64,000 bases of DNA, from contig CALMRZ010000046.1 in assembly GCA_937872225.1 (NCBI GenBank), positions 124,001 through 188,000 on the forward strand, read 5' to 3'. Of the stretch, positions 1-64,000 are shown piece after piece. The position numbers and the translations under genes were made by a program. The notes beneath the pieces were generated by a model. It was given only the letters and a program-made list of their open reading frames with translations, was not told where the DNA came from and did no database searches. Within the stretch, counting starts at the first letter, position 1. Every line of letters begins with the position of its first letter. Source of the DNA: an uncultured Spirochaetota bacterium. GTDB lineage: Bacteria > Spirochaetota > UBA4802 > UBA5550.

Positions 1-860
1 TCAACGGCATGTCCCTCGATTGAAAGGATGATATCGTCTTTTTTTAGGACATCGCTCCCGCTGCTGATGACGGGGACATGGGTCACCAGCACCCCTCCCT
101 CGCCGGCCGCCACGCCGTAATACGCTCTGAGGTTCACGTCGCTCTGGAGATCAACGCCGTCGATCCAGAAGAACGGGATGCCGTCATAATGCCCGTCAGC
201 CGCGTCCCGCACCATCCGGTGCACCATGTCCGATCCTATCACAAAAAGCGTCTTTGTTTCAGCGCTCAGGCCTGTCGCTATGCCGGCCAGCATGTTGTCG
301 ATGAAGACAGGCTCGCCGGTGCCTCCTTCATTCATGCCGGTGGAGAACTGGTGCATGAGAACGCCGCAGTTGGGCTCGTAAAACCTTATGGAAGTCTTGG
401 TCAGCTCCGCGAGGTATTCCTTGAGACTGCTCATCGAATCCCACTTGTATACCTTTGCGCTTCTGCCGGTCATGGAGCCCGCCGGCAGCAATTTGACCGG
501 CTTCAGGCCATCGAAAAACGACTCATCTTCCACCCTGAGAAAGGCCAAACCGCAATGGTAATCCTTGATCTCCACGGTGGCGGAGTACTTGCGGCTCTCT
601 CCTTTTTTCATGACCTCGATGAGCACGTGGTCGGCAATTGAGTATGATGAGGTAAGTATGCGGTTCCCGTCAATGACGCACCCGGAAATGCTCGACCTTG
701 TTATTTCACCCTGCTGCCACGGCGAGCCATAATCATGCTTCTGGGACGTGACCAGTATGTTGACTACGCGGTCGTCGTAGGACTGAGCCGGGGCCGAAAA
801 AACGGGCCATGGCAGGGACAGGGCTGTTATCAGACATATCATTTGAACGTTACGTTTCAT
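1..860 (-). CDS. Trypsin-like pseudoprotease with PDZ domain (partial, runs off the left edge)
   Basis: The visible 286 residues begin with a signal peptide (MKRNVQMICLITALSLPWP), then a chymotrypsin-fold domain and the start of a PDZ domain (GEGGVLVTHV). The protein is collinear with the Deg protease encoded just upstream, but all three catalytic positions differ. The LTNAHVV histidine segment reads LTSSYSI, the Asp of CDLALL reads CGLAFL, and the Ser of PGNSGGPV reads NEGGTGEPV. It is therefore very probably not a protease. It may act as a peptide-binding or regulatory partner of its neighbour in the periplasm. Its ATG overlaps the neighbour's stop codon (ATGA, 857-860), so the two are translationally coupled. 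The C-terminus is outside the window. Confidence 0.85.
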   Translation of the reverse strand, partial: MKRNVQMICLITALSLPWPVFSAPAQSYDDRVVNILVTSQKHDYGSPWQQGEITRSSISGCVIDGNRILTSSYSIADHVLIEVMKKGESRKYSATVEIKDYHCGLAFLRVEDESFFDGLKPVKLLPAGSMTGRSAKVYKWDSMSSLKEYLAELTKTSIRFYEPNCGVLMHQFSTGMNEGGTGEPVFIDNMLAGIATGLSAETKTLFVIGSDMVHRMVRDAADGHYDGIPFFWIDGVDLQSDVNLRAYYGVAAGEGGVLVTHVPVISSGSDVLKKDDIILSIEGHAV

Positions 861-2326
861 CTCAGCCTCATGAGGGACGGTATGTCATATTTTTCCTTAA
901 TGCGGCGGTCGGCTTCCTCAATTTCGGAGACTTTGAGTATCAATGGGCAACTGGTCCCGTCAACTCGTATCACATGATAGCCGTTAACCGGTTTTCGCAC
1001 CGCTTCAGCCACATCGTTGAGGGTTGTTATCTTCACATTGTTGATGGAATCGACCACCCGGTCATGAACCTCCGAAAGGTAGGTGTTTGCCCGGTCGGGA
1101 AGGACGCGGTTAATGAGGATGAATTCCTTTCTTTCCGGGTACAGATTATCGCTGATGTGGCACGCGTAGTAATAAAGAAGCCGGCGGTCCGCCGTGTGCC
1201 ACCATTTGTTCCACGTCTTGAGGTATTCCTTCGACAGGGGCTGGAAGATGATGCCGCCAACGATGCAGTAGCGCGGCAATTTCTCATATTCATTGAACCA
1301 TGATATGCGGTACGGGTAAGACTTCAGCGGATAGGTTATTTTCAGCACCCGGCCCTTGCGGAGGACGGTCAGGGTAACCGGTTCATTGATCTGCTTCAGG
1401 TCTATCAGGTACGAGTAAAATATGCGCCCCTGCATGAACCGGATTGTGGAATCATTGGCAACCGGCACGGAATCTATGCTCATGATGACGTCGCCGGCCC
1501 GCAATGATTTTTCGGCGCCGCCGCCCGGTATAACCATGGTCACCAGAACGCCGCTCTGGTCGTCCTTCATGCCGAGGTAGCGGCGGTAGCTTATGTTCTC
1601 CAGAGGATCGGTAAATACCCCCAGCATCGGGAAGCCGTCATACCGGCCGTCCCTGATGTCTTGAAGGAAATGCCTGATGATGGGCGCCGGTATCATGTAG
1701 CCGATATTGTCAGAGTTGGCGCTGGCCTGGAACGCGACGCCGACGATCCTGTTGTTCTGCATGACAGGCCCCCCGCTGTTGCCGGGATTGATGGCGGCAT
1801 CGGTCTGGATCATGAGGAAGGAAACGCTTCCCATATGGGAATACTCCCCGATCTCGATGCGCGACGTGACCCCCTCGGTGATGGATATGCGGCTCCCCCC
1901 CACGGGATAGCCGTAAGTGGTTACCTTTGACCTGAGCTCAGGGACCCCTCCCAGTTCAAGCGTCTCCGTGTTTTCGTAAAAACGCCGGTCATTGACCCGG
2001 AGGAGCGCCAGGTCGCAGTCGTGGGCGATGAACAGGATTTCAGCTTCGTACATTTCCGGGTCGATCTCCTTCTTGACCAGGATATACGTTGCGTCGGACA
2101 CGACATGGGCATTGGTCAGGATCATTTTGTCATGTAGTATGGCCCCGGAACCGACCGCGGTTTCAGGATCCTTCATTTTCCACGGAAGGTTGTAGTCAGG
2201 ACGTATTGCAGTGCGGATGATTTTTACCGTGCCCCGGCTCACGTCGAGGGCGGGCTTGTTTCCGTTAGCCGCAGCGAAGAGCCCGATCAACAGCGCCGGC
2301 ACCAGTATGATTCTTATTGATCTCAT
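857..2326 (-). CDS. Deg/HtrA-family serine protease with PDZ domains
   Basis: This is a 489-residue exported trypsin-like protease. It has a signal peptide (MRSIRIILVPALLIGLFAAA), a protease domain of about 200 residues with His in LTNAHVV, Asp in CDLALL and Ser in PGNSGGPV, and a PDZ domain (GVLVTMVIPGGGAEKSLRAGD). A C-terminal extension (GGIIFQPLS, FILINRVLPD) resembles the second PDZ of plant-type Deg proteases more than E. coli DegP. The reading frame is open to 2371, but I chose ATG 2326. It starts exactly at the signal peptide, and a good promoter (-10 at 2361-2366) overlaps the longer start. It is expected to degrade or chaperone misfolded envelope proteins. It is coupled to the inactive paralog downstream. 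Confidence 0.9.
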   Translation of the reverse strand: MRSIRIILVPALLIGLFAAANGNKPALDVSRGTVKIIRTAIRPDYNLPWKMKDPETAVGSGAILHDKMILTNAHVVSDATYILVKKEIDPEMYEAEILFIAHDCDLALLRVNDRRFYENTETLELGGVPELRSKVTTYGYPVGGSRISITEGVTSRIEIGEYSHMGSVSFLMIQTDAAINPGNSGGPVMQNNRIVGVAFQASANSDNIGYMIPAPIIRHFLQDIRDGRYDGFPMLGVFTDPLENISYRRYLGMKDDQSGVLVTMVIPGGGAEKSLRAGDVIMSIDSVPVANDSTIRFMQGRIFYSYLIDLKQINEPVTLTVLRKGRVLKITYPLKSYPYRISWFNEYEKLPRYCIVGGIIFQPLSKEYLKTWNKWWHTADRRLLYYYACHISDNLYPERKEFILINRVLPDRANTYLSEVHDRVVDSINNVKITTLNDVAEAVRKPVNGYHVIRVDGTSCPLILKVSEIEEADRRIKEKYDIPSLMRLR

Positions 2327-2360
2327 GGATAATTCCCGTACCACCTGTAAATTGTACGAC

Positions 2361-2388
2361 CTTATAAACATGATGATGTTTTTGTCAA
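2361..2388 (-). promoter_or_regulatory. Sigma70-like promoter for the Deg protease pair
   Basis: On the minus strand, TTGACA (2388-2383) is separated by 16 bases from TATAAG (2366-2361). Transcription would start near 2355, upstream of ATG 2326 but downstream of the alternative ATG at 2371. This supports the shorter start. Seen by eye only. Confidence 0.5.
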
Positions 2389-2444
2389 ATTATTTACCGT
2401 ATCGGCGGGATGCAGGGAGACGGGCCCGGCAATGAAGGCCGGGC

Positions 2445-3863
2445 TCAATCCATTTCCTTCCCGAACATGCGGTATCGGAGCCGGAGAAGCGTCCGGAACA
2501 TCGGTTCGGTGAGCCGCCCCTCCTCCCTCATCCTTATCGCCTCGCGCATCATTTCTGGGGAAGGCGTCGTCTCCATGACCGGGACGCAATTGGGTCGTGA
2601 AAGGGAATTCGTTTTTATTATTTCAAGAAGTCGCTCCTTCCCGATGGCGGGTGAGATATAGAACCTGGCACCCGTGAGATCGTCATCGGTACCGACCATG
2701 CCGTCTTCAAGCGCGCGACGGTGCAGCACGGTTCCGGGATAGATGCGCATCCCGCAGGTCATGTGGACCATGTCTTTTGCGCTGATGCAGGTATCAATGA
2801 ATTCAAAGGATTCCATGACGGTTTCTTCGGTCTCACCGGGTCCGCCGAAAATAAAAAACCACATGGTAGGCATGTCGGCTTCGCGGATGATGCGCGCTGC
2901 GTTTTTGAGGTCGGCAAGGGTGAAATTCTTTCCGAGCGTGGCCAGCATCGATGGCGACGCGGTGTCAGGGGTGCAGTCTATCTGCGCGAACCCGGCATCG
3001 CGCATCAGCCCGAACAGCTCCGGTGACGCGTTGCACGGGTTGATGCCCATGGTCCTGAGTCTCACGGACAGGCCGAGCCTTATTATTTCGCGGCAGACCG
3101 CTTCCGCGTGGCCGGGGGGATCATTGAATGTTGAGTCGACAAATTCGAATGTTACCTGCCCGAGGCGACCCGCTGCCTGCCTTATTTCCTCGGCGATCAG
3201 CTCCGGCGGCCTGGTCCTGTACCGGTATCCTTCTATGCAGTTGTACGTGCAGTAAACACAGCGGTGGGAGCACCCGCGCTTGGTCTGTACCGGGTATGAA
3301 CTCCGGGCCCGGTACGGGGAGTAATCGAGCCGGAGGTCTATATTGGAGAACGGAACATGTTCCATGGGGAAGTCCGTCAAGCGACGGTGATACTTTTTTG
3401 AATTCTTCGTGAGTACCGACGGAATGGCCGAAACGTCACCGCCGCCATCGAGACAGTGCAGCAGGTGGGCAAACGCCGCCTCGGCCTCGCCGAAGATGCC
3501 GTAATCGGCCCCGTAATAAGTCATGAAATATTCGGGGAATATGCTGAAGGCGCTCCCGCCGAGGATAAGCGGCGCCCCGGTGGAATTCCTGATCGGTTGT
3601 ATGAAGTTTTCCCGAATGGGATCTATGTAATTGGTCGGGTCGAGAAGGTCCATGTCATCAATATTGCGGATTGAAACGCCGATATAGTCGGGGGCGAATT
3701 CGTCAATGGCGTCGTGAAGCCCGTTCCCCGCATCAAAGGCGCCGTCGTATATCTTGACCGCGTAGTTGTTTTCGAGGACCCCGGCGATAAGACACAGGCC
3801 GAGGGGCGGCACCGGGTATGGGCTTTGCTCCGTATTGGTATTAACGAGAAGCACTTTTTTCAT
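2445..3863 (-). CDS. Radical SAM protein with B12-binding-type N-terminal domain
   Basis: The protein has 472 residues. The N-terminal Rossmann-like domain (KKVLLVNTNTEQSPYPVPPL, then LGGSAFSIFPE and YGIFGEAE) is typical of cobalamin-binding radical SAM proteins of the BchE class. No DxHxxG axial-ligand motif is visible, so cobalamin binding is uncertain. The radical SAM core carries the cluster motif CSHRCVYC (C198, C202, C205). A GGPGETEE segment resembles the usual SAM-binding region. Related proteins carry out C-methylations, cyclisations and other radical chemistry on lipids, polyketides or tetrapyrroles. It lies 42 bases downstream of the 3-hydroxyacyl-CoA dehydrogenase gene on the same strand, at the edge of the fatty-acid/polyketide-like cluster. 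The substrate is unknown. Confidence 0.85.
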   Translation of the reverse strand: MKKVLLVNTNTEQSPYPVPPLGLCLIAGVLENNYAVKIYDGAFDAGNGLHDAIDEFAPDYIGVSIRNIDDMDLLDPTNYIDPIRENFIQPIRNSTGAPLILGGSAFSIFPEYFMTYYGADYGIFGEAEAAFAHLLHCLDGGGDVSAIPSVLTKNSKKYHRRLTDFPMEHVPFSNIDLRLDYSPYRARSSYPVQTKRGCSHRCVYCTYNCIEGYRYRTRPPELIAEEIRQAAGRLGQVTFEFVDSTFNDPPGHAEAVCREIIRLGLSVRLRTMGINPCNASPELFGLMRDAGFAQIDCTPDTASPSMLATLGKNFTLADLKNAARIIREADMPTMWFFIFGGPGETEETVMESFEFIDTCISAKDMVHMTCGMRIYPGTVLHRRALEDGMVGTDDDLTGARFYISPAIGKERLLEIIKTNSLSRPNCVPVMETTPSPEMMREAIRMREEGRLTEPMFRTLLRLRYRMFGKEMD

Positions 3864-3905
3864 TAAGGGACATCCGATCTTTATAAAAAACCCGGTCCGG
3901 TTTTG

Positions 3906-5042
3906 TCACAATAACAGTGAAGGCCGATATGCTTCAAAACCGGTCTTTGCATAATAACGGTTCAAGAGTCCTTTTATCGCGTCCTGACCTATCTCAACGG
4001 CCAGCGTGAATGGCCCCTTGTCGATGGCCATGTATTCCTTCACGGCATATTCCAGGTCGACCTGCGGCCATATATTTTTTTCCAGGGCCTTGAAGGCCGA
4101 ATTGATATACATGGCCCGGAGGAGAGAAGCTGTCCGGACCTGCACGTCCGCTGCGGGCATTTGGACCGGCGGACCTTCAACGGGATACGGGTAAAACCCG
4201 GCCCCCGACTTGCGGCCGAGTTTTTTCTCCCCGAGGAGACTGTCGAGACAATCGATCATCGGGCTGTAGAAATCACTGTCTGCCATGGTCCCGGTGTAAT
4301 TGACGATTGACCGGCGCATCACATCTATTCCCACGGCGTCAAAGAACTCGAAAACGCCGACGGGGAATATGTATTTCCTGACTATTGCGTCAATGACTTT
4401 TACGTCAAGTCCGTCGTCACGGTGGCAGCGAAAGGCCTGGGCCTGGAAATCGAGGAACAGCCTGTTCAGCATGAAGGCTTCGTCTTCATGCATTTCCAGT
4501 CGGAATCTGTCAATGTAATCCGTGAAGTCCCTTACTATCCTTTTCGTGTCCTCGCCGGTATGATCGGTTACGATCAGTTCAACGATGTTCTTCATTTTTA
4601 CCGGGTAGAAAAAATGTAGACCGGCGAAACGTTTCCTCATTGCTTCATCGCTGACGAGGAGTGACGGTTGTATCGATGATGTATTGGTAACCACTACGGC
4701 ATTATTACTGAGGAAAGGCCGCAGATCATCAAAGAGCCTGGCCTTGTCAGCGGCTTCCTCATGGATGGTTTCAATGACGATGCTGCAATCCTTGAGGTCG
4801 CCTATGGAAGTTGAAATCAGCACCCGCTGCTTTTTGCGGCGAAGGCCTTCTTCGTCTATCAGTCCATTCCTGAACATGCGGTCGTACTTTTTTTTGAATG
4901 CAGACACCAGGCGGCGGCGCTCCTCTTCATCGATGCATATCCAGACAAGGCGGCAATCAAAACCGGACAGATAGTAGAATATATCGGTCCCCATGAGGCC
5001 GCTGCCGATTATGCCGATTTGTATGTCTGGCGGTAATGACAT
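3906..5042 (-). CDS. 3-hydroxyacyl-CoA dehydrogenase family protein
   Basis: This 378-residue NAD-dependent dehydrogenase is related to HadH/FadB-type enzymes. Features are the N-terminal dinucleotide motif GIIGSGLMG, the NTSSIQPS segment, the catalytic His in GLHFFYPVKMKN with the following VELI, and the C-terminal helical domain ending in LGRKSGAGFYPY. Such enzymes interconvert 3-hydroxyacyl- and 3-oxoacyl-CoA. The C-terminus continues about 80 residues past the GRKSGAGFY motif, somewhat like the long form with a second C-terminal module. The gene is divergent from the thioesterase/crotonase genes across a 174-base gap and precedes a radical SAM gene. I infer that it provides the ketoreduction or oxidation step of the surrounding acyl pathway. 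Confidence 0.88.
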   Translation of the reverse strand: MSLPPDIQIGIIGSGLMGTDIFYYLSGFDCRLVWICIDEEERRRLVSAFKKKYDRMFRNGLIDEEGLRRKKQRVLISTSIGDLKDCSIVIETIHEEAADKARLFDDLRPFLSNNAVVVTNTSSIQPSLLVSDEAMRKRFAGLHFFYPVKMKNIVELIVTDHTGEDTKRIVRDFTDYIDRFRLEMHEDEAFMLNRLFLDFQAQAFRCHRDDGLDVKVIDAIVRKYIFPVGVFEFFDAVGIDVMRRSIVNYTGTMADSDFYSPMIDCLDSLLGEKKLGRKSGAGFYPYPVEGPPVQMPAADVQVRTASLLRAMYINSAFKALEKNIWPQVDLEYAVKEYMAIDKGPFTLAVEIGQDAIKGLLNRYYAKTGFEAYRPSLLL

Positions 5043-5165
5043 GGCAAAAACCTACTCTATCTCCAATGGATGGCAAAATAATGCAATAAAAAAACATGGT
5101 TCCGGAACGGCCGAAACCGGCCAGCGTCGTGCGCCCAATTTTTTTCAATTTTAACCGATTCCCGC

Positions 5166-5193
5166 TTGCGCGATCCGGCACAACGGCTACAAT
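5166..5193 (+). promoter_or_regulatory. Possible promoter of the thioesterase-crotonase-KAS III operon
   Basis: TTGCGC (5166-5171), a 16-base spacer and TACAAT (5188-5193) lie just upstream of the thioesterase start at 5217. The -10 is good and the -35 is weak. Confidence 0.35.
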
Positions 5194-5216
5194 TGCCGCC
5201 ATCAGGTAACGATGCC

Positions 5217-5600
5217 ATGTCCTTTGAATATCCGATAACAGTCCGCGGCTATGAGATGGATTCCTTCGGCCATGTCAACAACGCGGTGTATCTCAATTAC
5301 ATGGAACAGGCCCGCTGGGAAATCCTTAAAAAACGCGAACTCTTCGACTATTTCAGGGAACACGGGCTTGTCCTGGTGGTGACCGATGCGATGGTGCATT
5401 ATTCCAGGGAAGCGAAGGTCTTTGACGAACTGGTCGTCTGCACCGATATTGAACGTGACCCTCCCTATCTTGTATTCGATCAGGTCATCAGGGACGCGGC
5501 TTCAGGATCAGTGATTACCCGCGGTACCGTCAAAACTCTCCTGGTCGACAGCGATAGAATACCCCATGATATTCCCGATTTCTTTTTGACCGGGAGATAA
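5217..5600 (+). CDS. Hotdog-fold acyl-CoA thioesterase (4HBT/YbgC family)
   Basis: The protein has 127 residues and the usual start of this family: FEYPITVRGYEMDSFGHVNN followed by AVYLNYMEQARWE. The conserved Asp (YEMDSFGHVNN) and the tyrosine-rich helix are intact. Members hydrolyse acyl-CoA or acyl-ACP thioesters in the cytoplasm. The start at ATG 5217 is preceded by AGGTAA. The frame is open back to 5166, but the extra residues show no family similarity and overlap a putative promoter. It is the first gene of a plus-strand set with two crotonases and a KAS III-like protein. It may release or edit the acyl product of the cluster. Confidence 0.88.
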   Translation: MSFEYPITVRGYEMDSFGHVNNAVYLNYMEQARWEILKKRELFDYFREHGLVLVVTDAMVHYSREAKVFDELVVCTDIERDPPYLVFDQVIRDAASGSVITRGTVKTLLVDSDRIPHDIPDFFLTGR

Positions 5601-5610
5601 GTGCAGAACC

Positions 5611-6342
5611 ATGGGCAGGCAAACGATATCAACTTTCAAAGTCCGGGATTCTATCGCTATCATAACGATCGACAACCCTCCTCAAAACATGCTCCCTGAC
5701 CCGGTTTTTATCGATCCGGAACTGATCAAACGATGCTTCGCTGATGACAAGATCAAGGGCATCGTCATCGCCGGTAAAGGTAGGCATTTCTCCGCGGGAG
5801 CCGACATGGAACGCCTGCGGTTCCTTGCCCTGGATGAGAACCGGTTCATGGCCAGGCTCCGGGACGGGAAAGAGCTCCTCGATTCGATCGAGGCCCTCCC
5901 CATCCCTTCTATCGCCGCCATTGAAGGCGCCTGTTTCGGCGGCGGCCTTGAGATAGCGCTTGCCTGCCATATCAGGGTCTGTGCCCGTAATGCCATCCTC
6001 GCCTTCCCCGAAGTCAATCACGGGCTCATGCCCGGCATGGGGGGCACGGTCCGTCTTCCCGGTTTTATAGGATACGGGAAGGCCCTGGAAGCCGTTCTCT
6101 CGGGTGATATCATCGGCGCGGAACGAGCCCTCGAGATCGGTCTGGCTGACCATCTGGCTCCGGCGAAGGAAACGCTGGATTTTTCCCTGCAACTTATGAA
6201 AAAAATGGTTGCTGACAGGCCCATTGAAGTGATTCGATCCATCGTGCATTCGCTGAATAACAGCCGCACCATGGCAGCTTCCGAAGCCATGGAAGAAGAG
6301 ACAAGAATGTTCTGCAGGCTTGCGGGGAAATTGAATGGCTAA
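5611..6342 (+). CDS. Enoyl-CoA hydratase/isomerase family protein (crotonase)
   Basis: This is a 243-residue crotonase. Oxyanion-hole segments are HFSAGADM and GACFGGGLE. Both glutamates used by hydratases appear to be present: one in FPEVNHGLMPG, the other in KALEAVLSGD. This fits reversible hydration of 2-enoyl-CoA or a related thioester reaction. It begins 10 bases after the thioesterase and overlaps the next crotonase by 8 bases. Crotonases also carry out decarboxylation and isomerisation, so the exact reaction cannot be read from the sequence. Confidence 0.9.
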   Translation: MGRQTISTFKVRDSIAIITIDNPPQNMLPDPVFIDPELIKRCFADDKIKGIVIAGKGRHFSAGADMERLRFLALDENRFMARLRDGKELLDSIEALPIPSIAAIEGACFGGGLEIALACHIRVCARNAILAFPEVNHGLMPGMGGTVRLPGFIGYGKALEAVLSGDIIGAERALEIGLADHLAPAKETLDFSLQLMKKMVADRPIEVIRSIVHSLNNSRTMAASEAMEEETRMFCRLAGKLNG

Positions 6343-7026
6343 TCCTACATGGCATATTGAAGATTCAATCGGTCATATCGTTTTGAACGATCAGCCGTCC
6401 AACCGGATGACACGCTTTTTTTTTCTGAACTGAAGCGGCTCACCGAGGAAGTCATCCCAGGATCCGGCGTTTCCGGCATTGTTATCCACGGCTCGGGCCG
6501 TCATTTTTCATCCGGCGCTGACCTTGACGACATCATCGGCGCCATAAAGGAAAACGCGGTTCACGAATGCCTGCTGTACGAAGAGAGGCGACCGTCGACG
6601 CTTCTCGACAATCTGATGACGTTCAGGTTCTTTGAAGATCTTGAAATCCCCGTCGTTGCCGCTATCAGGGGTGTCTGTCTCGGATCAGCCTTGGAACTTG
6701 CCCTCTTCTGCCACTGCCGCATCTGCGGCGAAGGATCGGTCCTCGGCCTGCCTGAAGCGACGTTCGGGCTCCTCCCGGGATGCGGCGGCATTCAGAAATT
6801 GAGGGCCCTGACTGGGCTACCGCGGGCGTTGGAACTTATTCTGTCCGGCACCACCTTCAGCACTGATGATGCTTTGCGGTGGGGCATAATCGATTCCATT
6901 GTGCCGAAAGAGAGCACGGTCGGCGCGGCCGTTAATTTTATCAGGGCCGTCGGCAGCTCATACCAGCGGGCCTGTATCGGAAGCTACATCCATAAGTATC
7001 TGCGGAGGGACGGGTGGCACCCATGA
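6335..7026 (+). CDS. Second crotonase (enoyl-CoA hydratase-like), frameshifted at a T9 run
   Basis: ATG 6335 opens a frame that begins as a crotonase (MANPTWHIEDSIGHIVLND, then QPSNRMTR) but stops at TGA 6431. After a run of nine T (6416-6424) the -1 frame continues as a typical crotonase (FSELKRLTEEV, RHFSSGADL, GVCLGSALEL, LPEATFGLLPG, ALELILSGT) to 7026. A single -1 slip, or a 7- or 10-T run, would give one protein of about 230 residues. The two catalytic glutamate positions look intact in the second part. The usual GGG of the oxyanion helix reads GSA. It may be a sequencing error, a recent pseudogene, or a slippage-expressed gene. It overlaps both neighbours. Confidence 0.75.
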
Positions 7027-8138
7027 CGGCGGGACTACATGTAAAGATAACAGGGAGCGGCTCCTTTTTGCCGGGTGAACCGGTACCGTTTGATGACATA
7101 GACCGATTCCTCGGGCCGATTACCGGCGCGCCGGCGAAAGTGATGAAGTGGCTTGAACGGATACGGCCGCTCATGAAAGAAATGCTCGACATCGGGCAGT
7201 ATCATTACGCCATTGATCCGATAACCAGGGAATTCACCGATGATAACGTGTCGATGTCAGTAAAGGCGGCCCGGAAGGCCCTTGAAGCGGCTGGCATTGC
7301 GCCGACCGATGTCGACCTCATCGTGTACGGCAGCGCCCACATGGACCAGATGCCGACGCCGTCCGTGAGGATCCAGGAGGCTCTGGGGATCGAGCGGTGC
7401 GCCGAGCTGTCCATACACGCCAACTGCACCTCGGCGTATAAGGCCCTTCTTATCGCAGGAGACCTCATCAGGAACGGACGCTACCGAAATGCCCTGGTGC
7501 TGTCTTCAGGGATATCCTCGTCGGAATTAAGGGCTGAATATTACAACCAGCCCCTTATTAAAAAAGAAGACCTCTTTCTCCGCTGGTTCCTCTGCGACGG
7601 AGCCGGGGGCCTCGTTCTCCAGGGGTGTGACGATATGACAGGTGGCCTGTTTCTTGAACATGCCTACATGGAATCCATCGGCGGCAATAAACCGGCTTCC
7701 ATGGGCAATCAGCGGCCCGCCTACTGGATGAACCCCCGAGATGAATATGAACGGGGCTGCCATCACCTTGCCCAGATGTTCCAGCACCTCCAGTCATATT
7801 TTCACGATCCGGACGGTACCGTTTTCTGCAAGGGCCTCAGGCGGATGCTGGAAACGTGCCATATCGATCTTTCCCGGCTCCGCTTCTTCCAGGTGAACCT
7901 TCCCTCCAGGCATATATCCGACCTTGTTCTTGAAGAATGTGTATCCCTGGGAATTCCCCCGGATACGCTTTATACCAAGATGTCGAAAATGGGATATCCG
8001 GGCCCCCCCATGGCATTCATCTGCCTCGACACGATCATGCGCGAAGAGAAGCTGGATGACGGCGACCTGGTGCTGAGCTTCGTCACCGAGGTGAGCAAGT
8101 TCATGCAGGCGGGATACGCCCTGCGCTATTGCGGCTGA
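7023..8138 (+). CDS. KAS III-like (FabH-type thiolase superfamily) protein lacking canonical His/Asn
   Basis: The protein has 371 residues and the thiolase-superfamily layout of beta-ketoacyl-ACP synthase III. The nucleophile Cys lies at about residue 135 in HANCTSAYKAL. In FabH the other catalytic residues sit in PHQAN and HGNTSAAS. Here the matching segments read FFQVNL and MGYPGPPM, so both His and Asn appear to be replaced. Such enzymes may use another chemistry, for example acyl transfer, or pair with a partner subunit. The ATG at 7023 overlaps the previous stop (ATGA). A GTG at 7014 is also possible, and GGAGGG at 7004-7009 could serve either. It is the last gene of the plus-strand set and converges on a radical SAM gene. 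Confidence 0.82.
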   Translation: MTAGLHVKITGSGSFLPGEPVPFDDIDRFLGPITGAPAKVMKWLERIRPLMKEMLDIGQYHYAIDPITREFTDDNVSMSVKAARKALEAAGIAPTDVDLIVYGSAHMDQMPTPSVRIQEALGIERCAELSIHANCTSAYKALLIAGDLIRNGRYRNALVLSSGISSSELRAEYYNQPLIKKEDLFLRWFLCDGAGGLVLQGCDDMTGGLFLEHAYMESIGGNKPASMGNQRPAYWMNPRDEYERGCHHLAQMFQHLQSYFHDPDGTVFCKGLRRMLETCHIDLSRLRFFQVNLPSRHISDLVLEECVSLGIPPDTLYTKMSKMGYPGPPMAFICLDTIMREEKLDDGDLVLSFVTEVSKFMQAGYALRYCG

Positions 8139-8164
8139 CACTGCAATGACCGCCCCGGGCCGTA

Positions 8165-9505
8165 TCAGATGACATCCATGCCTTTCTTGATGAGCCAGAG
8201 CCTTCCGACGTTTTCATAGAACTTCTCAGCCGGCAGGGCGGTTTTAAACACGCAGTTGAAGAAATTGTATTTGGCAAGGTCAAAATCGATGATGCGGTCC
8301 CGCGTATCCTCAAAAAACCCTGTCCCGGGCATGGGCGTCAGAATGGTGTATCCCGCGTAAACCACCCTGTGGGACCCGGCGTAGTCCGCCATGACGTTAA
8401 AGTCATCACGGGTGTAATCGGCCGGTATCACGTAGTTTCCCCGCACCATGATGCCGTTGTCGTGAAAAACCGAAATGGCGTTCTCTATGAGCCGCGCCGG
8501 CGCTTCTTTCCGGTATCTCAGGAGCTCGTCTTCCTTGAATGATTCAAAACCGCAGATCACGACCTTCAGGCCGCCCTTGGCGAGTTTTTCGATCAGCTTC
8601 GGATATCGTGCCGCCGTGTCGAAGCGGATATCCATGATGAAGAATTTGTGGATGCCCTCTTCACGGATTCGATCGAAGAGACGGTCGATGAAGCGCTCAT
8701 TCACGATGGTATTGGCGTCGGCGAAGCGCACCACGGGATAGTCGTCCACCATCTTAAGCTCGGTTATGACGCTCTCAACGTCGCGCTGATAATAGCGCCC
8801 GCCGAACTGGGACCAGATCGAGCAGAAGGTGCAGCGATAGGGACAGCCGAGGGAGGTGAAAATATATGTGCTGGGATGGGGGGAGCCTCCGGCGCAATAG
8901 GTGGATATCCAGCGCTTCAGGTGCGAGCGGTCAGGGAGAATATAATCCGCGCCGGCCGCGTCCCAGGCGGTTTCCGCCGTCCCGGTGAATTCCAAACCAT
9001 GATCGGTATTGTTGAATATCCCCCGGACCTTCTCCCGGGGAATGCCCTTTTCAAGCGCCCTCACCAGTTCCATGAATATGCCGGCGCACTGTCCCGGCAT
9101 GACAACATCAACGGCCCTGTCACTGAAATCGTGCGGGCATACCGTGGCATGGAGGCCGCCGGCGACGGTGACAATGGCCGGGTCATGGCGCTTGACGGCC
9201 TGTAATATATCAACGGCATAGGGAACTTCCGAGGCGATGACCGTTATCCCCACGATATCAGGCTTGAAGTCCTCCAGGTGGCGGGTGACCATCACATCGA
9301 TGGCGGGTGCCTCCGGTACCAGGTCGTATTCTCCCTTCATGTCCAGGACCCTGACATCGTGGTCACGGGCCGCGGCCGCTATGGTAATAAGGCCCAATGG
9401 CGGACCGATCAATTTTTTATGGATAAAGCGCTTCGCTTCTTCCGGGGCGTGGTCAAGTATGCTGTTGTGGGGCGACCGCGGCGGATTTACGAGGAGGATC
9501 TTCAT
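8165..9505 (-). CDS. Radical SAM protein with B12-binding-type N-terminal domain
   Basis: The protein has 446 residues. The N-terminus (MKILLVNPPRSP, then GPPLGL and VAGGLHATVCP) is the classical start of cobalamin-binding radical SAM proteins. The 4Fe-4S motif CPYRCTFC lies at residues 221-228, followed by a normal TIM-barrel core. The cobalamin-ligand DxHxxG motif is not visible. It starts 5 bases after the acyltransferase stop, so it belongs to the KS-ACP-AT-radical SAM minus-strand operon. I infer that it modifies the acyl chain made by these enzymes, or a product derived from it. Methylation, cyclisation and desaturation are all possible. Confidence 0.87.
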   Translation of the reverse strand: MKILLVNPPRSPHNSILDHAPEEAKRFIHKKLIGPPLGLITIAAAARDHDVRVLDMKGEYDLVPEAPAIDVMVTRHLEDFKPDIVGITVIASEVPYAVDILQAVKRHDPAIVTVAGGLHATVCPHDFSDRAVDVVMPGQCAGIFMELVRALEKGIPREKVRGIFNNTDHGLEFTGTAETAWDAAGADYILPDRSHLKRWISTYCAGGSPHPSTYIFTSLGCPYRCTFCSIWSQFGGRYYQRDVESVITELKMVDDYPVVRFADANTIVNERFIDRLFDRIREEGIHKFFIMDIRFDTAARYPKLIEKLAKGGLKVVICGFESFKEDELLRYRKEAPARLIENAISVFHDNGIMVRGNYVIPADYTRDDFNVMADYAGSHRVVYAGYTILTPMPGTGFFEDTRDRIIDFDLAKYNFFNCVFKTALPAEKFYENVGRLWLIKKGMDVI

Positions 9506-9510
9506 GTATG

Positions 9511-10509
9511 TTAATAGTTCATCGCCCTGGCTGACGAGCAGACCCTGTCCGAGGACAGGAGAAGGCGAAGATTCTGAAGGTTGTACACATCGAAATCGCC
9601 GTCAATGAACTTTGCCATTCTCTGTAGGCTCCTGCCGGGACCGCACTCAACGAACACATCGACGCCGGCATCGATCATGACGCTCATCGTTTCCAGCCAG
9701 TTGATGTTGCGGTTAATGTTGTCTACGAGGTCCCTGGCAACATCGCGCCACGAGGTCATGATGCGCCGGTCAACGGTGGATATGACCGGATACACCGGGT
9801 CGTATATCGTAAGCGTTCCGCAGTATTCCCGGAATTTTTCCGCGGCTCCATCCATAAACCGGGAGTGATACGGCGAATGGAACGTGAGATATTTGCAGTT
9901 AATCGCTCCCTGCTCTTTTGCCCGGGAAAGGACATGTTTCACGTTCTTTTCATATCCGGCTATGTGCAGATTATGGCGGTTGTTGACATTGATGATCTCT
10001 ATCTCACTGTTCCCGTCGATAAGGGCTATCGCTTCCTCCCGGGTGAGCCCTGAAATCACGCCGATACCGAACGGCAGGGATGCGGCAACGTCCCTGATGC
10101 CCCGGTATGCCGTGGTAATGAGGGAAAGGCCCTGCTCAAAAGTTATGCATTCGGCGTGGCAGAGTGCGGCATAAAGGCCCATGCTGTAACCGGCCGTGAA
10201 ATCGCCATGGAGCCCCGAGCGCTTGAGTACATTGGAGACGGCGCAACTGTACATATACACGGCATACTGCGACTCGAGCTCATCTTCGAAATTGCCGTCG
10301 CGGCAAGAGAGTGTTCTTTCAGCGTTGAGGCCGACTGCGGATGCGGCGCGGGCCGCAAGTTCGCTGAGGTCGCCGGACATCCCCTCAAGCAACCCGCGCT
10401 CATTGCCCAGATATTTGCATCCGAATGCGGGAAAAATGACGGCGGTTTTCTTTCGTTCCACGGTAGTGACCAGCGTGTGCTTATTCCAGCTCGGCGATCC
10501 TGTTCTCAT
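9511..10509 (-). CDS. Acyltransferase of the FabD/PKS AT family
   Basis: This is a free-standing malonyl/acyl transferase. The N-terminal VIFPAFG segment matches the family FPGQG. The nucleophile elbow is GYSMGLYAAL, where FabD usually has GHSxGEYAAL. The carboxylate-binding Arg is in AYRGIRD and the catalytic His in FHSPYHSRFM. The changes in the elbow (His to Tyr, Glu to Leu) may alter the acyl unit used. Arg retention still suggests a dicarboxylic unit such as malonyl. The frame is open to ATG 10509, which overlaps the ACP gene by 29 bases. GTG 10461 would fit the family N-terminus better, but neither start has a clear Shine-Dalgarno. It should load the adjacent ACP. Confidence 0.85.
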   Translation of the reverse strand: MRTGSPSWNKHTLVTTVERKKTAVIFPAFGCKYLGNERGLLEGMSGDLSELAARAASAVGLNAERTLSCRDGNFEDELESQYAVYMYSCAVSNVLKRSGLHGDFTAGYSMGLYAALCHAECITFEQGLSLITTAYRGIRDVAASLPFGIGVISGLTREEAIALIDGNSEIEIINVNNRHNLHIAGYEKNVKHVLSRAKEQGAINCKYLTFHSPYHSRFMDGAAEKFREYCGTLTIYDPVYPVISTVDRRIMTSWRDVARDLVDNINRNINWLETMSVMIDAGVDVFVECGPGRSLQRMAKFIDGDFDVYNLQNLRLLLSSDRVCSSARAMNY

Positions 10510-10786
10510 GCTCGATGATGAGCATGGTCATCCCGATGATCGCGCCGATGGTTTCGGCTGGGTGCTTGACCACATACTTCCCGACGGTCTTCAGTTCCAC
10601 ATTCAGGCCGTACTTTTTCTTGAATATCTCAAGGAGCTCGAGGAACATGAGCGAATCGCCTTCAAGATCCTTGATGACGTTGGTGTCATCCTTTAATTCG
10701 TCAATGGAAACTTCGCATTCTTCGGAAAAGAATTCGTAGACTATCCTTCTGACTTCCTCAACGGTCCCATTTTCTATTTTCGCCAT
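10481..10786 (-). CDS. Acyl carrier protein
   Basis: This 101-residue acidic protein has the 4'-phosphopantetheine attachment Ser in LEGDSLMFLEL. It has a usual ACP-like four-helix pattern plus a hydrophobic C-terminal tail (IIGMTMLIIEHENR) longer than in housekeeping ACP. Position 38-45 matches the DSL motif of carrier proteins. It lies between the ketosynthase and acyltransferase genes on the same strand, so it is probably the dedicated carrier of this cluster rather than the housekeeping AcpP. Confidence 0.9.
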   Translation of the reverse strand: MAKIENGTVEEVRRIVYEFFSEECEVSIDELKDDTNVIKDLEGDSLMFLELLEIFKKKYGLNVELKTVGKYVVKHPAETIGAIIGMTMLIIEHENRIAELE

Positions 10787-10815
10787 AAGAACTCCCGGCC
10801 TGTTTCAAGGTAATG

Positions 10816-12063
10816 CTAATATTTTTTTAATACAATTGTTGCATTATGACCACCAAAAGCAAAAGAGTTGGATATTGCAACATTTATTTTATGGGCCCGA
10901 GAATTATTGGGCACATAGTCAAGATCGAGGTCTGGATCGGGATCGTCATAATTTATCGTCGGTGTTACCATCTGGTAACGTATGCTCAAGGCGGTTATGG
11001 CGGCCTCAATGGCCCCCGCTGCAGCGATGGTGTGCCCCATCATGGATTTTGATGATGTTACCGGTATCGCATAGGCCCTGTCGCCGAAAAGACGCTTTAT
11101 GGCCATGGTCTCATACAGGTCGTTCAGCATGGTGGAAGTCCCGTGTGCGTTGATATAATCCACTTCAGATGGATCAACGCCGGTATTTGCAAGGGCCAGC
11201 TTCATGGTTTCGTACATGCCCTCGCCGTCCTTTTTAGGGGCCATAATGTTGTAGGCCTCGCTGGTCACGGCATAGCCTGCAAATTCGGCAATAACGGGGG
11301 CGTTCCTCTTCGATGCCGATTCCTCGGACTCCAGTATCATGATACCGGCGCCTTCCCCTATTACGAAACCGTCCCTGTCCCTGGAAAAGGGCCTGCTGGC
11401 TTTCCGCGGCGCATCGTTTCTCGTGCTCAGGGCGTACATCTCGTTGAAACTGTTTATCTCCTCCGGGTTAATGGTTGAATCCGCGCCTCCGGTGACGACA
11501 ATATCTGCGGACCCGCTTCGAATCATGTCATAGCCCAGTCCCATGGCGTACGCTGATGAAGCGCAGGCCGTGTTGACCGAGTAACTGGGCCCTTCTATTC
11601 CGTAATGGAGTGATATCCATGCCGGGATGGCGTTGCTCATGGATTTGATTATCCTGTTCCGCGATGCCGCACCCTTCTCCACGCTTGAATTTCCTGTTGA
11701 TACGACGCCCATGATTACGGCGGTGCGCCGCCTGTCAACGGCGTTGAAATCGATGCCGGACAGCTCGATCGCTTCGGAGGCGCATACAAAGGCCATGGCG
11801 GTCACCCGTGTCATCTGGTGGGCAGTGCGTTTCTTGCAGAACGTTGAGGCATAGGCCTCAAACCCGGCCGGGACCTGGGCGGCTATTTTTGTTTCGCAGT
11901 TTGACGCATCAAACAGGGAGATGGGGGCGACACCGCTCTTGCCCGCCGCGAGATTGTTCCAGTTTTCTTCGAGGTTCAAACCCAGGGATGAAATTATATT
12001 CATCCCGGTAATAACGACTTTCCTGCCCATCGGTGCCGATTCCGCGTTTTCATTGTTCAACAT
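10816..12063 (-). CDS. Beta-ketoacyl-ACP synthase (FabF-type KS)
   Basis: This decarboxylating condensing enzyme has an intact Cys-His-His triad: Cys in NTACASSAYAMG, His in NAHGTSTMLND and His in SSKSMMGHTIAAAGAIEA. The C-terminal NSFAFGGHNA is also typical. It catalyses Claisen condensation of acyl with malonyl-ACP in the cytoplasm. The open frame reaches TTG 12105. ATG 12063 (MLNNENAESAPMG) and ATG 12030 (MGRKVVITGM) are both possible, the latter matching the usual family start. It is the first gene of the KS-ACP-AT-radical SAM operon. The dedicated ACP and AT next to it suggest a specialised fatty-acid or polyketide role rather than bulk lipid synthesis. Confidence 0.9.
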   Translation of the reverse strand: MLNNENAESAPMGRKVVITGMNIISSLGLNLEENWNNLAAGKSGVAPISLFDASNCETKIAAQVPAGFEAYASTFCKKRTAHQMTRVTAMAFVCASEAIELSGIDFNAVDRRRTAVIMGVVSTGNSSVEKGAASRNRIIKSMSNAIPAWISLHYGIEGPSYSVNTACASSAYAMGLGYDMIRSGSADIVVTGGADSTINPEEINSFNEMYALSTRNDAPRKASRPFSRDRDGFVIGEGAGIMILESEESASKRNAPVIAEFAGYAVTSEAYNIMAPKKDGEGMYETMKLALANTGVDPSEVDYINAHGTSTMLNDLYETMAIKRLFGDRAYAIPVTSSKSMMGHTIAAAGAIEAAITALSIRYQMVTPTINYDDPDPDLDLDYVPNNSRAHKINVAISNSFAFGGHNATIVLKKY

Positions 12064-12257
12064 TCCGAATGAACTGTTTTTACGCCCACCGTTACATCGT
12101 TTCAACTCATCGGAGTGTTCGATAATCAGCGCAACTACGCAAGAAAAAATTAAAATACTATTTTGTCAAGATTGATTTTAAGATTGGAGAAAAAACCGTA
12201 AAAGATTACACTGATATGATGCTCTATGTTCAGATCAATTGAACTGCCCCGGGTGTT

Positions 12258-12700
12258 TCAATAAGACACCAGCTCCTTGAGGTGGCCGCTGATTTTATCG
12301 ACAGGAAAAAATATTGAAATGCCATTGCGTGCTGCGGAAACGCGGGCCATCCCGTATATGACCGGGGTTACCTCATCATGGGTTATCGTGTAACCGCCAG
12401 GTGAAACAATCTCCCGGCAGCCCATGGCACCGTCGCTTCCCATCCTGGACATGATGAGACCGTTAATTTTTTTCCGAAGGATAATCATTATGGCGGGCGA
12501 GCCTGACGTCAAGAGATGTCTGCTGGTTCAGCTAATCGGCAAATTGCCCGCAGATTGATGTCTCCGTGTGCTGTACGTACACAATGCCGAAGGAAAAATC
12601 AGCCGGGAGCTCCCGTAAAACTGTTATTACGGCCTGGGGCCCGACGGTTGAAGAGCCCATGACGACCATGTCAAACGAGCGTTTATTTATAAGATTGAGT
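12258..12700 (-). pseudogene. Decayed CheB-like protein-glutamate methylesterase domain
   Basis: Two pieces of the CheB catalytic domain can be read on the minus strand. The first part (MVVMGSSTVGPQAVITVL, ELPADFSFGIVYVQH) resembles the active-site start, normally GASTGGP with the catalytic Ser. It ends at an in-frame TAG after CGQFAD. The second part (LIMSRMGSDGAMGCREI, GGYTITHDEVTPVIYGMARV) resembles the CheB C-terminus with its MGxDGA motif and catalytic Asp. The pieces are in different frames, and roughly 70 residues normally lying between them are missing. The gene is clearly broken. No other chemotaxis gene is nearby. Confidence 0.75.
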
Positions 12701-12735
12701 GTCACAGCTAAAATTCGATATATCCGTATTATTCC

Positions 12736-12765
12736 TTGACCGCACGGATATTCCTGTAATATAGT
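12736..12765 (+). promoter_or_regulatory. Possible promoter of the DUF4185-like lipoprotein gene
   Basis: TTGACC (12736-12741), an 18-base spacer and TATAGT (12760-12765) lie 54 bases upstream of the ATG at 12819. Confidence 0.4.
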
Positions 12766-12818
12766 ATAGTAGTGATGATTTTTACGAAGAATTCCGGTTC
12801 AGATTGCCAGGTCATACC

Positions 12819-13970
12819 ATGTATAGAAAAAGACTGACTGTCTTCCGCGTTTCCTGTTTGATCATCAGTGCCGCCCTGTCCCTGTGTTTCCTTTTTTGCG
12901 GTTCCTGGAATACAATCAAGAACGGGAGAGACAGGATTGAGAACATGGGCATTTTCGGGATCAACCGGAAGCAGAGCGTCATCGGACAGGATGGGTGCAC
13001 GCCGATACAGCTCGGCGCCACCATGATGTGGACCTTCGGGGACACGATCATCGGCGCATGGAAAGGCGATCTCTCGGTTAACGCCACCTTTGAGGATTCA
13101 GCGGTCATGAAGGGCATGCTCAGCAATTCCGCCGCCTTCACCGACATCCCTGACGATTCGAACATCGGGAATCTGAATTTCACGTTTTACAAAGAAAAAG
13201 GCACGGTCGCCCAGTTCATAAAGCCCTTCCCCGGCGAAGATCCTTCTGTATGGAGGTTCTGGGCTATCGATGGAATAGAAATAGAAGGGACGGTTTATGT
13301 TTATTATATTATTGTTCTCATCGATAAAAATCCCGCCCGAAAGGAAAACCCGGGACTTCCCCTCAGTGTTAAAGGCGTCGGGATAGCAGAATGGAAAATT
13401 CCTGCCGGATGGAAGACGGGGGACCCGTTGAATTTCAAGCGAACGGCAAAGGTGTTCCTCGAGGGCGAACCGGTTTTCGGCGATGCTGTGATCCGCCGGG
13501 GCAGCCACCTGTTTTTAATTGGTCACGGCCCGGCTTCCAGGAACAAGGTCCCCGCCTTCGTGGCAAGAGTCCCGGTATCATCAATCAAAAAACGGTCGTG
13601 CTATGAATTCCTTGACGCGAAAGGCCAATGGACCGGGGCCATCGGTTCAGCGGCGCCCGTTGCCGATGATGTCATGGGGGAACCGTCGATTTCCTACAAT
13701 GAAACGATGAAAGAATACATCATCATCTACTGCAGCCTTGATGGTGCCATTAAAACCGTCCAGTTCAATGATTTTTCGATGATCAAAGACAAAAAGACGG
13801 CGGTACTGTACATACCGCCGTCTCTTCCTTCAGTTCCCGCCCGGTCCCATCTTGCCTATTATTCCGGGAAGGAAATATTCAGCACCGGCAAGGCGCTCTA
13901 CGCAATTTACATCAATCCCGCAATTTACCAGCCGATTCTTCTGAAAATACCCTATCAATGCTTCAAATAG
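12819..13970 (+). CDS. Putative lipoprotein with DUF4185-like beta-propeller fold
   Basis: The protein has 383 residues. The N-terminus MYRKRLTVFRVSCLIISAAL ends in LCFLFCGS, a lipobox-like signal, so it is probably a lipoprotein. The segment GQDGCTPIQLGATMMWTFGD resembles the first blade of DUF4185 and related five-bladed glycosidase-like propellers. Later blades show GEPSISYN and similar repeats. These families include putative extracellular glycan-binding or glycan-cleaving proteins. I see no clear catalytic triad and do not assign an activity. The frame opens at TTG 12804, but ATG 12819 begins the signal peptide. It has no coupled partner; the next gene is on the other strand. Confidence 0.65.
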   Translation: MYRKRLTVFRVSCLIISAALSLCFLFCGSWNTIKNGRDRIENMGIFGINRKQSVIGQDGCTPIQLGATMMWTFGDTIIGAWKGDLSVNATFEDSAVMKGMLSNSAAFTDIPDDSNIGNLNFTFYKEKGTVAQFIKPFPGEDPSVWRFWAIDGIEIEGTVYVYYIIVLIDKNPARKENPGLPLSVKGVGIAEWKIPAGWKTGDPLNFKRTAKVFLEGEPVFGDAVIRRGSHLFLIGHGPASRNKVPAFVARVPVSSIKKRSCYEFLDAKGQWTGAIGSAAPVADDVMGEPSISYNETMKEYIIIYCSLDGAIKTVQFNDFSMIKDKKTAVLYIPPSLPSVPARSHLAYYSGKEIFSTGKALYAIYINPAIYQPILLKIPYQCFK

Positions 13971-14019
13971 GCAATTCTCATTAACAGGAGGTATTGTCCT
14001 GGGAAACGTTCGTTAATAA

Positions 14020-14541
14020 TCATTCATCCTTTTTCGCTTTCTTTTTCTTCTTCTCTTTGTCCTTTTTTTCTTTTTTAGGCTTGTCTTCTTTCTTCTCTTT
14101 CTTCTCTTTCTTCTCTTTCTTTTCTTCCTTGTCCTTCTTATCTTTCTTAGTTTTTACTTTTTTGTCTTTATCTTCATCTTTCTTTTCTTTTTTATCCTTC
14201 TTTTCTTTCTTTACTTCTTTATCTTCCTTATCCTTTTTGTCTTTTTTAGTCTTTACTTTTTTATCGGCATCTTTGTCTTCTTTGTCTTCTTTATCTTTTT
14301 TGTCTTTTTTCTTTTTATCTTTCTTTGTTTCTTTGTCGCTGTCGTGTTTGCCAGCCAATTCATCGTAACGGGCGCTTTTCGATCTATCAACGATTATCTT
14401 GCCATCTTTATGGTAATGATATTCCTTTTTCTGGTGGTCCCAGTGACCTCCCTCAGAATCCGTTCTTCCACCGTGGGCAAAGGTCATTTCCACGGCAAAA
14501 AATAATAAAAATACTATTAATGCCATTGTTCGAGCCAACAT
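14020..14541 (-). CDS. Exported YHYH-motif protein with long Lys/Asp/Glu-rich tail
   Basis: The protein has 173 residues. A signal peptide (LARTMALIVFLLFFAVEMTF) precedes a short HGGRTDSEGGHWDH...YHYH domain that is common in small exported proteins and may bind metal. The remaining 105 residues are almost only Lys, Asp and Glu. A unit DKKVKTKKDKKDKE occurs twice. The function is unknown; the tail is highly charged and net basic, which could bind anionic envelope polymers. The coding strand is almost pure purine here. An opposite-strand frame rich in Phe and Ser (13994-14368) is a shadow of this gene. Confidence 0.75.
   Translation of the reverse strand: MLARTMALIVFLLFFAVEMTFAHGGRTDSEGGHWDHQKKEYHYHKDGKIIVDRSKSARYDELAGKHDSDKETKKDKKKKDKKDKEDKEDKDADKKVKTKKDKKDKEDKEVKKEKKDKKEKKDEDKDKKVKTKKDKKDKEEKKEKKEKKEKKEDKPKKEKKDKEKKKKKAKKDE
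14025..14340. repeat. Polypyrimidine/polypurine tract with internal repeats
   Basis: The plus strand over about 315 bases is nearly all T and C, encoding the Lys-rich tail on the other strand. Near-repeats of cttttt/ttctt units are frequent. Such strand-asymmetric tracts can mutate in length and can form triplex structures. Confidence 0.7.
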
Positions 14542-14719
14542 AATTATTCTCCTTCAAAATTAAATTTTTTAGCAATAATAAACAATATTATTAAAAAGTC
14601 AAGTCAAACCATGGCAGTACATCATCAATACAGGATATACTATCTTCACTGATCCCAGTTTTCTATAATATTAAATCTCTTAAAATGTTTAAAATTGCCT
14701 CCAATCGTTCAAATATCTA

Positions 14720-14747
14720 TTGACAATAAATTATTTATAATTATTAA
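14720..14747 (+). promoter_or_regulatory. Possible promoter of the Ig-repeat protein gene
   Basis: TTGACA (14720-14725) is followed after 16 bases by TATTAA (14742-14747). The surroundings are very AT-rich, so chance matches are likely. The transcript would carry the inverted repeat in its leader. Confidence 0.3.
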
Positions 14748-14758
14748 TTACTCTCTAT

Positions 14759-14851
14759 CAGATTTGTTTCAAATAAGAAATTTGGTGTTTTTAACTACTT
14801 TTTAGCGGTGGGAAAAAATATATACAATTGTCTGATAATGAAACAAATCTG
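14759..14851. repeat. Perfect 13-base inverted repeat, 67-base spacing
   Basis: CAGATTTGTTTCA (14759-14771) is matched by its reverse complement TGAAACAAATCTG (14839-14851). It lies 60 bases before ATG 14911. It could be a paired operator site or the stem of a long leader hairpin. Confidence 0.6.
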
Positions 14852-14910
14852 TCGCAGATGGTCAATGTAATCAATTATACATACGAAGACATACACAATG
14901 GAGGTCATGT

Positions 14911-16002
14911 ATGCTTAAAAAAATGTTTATAATCAGCATATGCGCGGCAATCGGAATGTTCATTTCCGGCCTTGCATATTCTCAGGATGATCCGTCGACA
15001 ACGGAAAACGTTGCCGATGAAAAAAAGACTGAACTGGCTGATGAAGTTAAAAAAGAGGAATTAAAGAAGGAAGATGCGGCGAGTACGGAGATTAAGGGCG
15101 AACAGACAATCATCGCCGCAAATGCAAAGGCCTATACCGACGGAAAAACGATTTTTGTCAATTCGAAGGTCCAGTTTAAATTGACGGCCACCGATGACCT
15201 GGCGATCGATAAGATCGAGTATAAAATTGATGATGCCGCGGTACAGACATATCAAACCCCTTTCTCGATCGACAAAGAAGGATATCACACCATTAAATAT
15301 GCCGGTGTTGACAAGGCCGGAAACAAGGAAGCGGATAAAACCTACAATGTTGCCGTAGACAGTACCGGTCCGGCGATTATCGTGTCAACCAGTTCGCCTG
15401 TAAAAAAAATCGGTGACAAGGTCTATTATCAGAAAAATGTGCTATTCAGCATAAACGCCCGTGATGCCCTTTCGGGCGTCAACAAAGTCGAGTATTCGAC
15501 GGACGGAACGAATTTCCAGGAATATGCCGCCCCCTTCGCGGTACCACCCAAGGGCGACATCAACCTCAAAATCAAGGCGACAGATAACGTGAACAACATT
15601 ACCGAACAGTTTACCTTCAGGGTTGTCGATGATGCCGGCAATGAAGTTGACCTGAAAGACGCCGTCGTCAAGATGGTCACCGACGAAACCGCTCCGGTTG
15701 TTGAAATCAAGTCCGACAAGGAACTCAAGAAAATCGACAATCAGAACGTGGCTTCCACCGATGTCAAGTACACCGTTACGGCAAAAGACGACGAATCGGG
15801 AGTGGCCGTCATATACTGCCGGATAGACGGCAAGGGGGAATTTGTTCCCTATAAATCAGAGATCCAATTCCTCAACAACGGCAAGCACCAGATAGACGCC
15901 AGGGCCGTTGACAAAGCAGGTAACATGTCCACTATTACCTCTTTTACGGTATACGTTGATATATTGCCTCCCAATTCGCTCATTGAAACTGTTGATAAGT
16001 AG
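14911..16002 (+). CDS. Exported OmpL47-like Ig-repeat protein
   Basis: The protein has 363 residues. The signal peptide MLKKMFIISICAAIGMFISG ends near GLAYSQ. A charged Glu/Lys linker (residues about 28-65) leads to three Ig-like modules recognised by IDKIEYKIDD, VNKVEYSTDG and VAVIYCRIDG, each followed by ...VDKAGN or DNVNN. This module is known from the spirochaetal OmpL47 family and other surface proteins. It supports the spirochaete assignment. The start is clear: GGAGG at 14900-14904 precedes ATG 14911. A strong terminator follows, so it is probably monocistronic. It may be a surface-exposed or periplasmic structural/adhesive protein. Confidence 0.82.
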   Translation: MLKKMFIISICAAIGMFISGLAYSQDDPSTTENVADEKKTELADEVKKEELKKEDAASTEIKGEQTIIAANAKAYTDGKTIFVNSKVQFKLTATDDLAIDKIEYKIDDAAVQTYQTPFSIDKEGYHTIKYAGVDKAGNKEADKTYNVAVDSTGPAIIVSTSSPVKKIGDKVYYQKNVLFSINARDALSGVNKVEYSTDGTNFQEYAAPFAVPPKGDINLKIKATDNVNNITEQFTFRVVDDAGNEVDLKDAVVKMVTDETAPVVEIKSDKELKKIDNQNVASTDVKYTVTAKDDESGVAVIYCRIDGKGEFVPYKSEIQFLNNGKHQIDARAVDKAGNMSTITSFTVYVDILPPNSLIETVDK

Positions 16003-16010
16003 GCACAACC

Positions 16011-16050
16011 GCAGGGCCCGCGGTGTAAATCGCGGGCCCTGCTATTTTAT
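16011..16050 (+). terminator. Rho-independent terminator after the Ig-repeat gene
   Basis: A perfect 12-base stem (16011-16022 with 16031-16042), GC-rich with an 8-base loop, is followed by TATTTTATT. It lies 9 bases after the stop codon at 16002. Confidence 0.9.
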
Positions 16051-16055
16051 TGACC

Positions 16056-16505
16056 GTGAAACAACTTCCCAATAAAATCTATTCCGGCCATTATTGTATA
16101 TCAGCTCTCACGGCGTTCCTCGCGACGAGTATGCTGTTTTCCGCCTGTTCGGAAAACAGGCGAAACGTGGTGGCGAAGGATCACGAACTGAAGGGAGCGC
16201 AGTGGGAATCCATAAATAAGATAAAAGAGGATTTCCGCAAAAACGTTTTCCGCGAATGTCTTGCGCAATCAAAACTGTCCATGAATTGTTCGAATTGCGA
16301 GTACATTTATATCGATGTGATTATTGTCATCGACAGGAACGGACGCATGTGCGGGTATACGAAAACGGCGGAAAAGGTCTGCCGGGGCAAGGCTCCCGTC
16401 ACATTGGAACGGTGTTTCATGGAATACCTGGAATCGATAACCTTCCCGATACATGTACGGAACATGTCTGTTGAAATACGGCTCGGTACCGGCCTCAAGT
16501 GCTGA
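16056..16505 (+). CDS. Cys-rich putative lipoprotein resembling TonB/AgmX C-terminal domain
   Basis: The protein has 149 residues from GTG 16056; a TTG at 16050 is also possible. A hydrophobic segment ending in MLFSACSE looks like a lipobox. The C-terminal half (IDVIIVIDRNGRMCGYT, CFMEYLESITFP) resembles the small domain of AgmX/PglI and TonB-like proteins, in which a dG-type hairpin is followed by a Cys-containing helix and FP. Eight Cys occur after the lipobox. There is no obvious Shine-Dalgarno, and the start lies at the tail of the preceding terminator, so how it is transcribed is unclear. The next gene converges on it. Confidence 0.62.
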   Translation: MKQLPNKIYSGHYCISALTAFLATSMLFSACSENRRNVVAKDHELKGAQWESINKIKEDFRKNVFRECLAQSKLSMNCSNCEYIYIDVIIVIDRNGRMCGYTKTAEKVCRGKAPVTLERCFMEYLESITFPIHVRNMSVEIRLGTGLKC

Positions 16506-16535
16506 TGGAAGGTTTTGACCGGTCCATTCGCGGCT

Positions 16536-18779
16536 TCACGGATTGTTGTTTTTCAGCCACTTAACCAGGGTCACGGCGTTGCCGGTTTCATTATAGTTGA
16601 TTTCATCAAAAATACTTTTTGCCAGCGTGATGCCACGCCCATGCATCAGCATGGATTCGTCGTCTGCCGGGTCGTCGGACAAATACAGCCGGTAATCGAA
16701 GCCTCTCCCTTCATCGGCTATGGTATAGACGATTTTTTCGGAATCTGCTGAATACTCCACCTTCACTTTCCTTTCGCTGAACCGGGGGTCTTTCTGACGC
16801 TCGTTAAAGTAATTAAAGTAATTATCGTTGTCCATTTCCCGTGTTTTTTCTTCAAAGGTAATGGCAAGATTGCCATGCTCGATGGCGTTGATTATGATTT
16901 CGCGGATGGCAAGCCTGATTAAATCCATTTCCTTCTTATTGATGAATTTTTGAAGGTTCCTCGTTATCCTCAGGCTCAGGTCATCGGCAACGAGGAGCAT
17001 GTTGCCTATGCTGTACCGGTGCTTTTCTGCTTCCAAGTACTGGTTGAGGATGTCCTCGGTAATGCTGGTGCCCCTGCCGAATATCTCGTACCTGCCTTCA
17101 ATATTTATATATTCAAGCCGAACCTGCAGCGATACCGGTTCAATGCCGAATGACGTCTTGAAGTCAAGCCTGATAGTGAGCGGCTTTTTCCCCTCTTTGA
17201 ACTTTTCAAGTTTTTCCTGTAAAAATTGTATTGATACGGATACCTGGTCAGGCTGATGGAGCACATCGATCAGGTTCTTTTTTTGCAGGTAGTCGCTGTT
17301 AACCTGGAGAAGATCATGCATTGCCTTGTTTGCCGTAAGAAAATTGAAATCCTCATCTAGTGAAAAAATTATGTCCGTGGCTCCTTCCACGAGGAGCCTG
17401 TACTTCTCCTGCGATATGCCGTACTGGACCTGCGTTTCCTTGAGGTCGCGCGTTTTTTGCCTCAAGTCAACACTCAGGCCGTCAATCGCGCGGTATAGAT
17501 AGACATAGCGGTTGGAGAGCACGATGGTTATCCCGATAACAAAAAACATAAATCCATAGTTGGTTATGACAATGCCCGTCGTGAAGAGCATGGCATCGAG
17601 AACGTCAAAAACAGTGCAGCCCACGGCAACCATGGCTCCCACCATCAGGTTGCCCGGTACAGTCCTGGCGATACTGTGCCGTATGGATGTCATCAGCGCT
17701 GGTTTTTCTCCGGAAACGGCCGAAGAACGGTAATGCCGCACGGTAATTAAAAAAGCATGCATGATCTGGAAAAACAAGAAATAGATTGCCGGGATGATGG
17801 ACGTCAATTGCCAGATCCGCAGAATATCGATCCTCACCGGATAGGGGGACACAAGGGAAAGGACTATGAGGAATATGCAGAAAACACTATACCCGTATAC
17901 GAACCTGCTGATCCTGCCGAAGAGAATGAGGTCCATGAAGCACATGATGAGCGGTATGAGCGTATACAGTGACAAAAATTCAAACAGGAGCGTCCACTTT
18001 GTGTCAGGGATAATTGAATAAACCGTGGAAGTTCTGCAGAAGAGATAAATAAAGAGCAAGATTGAAAATATCGCAAAGATCAGATTATACAGTTCCGTTC
18101 TCCGGTATGCATACAGCAGGAGCAGATACAATCCGACCATCAGGTATACAAAAAGCAATATGAGCTGTACCAGTCTCGTTTTTTCCCTTGAAAGTTTTTC
18201 ATAGTCATCAATAACCAGCGGCTTGTTTGTGTAAAAACCGGTGTCAACCATAGAGACGTCGCCGACTATCCTGAAGGCAATAATATTTGTTCCCGGCTTG
18301 AGCGCCAGAGGGTTGAGATAGATCAACACCCTCCGCTGGTCTCTAAATTCCTTTATTTCGCCATCAGGCTTTAAATAGATTTCCCTTTTAATAAGGGTGC
18401 CGTTCAGATAAACTTCCCAGTTTTCCGCTATCTGGTCTATATACAAACCGAGAAATTTCTTATTCAAGGCCGTATCAGGCGTCAGGGTAAAGCTGGTAAT
18501 AAAAGTAAAAGTCATGGGTTTATAATGCTTATAGGAAAAAAAAGTCCTTTTAGGCAGGCCAGGAATAGGAAGCTCGGAAATTCTGAGAGATTTATCTTTT
18601 CGTGTGGGCGGGATTACAAACCAGGTTGTATCATTTTCTGGTATAGAATTCAGCCAATCATGCGAGAATCCCTTTTTAATATAAATATTGTTATTGTTTA
18701 TTCTTATTTCTTCAGCAAGTGAATATAAATCGAAGGTGAGAATAATGAAGAGTAATGCAAATAAACGCTTGCCATTCAT
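16536..18779 (-). CDS. 7TMR-DISM sensor with PAS and RsbW-like HATPase domain
   Basis: The protein has 747 residues. A signal peptide leads to an extracytoplasmic jelly-roll region (residues about 25-195, with ENWEVYLNGTLI and GTNIIAFRIVGD). Seven or so membrane helices follow (about 205-430), then a coiled coil, a PAS domain (YRLLVEGATDIIFSLDEDF) and a Bergerat-fold ATPase. The ATPase has N box REIIINAIEHGN, G1 box DEGRGFD and G2 box MHGRGITLAKSI. No phosphoacceptor His domain is evident. The ATPase resembles anti-sigma-factor kinases of the RsbW/SpoIIAB type more than classical sensor kinases. It is expected to turn an envelope signal into partner-switch or kinase output. It is divergent from another Bergerat-fold gene. 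Confidence 0.85.
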   Translation of the reverse strand: MNGKRLFALLFIILTFDLYSLAEEIRINNNNIYIKKGFSHDWLNSIPENDTTWFVIPPTRKDKSLRISELPIPGLPKRTFFSYKHYKPMTFTFITSFTLTPDTALNKKFLGLYIDQIAENWEVYLNGTLIKREIYLKPDGEIKEFRDQRRVLIYLNPLALKPGTNIIAFRIVGDVSMVDTGFYTNKPLVIDDYEKLSREKTRLVQLILLFVYLMVGLYLLLLYAYRRTELYNLIFAIFSILLFIYLFCRTSTVYSIIPDTKWTLLFEFLSLYTLIPLIMCFMDLILFGRISRFVYGYSVFCIFLIVLSLVSPYPVRIDILRIWQLTSIIPAIYFLFFQIMHAFLITVRHYRSSAVSGEKPALMTSIRHSIARTVPGNLMVGAMVAVGCTVFDVLDAMLFTTGIVITNYGFMFFVIGITIVLSNRYVYLYRAIDGLSVDLRQKTRDLKETQVQYGISQEKYRLLVEGATDIIFSLDEDFNFLTANKAMHDLLQVNSDYLQKKNLIDVLHQPDQVSVSIQFLQEKLEKFKEGKKPLTIRLDFKTSFGIEPVSLQVRLEYINIEGRYEIFGRGTSITEDILNQYLEAEKHRYSIGNMLLVADDLSLRITRNLQKFINKKEMDLIRLAIREIIINAIEHGNLAITFEEKTREMDNDNYFNYFNERQKDPRFSERKVKVEYSADSEKIVYTIADEGRGFDYRLYLSDDPADDESMLMHGRGITLAKSIFDEINYNETGNAVTLVKWLKNNNP

Positions 18780-18864
18780 AAACCTATTTATCCAAATCCT
18801 AAAAAATTTAAAACTATTAAATTATTTTTGACGACAATTTTAAATAATTTCCACACTTTTTTAT

Positions 18865-18886
18865 AAAATCCACCCGGATGGATTTT
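18865..18886. other. Short palindrome in the divergent promoter region
   Basis: AAAATCCA and TGGATTTT form an 8-base stem around a 6-base loop, just upstream of a possible plus-strand -35. It could be an operator; a terminator role is unlikely between divergent genes. Confidence 0.35.
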
Positions 18887-18892
18887 TATTTA

Positions 18893-18921
18893 TTGACGAA
18901 ATTTGCTATTTTATATATATA
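18893..18921 (+). promoter_or_regulatory. Possible promoter of the small HATPase gene
   Basis: TTGACG (18893-18898), a 17-base spacer and TATATA (18916-18921) lie about 110 bases upstream of ATG 19031. Confidence 0.4.
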
Positions 18922-19030
18922 TGTAATTGTGGTTAAATTCCTAAATTATTGGTTTTTTAATGATATCAAAGAAATTTGATTTTTAATTTTATCCACACTG
19001 CATAAAATAATAACGGCTTTAACAGTTTTC

Positions 19031-19678
19031 ATGAGAAAATCTTCAGGACACCGAACAATAAACAGTGCCCGGGTTGTGGCTTATTCGATATCCGATGATG
19101 TTGAAATGCAGCTTCGGCAAATCCTTTTTGCCATCCTTCAAAAATACAATTGCACGGACCTGATGGCTCCTATTTATACCAGTATTAAAGAACTTGTCAT
19201 CAATGCCATAAAAGCAAATTTTAAAAATATATATTTTGAAGATTACGCCCCCCAAAACAGCTCAAATGACATTATTAAATATGAAAAAGCCCTGGAATTG
19301 TTCAAACTTGAAATAAGCAGGGAAAATTCAAATTATTTTGAAAAGATGGCACGGAGGGAGGATATCATGGCAGTCATTGATCTATGGACCGATGAAAAGA
19401 TGCTCCATGTGAAAGTGGCCAATCCGGTGACCATGACCGATACCGAATTGCGTAATGTGAACAAAAAGCTGATCGACGCTGAAAACTGCAAGGACCTCGC
19501 TGATTACTGCATAAAGAACCTTGACGATCCTTACCGAGAAGGAGCCGGTCTGGGGCTCATATTGATCATGATGATGCTGAAAAGCCTCCAGGCGCCGAAA
19601 GACAGCCTCGTAATAACCACTGAGCCGCGCATGACAACGGCTTATTTGAAAATACCTCTTGGTAACGATCTTGCCTAG
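19031..19678 (+). CDS. Stand-alone Bergerat-fold (histidine-kinase-like) ATPase
   Basis: The protein has 215 residues without membrane segments. It has an N-box-like KELVINAIKAN and a G2-box-like EGAGLGLILIMMML. The domain contains an insert of about 50 residues between these helices. It lacks a dimerisation/phosphoacceptor domain. It is probably a cytoplasmic partner-switching ATPase or a regulatory relative. It is divergent from the 7TMR-DISM sensor, whose C-terminal domain is also RsbW-like, so a functional pairing is plausible but not shown. The ATG at 19031 has no strong Shine-Dalgarno. Confidence 0.7.
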   Translation: MRKSSGHRTINSARVVAYSISDDVEMQLRQILFAILQKYNCTDLMAPIYTSIKELVINAIKANFKNIYFEDYAPQNSSNDIIKYEKALELFKLEISRENSNYFEKMARREDIMAVIDLWTDEKMLHVKVANPVTMTDTELRNVNKKLIDAENCKDLADYCIKNLDDPYREGAGLGLILIMMMLKSLQAPKDSLVITTEPRMTTAYLKIPLGNDLA

Positions 19679-19691
19679 ATTGGCTGCGGGG

Positions 19692-20582
19692 TCACAATTC
19701 GTTTTTATTAACGACCTTGTTAAGCGGATATTCTATTATACCGTCAGCTCCCGCCTCAATCAGTCGGGGTATGACCAACCGTGCTATTGACTCTTCAATG
19801 ACCGTTTCAACGGAAAGCCAGTCAGAGTTGTAAAGCTGGGATATCGTTGGCGAGGTCAGGCTTGGTATTATTGAGACGACGTTCACAAGATGGTCATGGG
19901 GAACGTTCATTTTAAGGCCGATCATCTTTTCTGCGCTGAGGGCTCCCCGCAGAAGCATGGCTATCTGATTGATTTTCGACTTTTTCCATTCATCCGCATA
20001 GCTTTTCCTGTTCGCCACCAGCTTGGTGTTGGTCTCAAGAAGAGTAGCGATGATCTTGAGGCCATGCGCTTTGATCGTCGAACCGGTCTCGGTTACCTCG
20101 ACAATGGCGTCCACCAGACCTTCAACAACCTTCGCCTCTGTAGCCCCCCAGGAAAATTCAACCTGGACCGGTATGTTGCGCTCTTTGAAGTATTTCCGGG
20201 TGAAATTGACAAGCTCCGTGGATATTGTTTTACCGGCGCAGTCCTCAACACTTTTAATATCCGAATCTTCCGGGACGGCCAGCACCCACCGGGCCTTTCG
20301 CGTGCTAACCTTTGAATAAACGAGATCGGATATCACCTGGACATCCGCGTCATTTTCCAGGATCCAGTCAAGACCCGTAAGTCCCAGGTCAAGAACCCCG
20401 TTTTCAATGTAACGCGCCATTTCCTGCGCGCGCACCAGGGCGCATGATATCTCTTCATCATCGATTACCGGAAAATAGTTCCGCGATGATACCGATATTT
20501 TCCATCCTGCTTTCTGGAACAGCTCTATCGTGGCGTTTTCCAGGCTTCCCTTTGGTATCCCGAGCTTTATCTGTCTGGTCAT
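19692..20582 (-). CDS. hisG: ATP phosphoribosyltransferase, long form
   Basis: The enzyme has 296 residues and catalyses the first step of histidine synthesis, joining ATP and PRPP. It has the typical [17 protein letters not shown] start and the DLGLTGLDW segment. The PRPP loop is seen in [16 protein letters not shown], where the usual E(x)GxT pattern is recognisable. The C-terminal 75 residues form the regulatory ACT-like domain of the long HisG (HisZ-independent), which binds histidine for feedback inhibition. It overlaps hisI by ATGA (20579-20582). The other his genes are not in the window. Confidence 0.95.
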
Positions 20583-20962
20583 TTTTTATCTCCATATACT
20601 TTTTCCGGGTCGAATACGCGCTCTCCGTCCACGATTAGGCTGCCATCTTTCAATACCCGGTAAAAACAGCTCTCGTAACCGTCATGGCACGCGGCCCTGC
20701 CTATCTGATTGACTTTAATGAGGACCGTGTCATTGTCGCAATCAACGCGGATTTCTTTAACTTCCTGGACGTTACCGGAAGATTCGCCCTTTTTCCAGAT
20801 TTTATTTCTTGACCTGCTCCAGTAATGAACGATGCCTGTTTTAAGCGTCAATTCCCAGCTTTCCCTGTTCATATAGGCAAGCATGAGGACCGTTCCAGAT
20901 GCGTAATCCTGGGCGACGACCGGTATCATGCCGCCGCTTTTATCAAAATCGATATTAATCAT
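20579..20962 (-). CDS. hisI: Phosphoribosyl-AMP cyclohydrolase
   Basis: The protein has 127 residues and catalyses the third step of histidine synthesis, opening the purine ring of phosphoribosyl-AMP. Family landmarks are [35 protein letters not shown] and the metal-binding DCDNDT and CHDGYESCF. There is no fused HisE domain, so the pyrophosphohydrolase must be encoded elsewhere. It is the first gene of a hisI-hisG pair, coupled through an ATGA overlap. Confidence 0.95.
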
Positions 20963-21104
20963 GTTGTATATCCCGATAATAAAATTCCAACTACCAGTAG
21001 ATGCAAAACAGATAAAATTTGGTACAATATTTTTCCTGATAGGTTTTTTTTACAATAAAAAAAAGTTCTCCCAATCCCCCGGCAGATGTTAACTTGAACT
21101 TCAA

Positions 21105-23258
21105 TTATTCAACGTAAATCACTTTGGGTGTTATTATCCGGATTTTCTTGGGGACCGCCGTTGCCTGTATGGTGAAACGTGATAGGCAAAGCGGACTTTT
21201 CCGGATAATGTTCGAACCGTCCCGGCTCATTTCAAGGGCCTGTATTGACCATCGGTATTCTCCATCTCCGGGGAAATCAATGCTATTCAGGTCATAATTC
21301 GTGCCGCGTATCAGCCGTTCCGCTATCATGGTTTCCTTTTTCCCGTCGAATCTATACATCCTGAAGCGGTAGGCGTTGGCTTCTTCAATGCGTTTCCACC
21401 TGAGATCGAGCTCATCGCGCCTGTCCATGTCTATTGTCTCCCCGTTGGCAGGTGACAGGATGGTCGGCTCCGGCATCGCATCAAGAACGACAAAAGAACT
21501 TGATTTGCTTGTCATGACGATGCTGCCGTCATTGTTCTTCAGCATGACTCTCCAGTAATATTTACCCGGACTGAACCCGGAGATGACCGCATCATGTGCG
21601 GTTACCTGTTTTTCTTTATATATGCGCGTAAAGGCGTTATTGACTGCAACCTGAACCAGATACTCGCCGTATATGTCCGTTTGTTCCCATGACATTTTCA
21701 CGTCTTTATTTTTCCCGGCAGGCGTAATTCCAGAATTTTCGCCGGGATACATAAGCCGTATCGTCTGGCCGGTCACCATGGTAAACGTAGCAGCCTGAGA
21801 AGAACGGGTCAGCCTCCCCCCTCCTAGGATCCCCTGTAGTTTCCAATAATAGGTGCCCGCATCGAGTTCTCTGCGGATATTCATGAAGTTCGCGTTGCTG
21901 ACGCCGCTGAAAACCGGTTTGCTGAAATCCGGATTTCGCGAGATCGTTATCCTCACCGACTGTATATCCTGGTCGTTGAGCCATGAAAAGACGATCCCCT
22001 TTTCCTTCATTACTACAGCGCTGATGGAGCTTTCGTCAGGAGGGAACTGCGGCATCGGCGGATCGATTATCTTTTTTCTTAATATTTTCAACATGCGCAC
22101 CGGGCTCGGCACTCTGCTCAGGTTTCCGCTTACTCCGGTGACCGATACCACGCGCCAGAAATAGGTGCCCTCATCAAAATTGTCCACCGCCATTGAGCCA
22201 TCGGCCGTTTTGAAGGTGCCGACGATCCTGCTCATGGCGCTATCGGAAGCGATTTCCAGGTCATATTCCCGTGTTATTTCGCTGCCGTTCCATTTGAAGT
22301 TTATTACAGGCCTGGTCTTTCCATACTGGATTATTTGGCCCTGTTCAGGGGCAATAAGGTATGCGGGTTCCACTCTGACCAGAGAGAACCTCCTTCCTTC
22401 GCCGGTGTCTACAGCGCCGTTTATCCTGTTTTTTGCCCGAAGCCTCCAGAAATAAGATCCGACCGGCACGTTGACCGTTGCACCGGTACCGACAATTTTT
22501 CTAGTTGCCACTGTCCTTGAAAAAACGACCGTATCAGAAATATCAAGGAACCCCTCCTGTCCGGGTTTCAGTGCTTCCCATGTAAACGCGACAGCACCAC
22601 TGTCTCCGGTAGTAATCAGGACTGCATCAGGAAGAGGGTTCAGCGGCTTTAGGGGAATGGTGAATATGCGGACATCCCTTGATCCTTTTTCTACTATCAC
22701 TTTCTGGTTTTCCGTTACGGACCGTTCCTTAAGGCCGGTCGTCACAGTGGCATCACCCCTGGAAACAAAAAGGCTGACCCCCTTGTCTTTGGAGCCGGTC
22801 AACTGTACATCGCTCCTGGCAACGCTGACGGTAGCGTCTTCAGTCCTGATGTTCATCCTGCTCGGTGTTTCGCCGGCAATGACGCCCCTCCGTGTCGATA
22901 TTGAGCCTTCCTTAAACTGGATGTCTATCTCGTCGGTAACGAATGATAGCTGGACCATGCTGTTCTCATTGATTGTTATCTCCGAACCGTCGAACAGCCG
23001 CACAACGGCTTGGGACCGCTCCGCGGTCCTGATGCTGTCATTGTTATAGACAGGGGCGGTCAGCTCGATTTCGTCCCATACGACTTGGCCGGAATATTTA
23101 CGCTGGGCCATATTCTTCTTGAAAACAATTGAACCGACAATTCGTTCCTGGCCAATGGCGGATCGGCCGGTGAAATCCAGGTAAAAAAGGAGTGAAAATG
23201 CGCAGATGATCAGCGCAGCGATGGAAAAATATATATACTCACGTTTCGATAATTTCAT
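21105..23258 (-). CDS. Membrane-anchored FecR-domain protein with Fn3/Ig-like repeats
   Basis: The protein has 717 residues. One N-terminal membrane segment (IYFSIAALIICAFSLLFYLD) anchors a periplasmic FecR domain (residues about 60-175, with VRLFDGSEITINENS and FKEGSISTRRG). After it come about five Ig/Fn3-like repeats, each ending in a Gly-x-Tyr-aromatic-Trp motif such as GSYFWRL, GTYFWRV, GTYYWKL, GKYYWRV and GEYRWSI. Proteins of this layout are common in spirochaetes, often near cyclases. The start overlaps the end of the cyclase gene by 20 bases, so the two are co-translated. It may sense or bind envelope material and signal to the cyclase. Confidence 0.82.
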   Translation of the reverse strand: MKLSKREYIYFSIAALIICAFSLLFYLDFTGRSAIGQERIVGSIVFKKNMAQRKYSGQVVWDEIELTAPVYNNDSIRTAERSQAVVRLFDGSEITINENSMVQLSFVTDEIDIQFKEGSISTRRGVIAGETPSRMNIRTEDATVSVARSDVQLTGSKDKGVSLFVSRGDATVTTGLKERSVTENQKVIVEKGSRDVRIFTIPLKPLNPLPDAVLITTGDSGAVAFTWEALKPGQEGFLDISDTVVFSRTVATRKIVGTGATVNVPVGSYFWRLRAKNRINGAVDTGEGRRFSLVRVEPAYLIAPEQGQIIQYGKTRPVINFKWNGSEITREYDLEIASDSAMSRIVGTFKTADGSMAVDNFDEGTYFWRVVSVTGVSGNLSRVPSPVRMLKILRKKIIDPPMPQFPPDESSISAVVMKEKGIVFSWLNDQDIQSVRITISRNPDFSKPVFSGVSNANFMNIRRELDAGTYYWKLQGILGGGRLTRSSQAATFTMVTGQTIRLMYPGENSGITPAGKNKDVKMSWEQTDIYGEYLVQVAVNNAFTRIYKEKQVTAHDAVISGFSPGKYYWRVMLKNNDGSIVMTSKSSSFVVLDAMPEPTILSPANGETIDMDRRDELDLRWKRIEEANAYRFRMYRFDGKKETMIAERLIRGTNYDLNSIDFPGDGEYRWSIQALEMSRDGSNIIRKSPLCLSRFTIQATAVPKKIRIITPKVIYVE

Positions 23259-26184
23259 ATTTCACTTCTTCCTGGTGCGGGTCGTCATGCCGGCGGCGGA
23301 ACGGCTGTTCCGTTGTACCCAGGATGCCGCGGAGTTCTTCGATGGTTGCGGGCGCTTTCGGGTCATCGATCCTTCCCAGGACCGCATATATCTGCTGGGG
23401 ATCCTTTTTCCCCTTCACGGTAATTTTCTGCATGTGGACTGTCCGGAATATGCCCGTGACAAGCCGGTATGAATCTTCGGAAATGAGGATATCGGTCCCG
23501 AATGGTTTTGTCAGGGTCTCTATCCTGGAGGCGAGGTTTACTGCATCGCCAATAACCGTATATTCCATCCGCTCCTCGGATCCGATCTGGCCCGCCAGCA
23601 CCGGCCCGGTATTAATGCCGCATCCTATTTTGATCACGGGTTTCTTGTCGCCGCCCCTGCCCTCATTAAACAGCAACAGTTCCCGCCTCATGGCAAGGGC
23701 CGCATTGATGGCGTTTTCCGTGTCGTTGCCGGTCGAGACCGGCGCGCCCCATACGGCCATGATGGCGTCGCCGATATACTTGTCAACGACGCCCCCTGTT
23801 TCATTGACGCAATTGACCATCCGGGTCATGTACAGGTTGAGAAATTCGACCACTTCTTCAGGTTCAAGCTTTTCGGATATGGCCGTGAAGTTCCTGATGT
23901 CAGAGAAAAAAATGGCAACGTTCTTTCTTTCTCCGCCGAGGGCGATCTCTCCTTTAAGTACGCGCTCGGCAATGTCCTTGTTTACGAATTTTCCGAAGGC
24001 CTCTTTCATCTTCTCGCGTTCAGCAAGACCGTGGCCCATCTCAATGAATGCCCCGGTGAGGAGACCTATCTCGTCCCTTGTCGTCGGCGCTATGTCAATG
24101 CTGTAATCACCCTCTTTGATCCTCTCGGTCGCTTTCACCAGCCTGCGGATGGGTGTGGCCATTGCTTTCCCGAAAATATATACAATAAGAATCGCGATCG
24201 TCAGGATTATCACCAGGAGATACAGGTTCCACCGCTGTATCCGGTATACCTGCTCATAGGCCTTTGACTCCTGTATCGTGGCTATAACGCCGCATCCGCC
24301 GATGCCGATCTTTTTAAATGATCCCAGATATGCGGTGCCGTTCGCGTCATCATACCTCATCTGGCCATTGTCCAGTCGACTCTTCATCATGAACCTGACA
24401 ATGGGCAGCTTGAGATAATTGCCGCCGGATATTACCACCGAACCGTCGGGGTGTGCAATGATGTCCCCCCTGTCATTCACCATGACTACGTTTACCAGCC
24501 CCGCGGATTTGAAGGCCTTCAGTATCCGGTCAAGACGTATGACGCTGATCAGTATCCGATCCGTGGCCCCCCTCGCGTCCCTGTAGAGCGGAAGGCTGAA
24601 GCCGGTGACCGGCATCCTGAAACTGCGTGATATATTAATGATGGCGATCTCACCGTTAAAGGATCCCTCGAAGGATGGACCGTGTGACTCAAGGGCGGCC
24701 CGAAGGTCCGACTGGGAAATTCCGCTATTCCCCATCAGGGTATGGTTGTATATTGTTGTGATGAATGTCAGCCTGCCGCGGGGGCCTCCCTTTGCGGCAA
24801 CGCCAATAAAGAGAAAATCTTCATCATTGTCCCAGATGGAAGCTTTTTCATCAGGACTGAGCCTGGAAATGATTCCGGGGATGAGCCGTGAACGATCAAT
24901 GATGGAAATAAAATCTGATTTCACCTTGAGCGCGGTCACCTCGGAGAACTTCTGGTTGCTTTCCCAGGCCCTGAGTTCGTTGTCCCTCTTGAAAAAGTAT
25001 GTTGCCAAGAAAATCATTCCGGTCAGGGCCGCGATTATAATGGCCGAAATGATCGTGACCAGTTTAAAGCGGATGGAATATATGCCAAGGTTCCGCCCTT
25101 CCCTGTCCCCGGCGGATATGGGTCCGGGCTTCTCTTTCTTTTTACGATCATCCGGGACCGTGGGCTTGTGCAGAGGGTCGATGCCCTCGCCCTTTATTTC
25201 TGCATCAATTTTTTTGTCTGGAACCGGGGTCAGTATTTCACCGGGAATGACTGTCCGATCCGAATCAACAGCATCAGTGACGGGAACTTCGGCCATGGTT
25301 ACCTCTGGTTCGATTGAACTGGCCGGTGCGCCGTAAGGTTCAAAAGACCTTTCCGGTTCGGAGACCACGTCCGTTATTCTCGATTTTGATGGAGTCGTGA
25401 TGTCAAGATCGTCATAATAAGGCAAAGGGATGTCGAGGGCCGGGCCATCAGCCAGCGGAAAGTCTACCCCCGGGGGGGGCAGGGATTCAATATCCGGAAT
25501 ATCGTCAAGGTTTATATCTTGTTCTGCTTCAGGCGCTTTGCTGAGATCGACGGCTGGAATCTCCGAAACAAACTCGGGTTCGGTCAATGGTTTGAAAATA
25601 ATGGCGTCATCACTGATCCCCTGGCTGGCGCTAAGATAATGCTTGAACTTATATACCAGGGCGACCTCTTCGATACCCGCGAGGAAGGAAGGATCCATCT
25701 GCCGTACCCTGGTTATCGCCCGTGACGGTGTTGTCCCGGAACATACATAGTAGCAGGCGATAATCATCGGAGCGAGGCTGCGTCCGTATGATACGACCAT
25801 GCAGCTTTCACGACGAAATGTGCCTTTGATTTCCTCGACAATGTGCTTTACCTGCGGAATGGTGGAGTCATTAATGCGCTCGATGTGGATGGTGCGGACA
25901 CTGAAGCCTTCGTCCCTGTACCGGGAAACAAGCCTTGCGTATTCCTCTTTTTTTTCACTTCCGGATGAAATGATGAATATGGTCGCGACCTTTTCTTTTT
26001 TCAGGTTATTGATTTTATTTTCTGAAATGAAAGAGGCCATGTTTTCCGGGTCATCTGCATTGAATCGGTCAAGGATAAGCTGATGTTTGACGGGCATTCG
26101 TATACTGTTCATGATGGAAAATTCGATTATCCGGATATCTGGTATATAATATAAGACATCCAGCGACGAAAAAAAAGACTCCAC
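23239..26184 (-). CDS. Class III adenylate cyclase with dCache-like sensor and pseudo-phosphatase N-terminus
   Basis: The protein has 981 residues. Residues about 30-195 resemble a dual-specificity phosphatase (EEYARLVSRYRDEGFSVRTI, IIACYYVCSGTTPSRAITRV), but the HCxxGxxR loop reads VVSYGRS and lacks the Cys. A Pro/Asp-rich linker (200-360), a membrane helix, a CHASE/Cache-like sensor, a second helix, HAMP (PIRRLVKATERI) and a cyclase domain follow. Metal Asp residues are in FFSDIRNF and IGDAIMAVWG. The adenine-specifying Lys is in VDKYIGD and the Asp in TVIGDAVNLASRIE, so cAMP is the likely product. The start may be GTG 26184 or ATG 26112. The FecR-repeat gene overlaps its 3' end. Confidence 0.85.
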   Translation of the reverse strand: MESFFSSLDVLYYIPDIRIIEFSIMNSIRMPVKHQLILDRFNADDPENMASFISENKINNLKKEKVATIFIISSGSEKKEEYARLVSRYRDEGFSVRTIHIERINDSTIPQVKHIVEEIKGTFRRESCMVVSYGRSLAPMIIACYYVCSGTTPSRAITRVRQMDPSFLAGIEEVALVYKFKHYLSASQGISDDAIIFKPLTEPEFVSEIPAVDLSKAPEAEQDINLDDIPDIESLPPPGVDFPLADGPALDIPLPYYDDLDITTPSKSRITDVVSEPERSFEPYGAPASSIEPEVTMAEVPVTDAVDSDRTVIPGEILTPVPDKKIDAEIKGEGIDPLHKPTVPDDRKKKEKPGPISAGDREGRNLGIYSIRFKLVTIISAIIIAALTGMIFLATYFFKRDNELRAWESNQKFSEVTALKVKSDFISIIDRSRLIPGIISRLSPDEKASIWDNDEDFLFIGVAAKGGPRGRLTFITTIYNHTLMGNSGISQSDLRAALESHGPSFEGSFNGEIAIINISRSFRMPVTGFSLPLYRDARGATDRILISVIRLDRILKAFKSAGLVNVVMVNDRGDIIAHPDGSVVISGGNYLKLPIVRFMMKSRLDNGQMRYDDANGTAYLGSFKKIGIGGCGVIATIQESKAYEQVYRIQRWNLYLLVIILTIAILIVYIFGKAMATPIRRLVKATERIKEGDYSIDIAPTTRDEIGLLTGAFIEMGHGLAEREKMKEAFGKFVNKDIAERVLKGEIALGGERKNVAIFFSDIRNFTAISEKLEPEEVVEFLNLYMTRMVNCVNETGGVVDKYIGDAIMAVWGAPVSTGNDTENAINAALAMRRELLLFNEGRGGDKKPVIKIGCGINTGPVLAGQIGSEERMEYTVIGDAVNLASRIETLTKPFGTDILISEDSYRLVTGIFRTVHMQKITVKGKKDPQQIYAVLGRIDDPKAPATIEELRGILGTTEQPFRRRHDDPHQEEVKYEIIET

Positions 26185-26365
26185 CGATTTTATTATCGGT
26201 AACTTGTAAAAAATATGGAATATTAATATATGGTTTTGACTTTGGAAATGACATAATGATTAAATTACATTGCCTTAACATATGGTCATGTTTATAACTT
26301 GACATTATTTGTCCGCTGTCCAAGCGTGTGTCAAATTTCATCTGTGGCATGGAGGAATAACAGGC

Positions 26366-28207
<1,842 letters not shown>

Positions 28208-28217
28208 CGGGTGAAAC

Positions 28218-29522
28218 ATGATGCCGTCCGGCACCGACATTCTTTCGATGCGTCCGTTCGAAGTCTGTTCGATCAGGCCGCCCACTGAAAATTTCAGCCT
28301 GACCTTCAGGCTGACCAGAAACTGCTACTGGAACAAGTGCGCCTTCTGCCCCGTCTACCAGCTTGGCGCGAAATATTCAAAACGCGATTTGGCGGATGTC
28401 CTTGAAGACATCAGCCGGGCAAAGCGTATTGACGATTATCTTTTCGAGCGTGGCATCGGGTACCCTGTTTATTCATCGGCTTCACACGGAAGGATACCGG
28501 AAATCTCCGATCAAGTAATGGCCGCCCAGTGGGAAGCGGGAATTTTTCCGGAAGAATCCCCGGAGGAACTGCGGTGTGACCAGGATATTGATCCGCGCTT
28601 GGCATGGTTCCTCACGTGGTTCAACAGCAGGCCCAACCTGGCGGACTGCATGAACCACATCCTGAACTGGCGCATACATGGCGGTGCGACATGCTTTTTG
28701 GGCGATGCCGATTCCCTCAACCTCAAACCCGGCTTTGTTTCGCGGATAATCGGGACGGTACAAGAAAACTTCCCCGGCATCAGCAGGTTCACCGTTTATG
28801 GAAGGACGTCCTCCGCGGCGCGCATGCGCACGGTAAAAGACCTGCGCGAACTTTACCGGGCCGGACTAGACAGGGTCCACTTCGGCCTTGAAAGCGGCTC
28901 CGACAAGGTCCTTTCCAGGGTACATAAAGGCGTTACCGCGGAAGACCATGTTGCGGGCTGCCTGAAGACAAAGGAAGCCGGCCTTTCATGCTCGGTATAC
29001 GTGATGCCCGGCCTGGGAGGCGCGGATTGCTCCCTGGAGCATGCCCATGATACTGCCCGGGTATTGACCAGGATAGCCCCTGATTATATACGCCTCAGAT
29101 CCCTCGAAATTTTCCCGATGACGGGCCTTGCCGATGCTGTTCAAAACGGCTCTTTCACGGAAGCGACCGAAGAGCAGGTTGTCCGGGAAATAAGAACCCT
29201 GGTCGAAGAGACCGATGCCGATACCGAACTATTAAGCGACAGCGCAACAAATTTATTGAATATAAACGGAAGACTTCCCGTCGACAGGAAACGCATTCTG
29301 GCCGAGATCGACGATTACCTTTCCCTCGGTACCAGGGAAAAACTGGAATACAGCCTCCATGCCAGGCTCCAGTCATTCATCGGCCAATACGGTGAGCCGA
29401 GCGAGGACATCATTACCGCCTTAATGCCCTACCTGCGCAACAGCAGGCTTGACCTTGAAAAGGCCGGGAATCAGGTCCTGAATGAAATAATCACTATGAT
29501 AAGAATGAAATTAATGCCATAA
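28218..29522 (+). CDS. Radical SAM protein with CX4CX2C cluster motif
   Basis: The protein has 434 residues. The FeS-binding Cys residues are at 36, 41 and 44 (CYWNKCAFC), so four residues instead of three separate the first pair. The remaining core has RFTVYGRTSSAAR, GLDRVHFGLESGSDKVLSRV and VYVMPGLGG, typical of HemN/Elp3-like radical SAM enzymes. There is no recognised accessory domain. It begins 10 bases after glmS, so it is probably co-transcribed. The substrate is unknown; a link with amino-sugar metabolism would be guesswork. Confidence 0.82.
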   Translation: MMPSGTDILSMRPFEVCSIRPPTENFSLTFRLTRNCYWNKCAFCPVYQLGAKYSKRDLADVLEDISRAKRIDDYLFERGIGYPVYSSASHGRIPEISDQVMAAQWEAGIFPEESPEELRCDQDIDPRLAWFLTWFNSRPNLADCMNHILNWRIHGGATCFLGDADSLNLKPGFVSRIIGTVQENFPGISRFTVYGRTSSAARMRTVKDLRELYRAGLDRVHFGLESGSDKVLSRVHKGVTAEDHVAGCLKTKEAGLSCSVYVMPGLGGADCSLEHAHDTARVLTRIAPDYIRLRSLEIFPMTGLADAVQNGSFTEATEEQVVREIRTLVEETDADTELLSDSATNLLNINGRLPVDRKRILAEIDDYLSLGTREKLEYSLHARLQSFIGQYGEPSEDIITALMPYLRNSRLDLEKAGNQVLNEIITMIRMKLMP

Positions 29523-29711
29523 CGTGCGGTAAAAATCCTAAAAAAAGAGTTGCTACCAACGCCACTATTATTATAATTACATATACATAAATAGTTAAAT
29601 CGTGCAGTTCAGGTGCGGCAGCACTTTCCAGGTTGAAGATAACATTGTCCGTTCATCACACAACGGGAGGGAGAACAATTCATTCATAATCAATAAAAAA
29701 CATACATAAAC

Positions 29712-29740
29712 TTGCAATACTGTTTTTTTATAATTATATT
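29712..29740 (+). promoter_or_regulatory. Possible promoter of the response regulator gene
   Basis: TTGCAA (29712-29717), a 17-base spacer and TATATT (29735-29740) lie 32 bases before the TTG start at 29773. The rest of the 250-base gap (29523-29772) shows nothing recognisable. Confidence 0.4.
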
Positions 29741-29772
29741 AGTCTTACAACCAACATAGGCCAGAGGTCATT

Positions 29773-30177
29773 TTGAAGGAACGCATAATGCTTGTTGAGG
29801 ACGAATTGATAACGGCGCTGGACATCCAGCGCATGCTGGAACGTGTCGGTTACCAGGTCTCCGCAACCCTTTCGTCAGGCGAAGAGGCGGTGGAAAAGGT
29901 CAAATCCATCATGCCCGACCTCATCATCATGGATATCTTCCTGTCAGATGACATGGATGGCATCGAGGCCACGGACCTGATTATCAAGCAGATTGATATC
30001 CCGGTCATCTTTCTGACTGCCAATGCGGATTCTAACACCATCAAGCGCGCCGACACGATACGCCATTACGGGTATCTTATCAAACCCATAAAGCAGGGTG
30101 ACCTTGACTCCATCATTTCCACCGCCCTGCAGCGGCACGAGATAGAATCAAAAAAAAGAAATTCCACCAGACATTGA
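29773..30177 (+). CDS. Single-domain response regulator
   Basis: The protein has 134 residues, essentially one receiver domain. Acidic pair and phosphoacceptor Asp are visible in MLVEDELI and LIIMDIFLSDDMDGIE, Thr in PVIFLTANAD and Lys in GYLIKPIKQGDL. It has the LSDDMDGIEA pattern common in receivers coupled to PAS/HWE histidine kinases. No output domain is attached. A TTG start at 29773 is preceded by AGAGG at 29763-29767 with 5-base spacing. The ATG at 29788 would remove the first strand. No kinase gene is adjacent. Confidence 0.88.
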   Translation: MKERIMLVEDELITALDIQRMLERVGYQVSATLSSGEEAVEKVKSIMPDLIIMDIFLSDDMDGIEATDLIIKQIDIPVIFLTANADSNTIKRADTIRHYGYLIKPIKQGDLDSIISTALQRHEIESKKRNSTRH

Positions 30178-30186
30178 TGCGTTGAC

Positions 30187-30699
30187 ATGATAACGAAAAA
30201 GGCCCTGGCCACCGCTGTTCAGATCCTCGGCTTATTCATGCTGTTCTGCGGTTCCGCGACATGCATACTGGGAATCGCCATGCACATCGACAGCTCTTCC
30301 CCTCAGTCAAAAAGCGGGATCCCCATCGCCATTTTCTCCGTGTCTTTCATCCTCCCGGGAGCCGTCCTGTACCTGCTTGCAAAAAAATCAAAGAAAAACC
30401 TGGAGCTTATCCAGTCACTGGCTTCGCTCATTATCTCATACAGGCGCATGCGGATCGCCGATGCGGCAGCACAACTCATGATTACCGAACAACAGGCGAC
30501 GAAATTGCTGGCTGTCGCGGTCGGCAGAGGACTCGTGAAAGGCAGGTTTGACAGGACCACGGGAGAATTCTTCACCCCGGAGGCTGAAAGGGAAACAACC
30601 AGCATCCGATTTTGCCCGTCCTGCGGCGCGCCGCTGGACAGGGTCTATCTTAACGGTGAAACCATACGATGCCGATCATGCGGCGGTTTGGCCCGGTAG
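30187..30699 (+). CDS. Small membrane protein with C-terminal zinc ribbon
   Basis: The protein has 170 residues. Two membrane helices (residues about 8-33 and 44-64) are followed by a helical segment that looks like a small winged-helix or PCI-like fold (SLASLIISYRRMRIADAAAQ, QATKLLAVAVGRGLV). It ends with a zinc ribbon built from FCPSCGAPL and CRSCGGLAR. I do not recognise the family. It starts 9 bases after the response regulator and may be co-transcribed. The next gene converges. Confidence 0.65.
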   Translation: MITKKALATAVQILGLFMLFCGSATCILGIAMHIDSSSPQSKSGIPIAIFSVSFILPGAVLYLLAKKSKKNLELIQSLASLIISYRRMRIADAAAQLMITEQQATKLLAVAVGRGLVKGRFDRTTGEFFTPEAERETTSIRFCPSCGAPLDRVYLNGETIRCRSCGGLAR

Positions 30700-30757
30700 C
30701 ATCATCGCACCGGCCGCCCGTGGCCTCCCCAGAGACGAATCGCGTCAAACCGTGCCG

Positions 30758-31213
30758 CTACCTTTTATCATGTTCATTCAGGTACGCGACAAGGGCCGAA
30801 AGGCCAAGCAGGTACGAATGTATGCCGAAACCTGAAATCTGGCCGACGCACACCGGTGCTATGTGTGACACCCGCCTGAACTCTTCCCGCGCGTGAATAT
30901 TCGACAGGTGGACTTCCACGGCAGGCACCCTCACCGCCGCGATTGCGTCTCGTATCGCTATGGAGGTATGGGTGAACGCGGCCGGATTGATAACCATGCC
31001 GTCCGCATCCCGGTGCTCATGAATATAGTTAATGATCTCGCCCTCGGTGTTGGACTGGAAAAAATCGAGTTCGCAACCGGCTGTTTTCGCGTGGTCCAGC
31101 ATCTGTTTCTTCATGTCATCAAGCGTCCGGGAACCGTATATGTCAGGTTCACGCGTCCCCAGAAGGTTGAGGTTGGGACCGCTGATCACCACCAATTTCG
31201 TCTTTTTACCCAT
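30758..31213 (-). CDS. aroQ: 3-dehydroquinate dehydratase, type II
   Basis: The protein has 151 residues and catalyses the third step of the shikimate pathway. Signature segments are VISGPNLNLLGTREPDIYG (catalytic Arg and Tyr), FFQSNTEGEIINYIH, NPAAFTHTSIAIRDAI and EVHLSNIHAREEFR. The frame opens at 31249, but ATG 31213 follows GGAGGAG and gives the usual N-terminus. It is the last gene of the cinA-TPR-aroQ set. aroE lies elsewhere in the window (57 kb). Confidence 0.96.
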   Translation of the reverse strand: MGKKTKLVVISGPNLNLLGTREPDIYGSRTLDDMKKQMLDHAKTAGCELDFFQSNTEGEIINYIHEHRDADGMVINPAAFTHTSIAIRDAIAAVRVPAVEVHLSNIHAREEFRRVSHIAPVCVGQISGFGIHSYLLGLSALVAYLNEHDKR

Positions 31214-31245
31214 GGCGCTCCTCCTGCTACCTGTATCGGCAGGGA

Positions 31246-34140
31246 TCATTTCGCGTTATAATTAAATTCATGGTACAGGTTTATCGCCTGTATATGCGTC
31301 AGGCCCCGGTGCTGAACCGCTATTACCCTGCCCAGGCATTCCCGCGCCTTTTCGTTATTGTCCATCTCCCGGTATATAATGGCGCACTGTATCAGCGCTT
31401 TTCTTTTCAAGGTTTCGCCCGCCTCCGGCATTTCGAGTATTTTCGTGAAAAAAGCGAGGGCGGCGCCGGGATTACGGGTTACCAGGAGGCTGTAGGTCCC
31501 CAAAAAGTAAAGAGCTTCATCCTGGTGCGGGGATTTCACCTTGGAAAGCGCGAGATAGTGATTGTAGGCATTATAGTAATTCCCGGCCTGTAAGTAGACC
31601 TTGGCTGACAGGTAACCGATTTCCTCTTCGTTGCCGCGATATCTCGAGAGCAGCCGTGAATAACGTTCGAACTGCTGCAGATCTCCCTTTTTGTAATAAT
31701 GGCGCATCATGGCCAGAAAAACCTGTCCCCCATATTCGCTGTCCGCCAGGTTCTGCAGGTTTTTTTCGGTCAGCGAAACTGCGTCATCGGTACTGCCCAT
31801 CTCAACAAAGCATCGGATGAGGAGCGAATTCTTGCGGTTCGTTATTCCTTTATCCGGCGCTGCATCGGCAGTGGAAAGATAACTTATTGCTTCCGTATAC
31901 TTTTTTTCAAGCAAATTCATTTCGCCCAGGGAGAGCCGCGCATGGTTTGCGTGGGGGGTTCCCGGACATTCACGGATTATTTTAAGGAAGTAAAGCTCGG
32001 CTTCATCGCGATGGTCATTCCGTAGAAGATATTCGCCGATGATATAGAGTGACTCGGAATAGAGCTTTTTGTTGCTTTCGAGAAAATCATTCGCCTCAAT
32101 GGCTGAACGGTAGTCACCGGTCTTCAAAGCGCACCGGACGTACATGAGGATGTCCTCCTTCGGGTAATCGCGCATATTTTTAATTTCCAGGCTCATGTAG
32201 ACATCCTCGTAGTTATCCTTCGCATAGTATGATCGGGCCTGTATCAGGGGAATCTCCTTCCACTGCGATTCGGACATGGAAGGGAAATTTCCCTTCTTTA
32301 TGACCGCAATGACGTCATCGTAGCGCTTCAAGTGGTACAGGGAGATGAGCATTTTGTGAAAGGCATTGCCGCGGTTCTTCGTATACGGCGAATGAAGATA
32401 ATTATTGAAACATTCCAGGGCCGCATTATACCGGTTTTTTCTGAAACTGTCATTGCCGAGAACCATGTACATATCGGCGGCTGACTCGGTTGCGGGGAAC
32501 CTGTTCAGTATGAGGTTTACGTACCGTCTTGCATCGCGCTCTTTTCGCATGAGCGCCGTCGCGTAGTCATAGAGCACCGTTTCCACGTCCTTACGGTTCA
32601 TGAAATCCCTGGTCAGAGCGTCGACAGACCTGCCGGCGCTGTCGAGATCGTCCGCGTCAAGATATATCCTGACAAGAAGGACCTGCGCATCGTACACCTG
32701 CTCGACATTTTTCTGTCCCAGGTATTCCCGGAGCAGTGTTATTGCCTTCGCCGTGTTTCCTTCCTTGTAACGGACAAGGGCCATGTAATAATTGGACTCG
32801 CTGATATATTTCGAGAACGGATTGTCTTTCCTGTTCGCCTCGAATATGTTCGTGGCCTTTTCGATTTGTCCCATTTCAAGGTACGCCCTGGCCCTGAAGA
32901 AATTGATTTCGTCCAGGGACCTGTCGAAGGGGTTTTCCTTTATATATTGATTGAAATAGTCGATCGCCCTGTCGTATTTCTTCGCCCGCATGCAGGTCTT
33001 GCCGGTGAATTCCAGCAGGCCCTTTCTTTTTTCCTGCGGCGCCGCTTTCAGGGCCTCGTCAAGGTACGGGAGTGATTTTTCAGGACTGCGCTCGGCATAA
33101 AAACGACCCAGTTTCAACGCTGCCCGGGATTTGAGAGCCGGCCTTGGCGAAGAAGCGCTGACATATTCCAGGAGCTTCAATCCACCTTCCTGGTCTGGTC
33201 CTTCGATGAGCAAGCCGCCCAATTCAAACTGGGCGTTGCTGTGCCACCGGGAATCTCCGCTCCCTGCGATAAAGGATTCCAGCAGAACCCGCGCCTTGTT
33301 CTTCTGGCCCGTCCTGATGCTGGAACGCGCCTTGAAATACGGGACGTCAGCGAAGGGGGCTTCCTTCAAAACCGAGGGCGGGATTGACTCGAACATCTGC
33401 AGCGCCTTCTGGTGGTCCCCTTTCTTCTGGTAAATCCTTCCGAGGACCATGTCCGCCATGGCTTTGATCTTCGGGTCACTATTTACCGAAGTGACGGGGG
33501 TCAGTTTCTGGATCGCTTCGTCATACTTGCCATTCCGGTACAGGGCATCGCCGATCCAGTATTGACGCAGGTTGTTTTTATTCTGGTCCTGGCTCTTTGA
33601 TCGGGCCGCCTCCCATTCGATGATGGCTTCGTCGTATCGTTTCTGGGCAAGGTATATTGTTCCGATGCGGTCATGGGCCTGATGTGAAAGTCCAGTCTCG
33701 CCTGCCACCGTGATATAACGGCGGAATTCTTCAATGGCATTGGGATGATCCGACAGGTTATAATAACTTTCACCCATCCAGTATCGGGATTCAGCGGATA
33801 GGCTATTGGTCTTGCACCTGTTCAGGAAATTCTTGAATTCAAAAAGCGCCAGCTCGTATTTCCCCTTGTTGAAAATCGATCGCGCCAAATGGAACCATGC
33901 ACGGTCCAGGTATTCATCGTCCCCTGAATCGACGATTTTCCTGAACAAGAGCTCCGCCGAACCGTAATTCCCCGTTTTAAAGGCTTCCATCCCCTGGTCG
34001 TATAACGAGCGGGCATCCATGGCGGCAAAGGCCGCGGTCATGCACACCGGGATAATGAATAATGCAATTACCGCTACGCCGGAGCGGTAGAATCTTGGTT
34101 TGTTAAATAAAGTTTTGGCCATGTGTATACTATGAGTCAT
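31246..34140 (-). CDS. Large exported TPR-repeat protein
   Basis: The protein has 964 residues. An N-terminal signal segment (GVAVIALFIIPVCMTAAFAA) is followed by tetratricopeptide-like repeats throughout (ARSLYDQGMEAFKTGNYGSA; SRYWMGESYYNLSDHPNAIE; KKGDHQKALQMFESI). It resembles YbgF/BamD-like or gliding-type TPR scaffolds in the periplasm, but no specific partner can be named. The ATG overlaps the cinA stop by one base (TGATG, 34138-34142), so it is translationally coupled. An alternative start lies at 34122 (MAKTLFN). It is not homologous in function to its neighbours as far as I can see. Confidence 0.85.
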   Translation of the reverse strand: MTHSIHMAKTLFNKPRFYRSGVAVIALFIIPVCMTAAFAAMDARSLYDQGMEAFKTGNYGSAELLFRKIVDSGDDEYLDRAWFHLARSIFNKGKYELALFEFKNFLNRCKTNSLSAESRYWMGESYYNLSDHPNAIEEFRRYITVAGETGLSHQAHDRIGTIYLAQKRYDEAIIEWEAARSKSQDQNKNNLRQYWIGDALYRNGKYDEAIQKLTPVTSVNSDPKIKAMADMVLGRIYQKKGDHQKALQMFESIPPSVLKEAPFADVPYFKARSSIRTGQKNKARVLLESFIAGSGDSRWHSNAQFELGGLLIEGPDQEGGLKLLEYVSASSPRPALKSRAALKLGRFYAERSPEKSLPYLDEALKAAPQEKRKGLLEFTGKTCMRAKKYDRAIDYFNQYIKENPFDRSLDEINFFRARAYLEMGQIEKATNIFEANRKDNPFSKYISESNYYMALVRYKEGNTAKAITLLREYLGQKNVEQVYDAQVLLVRIYLDADDLDSAGRSVDALTRDFMNRKDVETVLYDYATALMRKERDARRYVNLILNRFPATESAADMYMVLGNDSFRKNRYNAALECFNNYLHSPYTKNRGNAFHKMLISLYHLKRYDDVIAVIKKGNFPSMSESQWKEIPLIQARSYYAKDNYEDVYMSLEIKNMRDYPKEDILMYVRCALKTGDYRSAIEANDFLESNKKLYSESLYIIGEYLLRNDHRDEAELYFLKIIRECPGTPHANHARLSLGEMNLLEKKYTEAISYLSTADAAPDKGITNRKNSLLIRCFVEMGSTDDAVSLTEKNLQNLADSEYGGQVFLAMMRHYYKKGDLQQFERYSRLLSRYRGNEEEIGYLSAKVYLQAGNYYNAYNHYLALSKVKSPHQDEALYFLGTYSLLVTRNPGAALAFFTKILEMPEAGETLKRKALIQCAIIYREMDNNEKARECLGRVIAVQHRGLTHIQAINLYHEFNYNAK

Positions 34141-35375
34141 CAGCAGTCATTTTGTTTCAGATACGACCTCAGATTCTCTATGGCTATAAGCGACGCCCAT
34201 GTACGGACGCGTCTCCTGTCACCGCTGATCAGGTGCGTAAAGGACGAAGCCCTTTCTTTATCAGCGAACCCGAACCACACGGTCCCCACCGGCTTAGTCT
34301 CCGATCCGCCCGCGGGACCGGCGATTCCCGTTGTCGATATGCCGATGTCTGCCCCCAAAGCGGCGCGCACCCCTGAGGCCATTGCCGAAGCCACTTCCGG
34401 AGAGACCGCCCCGTGCCGTTCAAGATCATCGAGGGAAACGCCAAGGTGCTTCACTTTAACGCTGTTACCATAGGCCACAACAGACCCGATGAAGACGTCG
34501 GACGATCCGGGGACATCGGTCATCCTTTTTGATATGAGTCCGCCGGTGCATGATTCTGCGGCGGCCATGGTCATGTTCCTTTTCCTGAGGATGGCAATGA
34601 CCTCTTCCTCGGGTCTGTGCCATGACGGGCCGAGATACCGCTCCCCGAAGGTTGTCCCCGCCTTCCCGGTTATTGCGTCCGAATCAATGGAGCCCCCGTC
34701 CCGTGTCACGAAGGTCAGCGTTGTGACGCCTTCGGAAGCCGTCATCCCCCACTCCATTCGCTCAAGGGGTATGCCCATTGCAAGGACTGCCTCGTTGATG
34801 TCGGATTCTTTCATGCCGACGACCCGGAAGGAAAGGGTCTCTCTTGACCGTATGCCGAATTCTTTCTGTAAAAACGGCACGACAAGTGTATCCGCCATGT
34901 ATGCAGCTTCTGCCGGAACACCCGGCAGCGCTATCAGGACCTTATCCTGACGGCTGATTATAAACCCCGGCGCGAGGCCTTTTTCATTGGCCAGCACCGT
35001 TGCCCCGGCAGGGATTTCCACCATTTTCAGGTCCCTGTCGGTCATCGGCATGCCAATTTTTCTGTATAAAGAATCCATCCGCTCCCGTGAAGGACCGTCC
35101 AGGGTAATGCTGAACCCATAAATCTTCCGGAGTGTTTCAATTGTCCTGTCGTCATCGGTCGGACCGAGTCCGCCGGTCATAATCACTATGTCGGATGCGG
35201 AAAGGGCATGACGTATGGCCGATTCAAGCTCTACAGGATCATCGCCGGTGACCATGAACATGACTACCCGGATATCAAGGGGGAAAAGCCTCGAGCTTAT
35301 GTATCCGCTGTTTGTATCAGCGGTCTTGCCGTAAAGGAGCTCATTGCCGCTCGCTATGATGGCCACGCGCTTCAT
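34140..35375 (-). CDS. cinA: CinA family protein (nicotinamide-nucleotide amidase / MoaB-like fusion)
   Basis: The protein has 411 residues and the full two-domain layout. The N-terminal MoCF-biosynthesis-like domain (AIIASGNELLYGKTADTNSG, MTGGLGPTDDDRT, ALPGVPAEA) is linked to the C-terminal amidase domain (MAAAESCTGGLISKRMTDVP, YGNSVKVKHLGV, TGIAGPAGGSETKPVGTVW). CinA proteins recycle pyridine nucleotides by deamidating NMN; the N-terminal half hydrolyses ADP-ribose in characterised members. It heads the cinA-TPR-aroQ gene set. Confidence 0.95.
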   Translation of the reverse strand: MKRVAIIASGNELLYGKTADTNSGYISSRLFPLDIRVVMFMVTGDDPVELESAIRHALSASDIVIMTGGLGPTDDDRTIETLRKIYGFSITLDGPSRERMDSLYRKIGMPMTDRDLKMVEIPAGATVLANEKGLAPGFIISRQDKVLIALPGVPAEAAYMADTLVVPFLQKEFGIRSRETLSFRVVGMKESDINEAVLAMGIPLERMEWGMTASEGVTTLTFVTRDGGSIDSDAITGKAGTTFGERYLGPSWHRPEEEVIAILRKRNMTMAAAESCTGGLISKRMTDVPGSSDVFIGSVVAYGNSVKVKHLGVSLDDLERHGAVSPEVASAMASGVRAALGADIGISTTGIAGPAGGSETKPVGTVWFGFADKERASSFTHLISGDRRRVRTWASLIAIENLRSYLKQNDC

Positions 35376-35451
35376 GACAGCTGCCCACCCTTCTTCCCTG
35401 TACGAGAACCCGTTTCATGTCCCGGAGAGAGAGCGTCCATGGCTGACCGAA

Positions 35452-37122
35452 TCACATCTGCTCGGGAGCTGAAACGCCGAGGAGCCTGAGACCGTTGGCC
35501 ATGACGATGCGGACGGCGCCGCAGAGCGTCAGGTATGCAAGGGACATTTCCCTGTCTTCGGTCAGGATCCGGTGCTCCGTATAAAACTTATGGAAACCCT
35601 GCGCCACCTTCATGAGAAAGGTGGTTATCCGATGCGGCTCGAACTTTTCCGCCGCATCGGCCGCCTCCTCGGGAAACTTGGCAAGGAGCTTCATCAGGGC
35701 CTGCGATTCTTCGTTATCAAAGTATTCGGCCCTGGCAAGTTCCGGATCGTAGGCATGACCCCGCTTGTCAGCCTCCCTGAACAATGAACATATGCGGGCA
35801 TGGGCGTATTGCAGGTAGAATACCGGGTTTTCCGAGCTCTGTTTTTTGGCCAGGGTGAGGTCAAAGTCGAGGTGGCTCTCCAGGGAGCGCATGACGAAAA
35901 AGTAGCGCGCCACGTCCACGCCTATCTCGTCGATGAGGTCTCGCATCGTTGAAAACTGGCCCAGGCGCTTGGACATCTTGACGGTTTCGCCCTCCATGAG
36001 GAGGTTGACCTGCTGGGCGATCAGTATCTTAAATTTGTCCTCGGTCAATCCCATCGCCTTCAGGGCGCCGAAGAGCCGCTTGATATGGCCATGATGGTCC
36101 GGCCCCCAGATATCGATGATAAGATCGTAGCCCCGCTGCATCTTGTCGTTGTGATAGGCGATATCCGCCAGGAAATAGGTCGGACGCCCGTCGTCACGGA
36201 CCAGGACGCGGTCCTTGTCATCGTCGAAATCGGTGGATTTGAACAGGGTCTTCCCTTCTTCCGAAAAGACAACACCCCTCGACTGCAGCACCTGCAGTGT
36301 CATCATGACCTCGTCCTTTTCATGGAGGGTCTTTTCGCTGAACCATGTCTGGAAGCGGACGTTGAATTTTTCGAGGTCCTTTTTCTGGCCTTTGACATTA
36401 TACTCTATGGCTTTCTGCGCCACGAAATCGATGAGGGCCGATTCTTCCTTTATCTCATTTATATCTTCGCCGTACTGACTGTTGATCTGTGCGGCAATAT
36501 CCCGAATATACTCGCCATGATAGCCGTCCTCGGGAAAATCGACCGTTTCCCCGCGCAGTTCCCTGATACGGGCAAGGACGGACCTGCCCAGGAGGAGCAC
36601 CTGGTTGCCGAAATCATTGATATAGAATTCGCGGTTGACCGTGTCGCCGGTGAATTCGAGGAGATTGGCGATGGTGTCCCCCACGGCCGCGGCCCTGGCC
36701 GAAACGATATTCAGGGGGCCGGTTGGGTTTGCCGAAACAAACTCGATATTTACGCGCCGGGGGTTTTCTTTTCTCGCCCGACCGTATTCTTTTCCCTGTA
36801 CGATGATATCCTTCATGGTCTTAAAAAGAAAACCGCTGGAGAGGAAGATGTTGATGAATCCCGGCTTGACAACTTCGATCTTTTCGATCCTGGGGTCCGA
36901 TCCCATATACTGCGCCAATTTCTGCCCTATTTCCATCGGGGATTTTCTGAGCAGCTTCGCCGATTCCAGGGCAAAGGGTATGGCGTAGTCGCCGAATTTC
37001 TGGTCCCGCGGATATTCCACCTTGCGTTCCACACCGGGAAGATCATCCTGGAACGAGCCCTCGGCCACCGCTGCGGCGATCGAATGTGCTAATATCGTTG
37101 CGATTTCGTTTTTAAGATTCAA
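35452..37122 (-). CDS. argS: Arginyl-tRNA synthetase with altered HIGH motif
   Basis: The protein has 556 residues. It has the ArgRS N-terminal Add1 domain, the class I core (EFVSANPTGPLNIVSARAA), KMSKR in VKMSKRLGQFSTMRDLI, and the C-terminal DALR anticodon domain (YLQYAHARICSLFREA). The usual HxGH reads NIVS, so both histidines are absent (near base 36700). The rest of the core is well conserved, so the gene looks intact and is presumably essential. The start at TTG 37122 follows GAGG with 6-base spacing; TTG 37134 is also open but overlaps that Shine-Dalgarno. Confidence 0.93.
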   Translation of the reverse strand: MNLKNEIATILAHSIAAAVAEGSFQDDLPGVERKVEYPRDQKFGDYAIPFALESAKLLRKSPMEIGQKLAQYMGSDPRIEKIEVVKPGFINIFLSSGFLFKTMKDIIVQGKEYGRARKENPRRVNIEFVSANPTGPLNIVSARAAAVGDTIANLLEFTGDTVNREFYINDFGNQVLLLGRSVLARIRELRGETVDFPEDGYHGEYIRDIAAQINSQYGEDINEIKEESALIDFVAQKAIEYNVKGQKKDLEKFNVRFQTWFSEKTLHEKDEVMMTLQVLQSRGVVFSEEGKTLFKSTDFDDDKDRVLVRDDGRPTYFLADIAYHNDKMQRGYDLIIDIWGPDHHGHIKRLFGALKAMGLTEDKFKILIAQQVNLLMEGETVKMSKRLGQFSTMRDLIDEIGVDVARYFFVMRSLESHLDFDLTLAKKQSSENPVFYLQYAHARICSLFREADKRGHAYDPELARAEYFDNEESQALMKLLAKFPEEAADAAEKFEPHRITTFLMKVAQGFHKFYTEHRILTEDREMSLAYLTLCGAVRIVMANGLRLLGVSAPEQM

Positions 37123-37411
37123 AGATAGCCTCAATTGATTTATAGATTACATGGGGAGGCCAACCCTCCGGCCAGCGACCTGAATCATGCATTGATTTAA
37201 AAAAAGTGAAAAACAAAGGTTTTTGTCAAGAATAATTAACCGACGGACAATTGATATGCATTGAGCATGAACGCGTTCCGGCATGGACATAAAATTTCGT
37301 GATGTGCCAATAAAAAACTTGAAATTATTTTATCAAGGGCCTCAAACTATTCATCAGTGGGGCCGGGTATTGCCGCCGGTGGCCCCCGATCTATCATGCG
37401 CCGAGGTAACT

Positions 37412-39421
37412 ATGCCCGCCATTAAAATTGAAAAAAATCGCCTGATGGGAATGCTGATCACCCTGGCCGTTTTCGCGAGTATTTCGGTGTTATTCACCCT
37501 CACGACATTGATGGACAGGATGGAACTGGGTGCGGGAGATTTTCTCTTTTTTCTCCGGGACCCTGCGGAGAAGTCAAAGGTCATCCAGAAGGGCGCGGAG
37601 ATGCGCCTTCCCAACAAGCGGGCGCGCAAGGACATCATCATCATCGGCATCGACGAGAGGACCATCCGTCACTTCTCCGACCAGGGCATCCAGTGGCCCT
37701 TCCCCTGGGAGATCCATGCCAAATTCATGAAATACATAGGCACGGGAAAACCCATCGCCATCCTGGCTGACATCATGTTTCTGGATCACAAGAAGGGCGA
37801 GGACAAGCTTGCCGACGCCATACGCAGCGCCCGAAACGTGTTCCTTGACTTTCCTTTTGAAACCAAATACATAGACAAGGACTACGGGGACCAGCGGGAG
37901 CGTCTCAAGATACTGTACCAGCTGCGCTTTCCCGTGGAGCCCGGCGAGACGTCACCCATGCTCGTTGAAGAGGCGGTGCCACCCACCCCGCTTCTATCAA
38001 AAGCGGCCCGCGGCATAGGTTTCGCCAATATCTTTCCCGGGTCCGATAACGTCATCAGGACCATGCCGCTACTGCTCAAGTGGCAGAACTGGTATTACCC
38101 CAGCATCGACCTTCTCATCGTCATGCAGTATTACGGCATCGGCAAGGATGATATAGAAATAAAATGGGGAAAATACATAAAGCTCAAGAACCTGCCGCCT
38201 GCCAAGATGGCCAGGCCCAATGCCGAGAGGGAGATCAAGATCCCCATCGACAAGCGCGGGTTCATGGACGTCAATTTCATCGGCGGATTCGGGAGCTTCG
38301 AGCATTATCCCTACAGTTATTTCTGCCGGGACGGAGATATGCTCAAGGAGAACAATACTTCGTTGAAGGACAAGATAGTCCTTGTCGCGGCCTACGCGGT
38401 AACGGGTATCGCCACGGACGAAAAGCAGTCGCCCTACGGGGCGACCTTCGGGATAGAACACCACGCGAACGTGCTCAACACGATCCTCAACCAGAATTTT
38501 TTGATCAAATTAAATGACACACAGAACCTTATCATCATGCTCGTCATAGCCGTACTTATGGGGCTCATCGTGTCCAGGATTTCCATCGTAGGCTCTTTCA
38601 TCTTTACCATGGGGCTGGCCATCGCCTACATGGTCGGGTCCTATGTCATATTCGACATGTTCAGCTACATGGCGGCCTTCTCCACGCCGGTCATCCAGAT
38701 CGGTCTCACCTTTACCCTGGTGGTCGTTTACCGGGTTCTCACGGAGCAGAGGGAAAAGAGGTTCATAAAGCAGACCTTTTCAAAATTCGTTTCCCCGAAA
38801 GTCGTGGACGACCTGCTTAAATCTCCTGAAATGGCCAAGCTCGGCGGCGAGCGCAAGACCATAACCGTGCTCTTTTCCGACATCCGCGGTTTCACCTCCA
38901 TGTCGGAAAAGATGACCCCGGAGGAACTGGTGGACCACCTTAACCTGTACCTTCAGGCCATGACCGATATCGTAATCAAGTATGACGGGACCCTGGACAA
39001 ATACGTCGGCGACGAGATCATGGCCTTCTGGGGCGCGCCGGTTCCCCAGCAGGACCACGCCCTGCTGGCATGCAAGGCCGCCATCGAGATGATGTCAAAA
39101 CTGGAAGAAATGAACCGGGAATGGAAGCAGCACAACAAGGAAACGCTGGACATCGGAATCGGGTTAAACACCGGAGCCATGGTCGTCGGATTTGTCGGTT
39201 CCACGTCGCGCATGGACTATACCCTCATGGGCGACATGGTCAACCTGGGGGCCCGTCTCGAGGGCACGAACAAGATATACAGCACGCATATAATCATCAG
39301 CGAATTTACCTATGAAGAGGTGAAAGACAGTATTGTTGCCCGCGAACTCGACCTTATCAGGGTCAAAGGCAAAGAAAAGCCTGTCAAGATCTACGAGTTG
39401 CTGGACATGAAGAACGCCTGA
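37412..39421 (+). CDS. CHASE2-domain class III adenylate cyclase
   Basis: The protein has 669 residues from ATG 37412, which follows GAGGT; the frame is open back to 37283. Layout: a membrane helix (GMLITLAVFASISVLFTL), a large extracytoplasmic CHASE2 sensor (IIIIGIDERTIRHF, NVFLDFPFE, GIGFANIFPGSDNVIRTMPL), then three close membrane helices (about 410-480), and a cyclase domain. Metal Asp residues are in LFSDIRGFTSMSEKM and VGDEIMAFWGAP. The adenine-specific Lys is in LDKYVGDE and the Asp in YTLMGDMVNLGARLEG. It should make cAMP in response to an envelope signal. The gene stands alone between argS (divergent) and a convergent AsmA-like gene. Confidence 0.92.
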   Translation: MPAIKIEKNRLMGMLITLAVFASISVLFTLTTLMDRMELGAGDFLFFLRDPAEKSKVIQKGAEMRLPNKRARKDIIIIGIDERTIRHFSDQGIQWPFPWEIHAKFMKYIGTGKPIAILADIMFLDHKKGEDKLADAIRSARNVFLDFPFETKYIDKDYGDQRERLKILYQLRFPVEPGETSPMLVEEAVPPTPLLSKAARGIGFANIFPGSDNVIRTMPLLLKWQNWYYPSIDLLIVMQYYGIGKDDIEIKWGKYIKLKNLPPAKMARPNAEREIKIPIDKRGFMDVNFIGGFGSFEHYPYSYFCRDGDMLKENNTSLKDKIVLVAAYAVTGIATDEKQSPYGATFGIEHHANVLNTILNQNFLIKLNDTQNLIIMLVIAVLMGLIVSRISIVGSFIFTMGLAIAYMVGSYVIFDMFSYMAAFSTPVIQIGLTFTLVVVYRVLTEQREKRFIKQTFSKFVSPKVVDDLLKSPEMAKLGGERKTITVLFSDIRGFTSMSEKMTPEELVDHLNLYLQAMTDIVIKYDGTLDKYVGDEIMAFWGAPVPQQDHALLACKAAIEMMSKLEEMNREWKQHNKETLDIGIGLNTGAMVVGFVGSTSRMDYTLMGDMVNLGARLEGTNKIYSTHIIISEFTYEEVKDSIVARELDLIRVKGKEKPVKIYELLDMKNA

Positions 39422-39440
39422 CGAATGGCACGTGCCGGGA

Positions 39441-41681
39441 TTAAAAACAGACGCGGTGCGATGTTTTCCTGCCGGCAGCATCCAGGCAGGGGGCCAGTGC
39501 CGGCCCGCTGAGCCGGAGAGGTATCGTGACGATTGAAGCATCGTTGCGGATGGCAATGCTGAAATTGCTGTTAATGCCGCCCTCATATAAATAATCGCCC
39601 ACGGCGTTGAACATCATCGTGTCGCCTCTGATGCCGAAATTGCTGAACCAGAAGTTTTCCCCCTGTTCCGATACTGAAATAGTCATGTCCTCGAAGGATA
39701 TTTCGGACATGCGGCCATGGTCATAGCCGTTTGTGCGCAGGAATTTGATCAAAGCCTGCTGGACCGGGGTGTTTTTCATTTCACCCTTTCCCACATAGAT
39801 ATTGAAGTGCCCTTTTGCGTTATCGAGCAAATCGCCTATCCGCGCGAAAGAAACTTCGTAGGAAAAGTCAGTCCGCGCCTTGCCGTTCAGGGTTCCGGCG
39901 AGGCCGCTGTCGGCATAAAAGCTTCCAAGGTCGAAATCATCTATTTTACCCTCGATCTTGACATAGGGCTGGTCGCTGTTGAAATATCCCTGGAATGACA
40001 GCCGGTAGTTTGCGTCATACCCGTCCGCCTTGAAATCGTTGACCAGCACCGAGCCCTTCGTCAGCTGCGCCCTGGCGGAGACATTATTGAACCTGCTTTT
40101 TTTCCCGTAAAACACGGTGTCAAAATCGCATTGCAGGTCAATGGTGTTGAGGTTCATGAACCTGCCGAGTGGCCGCTGAAGGAACGGGCGAACGTCAAGG
40201 GCATTCCTTTTGTCTTCATAGGCCGACGCGTACAACCGGTCGGCCCAATACATCGCCGCGTGCTTCAGGTTCAGAAGATTCATTTTTTTCGAATGGACAG
40301 TCATTGTTGTTGCCGATTTAAACGGGATCCATCCCGATATGTCCGTGTTGACTTTCACTGAAAGGTCTGAATGGAGCGGTTTTGCGTTGATATCGATGGT
40401 TATCGACCTGTCATCCAGTGTCAGGGCTGCCATTGATCCATCAATGATCGGCACAATGGTTCCTTTGCTGTTTTGCGACAGGGTGAAATCCTCGAGAAGA
40501 GCCCTGCCCTTCATCACGCCGGACCTGCTGTTTTTGAAATCAAGGGAGATATCTCCGTCGCACTGCAGGGCCCCGCTGTACTCGATGTCCTTGAGGGGCG
40601 TAAGGTACTGGGAAAGATCCCCCAGATCGATCTTATTTGATTTGAATTTCAGCGCCATGGCGTCTTCTTTTTCGTTGCGGACATACTTCCCGGATGCCTC
40701 GATGTCAATCACGTCATCGGAGAGCCTGCAATGCTTGAGCGTGTAACGGTTCAGGGTGTTGTTCACCGCCAGGTCTATGGCAAGATTTACATTTTCATTG
40801 GAAATGATGTTAAACTTTTTATCGAGGGAAACGACTGAAAGAGACCCCGTTTCGACCCTGCCCTTCAGGTATACGACGTTCTTGCTTCTGATCAGCATCA
40901 AATCCGTCGATATGCCGCCTTTCAGGGCGATATCGGCCAGTTTGTAATCCAGAATATATTCATTCAGATACGTGAGATCAAAATTGTCTACCGCAAGCCG
41001 GTGGCTGTAAGATTCATAGGTGCCGATAGTTACGGCTCCCCTGCAGTCAAATGATCCTTTGCCTATGACGTCAGACTGGTACGGCTTGATCCGGCCTGAA
41101 ACAGAATAAGAAAAGTTATTTTTATCGATGTTCATTTCGGCATCGATTTTATACAGCTCCAAAGCTATCTGTTTTGCCTTGAGCGATTCACGATAAATAA
41201 GTTTCGCCCGGTGAAAATCGATATAGAAATCTTCATATTCTTTCCGGGTCCGTTTTATGAATTTGTCGGGATCAAGCACCATGAGTAACGAATCCAGGTG
41301 GCTCCTGCCGTATTTTTTTATGAAGGTGATCTGTGAATTGTAGAAATCGAGCCCTTTGACGCTTATGTTACCGGTGAAGAGCCTGAAGAACCGAAGATTG
41401 ATGACGGCCTTGTCGCTTTTAATGAGGCTGATATTATCATTGAAATCGCTGGTGATCGAAACATCAAGGTCGGAGATTACTATGGTTCCGTCATAATCGA
41501 GATAAATGTCTTCGAACTTGACCGCCTTGTTGAGGTTGTTCTTAAAATAATCGGAAACGACTTCCTTAAGTATCCGGTCTGGAAATACAACGGAAAACAT
41601 AAGCCTGAGTGTTGCCATGCCGTTAACGATCACGAAAAGGACTATAACCGCAATGCCCGCATATTTTTTTTTAAATTTCAT
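39441..41681 (-). CDS. AsmA-like inner-membrane anchored protein
   Basis: The protein has 746 residues. One N-terminal membrane helix (YAGIAVIVLFVIVNGMATL) is followed by a very long beta-strand-rich region with the AsmA/TamB-type pattern. Landmarks are KFEDIYLDYDGTIVISDLDV near the N-terminus and a C-terminal block LLDNAKGHFNIYVGKGEMKN, then FEDMTISVSEQGE and SNFGIRGDTMMFNAVGDY, typical of the AsmA C-terminal module. Proteins of this superfamily are thought to carry phospholipids between membranes. It is monocistronic and converges on the CHASE2 cyclase. Confidence 0.75.
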   Translation of the reverse strand: MKFKKKYAGIAVIVLFVIVNGMATLRLMFSVVFPDRILKEVVSDYFKNNLNKAVKFEDIYLDYDGTIVISDLDVSITSDFNDNISLIKSDKAVINLRFFRLFTGNISVKGLDFYNSQITFIKKYGRSHLDSLLMVLDPDKFIKRTRKEYEDFYIDFHRAKLIYRESLKAKQIALELYKIDAEMNIDKNNFSYSVSGRIKPYQSDVIGKGSFDCRGAVTIGTYESYSHRLAVDNFDLTYLNEYILDYKLADIALKGGISTDLMLIRSKNVVYLKGRVETGSLSVVSLDKKFNIISNENVNLAIDLAVNNTLNRYTLKHCRLSDDVIDIEASGKYVRNEKEDAMALKFKSNKIDLGDLSQYLTPLKDIEYSGALQCDGDISLDFKNSRSGVMKGRALLEDFTLSQNSKGTIVPIIDGSMAALTLDDRSITIDINAKPLHSDLSVKVNTDISGWIPFKSATTMTVHSKKMNLLNLKHAAMYWADRLYASAYEDKRNALDVRPFLQRPLGRFMNLNTIDLQCDFDTVFYGKKSRFNNVSARAQLTKGSVLVNDFKADGYDANYRLSFQGYFNSDQPYVKIEGKIDDFDLGSFYADSGLAGTLNGKARTDFSYEVSFARIGDLLDNAKGHFNIYVGKGEMKNTPVQQALIKFLRTNGYDHGRMSEISFEDMTISVSEQGENFWFSNFGIRGDTMMFNAVGDYLYEGGINSNFSIAIRNDASIVTIPLRLSGPALAPCLDAAGRKTSHRVCF

Positions 41682-41903
41682 AATTATTTAGTTTACTGTC
41701 AGGCACGTTGTTGTATAATTTTTCCCATGAACCGGCAAAACAAGCTGCGTGTCCGGCATGCTTATTTCAAAAAAGCATTACCTCCGGTTCATATCAATTT
41801 TCAGGGTTATTTGCGCTGCAGTCAAGTTAATTTGATTTTTTTTGGGGTGTGCTTTTGTCCACCAAAAGCATGCTCCAGCCCAAACAATGACCAGGAGCCC
41901 GAC

Positions 41904-42230
41904 ATGTCTGACCGTTATATCAAGAAGCTGATAGAGAAATCCCAGAAGCAATTTGCCCTTGAGAAATACCGGAATGTCGACATAGCTAAAACCCACCGGC
42001 AGTTCGAGGGAACACCCAAAAAGCATCCCCACGATGACGCGCTCATGATCCTTCTGCTGGACCCATTTTCAAAAAAAAGGGATTTTTACGAATTCACTGT
42101 TGACTCCATCGGCCATATAGAGGAAATTGGCACCATAACAAACGAAGAAGGCGAAAGCGCACTGAAGGTTCGAATCTGGATCAAGAAGGGAACACCCGCC
42201 ATCAAGGCCAAACCGTTCATTGTCCGGTAA
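41904..42230 (+). CDS. Conserved-looking small protein of unknown function
   Basis: The protein has 108 residues. It starts with a basic helical stretch (SDRYIKKLIEKSQKQFALEK). An alpha/beta part follows (HDDALMILLLDPFSKKRDFY, EFTVDSIGHIEEIGTI). There are no membrane segments, no Cys and no recognised motif. The frame opens at 41727, but AGGAG at 41893-41897 sets ATG 41904 as the start. It lies 18 bases before the DedA gene and is probably co-transcribed with it. Confidence 0.6.
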   Translation: MSDRYIKKLIEKSQKQFALEKYRNVDIAKTHRQFEGTPKKHPHDDALMILLLDPFSKKRDFYEFTVDSIGHIEEIGTITNEEGESALKVRIWIKKGTPAIKAKPFIVR

Positions 42231-42248
42231 CATCCAGGGTCCAACGGA

Positions 42249-42932
42249 ATGATTGACGTCAAAGAAATCCTTATGGGAATGTCTCCCTATGTGCAGTACA
42301 TCTCCTTTGGCCTCCTCATGCTTTCCGGGATGAGTTTCCCCATTTCGGAAGATATCGTCTTCATCATATCCGCCTCTATCGCCGCCACCGTCGCCCCCCA
42401 TAACCTGTATTACATTTTTGCCGGATGTTTTCTGGGCGCCTACGTGAGCGATATAACGGCTTATTTAATTGGCAGATACGCCCTGAAAAAAATCATCTTC
42501 AGCCCCATCCTGGTCAGATTGAAACTCGTCAATCCCGAGAAGCTCCGGGAGCGGATCGATGTCCTGACCGGCTACTTTGCCGCCTACGGCGGAAAGACCC
42601 TGTTTTTCGGCCGGTTCATTCCCTTCGGCATGAGGAACGCTATTTTCATGACCTGCGGGCTGATTGGTATGAACCCGGTCAAGTTCATGCTTATTGATCT
42701 ATGCGCCGTTACCTGCACTTCAACGATTCTTTTTTCGTTGGGATATGCCTTCGGTAACAATTATGACGTAATTATTCCATATCTGAACAGATATAAATTT
42801 TTCATCGCGGCGCTGATACTATCGGTACTGGTGATTATTTTTACAAAGAGAGCCCTTAATAAACTCCGAAAACCGACAGCGGATGTCATACATGATCCGG
42901 ACCTGACCTCAAAAAATATTACCGGAAAGTAA
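42249..42932 (+). CDS. DedA family membrane protein
   Basis: The protein has 227 residues with about five hydrophobic segments. The VTT/SNARE-associated core shows SFPISEDIVFIISA near the first re-entrant loop and GGKTLFFGRFIPFGMRNAIF in the second, matching the FxRFIPGxR pattern with Phe-Gly-Met-Arg. DedA proteins move polyprenyl-phosphate or phospholipids across the inner membrane. It follows the small unknown gene by 18 bases and precedes an AT-rich 118-base gap before the type II secretion operon. Confidence 0.85.
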   Translation: MIDVKEILMGMSPYVQYISFGLLMLSGMSFPISEDIVFIISASIAATVAPHNLYYIFAGCFLGAYVSDITAYLIGRYALKKIIFSPILVRLKLVNPEKLRERIDVLTGYFAAYGGKTLFFGRFIPFGMRNAIFMTCGLIGMNPVKFMLIDLCAVTCTSTILFSLGYAFGNNYDVIIPYLNRYKFFIAALILSVLVIIFTKRALNKLRKPTADVIHDPDLTSKNITGK

Positions 42933-43050
42933 ATTACTTGACTAAATATGATAATATATGTTGATTTTATATAAAAAATAATATAAACTATTAAATATTA
43001 ATTATGTTAGCATTTATCGGTACATTGGAAAATATTCCGGGTTTTTATAC

Positions 43051-43905
43051 ATGCAGAATCTGAAATACCATTCATTGAACATTATCTCGGTACTGATTTT
43101 TTCTTTTATGCTTGCATCGACTATTAACCAGGTAATAAAATATAATCTTTCCCCGGGCTACACCAAGGCCCCAACCGGCATGAGACGCACCTATACCGCC
43201 AGCGCACGGAAGAACTTTGAAGACTACAAGATCATAACAGAAAGCGGGTTTTTTAAGATTGCCGGCCCCGGAGACATGGCCGGTGAAGGGCAAAACCCGG
43301 CCGGATCCATCAGCGAATTGACCCTCCTGGGCACCATATCCGGGCCTTCAAATATTGCCCGCGCCATGATCCTTAAATCCGGCGAAAAGAGCCCCGGTGT
43401 ATTTGCCCTCTACAAGGTCAACAGCGAAGTGTCCAATGACGTGTACGGCAATAGGCTCGTCTCCATAGGCGACGCAAAAGTCTATCTGGAAGCGGGCGGC
43501 CAGAAGGTGGCCCTTGAGCTGTATGCAAAAAAAGTCGTAGATTCGAAACCGGGAGCACAGGCCGACGGCGATGGACAGCAGGTAAACCAGAACCTCAGCA
43601 GGGCCGAACTGAAGCAAAAAGTGTTCAACAACATGGACAATGCCCTGCAGGGCCTCCAGGCCGGGCCTCATCGCGTGAACGGCCAGATCGTCGGATACCG
43701 CCTGATCACCGTCAGGCCCCAGAATATCATGTTCAGGCTCGGCGCGCGCAGCGGCGATATCATCAAGCGCGTCAACGGTCAGATCCTTGACAGCACGCAG
43801 AAACTGATGTCAATATGGGAAACCATGAAGAATGATCCGAAAATAACCATCGATATCGAACGGAACGGGAAGAACCTGAGATACGATTTCAACATAACGG
43901 ATTAA
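43051..43905 (+). CDS. gspC: Type II secretion system protein C
   Basis: The protein has 284 residues. A single N-terminal membrane helix, the HR domain (LTLLGTISGPSNIARAMILK, VSIGDAKVYLEAGGQKVALE) and a C-terminal PDZ domain (NIMFRLGARSGDIIKRVNGQ) are seen. GspC links the inner-membrane platform to the secretin GspD. It heads the gspCDEFGHIJKLMN operon; the upstream 118 bases are strongly AT-rich and probably contain the promoter, although no clean -35/-10 pair stands out. Confidence 0.88.
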   Translation: MQNLKYHSLNIISVLIFSFMLASTINQVIKYNLSPGYTKAPTGMRRTYTASARKNFEDYKIITESGFFKIAGPGDMAGEGQNPAGSISELTLLGTISGPSNIARAMILKSGEKSPGVFALYKVNSEVSNDVYGNRLVSIGDAKVYLEAGGQKVALELYAKKVVDSKPGAQADGDGQQVNQNLSRAELKQKVFNNMDNALQGLQAGPHRVNGQIVGYRLITVRPQNIMFRLGARSGDIIKRVNGQILDSTQKLMSIWETMKNDPKITIDIERNGKNLRYDFNITD

Positions 43906-43924
43906 TCACCCAGCAAATAAGGAA

Positions 43925-45739
43925 ATGCTCATGAACCTGTCAGTAGCTAAAAAAACCGCAAGCATGTACCTGCTGATAACCCTGCTCCCGTTCATAACCG
44001 TGTCATTTCATGATAACGCGGCGGACCCCGCCTCACTTAACGCCGCCCCTCGAAAGGTCGCAAAGGCCAAAAAACCGGCCGGCCCCAGGATGTTCGCCCT
44101 CAATTTCAAGGACGTTGAAATTACCGAATTCATCAACGTGATGGGCCAGGTGATCCAGAAAAACATCATCATCGATGACCGCGTCAAGGGCAAGATTTCG
44201 ATCAGCTCTTCGAAGAAAGTGCCCCTCAGCGAAGCGTACAATGTCATGAAGGCAATACTGGAGGTCAAGGGCCTTGCTGTCGTTGAAACGCCGAATCTCA
44301 TTAAGATCCTTCCCATCGAGGATGCCGTTAAGAAGAATTCGTCCGTCATCGTTGACGGCAAGGTTCTCCTTGATGAGCGTTCAATCACCTATATCCTTGA
44401 ACTCAAAAACGCCGACGCCAACGAGGTCGCCAACGCGCTCAGGTCCCTCAAGCCCAAAACCGCCGACATCATCATTTATCAATCCCTGAATATGCTTATC
44501 ATCACCGGCATCACGTCCGACGTGAACAGCCTTGTGCATATAGCCAGGGCGCTGGATGCGAAAGTCCTCCCGGCCGGCCAGGAAAAGTACGGCGGCAACA
44601 TTCACGTGTATCACCTTGAAAACGCCAATGCCGAGGACCTGGCGAATGTCCTTTCGCGAATCCCTTTTTCCGATACCGCGAAAATCAGCACCGGCCCCAT
44701 ATCCACGCCCCAGCCTTCCCCGCAGACGACTCCGCAGAAGGTCGAGCCGTCGGACAAGACGAGACGCGTGACAATGCAGCACGGGTCGGCCACTGCCAGC
44801 AAAGAAAAGCTTTCCATAATCGCGAACAAGGACACCAATTCCCTCATCATAACCGCCAGGCCAGATGAATACGCCGAAATAGTGAGCATCATCAAGCAAC
44901 TCGACATCGTGCGTGACCAGGTCCTGATCGAAGCGATGATCGTCGAGGTAAACGTGGAAAACGGCTGGGGCTTCGGCATCGACTGGATGCTGGGCTACCA
45001 GACCGGCAAGCATATTTTCGGTGGATCTTCTATTCAAAGTTCCAAGATACCGAGTTACACCCTGCCGGAAGGGGTCACCGATAAAAAGCTTGCCGTCCCT
45101 CTGAACACTGGGTTCCAGCTGGGATATGTTCCGGACATCGGCGTACTTGCCTTCGCACTTCTGAACGCCTCAGCGACAGACAACAATTTTAACATCCTGT
45201 CAACGCCGCAGGTGCTCACGGTAGACAACAACGAGGCCGAGCTCAACGTCGGCGAGGAAATCGGCGTGCCGACCAACAACAGGATCACCGACCAGAACAC
45301 CACGTTCCAGACCTATGAATACAAAACCGTCGGCATCAAGCTGAAAATAACGCCCCACATCACCCAAAAGAAGCGCATAACCCTTGACCTGTACCAGGAG
45401 GTCAATTCCATAATTGGAGAGACGCAGCAGCTTTCAGGCGGTTCGCTGGTGCCCCCCAAGCTCGGTAAACGGGACATCAAGACAAAAGTCACGGTGTATG
45501 ACGGGAAGACCATCGTGGTTGGCGGCCTCATCCAGAACAAGAAGGACGTCACTGAATCAAAACTGCCGATCCTCGGCGACATACCCCTCCTCGGTTGGTT
45601 TTTCAAGCACAAGACGGTCAACTATAAGAAATCGAACCTGCTGGTCTTCATTACGCCTCATATACTGACCAAGAAGGACCGGCTTGAAAGCATAACAAAG
45701 CAGAAAATCGAAACCATGCGCAGACTGAAGACCAAGTAG
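43925..45739 (+). CDS. gspD: Type II secretion system secretin D
   Basis: The protein has 604 residues, with a signal peptide, the N0 domain (ALNFKDVEITEFINVMGQVI), N1-N3 repeats (ILELKNADANEVANALRSL; HVYHLENANAEDLANVLSRI, with a Ser/Pro-rich loop) and the secretin barrel domain. The last is marked by DQVLIEAMIVEVNVENGWGF, LNVGEEIGVPTNNR and VVGGLIQNKKDVTESKLPIL. It forms the outer-membrane channel. There is no S-domain-like tail after the KKSNLLVFITPHIL end, so pilotin binding is not evident. No lipobox is present. Confidence 0.95.
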   Translation: MLMNLSVAKKTASMYLLITLLPFITVSFHDNAADPASLNAAPRKVAKAKKPAGPRMFALNFKDVEITEFINVMGQVIQKNIIIDDRVKGKISISSSKKVPLSEAYNVMKAILEVKGLAVVETPNLIKILPIEDAVKKNSSVIVDGKVLLDERSITYILELKNADANEVANALRSLKPKTADIIIYQSLNMLIITGITSDVNSLVHIARALDAKVLPAGQEKYGGNIHVYHLENANAEDLANVLSRIPFSDTAKISTGPISTPQPSPQTTPQKVEPSDKTRRVTMQHGSATASKEKLSIIANKDTNSLIITARPDEYAEIVSIIKQLDIVRDQVLIEAMIVEVNVENGWGFGIDWMLGYQTGKHIFGGSSIQSSKIPSYTLPEGVTDKKLAVPLNTGFQLGYVPDIGVLAFALLNASATDNNFNILSTPQVLTVDNNEAELNVGEEIGVPTNNRITDQNTTFQTYEYKTVGIKLKITPHITQKKRITLDLYQEVNSIIGETQQLSGGSLVPPKLGKRDIKTKVTVYDGKTIVVGGLIQNKKDVTESKLPILGDIPLLGWFFKHKTVNYKKSNLLVFITPHILTKKDRLESITKQKIETMRRLKTK

Positions 45740-45742
45740 GAC

Positions 45743-47443
45743 ATGGCAAAGACAAACACGAAATACCTTGGCAAGATCCTTGTCGACCGCAAGATCATAA
45801 CCCAGGAGGAACTGCAGGAGGCGGTCCTGGCGCAGAAGGGGTCAACCCTCAGGCTGGGACAATTCCTTCTTAAAAAAGGTATGGTGTCCGAGGAGGATAT
45901 ACTCTCCTGTCTTGCCGAACAGTATGACATGACCTTCATGCCGCGCCTCGATTTTTCGGATCCGGAGAACCTGTTCGCCAGCATGCCCGTCCATTTCATG
46001 CGCAAGAACAGGATGGTCCCCTTCAAGAAGAAAGGCGGTACGATCCTGGTCGGAATCGTGGATGTTCTCAATATCCAGCCCCTTGACGACCTGAAAATGA
46101 TCTTCCCGCAGTACGACTTCGAAGCCGTGCTCACGACAGAAGAGGAGATACAGAACGTCATCAACGCCCATTTCAATGTCCTGAAAGACGAATCAACCAA
46201 CGATGTGATCGAGGACCTGGAGGAATCGGATTTCGAGATTTTAACCTCCTCCATATCCGAAACAGAAGACATCATGGACATGGCCAACGAGGCCCCCATC
46301 ATCCGCCTGGTGAACACCTTCATCAAGCAGGCCGTGACGGACCGTGCCAGCGACATCCACGTCGAGCCCTACGAGAAGGACCTGGTGGTAAGGTTCCGCA
46401 TTGACGGCATCCTGTACAACATGTATACGCCCCCGAAGAAATACCAGGGAGCCATCATCTCCCGCATCAAGATCATGGCGAACCTCAACATAGCCGAGAA
46501 CCGTCTTCCCCAGGACGGACGAATCCAGCTCAAGATAGCCGGAAAGGACATCGACATCCGGGTATCCACGTTTCCGACCTATTACGGAGAGCGCATCGTG
46601 CTCCGGATACTGAACAAGTCCGACATGAGCTTCGACCTGGACGCCATCGGGTTCGACAAGGAGACCCTCGAAAAGTTCGACAAGCTCATCAAGAAGACCT
46701 ACGGCATAGTCCTGGTCACCGGGCCGACGGGAAGCGGCAAATCAACAACACTGTACAGCGTGCTCCAGAAACTGAAACACGAGGACGTCAACATCCTTAC
46801 CGTCGAAGACCCGATCGAGTACCAGATTTCGGGGATAGGGCAGATGCAGGTTAAACCCGGCATAAACCTGACCTTCGCCAGCGGCCTCCGGTCCATCCTC
46901 CGCCAGGACCCCGACATCGTCATGGTGGGCGAAATCCGGGACCTTGAAACCGCCGAGATTGCGGTCCAGGCCGCCCTCACGGGGCACCGCGTCTTTTCAA
47001 CGCTCCATACCAATGACGCCGCCAGCGGGATCACCCGTCTCATCGACATGGGGATTGAGCCCTTTCTCATAACATCGTCCGTCAACGCGTACCTGGCCCA
47101 GCGCCTCGCCCGGAAGATATGCCCCGCCTGCAAGGAGGCATTCAAGCCGTCGCCCAAGATGCTTTCAGAACTCGGCATCAAGCCTTCACAGCTCCACGGC
47201 GGCAAATTGTATCACGGAAAGGGGTGCCCGGAATGCCTCAATACCGGCTACTCAGGACGGCTGGGTATTTTTGAGCTCCTTCCGCTCACCGCCGGCGTCC
47301 GCAAGATGATCATGGAGCACAGCGAGGCCCCTCTCATCAAGGAATTCGCCATTAAAGAAGGTATGAAAACGCTTCTTCAAGACGGCCTGAACAAGGCGAT
47401 AGAGGGCATCACCACGGTGGAGGAAGTCTTGCGGGTATGCTGA
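45743..47443 (+). CDS. gspE: Type II secretion system ATPase E
   Basis: The protein has 566 residues and is the cytoplasmic motor ATPase. The N1E-like domain is marked by ITQEELQEAVLAQKGSTLRL. The catalytic domain has Walker A GPTGSGKST, the Asp box EDPIEYQ, Walker B IVMVGEIRD and the His box GHRVFSTLHTNDA. The zinc-binding CxxC pair (ICPACKEAF, CPECLNTGYSGR) is intact. Its ATG lies 4 bases after the gspD stop. Confidence 0.97.
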   Translation: MAKTNTKYLGKILVDRKIITQEELQEAVLAQKGSTLRLGQFLLKKGMVSEEDILSCLAEQYDMTFMPRLDFSDPENLFASMPVHFMRKNRMVPFKKKGGTILVGIVDVLNIQPLDDLKMIFPQYDFEAVLTTEEEIQNVINAHFNVLKDESTNDVIEDLEESDFEILTSSISETEDIMDMANEAPIIRLVNTFIKQAVTDRASDIHVEPYEKDLVVRFRIDGILYNMYTPPKKYQGAIISRIKIMANLNIAENRLPQDGRIQLKIAGKDIDIRVSTFPTYYGERIVLRILNKSDMSFDLDAIGFDKETLEKFDKLIKKTYGIVLVTGPTGSGKSTTLYSVLQKLKHEDVNILTVEDPIEYQISGIGQMQVKPGINLTFASGLRSILRQDPDIVMVGEIRDLETAEIAVQAALTGHRVFSTLHTNDAASGITRLIDMGIEPFLITSSVNAYLAQRLARKICPACKEAFKPSPKMLSELGIKPSQLHGGKLYHGKGCPECLNTGYSGRLGIFELLPLTAGVRKMIMEHSEAPLIKEFAIKEGMKTLLQDGLNKAIEGITTVEEVLRVC

Positions 47444-47468
47444 CAGTTTTATTCAAGGGTTCTGTCCT

Positions 47469-48725
47469 ATGATATTCCAGTATCAGGCCCTGGACCGCAC
47501 GGGCAAAAACGTATCCGATTATATCGATGCGCCGTCCGAAATGAGCGCGAGGCAGAAAATCCGAAGCCAGGGCCTGTACCTGGTAAAGCTCAAAAAGCAT
47601 GAGATAACCACCCTCCAGGCGGCCCCGGGCGAAAAGATGACCCTGAAAGTCTTTGCCCGGAGGATGTCCGACATCGTCAGCCTCAAGCTGAGCGCGAAAC
47701 AGCTCGGCCTTTTTTCGCGGCAGCTGGCCACCCTCCTGAAAGCGGGCCTGCCCCTCCCCGTCGCCATTGCGGACATCGTCGAGCAGATCGACAACAAGCA
47801 CTTTAAGAACGTCGTGGCTGACCTGAAGGAAAAGCTCGAGCAGGGCTCCTCCTTTTCGAACGCCCTCGCCCAGCACCGCGCCATATTCCCCGAAATGTAC
47901 GTAAGCATGGTCCGCGTCGGCGAAAGCCTTGGCTCCCTCGACCAGGTCATCGCGCGTCTTGCCGATATGGAGGAAAAGCAGAACATCCTGACCAGCAAGA
48001 TCAGGTCGGTCATGTATTACCCGGCCTTCATGCTCCTGTTCGCCATGGCGGTCACCATGTTCCTCATGACCAGCGTCATACCGACGATCGCGGGCATGTT
48101 CGAGGAACAGCAGAAAGCACTTCCCTTCGTGACCAGGCTCGTCATAGGCGTCAGCTCCCTTCTCTCCAACGGCTGGGTTCTACTGGGGCTGGCGGTACTG
48201 GCAGGCATCCTGATATATTCATATTACCGGTATATCCACACGCCTGCAGGAAGGCGCAGGGTTGACGATATCAAGCTCAAGGTCCCCCTGGCGAAAAACC
48301 TGTACCGGCGTCTTATCGTCTACCGCTTCACCCAGAACCTGGGCATACTGCTCAACAACAAGGTGGACATCATAAAATCCTTCGAAATAGTAAAAAAGAT
48401 AGTCGGCAATGTCATAATCGAGGAAAAAATCAGCGAGGCCGCCCTCAAGATCAAGGAAGGGGCCTCCGTGGCCAACGCCCTGAGCAAGTCGGATTTTCTT
48501 CCGAAGCTGGTCCTGGGAATGATAACGGCCGGCGAAGCAAGCGACAACCTGGACACCATGCTGCTGAACATAGGGAACGTCTACGAGACCGAGCTTGACC
48601 TTTCAGTTACGAGCCTGACCAGCCTCATAGAGCCGGTGGTCATCATAATCATGGGACTTGTCATAGCCCTTATCGTCATGTCGGTCATATTGCCGATAAC
48701 GCAGATGAACATGCTATTGCAGTGA
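47469..48725 (+). CDS. gspF: Type II secretion system platform protein F
   Basis: The protein has 418 residues and two repeats of the T2SF cytoplasmic domain (FSRQLATLLKAGLPLPVAIA; RFTQNLGILLNNKVDIIKSF). Three membrane helices are seen (about residues 182-205, 235-255 and 388-410). It has the usual start MIFQYQALDRTGKNVSDYID. GspF is the central inner-membrane platform through which GspE acts on the pseudopilus. Confidence 0.96.
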   Translation: MIFQYQALDRTGKNVSDYIDAPSEMSARQKIRSQGLYLVKLKKHEITTLQAAPGEKMTLKVFARRMSDIVSLKLSAKQLGLFSRQLATLLKAGLPLPVAIADIVEQIDNKHFKNVVADLKEKLEQGSSFSNALAQHRAIFPEMYVSMVRVGESLGSLDQVIARLADMEEKQNILTSKIRSVMYYPAFMLLFAMAVTMFLMTSVIPTIAGMFEEQQKALPFVTRLVIGVSSLLSNGWVLLGLAVLAGILIYSYYRYIHTPAGRRRVDDIKLKVPLAKNLYRRLIVYRFTQNLGILLNNKVDIIKSFEIVKKIVGNVIIEEKISEAALKIKEGASVANALSKSDFLPKLVLGMITAGEASDNLDTMLLNIGNVYETELDLSVTSLTSLIEPVVIIIMGLVIALIVMSVILPITQMNMLLQ

Positions 48726-48799
48726 TGCTGAACGATCGGGACGGTAACATCCTGCCCCGCGTCGTTCCATACAAAATAGACACGATACAGGAGAACAAC

Positions 48800-49246
48800 A
48801 TGAACATTCGGGAAAGAGCACTCGCCAAAATACGGCACATCCGTACGGAGACCTCCTCTGACAGGGGTTTCACCCTTATTGAAATAATGATCGTTGTCAC
48901 GATCATAGCGCTCCTTTCGGCCGTCATCATCGTGCCGAACGTGACCAAGTACCTCAAGCGGGCAAAAATCGAGGCCTGCAAGCTGCAGATTAAGAATTTC
49001 CAGACCCCCCTGCTCGAATACCAGAGCACCAAGGGCAACTATCCTTCGACCGAAGAAGGCCTCGAGGCCCTCGTCAAGGAAGGATTGCTGAAAAAAGTCC
49101 CCGTTGACCCGTGGGGCAACCCCTATCATTACCGCTATCCCGGTGAAAACGACCAGGAAGAGTATGAGATATGGAGCAACGGCCCTGACGGCAAGGAAGG
49201 CGGCGAAGGAGCCAACGCGGACATCAAGAGCTGGGAGGAAAAATAG
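48800..49246 (+). CDS. gspG: Type II secretion major pseudopilin G
   Basis: The protein has 148 residues. The prepilin cleavage site is in DRG/FTLIEIMIVVTIIALL with Glu at +5. It is followed by the GspG-specific KLQIKNFQTPLLEYQSTKGN, the TEEGLEALV loop and the DPWGNPYHYRYPG motif. It forms the pseudopilus shaft. The frame opens at 48722, but ATG 48800 follows AGGAG and gives the short charged leader usual for prepilins. The leader before the cleavage is 25 residues, longer than in Gammaproteobacteria. Confidence 0.96.
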   Translation: MNIRERALAKIRHIRTETSSDRGFTLIEIMIVVTIIALLSAVIIVPNVTKYLKRAKIEACKLQIKNFQTPLLEYQSTKGNYPSTEEGLEALVKEGLLKKVPVDPWGNPYHYRYPGENDQEEYEIWSNGPDGKEGGEGANADIKSWEEK

Positions 49247-49256
49247 ACCGTTCCTC

Positions 49257-49844
49257 ATGGCCGCCGTTTTGCGATTCATAAAAAAAAAAATACGCCGTGA
49301 CGACCGCGGGTTCACCCTCATTGAGATCGTGGTCGTCATCGCCATCATTTCTATTCTGTTCATGATAGCTGTCCCCCGTGTAACAAGAATTTTCAGCACC
49401 CAGCGGGAAAACTTCGCCATATTCACCGGGATGATAGCGGCAACCTTTGACGACGCCTTTCTGAAGAACAGGACCGATTTTTTCACCATTTATCTTTCCG
49501 CGCCCGACCCGGAGGATGCCATGGCCCAGAAGGACGTCTTCAACCGTAAGAACGGCCTGGCTGTCCTTAATTACGTTAACGGAGAATTTGTCGACAGCAG
49601 GCGCAACACGCTCAGATTCAAGGAATTTCCCCAGTCGTTCCTCATTGAAGAGGTGGTGACCTCGTCCGGAGAAACCATAACAAACGGGAACGTCATGATA
49701 CCGTTCTACCCACAGGGCTACTCGAACAATTACATAATTCATGTCCTGGTCAACGGCGAGCAGAAATGGTCCGTGCGGATCGACAAGCATCTCAAGGAAC
49801 CGAAAGTGTCAGAGGGTTATGCGACATTTGATATCGAACAGTGA
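49257..49844 (+). CDS. gspH: Type II secretion minor pseudopilin H
   Basis: The protein has 195 residues. It has the cleavage site DRG/FTLIEIVVVIAIISILF and the GspH/FimT-like rest (FAIFTGMIAATFDDAFLKNR). The downstream sequence is not strongly conserved, so the H assignment rests partly on its place between gspG and gspI. The frame is open to 49104, but that region overlaps gspG and shows no similarity; ATG 49257 gives a short basic leader. The reading frame ends at 49844, overlapping gspI by 26 bases. Confidence 0.85.
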   Translation: MAAVLRFIKKKIRRDDRGFTLIEIVVVIAIISILFMIAVPRVTRIFSTQRENFAIFTGMIAATFDDAFLKNRTDFFTIYLSAPDPEDAMAQKDVFNRKNGLAVLNYVNGEFVDSRRNTLRFKEFPQSFLIEEVVTSSGETITNGNVMIPFYPQGYSNNYIIHVLVNGEQKWSVRIDKHLKEPKVSEGYATFDIEQ

Positions 49845-50226
49845 CCAATCGCCCGTCAGTCGCGATGGATTTGTCCTGGTGGAAATACTCATCGCCCTGG
49901 CCATCCTGTCGACGGTTCTCATAAGCGTCATCTCCGGCGTAACGTCGAGCGTATACGTCATTTCAGGCATGAAGAACTACACCCACGCCATGCTCATCGC
50001 CAGGACCAGGATGAATGATTTCATGCTTAAAAATATGCGCGGCACCGACCTCAAGGGACAGCAGGTAAAGGAATATCCCGGGTTTTCATACAGCAGGGCG
50101 ACGAAACGCTTCGAACATCCGTTGTTCGGGCCCATGCAGGCCAATATAACTGACATTACAGTTTCCTGGAAAGAACGGGGAACGAAAAAAAAATATAAAA
50201 TTTCGTACATTTATCCGGCGCAATGA
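49819..50226 (+). CDS. gspI: Type II secretion minor pseudopilin I
   Basis: The protein has 135 residues with prepilin cleavage in RDG/FVLVEILIALAILSTVL. It is followed by the GspI-like region with HAMLIARTRMNDFML. The start at ATG 49819 is within the end of gspH; AGAGGG lies only 2 bases upstream, and TTG 49828 is an alternative. It is part of the GspI-J-K tip complex. Its stop overlaps gspJ by ATGA (50223-50226). Confidence 0.85.
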   Translation: MRHLISNSDQSPVSRDGFVLVEILIALAILSTVLISVISGVTSSVYVISGMKNYTHAMLIARTRMNDFMLKNMRGTDLKGQQVKEYPGFSYSRATKRFEHPLFGPMQANITDITVSWKERGTKKKYKISYIYPAQ

Positions 50227-50924
50227 TTGAGAAGAAAGTCATAATGCCATGCCGCCCCGACGTCAATGCAGAGAATGACGGAGGCGCTAAAAACGCAGGA
50301 TTCACCCTGATAGAAATCATGGTGGCCACTGCCCTCGCCTCGATCATCCTTATCATGGCCTACGCGTCGTACCGGTCAATTTTCGATTCCATCAAAAGGT
50401 CGACCGGCCGCGCGGAGTTCTATGAAAACGTGAACCTGGCGCTGATGAAGATCGACCAGGACATTTCCAACGCCTATTACGTCAGGGCCAACAAGAACAT
50501 AACCTTTATCTGCGAGAATGTCCGTGGAAACAGCAGGCTTGATTTTGTTACGGTGAATCACAATGATTTTCTGATGGCGGGCAAGAGGAACACGCCGGTC
50601 CACATGAGCGATGTCAGGGAGGTAGGCTATTTCCTCCGCGAAGCGAAGAATACGGCTGACCTGTTCCACCTGATAAAAAGGGAAAAAGTCAACTACTGGG
50701 ACGAGGACCCCCTCAGCGGGGGCACCGAGCACGTGCTGCTCCCCAACGTGGTGAGCCTCAAGTTTGAGTTCCACAAGGGCAACGACTGGGCCGACGACTG
50801 GGACTCGAGACAGAACAACATGTTCCCCCGGGCGGTGAAAACCACTCTGGTCGTTAAAAACTACCAGGCCCAGGAGGAAAAATTCGAATTTGTCACATTG
50901 ATCAATATCCGGGAATTCAGGTAA
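50223..50924 (+). CDS. gspJ: Type II secretion minor pseudopilin J
   Basis: The protein has 233 residues. The cleavage site NAG/FTLIEIMVATALASIIL has Glu +5. A GspJ-like region (NLALMKIDQDISNAYYVRAN) follows. The leader of 25 residues before the cleavage is long but starts at the coupled ATG 50223. It belongs to the I-J-K tip complex that nucleates pseudopilus assembly. Confidence 0.88.
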   Translation: MIEKKVIMPCRPDVNAENDGGAKNAGFTLIEIMVATALASIILIMAYASYRSIFDSIKRSTGRAEFYENVNLALMKIDQDISNAYYVRANKNITFICENVRGNSRLDFVTVNHNDFLMAGKRNTPVHMSDVREVGYFLREAKNTADLFHLIKREKVNYWDEDPLSGGTEHVLLPNVVSLKFEFHKGNDWADDWDSRQNNMFPRAVKTTLVVKNYQAQEEKFEFVTLINIREFR

Positions 50925-50925
50925 C

Positions 50926-52140
50926 ATGGGAATCATATCAGCATTCCTCGCCAACTATGAAAAACGGAAGAAGCTCCTGGCGGAGCAGGGGATCCTGTCC
51001 TATCTGCGCGGATCTTCAGGCTACGTGCTTATCATTATTCTTATTATAACCACTCTATTGATATCTATAGCCGGTGAATTTATCGTCATTGCCCAGGTCA
51101 ACATCGGATACGCGCAAAAACTCAAGAACCACCTCAGGGCGAACTATCTCGCAAAATCCGGCGTCCAGCTGTGCCAGCTGATCCTCTATGCCGATTTAAA
51201 GGGCCTCAACACGGAAATGATAACCGGCAAATCCGCAGACAAGGAAACGGACTCCTATAACGACATCTGGGCCCTCAATGTGCCGGAACTTCCAATCACG
51301 GATGGAACGCTCAAGCTCGAAATTATCGATGAGAATTCAAAGATAAATATGAGCGTATTCGCCAACGAGTTCACGGACAGGTCCAAGTATTATTACTTCG
51401 CCCAGAATTTTTTCATGAACATGGGGCTTCCCATGGATTTTGCCGACATCATCCACGACTGGGTGGACATTGACGAGCAGAGGATGCCCTACGGCGCTGA
51501 AAGCCAGGACCACTACCAGACCTTCAAGCCGGGATACAACGCCAAGAACAACACCATGGACAGCGTCGATGAAATGCTGATGCTCAAGGACATGACACCG
51601 GAGATCTATTACGGCCTCGGCGGCGGAAATTACGAGGCCGAGAAAAACGAGCAGAACCTGGTGGACGACAACAAGGGCGACACCAATCTTTCACTGGATA
51701 AAATCGAGGAACTGGCCGGTGAATCCGCGGCGAAGAAGGTATCCCCCCGGGAAAAAAACCTGGAAACCTTCCCCATAGGCAAGGAAAAAAGCAGGAGACT
51801 GTCGGATTACTTCACCGTATACGGCGACCGCCAGGACTACCTGAGCGACTTCAATAAAATTAACATAAATACGGCTTCCTATCGGGTATTATCTGCGTTG
51901 ACAGATAAAATGACACCTGATATTGTGACAGAGATAATCCGCCGTAGGCTGGCGCAGCCTTTTAAATCTGTTGACGAAATCAAGGATCTCATCGGTGATT
52001 CGACAATTACCGACCGGCTTTCCGTAAAGTCGTCAGTCTTCAGGATAATCGCGACAGCCACGATTGATGGCGTACAGGCGAAGATCACCGCGGTGTACAA
52101 CCGGAATCTGAGATCGCTGTATTACTGGTGCGAAGAATAA
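50926..52140 (+). CDS. gspK: Type II secretion minor pseudopilin K
   Basis: The protein has 404 residues, the usual large size of GspK. The hydrophobic start SSG/YVLIIILIITTLLISIAG lacks the +5 Glu, as is normal for GspK. The helical T2SSK domain is marked by ADIIHDWVDIDEQRMPYGAE and by INTASYRVLSALTDKMTPDI. It caps the pseudopilus tip. It begins one base after the gspJ stop. Confidence 0.9.
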   Translation: MGIISAFLANYEKRKKLLAEQGILSYLRGSSGYVLIIILIITTLLISIAGEFIVIAQVNIGYAQKLKNHLRANYLAKSGVQLCQLILYADLKGLNTEMITGKSADKETDSYNDIWALNVPELPITDGTLKLEIIDENSKINMSVFANEFTDRSKYYYFAQNFFMNMGLPMDFADIIHDWVDIDEQRMPYGAESQDHYQTFKPGYNAKNNTMDSVDEMLMLKDMTPEIYYGLGGGNYEAEKNEQNLVDDNKGDTNLSLDKIEELAGESAAKKVSPREKNLETFPIGKEKSRRLSDYFTVYGDRQDYLSDFNKININTASYRVLSALTDKMTPDIVTEIIRRRLAQPFKSVDEIKDLIGDSTITDRLSVKSSVFRIIATATIDGVQAKITAVYNRNLRSLYYWCEE

Positions 52141-52158
52141 GGTGCGGGAGCGCTATCA

Positions 52159-53793
52159 TTGTTCGAGAACATAGCAGCCATTGATGTCGGGACCAGCACG
52201 GTCAAGCTCGTTACCGTCAGAACCGGGTTCCGTGATTTCCAGCTGAAATCCTTCAATTTTGAGCACAGTGACCCTGACCGCGAGGACAGGGCCGCGGCCA
52301 TCGCAGAAACAATCCAGAAAATACTTGCTGAAGAAGATCTGAGCGGCTACCGGATCATAACGAACCTTCCGATGGAGATGGAAATCATCCGCACCATTTC
52401 ATTCCCCTTCAGCGATGTTGAAAAAATAGCCGACGCCATTCCCTATGAAGCCGAGGAAAATATCCCCTTCAAGCTCGACGAGCTCCAGCTCGATTTCCAA
52501 TCGCTTAAAAGCTTCAAGGAGGGTGAAGGAAGGATATTGCTTGCGGCCACGCACAAGAACAATCTTGATGGTTTCCTGCGGACCCTTAACTCTTCAGGCA
52601 TCAAGCCTCTCACCATGGGCATGGAAGCCAACGCGCTGTATGAATGCTACCGCTACTTCAACAAGATCGAGAATGAGGCGGTCATACAGGTCGATATAGG
52701 CCACACAAAAACCATAGTAAACTTCATTGCCGGGAACCAGCTTCTGTACACGAGGGCCATATCGATAGGCATAAGCGCCATTATCAAATCCCTGTCGTCG
52801 ATGCTCAAAATAACCCTGTCGGAAGCGTCCCGCCTTTTCCTCAATCTTAACCTTGATCTTACTTCGCTTGAAAACAACGAACAGCGCGATTACTACAAAT
52901 CGCTCGGCCTCAGCAGGCAGCAATTGAAGAAGATATTCAACCAGGCGCAGAATACCTTCGATGGTTTAATAGAGCACATTATCCGTACCATGAAGGCAAT
53001 GCAGGTGGACTGCGGCGAAATAACCTTCAACCGTGCCCTTATTTCCGGCGGCGGATCCAACATCAGCGGAGTCGGCACCATGCTTTCGCGAGAGCTGGAT
53101 GTTCCCGTTGACGCCCTCCCCTTTCTTGAGGACTACAGGGAGCGGGAAATCAGGACCCAGTTTCCCCTCGCCTTCGGAACCATGCTGGCCTATTTGAACC
53201 GGCGCCGTTCATCAATCAATTTCCTCAAGGGCGAATTCATTCCCGACATAGCCAGCGAATCCAAGAAGATTTATTACCTGTCGGGAGGGTTTGCCTTCCT
53301 GACGGTAATTATTCTCATAATCAACTTTATACTGACCGCCGTCCTTACGGCGAAATCCAACAGCCAGTATTCAAAAATCCTTGATGAACAGTTCAACAGA
53401 TACTTTCATTCAAAGCCCGTTTCAGGCGACCCCATCGCCGATGCCCGCAAGTTGCTGAAAAACGTCAAAAAAGAGCTCGATGGCATCACCAAGATCGTTC
53501 CTGAAAATTCCGCATTCCTCGACATCATGAAAGACGTGCTAGCCCACTTTCCGCAGGACAGCAACTTTGTTTTGAACAATCTGGTGTACAACGAAACCGT
53601 CATCATGCTGGAAGGGATGGCCGGCTCAAGCGCCAGCATAGACACGTTCAAGGAAAATCTGCTTAAATCAAAAAAATTCGATTCGGTAAACCTTAACATA
53701 AAATATTCGCGGCAGAACGAGGTGCGATTCTCCATGACCATCAAGCTAAAGACCGCCGCAGATTCCAAAAAAGAACAGGGCGGGCAGGAATGA
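52159..53793 (+). CDS. gspL: Type II secretion assembly protein L (PilM/PilN-like layout)
   Basis: The protein has 544 residues. It is a cytoplasmic actin-like domain with IAAIDVGTSTVKLV and VIQVDIGHTKTIVNF, in the style of PilM. A membrane helix (about residues 373-397) and a PilN-like periplasmic part follow. GspL couples GspE to the inner-membrane platform. A TTG start at 52159 follows GGGAG by 8 bases. The full actin-like nucleotide motifs (Gly-Gly-Ser-Asn in SGGGSNISG) are more complete than in proteobacterial GspL. The gene overlaps gspM by ATGA. Confidence 0.85.
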   Translation: MFENIAAIDVGTSTVKLVTVRTGFRDFQLKSFNFEHSDPDREDRAAAIAETIQKILAEEDLSGYRIITNLPMEMEIIRTISFPFSDVEKIADAIPYEAEENIPFKLDELQLDFQSLKSFKEGEGRILLAATHKNNLDGFLRTLNSSGIKPLTMGMEANALYECYRYFNKIENEAVIQVDIGHTKTIVNFIAGNQLLYTRAISIGISAIIKSLSSMLKITLSEASRLFLNLNLDLTSLENNEQRDYYKSLGLSRQQLKKIFNQAQNTFDGLIEHIIRTMKAMQVDCGEITFNRALISGGGSNISGVGTMLSRELDVPVDALPFLEDYREREIRTQFPLAFGTMLAYLNRRRSSINFLKGEFIPDIASESKKIYYLSGGFAFLTVIILIINFILTAVLTAKSNSQYSKILDEQFNRYFHSKPVSGDPIADARKLLKNVKKELDGITKIVPENSAFLDIMKDVLAHFPQDSNFVLNNLVYNETVIMLEGMAGSSASIDTFKENLLKSKKFDSVNLNIKYSRQNEVRFSMTIKLKTAADSKKEQGGQE

Positions 53794-54305
53794 TAGAACT
53801 TAACAAGCGGGAAACGCTTCTCCTGCAGGCACTCGCTGCCGTCGTCGCCGTGGTAGCGTTTTATTTTCTGATCATATCCCCGGTCCTGAGCCTGCGCGAG
53901 AGCATAAACAAAGAATACGAATCGAACATGTCCAAGCTGAACGCCCTTGACAAGATTTACGACCAGTACCGCGAAGCCCAGGACAAAATCACCCAGTACA
54001 ACGGCCAGCTCAACAACACGAAGGGCCTCACGTCCATGATTGAAGAAAATGCCCAGGCGCTTAACATTATCCGGAATAAGACCTACACGCGTGACCGCCC
54101 GACGGTGACGCAGGGCAAATACAAAAAAATATCCGCCGACGTCAGGTTTGAAGGCGTTGATATAAATTCGATCCTCAATTTCATTTACCGCATGGAGAAT
54201 TCCGGCATGCTGGTGAGGATCAGCTATCTCCGGATCAACCAGACGATAAAGGGCCGCAACACCTATGATGTCACCATAACGTTCAACAGCGTTTCAAACC
54301 AGTAA
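53790..54305 (+). CDS. gspM: Type II secretion assembly protein M (PilO-like)
   Basis: The protein has 171 residues with one N-terminal membrane helix (LLQALAAVVAVVAFYFLIIS). A short coiled coil and a small ferredoxin-like periplasmic domain (NSILNFIYRMENSGMLVRIS) follow. This is the GspM/PilO pattern. It lies directly after gspL with an ATGA overlap. It stabilises the GspL-GspE part of the machinery. Confidence 0.8.
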   Translation: MIELNKRETLLLQALAAVVAVVAFYFLIISPVLSLRESINKEYESNMSKLNALDKIYDQYREAQDKITQYNGQLNNTKGLTSMIEENAQALNIIRNKTYTRDRPTVTQGKYKKISADVRFEGVDINSILNFIYRMENSGMLVRISYLRINQTIKGRNTYDVTITFNSVSNQ

Positions 54306-54321
54306 CCGGCATGGGAAACAG

Positions 54322-55254
54322 ATGGATATCACAAAGATAAAAAACTTTTTCATAACCAATATTACGCCGCTGTTAAACCTGTCGACCCTGTGGAACAAGG
54401 CGAAAGAAGCGGTAAAGCTCCCCTACGCAAAAACATACATTGCCCTTGCCTTTTTCATGCTGGTCGTTTTTCTGGTCATCACCTTCCCCTACGATATGCT
54501 TCTTCGCAAGAAAATGAAGGACCTGGAAAAAACTTCCTTCAAAACGCTGAACGTAAACGAAATAAATTTCAGCATAATCGACATCATTGAGATGAACGGA
54601 ATATACGCGATGACACAGGGAGGCAGCGAGATAACCGTAAAGAACACCGAAATCGACATTTCCATACTGAGACTGCTCATAAGCAAGGATATCAAGGGGA
54701 CCATTCAGATGAACGGCTTTAAATACAGCGGTCCATCCACCATGATATCGTTCAACATGAACGGGAACCTGTATATCGACTACAAGTCCTTCGCCGATGT
54801 CCCGCAGGGAGGCGATATCAACATCATAATTGAAAACGCCATGCTGAAGATTACGGACATACCCCTCCCTGAAAGCATGGGGGGGATGCCCCTGTCGTTG
54901 CCGCCGGTCAGAATCAGCTCGATAAAAATAGAAGCGGACATTGCCAAAAACAGAGTCAACGTAAAAAATATCCGCATATTCGGAAAAGACCTTAACGGCA
55001 CCATCACCGGTTCCATCAATCTTTCCAAGAACTTCATGACTTCGGGCCTGGACCTCCGGATCAAGATCAACGCCAATTCACCGGCCCTCGAAAACTACAA
55101 GGATTTCCTGACCAAGTTTATAAATGACAGCAACCAGGTCGTGTTCCAGGTCCGGGGCTCCCTCATGATGCCCCGCATTGAAATCCCCAGGGGTGACACG
55201 GAAGAGTCCCCGAAATCCGAACATCCGATGGATAAGATAATACCGGTCCAGTAA
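54322..55254 (+). CDS. gspN: Type II secretion system protein N
   Basis: The protein has 310 residues. A membrane segment (residues about 36-57, AKTYIALAFFMLVVFLVITF) is followed by a beta-rich periplasmic domain related to the AsmA/GspN fold (DINIIIENAMLKITDIPLPE, LNGTITGSINLSKNFMTSG). In spirochaetes and deltaproteobacteria a GspN of this kind ends the gsp operon. The C-terminus is charged and lacks structure. The role in secretion is not well defined. Confidence 0.78.
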   Translation: MDITKIKNFFITNITPLLNLSTLWNKAKEAVKLPYAKTYIALAFFMLVVFLVITFPYDMLLRKKMKDLEKTSFKTLNVNEINFSIIDIIEMNGIYAMTQGGSEITVKNTEIDISILRLLISKDIKGTIQMNGFKYSGPSTMISFNMNGNLYIDYKSFADVPQGGDINIIIENAMLKITDIPLPESMGGMPLSLPPVRISSIKIEADIAKNRVNVKNIRIFGKDLNGTITGSINLSKNFMTSGLDLRIKINANSPALENYKDFLTKFINDSNQVVFQVRGSLMMPRIEIPRGDTEESPKSEHPMDKIIPVQ

Positions 55255-55268
55255 GGACATAGACCGCA

Positions 55269-56993
55269 ATGAAAATCACCCTGGCCAGACATTCAGGCTT
55301 TTGCATGGGTGTCAGAAACGCGATCCTGCGCATCGTCCATGAAATCAACAAAGCCGAAGAGGAACTGTTTGTTTATGGCCCTCTGATCCATAATCCTCAG
55401 ACAATAGACGTGCTGCACAGCCGGGGAATGAAAACCGTCAACTCCCTGGACGGCATTGAAGGCCACAGCGTGGTCATCCGTACCCACGGGATACCCGTTG
55501 ACGAGCTCAAATACCTCAAACAATGCGCCGCACGGGCCATCAATCTGACCTGTCCCCGGGTCGCGAGGGTCCAGGCAATCATAAAAAAAGAGTCCGGACG
55601 CGGTTGCCATACCATTATTACAGGCGACCGGGACCATGCTGAAGTGACCGGCCTGATGAGCTACGCCTCCCACGGGGTGACCGTCATTTCCGATCTCGGT
55701 GAAATAACTTCCATCCCGCCGTCGGATTCATTTGTTCTCGTCTCGCAGACCACGTTTGACCGGTCATTGTTCAACACCATCGTTGAACGCATACTGGCTC
55801 GGTACCCTAATGTGCGGGTTTACGATACGATATGCGACTCAACGCGGTACCGCCAGGAGGATGTCATCAAGGGGATTCTGCAGGGAAATGACACGCTGGT
55901 GGTGGTCGGGGGCAAAAACTCCGCCAACACCAAGCGGCTTGCCCAGATCGGCAGGGACAACAGGATAAAAACACTTCATGTCGAAACCGAGGATGAACTC
56001 CACGAATCTGATTTCGCTGATTCAAAGAGCGTCCTGGTCACCGCCGGGACATCCACCCCCGGCTGGATCATCAACAACATCCTCGAAAAACTCTATGACA
56101 TCAATTTCCGGAAAGGGAACATCATAATCAAGGCCGTCATAGCCCTGCTCCAGTTCATGGTAAGGACCAATCTCTTCTCATCCCTTACCGCTTTTTTTAT
56201 AACCCTCATGGCCCTGGACTACGGGGGCAATCGGGAAGGACCGGCCTTCCCTTCTCTCTCGTTTCTCTACATATTTTCAATGTATACGATCAACAATTAT
56301 TTCGACAAGAACCTGCTGAAGCTCAGCAATCCCTATAAGTACGCCATTTATGAAAAATACGGCCTCCCCCTGCTTCTTGTTTCCATGGCGTCAATGGCCG
56401 TGTCAATTCTGATCGCCATCAGGTTTAAAATGCTGACCGTTGCGGTCATTGCGGGATCCTATGCCCTCGGTTTCATGTACTCGACAGGTCCGGTGAAGGG
56501 ATTCGTAAGAAATACCATGCCGAGGCTGTTGAGAAAAATATATAACTCGAAGATCGTGGTCTGCTTCGGTTGGACCATCATTACCGTCCTCGTGCCGATG
56601 ATTGAATCGTCCGTTGCCGTCACTGCCGTCGTGTCCTTTTCCTCGTTCGTTTTCTCGCTGATATTTCTCAGGACCGCCCTGCTGGACCTGATCGCATTCC
56701 AGGGAGACCTCATTCTCGGTCGTGAGACCCTTCCGGTCATGACAGGCACCCGGACCATCGGCATTCTGTCGCTGGCCATGTCCCTGGCGGCCATGGCATG
56801 TTTCGGGACAATCACGGCCATGATGGGGAGCTGGCTCTACCTTTCGCTCCTGGTTCCACTCGTATATTATGCGGTACTGATGTATATCATACAAAGGTTA
56901 AATTATCTTATCTCTCTGAAATATGAATTGCTGGTTGACTTGAACCTGGTTTTCGTCATCGCCTGCCATTTCCTCATTCATTATGCATTGTAA
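55269..56993 (+). CDS. ispH: IspH (HMBPP reductase) fused to a UbiA-type prenyltransferase
   Basis: The protein has 574 residues. Residues 1-285 are a complete IspH. FeS ligands are C12 (GFCMGV), C95 (LTCPRV) and C189 (TICDSTRYRQ). Active-site H41 (LIHNPQ), H73 (THGIP), H123 and E125 (DHAEVTG) match the E. coli positions closely. IspH makes IPP and DMAPP in the MEP pathway. Residues about 290-574 are hydrophobic with nine or so helices and carry UbiA-type Asp motifs: NNYFDKN and DLIAFQGDLILGRETLPV. UbiA enzymes prenylate aromatic acceptors. It begins 14 bases after gspN. The fusion links prenyl-diphosphate supply to a prenyl transfer at the membrane; the acceptor is unknown. Confidence 0.92.
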   Translation: MKITLARHSGFCMGVRNAILRIVHEINKAEEELFVYGPLIHNPQTIDVLHSRGMKTVNSLDGIEGHSVVIRTHGIPVDELKYLKQCAARAINLTCPRVARVQAIIKKESGRGCHTIITGDRDHAEVTGLMSYASHGVTVISDLGEITSIPPSDSFVLVSQTTFDRSLFNTIVERILARYPNVRVYDTICDSTRYRQEDVIKGILQGNDTLVVVGGKNSANTKRLAQIGRDNRIKTLHVETEDELHESDFADSKSVLVTAGTSTPGWIINNILEKLYDINFRKGNIIIKAVIALLQFMVRTNLFSSLTAFFITLMALDYGGNREGPAFPSLSFLYIFSMYTINNYFDKNLLKLSNPYKYAIYEKYGLPLLLVSMASMAVSILIAIRFKMLTVAVIAGSYALGFMYSTGPVKGFVRNTMPRLLRKIYNSKIVVCFGWTIITVLVPMIESSVAVTAVVSFSSFVFSLIFLRTALLDLIAFQGDLILGRETLPVMTGTRTIGILSLAMSLAAMACFGTITAMMGSWLYLSLLVPLVYYAVLMYIIQRLNYLISLKYELLVDLNLVFVIACHFLIHYAL

Positions 56994-57073
56994 GGAATAC
57001 GCGGCCTGTACCGGCCAAGGGACTTTCATTAAAGGTATTGACAAAAAATATTTCTATTATTTACATCAATAAC

Positions 57074-57931
57074 ATGAAAAGCATCCGGATTACATCCGCA
57101 ACCGGGCTCTATGCTATTTTCGGGAATCCGGTCCGCCATTCCATATCACCCCTCATGCACAACGCCGCCTTTGCGGAAACCGGCATTGACGCGGTATATC
57201 TCGCTTTCGAGCCGTCTTCTGCCGGCGATGCCGTTTCCGCGATGAAAAACATCGGCATCCTTGGCGCCAGCGTCACCATCCCTTTCAAGATCGACATGCT
57301 CAAGCACCTTGACGCCGTTGATCCGCTGGCTGCCAGCATCGGATCGGTCAATACCATAGTCAATGAAAACGGTAGGCTTTCAGGTTATAATACTGACGGA
57401 TATGGCGCGGTCCGCGCCATTGAACAGAGCGGTATAACACTGAAAGGAAAGACCTGCATGGTCATCGGCAATGGCGGCTCCGCAAGGGCGATCGCCCTCA
57501 CCCTTGCCGGGACCGGCGCCCGCGTCATCATTGCCGGGAGGAACGGCATCCGCGTCAATTCCTTTGTACAGGACCTGACGACTGTTGCTCCGGGGACCAA
57601 GGCGGTTATCCTCAAGGACATCACGTCCTCTTTCATGGAACAAGTTGATGTGATAATCAATACCACCCCCCTAGGGATGACGCCCGACACCGGCTCAACG
57701 CCCTTGGAGGCATCGCTGATCGCCCCGCGTCATATCGTCTTTGATATCGTATATGCTCCCCATGAAACAAGGCTTCTTGCCGATGCGCGGAAAATTGGTT
57801 GCCGCGTCGTTTACGGCATCGAGATGCTGATACTTCAGGGCGCCCGCCAATTTGAAATCTGGACCGGCAGGGAAGCGCCTGTCGAAACCATGCGACGCGC
57901 CGCATATCGCCATGTGCATATTAAATCATGA
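57074..57931 (+). CDS. aroE: Shikimate dehydrogenase
   Basis: The protein has 285 residues. Substrate-binding motifs are NPVRHSISPLMHN, VTIPFKIDMLKHLD (catalytic Lys) and GYNTDGYGA (catalytic Asp). The NADP motif GNGGSARAIALTLA and the C-terminal GIEMLILQGARQFEIWTG are canonical. It reduces 3-dehydroshikimate to shikimate. The frame opens at TTG 57038, preceded by AAAGG, but ATG 57074 fits the family N-terminus better. It overlaps folC by ATGA (57928-57931). Confidence 0.95.
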   Translation: MKSIRITSATGLYAIFGNPVRHSISPLMHNAAFAETGIDAVYLAFEPSSAGDAVSAMKNIGILGASVTIPFKIDMLKHLDAVDPLAASIGSVNTIVNENGRLSGYNTDGYGAVRAIEQSGITLKGKTCMVIGNGGSARAIALTLAGTGARVIIAGRNGIRVNSFVQDLTTVAPGTKAVILKDITSSFMEQVDVIINTTPLGMTPDTGSTPLEASLIAPRHIVFDIVYAPHETRLLADARKIGCRVVYGIEMLILQGARQFEIWTGREAPVETMRRAAYRHVHIKS

Positions 57932-59229
57932 TACAGGAAAAACTCGACAGGTTCCTGAACAACGAAGCCCGTTTTGACGACCGCCATTACGGGCTCAGGA
58001 ACATTTCAGCTTTACTCGGGCATTTCGGCAACCCCCACCGCGGGGTCACCGCATTCCATATAGCGGGAACCAACGGCAAGGGCTCGGTGGCCCACATGCT
58101 CAACTCGATAATGATCCGTGCCGGGTACATGACAGGGCTTTACACTTCCCCGCACCTTCTTGAAATACACGAGCGGATTAGGCTCCAGAACGTCCCCATC
58201 GATGACAGGCAATTCGAGGATTATATCGATGAAATAAACCGGATTATCGACGCCGACGTGACCATCAGGCCGACGTATTTCGACGTGCTGACCGTGTGCG
58301 CATTCCGATATTTTTTCGACAGCCATGCCGATTGCGCCGTTATAGAAACCGGCCTGGGCGGCAGACTTGATTCAACTAACGTGATCGTCCCCCGTTGTTC
58401 AATCATAACCGATATTTCCTTTGACCATGTCGGCATACTCGGGAACACCCTCTCGGCCATTTCCCGCGAAAAAGCCGGTATCATCAAGGACGGCGTCCCG
58501 GTGGTCACCTCCAACACCGATCCGGAAATACTGGAACCTATTTTAGCCATTGCGGATCATCATGATGCACCGGTATACATGTTCTCCCGGGATTTTCAGG
58601 CACGGAACATATCCGAAACTCAAACGGGTTTCCGATTCGACTATTCCCTTCGGAAAGACCCGTCGGCATCTATCGGGATGATAGAATTCCACCATCCGCT
58701 GGGAAAACAGGTCGCCAACGCTTCCTGCGCCGTCACGGCAGCATTGCTGACCCGCCGCGATTTTCCCTTGCTTACCGATGAGGCCATCAGGAGCGGGATC
58801 GCATCTTTCGCGGCCCCGGGCAGGTTCCAGACCCTCTGCAGGAATCCTCTGGTAATTTTCGATCCCGCCCATAACGAGTCATCCCTTTATGAAATGGCCC
58901 TCCTGGTCAGGCGGAGGCTTTCAGGACGTGACGCGACGCTCGTCCTGTCTCTCATGAAAGACAAGGAGATTCAATCGATAATGGCGATGCTCGCCTCGCT
59001 GGGTATGAAAGCCATTTATTACGTACTGGATGATCAGCGATGCTACCGCCCTGCCGCCGGGTCACACCCCGACGTGATTACGAAAGTAATAGAGAAGGAC
59101 GACGCGCTCCTGGCCGCGGAACTTGACGGTCTCTCTTCCGATACATCCCTTTTTTTCTTTACCGGATCATTCCGCCTGTATCATACCGCCCTCGGTTATG
59201 CTGAACATGCCCGGGTAAAATGTACTTGA
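57928..59229 (+). CDS. folC: Folylpolyglutamate/dihydrofolate synthase
   Basis: The protein has 433 residues and adds glutamate to folates. The Mur ligase-like P-loop is seen in FHIAGTNGKGSVAHML, then LYTSPHLLEIHERIR, ETGLGGRLDSTNV, IITDISFDHVGILGNTLS and REKAGIIKDG. The C-terminal domain shows GRFQTLCRNPLVIFDPAHNE. It is coupled to aroE by an ATGA overlap, and so placed next to chorismate-pathway genes that also feed folate. Confidence 0.95.
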   Translation: MIQEKLDRFLNNEARFDDRHYGLRNISALLGHFGNPHRGVTAFHIAGTNGKGSVAHMLNSIMIRAGYMTGLYTSPHLLEIHERIRLQNVPIDDRQFEDYIDEINRIIDADVTIRPTYFDVLTVCAFRYFFDSHADCAVIETGLGGRLDSTNVIVPRCSIITDISFDHVGILGNTLSAISREKAGIIKDGVPVVTSNTDPEILEPILAIADHHDAPVYMFSRDFQARNISETQTGFRFDYSLRKDPSASIGMIEFHHPLGKQVANASCAVTAALLTRRDFPLLTDEAIRSGIASFAAPGRFQTLCRNPLVIFDPAHNESSLYEMALLVRRRLSGRDATLVLSLMKDKEIQSIMAMLASLGMKAIYYVLDDQRCYRPAAGSHPDVITKVIEKDDALLAAELDGLSSDTSLFFFTGSFRLYHTALGYAEHARVKCT

Positions 59230-59281
59230 AATTCATCCAGCTGATATATATGATAACAAAAAATATGTTACAGCAATACTA

Positions 59282-60190
59282 ATGGCCCTTACATCAGACA
59301 CCGAAATACTGCTCAGCCAAATAAAAAATACCATCTCGCTATGGTCAGAGGGTTCCTTGTCCCTTGAAAAGGCGAAACTGTCCTACCTGAAGCTCAACGA
59401 CCAGTACCGGAAGCTTGAGCGCAAGTACATTTCGGAGAATCCCCGGGGCTTCATAAAAGGGCTCCTGCACAATCATAATATTGCCAACAATGCCACCCTG
59501 ACAGCGCTCTTTGCCCTGGGCGACGAATCGGTCGAACCCCTTGCTTTCGCAGGAGACGCCATACTCCTAAAGGCAATCCCGCAGAAGATCGCGTCCAAGG
59601 ACCTTGATGGCAGGACGGTGAAAAAAGTGCGCCTCGGCGAGCATGAAGGGAAAGCCTTCTCCCTTTTTGTCAAGGTCATTGCCGTCGGCCGGGAGTCGAT
59701 AGCCGCGGCGTCAATCGCATCAACGCCGCTGTTCAACCAGAAAGACTTCGAACTCCTCGCAGAATTGCTTGCAATGCTGTACCGCAAGAACCGCGAGCTC
59801 TACGCACCGGTCATGCTGAATTACATCAACGACCTCTCATCTGGAATATCCCGGCTTTTCAACGGCGGCAAAAACGGCCCCGTGTACGCTGACCTTTTCA
59901 TCCTCTACAACCGCCCCGGCACATTCGCCGGCGCGGGCATTTATAACCTAATCGACTTTTCCCATTTTGTTGTGAAGGTCCTCAAAACCACCTACCCGGC
60001 CAATGTTCACATATTTGCCATTTCCCTTTCCACCTATTTCGTGCTCTACGATGAAACCACGAAACTGGGACTGGATATAAAACGCAACAGGATTGATTTC
60101 AATTACCATGGCAACAACATCCCGTACAAGATCGTACATACGGAAATAGGGACACAGCAGCAGCTGTACCTGTTTCTTGAATCGTTGTAG
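59282..60190 (+). CDS. Unknown protein, possible degenerate GAF/GGDEF-like layout
   Basis: The protein has 302 residues with no membrane segment. An N-terminal helical part (LWSEGSLSLEKAKLSYLKLN) is followed by a GAF-like middle (FSLFVKVIAVGRESIAAASI, FNQKDFELLAELLAMLYRKN). The C-terminal alpha/beta part (YADLFILYNRPGTFAGAGIY, NVHIFAISLSTYFVLYDETT) has the strand pattern of nucleotide-cyclase-like domains but lacks a GGDEF motif. This reading is weak. The gene stands alone, 52 bases after folC. Confidence 0.5.
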   Translation: MALTSDTEILLSQIKNTISLWSEGSLSLEKAKLSYLKLNDQYRKLERKYISENPRGFIKGLLHNHNIANNATLTALFALGDESVEPLAFAGDAILLKAIPQKIASKDLDGRTVKKVRLGEHEGKAFSLFVKVIAVGRESIAAASIASTPLFNQKDFELLAELLAMLYRKNRELYAPVMLNYINDLSSGISRLFNGGKNGPVYADLFILYNRPGTFAGAGIYNLIDFSHFVVKVLKTTYPANVHIFAISLSTYFVLYDETTKLGLDIKRNRIDFNYHGNNIPYKIVHTEIGTQQQLYLFLESL

Positions 60191-60244
60191 AAAACCCGGT
60201 GCGTCAGGCATCGACGTATCTTTCTTTCGAAGCAGGAGTCAGCC

Positions 60245-60751
60245 ATGAGGCTACGACAGGTTGTGGTGATTGGATCGTCAGATGAAACAGGCTTCCATGA
60301 AGAAGCGCGGGCCATCGGGGCTTTTATTGCCAGCCGCGATTACGTGCTCGTTACGGGGGGACGCGGCGGCATCATGGAATCCGTTTCCCGGGGGGCCGCC
60401 GAACTGGGTGGGATCGTCATAGGCATACACCCCGGCGAGGACCTTGAGCAGGCTAACCCGTTCTGCTCCATAGTGATACCCACGGGAATGGGATACGCAC
60501 GGAACGCCATCAACATCCTGGCTGCCGATGTCGTCGTTGCCATCGGAGGCAAGTCCGGGACCCTCTCGGAGCTCGCCTATGCAAAAACATACGGGAAGCC
60601 GGTCATCTGCTGCACCTTTGCCGGAGGCTGGAGCGCGGCCTTTCCCCAGATCCATATCGAAGGCCAGGAGGACGGCCTGTTCATGACCGCTGAATCGCCG
60701 GACGAGGCCTGTCGCCTGATTGATGAAATACTCTCGGGAGGCACGGCATGA
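60245..60751 (+). CDS. TIGR00725-type Rossmann-fold (LOG-like) protein
   Basis: The protein has 168 residues. Features are VVVIGSSDETGFHEEARAIG, the PGGxGT-like loop IGGKSGTLSELAYAKTYGKP and VTGGRGGIMESVSRGA. The family is related to the lysine-decarboxylase-like phosphoribohydrolases (LOG) but lacks the full PGGxGTxxE motif; here it reads GGKSGTLSE. The activity is unknown. It overlaps the FGGY kinase gene by ATGA (60748-60751), which suggests a link to carbohydrate metabolism. Confidence 0.8.
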   Translation: MRLRQVVVIGSSDETGFHEEARAIGAFIASRDYVLVTGGRGGIMESVSRGAAELGGIVIGIHPGEDLEQANPFCSIVIPTGMGYARNAINILAADVVVAIGGKSGTLSELAYAKTYGKPVICCTFAGGWSAAFPQIHIEGQEDGLFMTAESPDEACRLIDEILSGGTA

Positions 60752-62379
60752 AGGAATCCATCGCCGTTGACGCGCCTTCGCCCAGGCCTTCACCCTCATC
60801 TGCTGATGAATTATATGTCCTGGCCATTGACCTGGGAAGCGGCGGCCCTAAGGCGGCCGTGGTGTCCGATTCGGGATTGGTCAGGGCCAGCGCTTCCGAG
60901 AAAGTCGCGCTCCACCTTCTCCCCCACGGTGGCGCCGAACAGGACCCGATCGAGTGGTGGGCCTGCGTCAAGCGTGCCGTGAAAAAGGCCATCCGCGAAT
61001 CAGGTGTTTCACCGGAAAGGATCGCGGCCGTCAGCTGCGATTCCCAGTACTTTGTCATCGTTCCCATCGATGAAAACGGGGAGCCGCTCATGCGGGCCCT
61101 TCACTGGCTTGATGCGCGGGGCGCCCCCTACAACACCGGCCTCATCCGGGGATTGATCAATATTGAAGGATACGGCGCTTCTAAATTATTCCGCTGGATC
61201 AACCTGAACGGTCTTGCTCCCAGCAAATCCGGGATCGACTCCGTCGGACATGTCCTCTACCTGAAACACGAACGGCCGGACATATACCGGAAAACATGGA
61301 AGTTCCTAGAACCGATGGATTACATCACGCTGCGTCTTACCGGCAGATGCGCCGCAACGCAGGAGACCATGATTCCCTTCATGGCCGTCGATAACCGCAC
61401 GTGGGGAGTTACGGACTATCACCCGGGACTCATCAGGCTCGCCGGCCTTGACCGTGAGAAACTCCCTGACCTGCTGCGCAACAAGGACATCGTCGGCACT
61501 GTTTTGCCTGAGGTCGCCGCGGAACTCGGCCTTTCGCCTTCAACGCAGGTCATTGCGGGCTCCAACGACACCAATGCGTCTGCCGTCGGCTCCGGCGCTG
61601 TCCGTGATTTCGAGGGACTTATTTATATCGGGACGTCGTTGGTTCTCACCTGCCACCTTCCCTTCAAAAAAACCGATATTTTCCACGCGATAACGACCAT
61701 GCCGAGCCCGCTGCCCGACCGGTATCTTCTCTTCGCGGAACAACTGACCGGCGGCAAGGCCCTTGAATTCTATCTTACGACCATGGTCTATGGCGATGAC
61801 GGATACGATACCGGCCCCGTGCCGGACGACGCTTTTTCACGGGCTATCAGCATGGCCGGTGAATCGCCCGCGGGCAGCGACGGCGTTATCTTCATGCCGT
61901 GGCTCAATGGCACCATGACGCCGGAGGAAAACGGATGGGCCCGCGGAGGTTTCTTCAACCTGTCCCTCTCCACGAACCGCGGCAACATGACCCGGGCCGT
62001 GATGGAAAGTCTGGCCTACAATAACCGATGGACCCGTGAAGTGGCCGAGAGGTTCACCGGGGAACGGTTCCGGAGCTTCAGGTTCGCCGGAGGCGGCGCC
62101 CAGTCAGACCTCTGGGCTCAGATACACGCGGATGTCCTCGGCGTTCCGATCCATCAGGTTGACGACCCGACCAGGACCACCCTCCGGGGTACCGCCATGC
62201 TGGCGGTAAGCGGTCTCGGGATGCGGCAGGTGGATGAACTGCCCGGCCTTATAAGAATAAAAAAGATATTTGAACCGGATCCCAAAAATCGTGCCGTGTA
62301 TGATCACATGTACGGTCAGTACCGACAATTGTTTATCAGGAATAAAAAAATATTCGCCAATCTCAACAGCACGCGGTAG
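60748..62379 (+). CDS. FGGY-family carbohydrate kinase
   Basis: The protein has 543 residues. The N-terminal nucleotide-fold phosphate loop is VLAIDLGSGGPKAAVV, followed by a substrate region with YFVIVPIDENGEPLMRALHW and the C-terminal signature RFAGGGAQSDLWAQIHADVL. It resembles xylulokinase, but the substrate cannot be read. A leader of about 20 residues rich in Pro and Ser precedes the fold. It is coupled to the TIGR00725 gene before it, and is followed after 25 bases by the PLP lyase-like gene. The FGGY kinase next to an S1P-lyase-like enzyme is unusual; the kinase might phosphorylate its substrate or use an unrelated polyol. Confidence 0.88.
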   Translation: MKESIAVDAPSPRPSPSSADELYVLAIDLGSGGPKAAVVSDSGLVRASASEKVALHLLPHGGAEQDPIEWWACVKRAVKKAIRESGVSPERIAAVSCDSQYFVIVPIDENGEPLMRALHWLDARGAPYNTGLIRGLINIEGYGASKLFRWINLNGLAPSKSGIDSVGHVLYLKHERPDIYRKTWKFLEPMDYITLRLTGRCAATQETMIPFMAVDNRTWGVTDYHPGLIRLAGLDREKLPDLLRNKDIVGTVLPEVAAELGLSPSTQVIAGSNDTNASAVGSGAVRDFEGLIYIGTSLVLTCHLPFKKTDIFHAITTMPSPLPDRYLLFAEQLTGGKALEFYLTTMVYGDDGYDTGPVPDDAFSRAISMAGESPAGSDGVIFMPWLNGTMTPEENGWARGGFFNLSLSTNRGNMTRAVMESLAYNNRWTREVAERFTGERFRSFRFAGGGAQSDLWAQIHADVLGVPIHQVDDPTRTTLRGTAMLAVSGLGMRQVDELPGLIRIKKIFEPDPKNRAVYDHMYGQYRQLFIRNKKIFANLNSTR

Positions 62380-62404
62380 TACCGCATCCGCCCAAGGAGG
62401 ACCC

Positions 62405-63814
62405 ATGGCAGATCAGCATGAATTCAAAGACCCTTTTAAGCCCTACAAGGGACGCTTCCAGAGCTACGAGCGCCTGCCGGCCCGGGGACGCGACAAGGAT
62501 GACATCCTCAAGGAATTGGAAACCATGTCCGAAGAAGAAAATGCCAAATGGAAGAACGGCAGGGTTTCAGGGACCTATTACCACGCAGGGGATGACCACC
62601 GTGAATTCCAGAACAGGGTCTTTTCCCTTTATTCCCATGTCAATGTCCTCCAGGTCGACCTGTGCCCGAGCATGTCGAAATTCGAAAGCGAGATCATATC
62701 CATGACCGCGCGGATGCTCAACGGCGATGCCGTCAGGGCCAACAATCCCGACGACGAGATTTGCGGCTCCGTCACCTTCGGCGGCAGTGAAAGCATCATG
62801 ATGGCGATGAAGGTATACCGGGACCGGGGCCGTGCCGAGTACAATATAACCGAGCCGGAGATCATACTTCCCATAACGGCGCACCCGGCCTTTCACAAGG
62901 CCGGCGAGTATTTCGGCATAAAGATGGTCCTTGCCCCGGTCGACGAGTCTGATTTCCGCGTCATTCCTGAAGAAGTTGAAAAGCTCATCAACAAGAACAC
63001 CGTCGCCATTGTCGCCAGCGCCGGCAATTATCCATACGGCCTCATAGACCCTATGGACCGCCTATCCGACATCGCGCTGAAGCACGACATTGGATTTCAC
63101 ATCGACGGGTGTCTCGGCGGCTTCATCCTCCCCTGGGTGGAACGGCTGGGATACCGGGTGCCGGTTTTCGATTTCAGGCTCCCGGGCCTGACGTCGATGT
63201 CGGCCGACACCCACAAATTCGGCTACGGCCACAAAGGAAATTCCGTAGTCCTGTACCGCAACCTCAAGCTGCGCCGGTACCAGTTCTTCCAGATGGCCCA
63301 CTGGCCGGGCGGCATCTACGCATCGCCGTCAATGACCGGAAGCAGATCGGGCGGCCTCACCGCATCAACCTGGGCCACGATGGTGTATCTCGGCGAAAGC
63401 GGCTACCTGGAAGCTGCTGCAGCCATCATGAAGGTGGCGGACCGGATCAAGGAAGGCGTGAAAGGCATCAAAGAATTGGAAATAATCGGCGATCCGACGT
63501 TCCTTATCAGTATCAGGTCAAGGGACGTTGACATTTTTCATGTCAACGACCACATGATATCAAAAGGCTGGAGGTTCAACGGTCTCCAAAACCCGGCGGC
63601 AATACACTTCTGCGTGACCATGCCCCAGACCTTTGTGCCGGGGATTGCCGACGCTCTGATAGATGACCTCAAGGCCGGCGTTGAATACGCAAAAACGAAG
63701 AAGGGCACTCCTGCCCGCAGCAGCGCCCTGTATGGCCTTTCTGGTTCGCTGGAAGGCCGTACGCAGCTGGTCCAGGTCCTCTACGGGACCTTCGAGCATC
63801 TTTTCAGGGTATGA
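62405..63814 (+). CDS. PLP-dependent lyase of the sphingosine-1-phosphate lyase family
   Basis: The protein has 469 residues. The segment FQNRVFSLYSHVNVLQVDLC and FGGSESIMMAMKVYRDRGRA match S1P lyase/Dpl1-like enzymes. The cofactor Lys is in SADTHKFGYGHKGNSVV, as in Dpl1-type HKxGYxxKG. The Asp that holds the pyridine ring is in IGFHIDGCLGG. It should cleave a phosphorylated long-chain base or a related amino-alcohol phosphate into an aldehyde and a phosphoethanolamine-like product. The glutamate-decarboxylase-like fold makes a decarboxylase activity a second option. The ATG at 62405 follows AAGGAGG; the longer frame (62270) overlaps the kinase gene. Confidence 0.85.
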   Translation: MADQHEFKDPFKPYKGRFQSYERLPARGRDKDDILKELETMSEEENAKWKNGRVSGTYYHAGDDHREFQNRVFSLYSHVNVLQVDLCPSMSKFESEIISMTARMLNGDAVRANNPDDEICGSVTFGGSESIMMAMKVYRDRGRAEYNITEPEIILPITAHPAFHKAGEYFGIKMVLAPVDESDFRVIPEEVEKLINKNTVAIVASAGNYPYGLIDPMDRLSDIALKHDIGFHIDGCLGGFILPWVERLGYRVPVFDFRLPGLTSMSADTHKFGYGHKGNSVVLYRNLKLRRYQFFQMAHWPGGIYASPSMTGSRSGGLTASTWATMVYLGESGYLEAAAAIMKVADRIKEGVKGIKELEIIGDPTFLISIRSRDVDIFHVNDHMISKGWRFNGLQNPAAIHFCVTMPQTFVPGIADALIDDLKAGVEYAKTKKGTPARSSALYGLSGSLEGRTQLVQVLYGTFEHLFRV

Positions 63815-63818
63815 GCCG

Positions 63819-64000
63819 TCAGGAAAGAAGTCCGGCATAATAATCTACCAGCGCCCTGTCGTCACTTCTGACTTCGCCCCTGTCGGTTGATACTATCGAA
63901 TGCTTTTCCAGGTAGGCAAGGCCTTTTTTGAGCACCTTCGCGGGGGCGTAATCGAAGGGCCGCCCCGCCTTTGTCATGTACTTCCTTACCAGTCTGAGGG
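63819..64000 (-). CDS. C-terminal fragment of an unidentified gene (runs off the right edge)
   Basis: Only the last 60 residues are visible, with FDYAPAKVLKKGLAYLEKHS near the middle and LVDYYAGLLS at the end. The pattern (FDY, later YYA near the C-terminus) resembles the end of PlsB-type glycerol-3-phosphate acyltransferases, but the piece is too short to be sure. It converges on the PLP lyase gene. Confidence 0.4.
   Translation of the reverse strand, partial: LRLVRKYMTKAGRPFDYAPAKVLKKGLAYLEKHSIVSTDRGEVRSDDRALVDYYAGLLS

Follow-up and report, generated by a model that had tools for sequence, protein, structure and literature searches.

How can a crotonase whose two halves lie in adjacent reading frames be made as a whole enzyme? 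The question is raised by ECH2, the second of two crotonase genes (6335-7026, forward strand) in a 64,000-nucleotide stretch of DNA from an uncultured Spirochaetota bacterium. This stretch is referred to below as the window, and the assembly that it comes from comprises 4.69 Mb in 95 contigs.

A nine-T run between two crotonase frames

The initial annotation had described two halves of one crotonase in adjacent frames, joined at a homopolymer of nine T, with the first half ending six bases past the run. Counting the run and reading both frames gave the same picture, with the junction exactly at the T run (Table 1). From the ATG at 6335 the zero frame translates as MANPTWHIEDSIGHIVLNDQPSNRMTRFFFLN; in the -1 frame 200 codons run without a stop up to the TGA at 7024-7026. 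The 3′ half alone (P0001) matches Pfam ECH_1 over residues 16-175 (9.4e-27), which places it in the crotonase superfamily. Two of its glutamates, E91 and E111, which we take from the crotonase family to be the catalytic pair, are invariant in a six-row alignment, so the good conservation ascribed earlier to the downstream half, both Glu positions included, was borne out; ECH2 would thus carry the Glu pair of hydratases. The zero-frame codons also set a U_UUU_UUU heptamer of the X_XXY_YYZ type exactly at the junction, the slip site that had been proposed from the codons on the run.

Table 1. Features of the split crotonase gene and of the surrounding cluster (window coordinates)
Feature	Position	Strand	Remarks
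B12-binding radical SAM protein	2445..3863	-	best NCBIfam match TIGR04072, 310 bits against a cut-off of 360
3-hydroxyacyl-CoA dehydrogenase family protein	3906..5042	-	domain match
4HBT thioesterase	5217..5600	+	first of the same-strand group; domain match; in all five relatives
First crotonase, ECH1	5611..6342	+	in frame; stop 6340-6342; 8 nt overlap with ECH2
ECH2, zero-frame 5′ part	6335..6433	+	32 residues, then TGA; N-terminus homologous in 6/6 orthologues
Putative slippage element CGC-TTTTTTTTT-CTGAA	6413..6429	+	identical in six species
Nine-T run	6416..6424	+	exact count 9, from the sequence; also 9 in 6/6 orthologues
ECH2, -1 frame 3′ part	6424..7026	+	200 residues; crotonase domain; both conserved Glu
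Zero-frame stop TGA	6431..6433	+	6 nt past the T run
KAS III-like ketosynthase (StlD/DarB-like)	7023..8138	+	its ATG and the ECH2 stop overlap
Second B12 radical SAM protein, acyltransferase, acyl carrier protein, FabF-like ketosynthase	8165..12105	-	domain matches and synteny

Outside the clade of split genes the homologues are in frame, and no gap is needed to align the -1 product with them. Of 76 non-split loci, 56 were alignable at the junction and were used for the comparison, while 20 distant ones (L099, L102, L104, L106, L107 and L109-L123) were left out as unalignable there. All 56 read through the junction openly, and in every one of the 56 a conserved Asn is spaced from the junction just as it is in the -1 product; nine positions behind this Asn the residue is Glu or Asp in 53 (Ala, Ala and Gln in the others). 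A product made from two T fewer would be one residue shorter. The shared spacing upholds the claim that a -1 slip would restore a full protein, and a single extra base is predicted to return the known full-length form.

Runs of T6-T7 are frequent at the homologous place in these in-frame homologues. Longer runs also occur there in frame, with T8 in L056 and nine T in the Bacteroidales locus L072 (around 5990-6003). Six related crotonase loci, 30-39% identical, lie on IMG/VR viral contigs (L124-L129), and the three of them that were inspected are in frame.

Orthologues and nucleotide conservation at the junction

When the second half of ECH2 was searched against 59 whole genomes (that of the window and those of relatives), five more close matches were found: four come from the same genus and the fifth from a different genus of the family. 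ECH2 is present in 6 of the 20 family genomes searched, the window's own included, and no further orthologue at such similarity was found in the order (46 genomes searched). The five other orthologues are 50-64% identical in protein to the window's ECH2, making six species in all. All six have the same split with exactly nine T, flanked by CGC and CTGAA; the zero-frame stop lies 6 nt past the run in five, and in the sixth a TAG follows at 18 nt. Across 392 Spirochaetota genomes the 17-mer CGC-T9-CTGAA was found in six, once each and always in ECH2, and in none of the other 386, while its reversed-letter control occurred once. Three more homologues under 1e-33 in these 392 genomes, one of them the same record as locus L086, are all in frame. 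Among 80 loci compared, other phyla included, the split was seen in four, all from Spirochaetes. On a tree of 36 hand-picked rows, 6 of them split and 30 in-frame, the split genes cluster together (support 96/91), for which a single origin of the split suffices. As far as sequence can tell, the six orthologues are one clade with one origin and not independent gains.

We then compared codons at the 68 columns in which all six orthologues share one residue and synonymous codons are available. The six consecutive columns at the site, Arg-Phe-Phe-Phe-Ser-Glu, each have a single codon across the six species, as against 6 of the 62 other invariant-residue columns. The chance that these six named columns all fall among the 12 single-codon columns of the 68 is about 8e-6, with neighbouring columns not strictly independent. 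Elsewhere in these genes Phe is written TTT 21 times and TTC 30 times. Synonymous divergence was above 1 or saturated in 30/30 pairwise comparisons (two stretches behind the run), and the lowest dS anywhere, 0.78, belonged to a short N-terminal stretch. For the residues at the site we counted 49 in-frame homologues, setting aside the 7 of 56 that have no Phe-Phe. Opposite the first TTT only one of the 49 has Phe, and at the preceding position five have Arg, from which we conclude that nucleotides, and not amino acids, are conserved at the site; the Phe-Phe codons are TTTTTT in 16 of the 49. Behind the run, the alignment at the sequence level shows protein-level constraint on the -1 frame from its first codon.

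Expression of the split gene and competing explanations

Conservation of the split in six species suggests a built-in slip, made by RNA polymerase (or by the ribosome), that would yield the whole protein. We consider it likely that ECH2 is a real gene expressed through a fixed slippage site, with polymerase slippage on the nine T as the best mechanism. RNA polymerase would slip while copying the nine-T run, the length of which is about that of the RNA-DNA hybrid, and would add one extra U to part of the messages. Messages with the added U would be read into the -1 frame and give the full crotonase (...NRMTRFFFSELK...), and unslipped ones would give a 32-residue peptide, presumably unable to fold as a crotonase. 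A ribosomal -1 slip on U-UUU-UUU may contribute to the output. The T9 of all six orthologues is a run of about nine or more A/T at a frame junction, as in genes of the mxiE type, and the earlier statement that transcriptional slippage on such a run is known elsewhere agrees with passages of PMC1088944 and PMC4256274, the latter of which quotes 20-30% for slippage on the U run of mxiE.

T9/A9 words are not rare in the genome (139 in 4.69 Mb). Forty A/T runs of at least nine were sampled in list order, some near contig ends or other runs being left out, which makes the sample non-random. An open frame contains the run in 18 cases and not in 20, and the remaining two met a loose split rule; by eye, these two looked like sequence upstream of a gene and were rejected as splits. 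None of the 40 sampled runs elsewhere in the genome turned out to be a split comparable to that of ECH2, and a genome-wide habit of gene splitting at T9/A9 was rejected on this count. As such words are not scarce and 18 of the 40 lie in open frames, T9 may cause no more than modest slippage in this organism. In the window, a GspH-like pseudopilin ORF that ends at 49844 and belongs to a type II secretion operon has an A11 run (49280-49290, forward strand) close to its N-terminus, with the frame open through it, and a T9 run at 41664-41672 (A9 in the sense strand) forms part of the first codons of a 746-residue minus-strand ORF that has no Pfam match. A Lys/Asp/Glu-rich low-complexity protein follows a short YHYH-like N-terminal part at 14020-14541 on the minus strand.

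The cluster around ECH2 is of a lipid or polyketide type. By the score of one of its two radical SAM proteins (Table 1) it falls short of a TIGR04072-type (ladderane-associated) lipid cluster, and the ladderane-type clusters described in a passage of PMC2649909 serve as a lead only for its product. The neighbourhood is conserved in the family, and its order is kept in the spirochaete genus. ECH1, ECH2 and the ketosynthase are also adjacent in Bacteroidales, where ECH2 is in frame. The spacing between ECH2 and the ketosynthase varies among the relatives from overlap to 100 nt, so the coupling to the ketosynthase is not uniform. Slippage would limit how much ECH2 is made in comparison with ECH1 and, through the overlapping start and stop codons, may lower translation of the ketosynthase.

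What the run is for is a separate matter. We put forward, tentatively and at well below even odds, that the nine-T run is a dosage device: slippage would set the ratio of ECH2 to its operon partners ECH1 and the ketosynthase, or even sense that ratio through U supply or polymerase speed, and selection would keep ECH2 out of frame and never at full amount. If so, slippage would act as the governor of a biosynthetic pathway, and would do so in bacteria that are presumably free-living, a habit that we assume from genome size and environmental origin. Another view, to which we give a chance a little short of even, is that the split is a frozen accident: an ancestral contraction by one T would have been tolerated through slippage, and the site kept since its loss would kill the gene, with no regulation involved. 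This estimate overlaps with that for polymerase slippage, the mechanism being the same and the role alone being disputed. The single origin on the tree fits such an accident, and the T6-T7 runs common in frame, together with the one in-frame Bacteroidales T9, indicate that a contraction-prone run existed; Blochmannia and Buchnera show rescue of this kind, according to a passage of PMC3017870. Reversion into frame, however, should be a frequent mutation, and although synonymous divergence is saturated it is seen in none of the six lineages. This speaks for an advantage of staying split, while leaving room for a neutral reading.

As to mechanism, both transcriptional and ribosomal slippage had been named at the outset; the evidence leans towards the former and leaves the latter as its main rival. 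Programmed -1 ribosomal frameshifting, in which ribosomes move back by one base on the last two UUU codons, strikes us as unlikely. The heptamer does sit exactly where it would be needed, and a passage of PMC4066793 lists U_UU.U_UU.U among motifs that shift, weakly but above 0.10%, in E. coli with no stimulator, so a ribosomal share is possible. Two of the six downstream regions also fold somewhat better than random (G002 with z -2.8 at 80 nt; G003 with z -2.0 at 50 nt and -2.2 at 120 nt). Most of the six, however, fold close to their shuffles at three window lengths, and no downstream RNA structure is shared among the six orthologues: their common fold has -3.9 kcal/mol and begins 34 nt past the run, and no stimulatory structure about 5-8 nt downstream was found in the six. 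A downstream frameshift stimulator was rejected on the lack of a common fold. Upstream, no conserved Shine-Dalgarno-like element was found, AGGA occurring in only 2/6. Seven T are enough for the heptamer, yet nine are kept in 6/6, in a codon whose residue varies in the in-frame homologues.

Transcriptional slippage is placed first because a ribosomal slip would be expected to have a stimulator, of which none is common to the six, and because nine T are kept where the heptamer needs seven. It is placed first also because slippage on the U run of mxiE has been described and because in many genomes selection against A/T runs begins to show at a length of nine, as a passage of PMC1088944 puts it. 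Hairpins upstream can stimulate polymerase slippage (in a passage of PMC5009743). Upstream of the run no fold beats its shuffles beyond z -1.7 and a terminator scan gave none at the run, and a terminator or hairpin just ahead of it was rejected. The conserved CGC and CTGAA flanks are left unaccounted for by a bare homopolymer model of polymerase slippage.

A phase-variable (contingency) run, on which replication slippage would toggle the gene in the population, is very improbable. The run is indeed a homopolymer in a coding region, near its 5′ end, but a switching locus should vary among species, and the six assemblies, one genome per species, all have nine T and never an in-frame length. Still less credible is a pair of separate genes with the second half made from its own start, even though the halves are separate open frames. 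In the -1 frame no ATG, GTG or TTG lies ahead of the junction in 5/6 species. The first start codon behind the junction in the window is codon 64, and residues 1-63, which a start there would skip, hold invariant positions such as those of the conserved GRHFSSGAD motif. A TTG or GTG lies nearer behind the junction in some relatives (at codon 2 in two), where the residue pattern is conserved in the manner of coding sequence and not of a start. With no start codon to serve the second half, a separate second gene was rejected.

Homopolymers are prone to error in some sequencing methods, but an assembly or sequencing error, or a decaying pseudogene, has next to no probability here and can be excluded, since the relatives, whose T count (7, 9 or 10) and further disabling changes had been suggested as a check, have nine T in all six orthologues and never 7 or 10, four of the six stem from at least three assembly projects, the second frame is open and constrained with no additional disabling change or relaxed constraint in any of the six between the run and the gene end, and the neighbouring cluster is intact.

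If such a site is fixed in a biosynthetic enzyme throughout a spirochaete family, one could ask why selection holds the enzyme out of frame. In addition, automatic annotation may label such genes as pseudogenes and so miss the enzyme in these clusters.

Comparison with known slippage systems

In the open-licence PMC literature we found no report of transcriptional slippage in an enoyl-CoA hydratase, nothing relevant on slippage in biosynthetic gene clusters and, by title and start of abstract, no case of a crotonase frameshift. Judging by passages of the papers cited here, on which all of the following comparisons draw, few non-mobile bacterial genes have conserved slippage sites, and the sites described belong to virulence and secretion genes, to dnaX and to endosymbionts. 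A 2005 survey of 9A/9T runs gave conserved split patterns in seven cases, namely six IS elements and mapW (PMC1088944). Thermus dnaX and the A9 of IS elements (PMC1088944) share with ECH2 a slip site that is a run of nine A or T, but dnaX slips to a shorter product and the IS elements are mobile, unlike ECH2. In Citrobacter rodentium tssM1 (PMC4256274), slippage on an A11 tract restores the full protein, at about 20%; tssM1 codes for a secretion protein that is required in both lengths, whereas ECH2 has T9 and a short product that is a 32-residue peptide.

The rescued poly-A/T genes of Blochmannia and Buchnera (Tamas 2008, Wernegreen 2010, via PMC3017870) are, like ECH2, old homopolymer frameshifts kept with no decay. 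They belong to AT-rich, reduced endosymbiont genomes full of tracts, whereas the six ECH2 loci have 50-56% G+C and their genomes measure 3.6-5.5 Mb. Shigella flexneri mxiE and spa13 (Penno et al. 2005, 2006, via PMC1088944, PMC4256274 and PMC5009743) resemble ECH2 in having two overlapping frames, and in mxiE it is the longer protein, obtained with an extra U, that works; effects on the following gene have also been reported. Slippage was measured in mxiE and spa13, and for ECH2 it is inferred. These two are virulence-plasmid regulators and secretion parts, whereas ECH2 is a biosynthetic enzyme whose split has been kept over synonymous saturation in several species.
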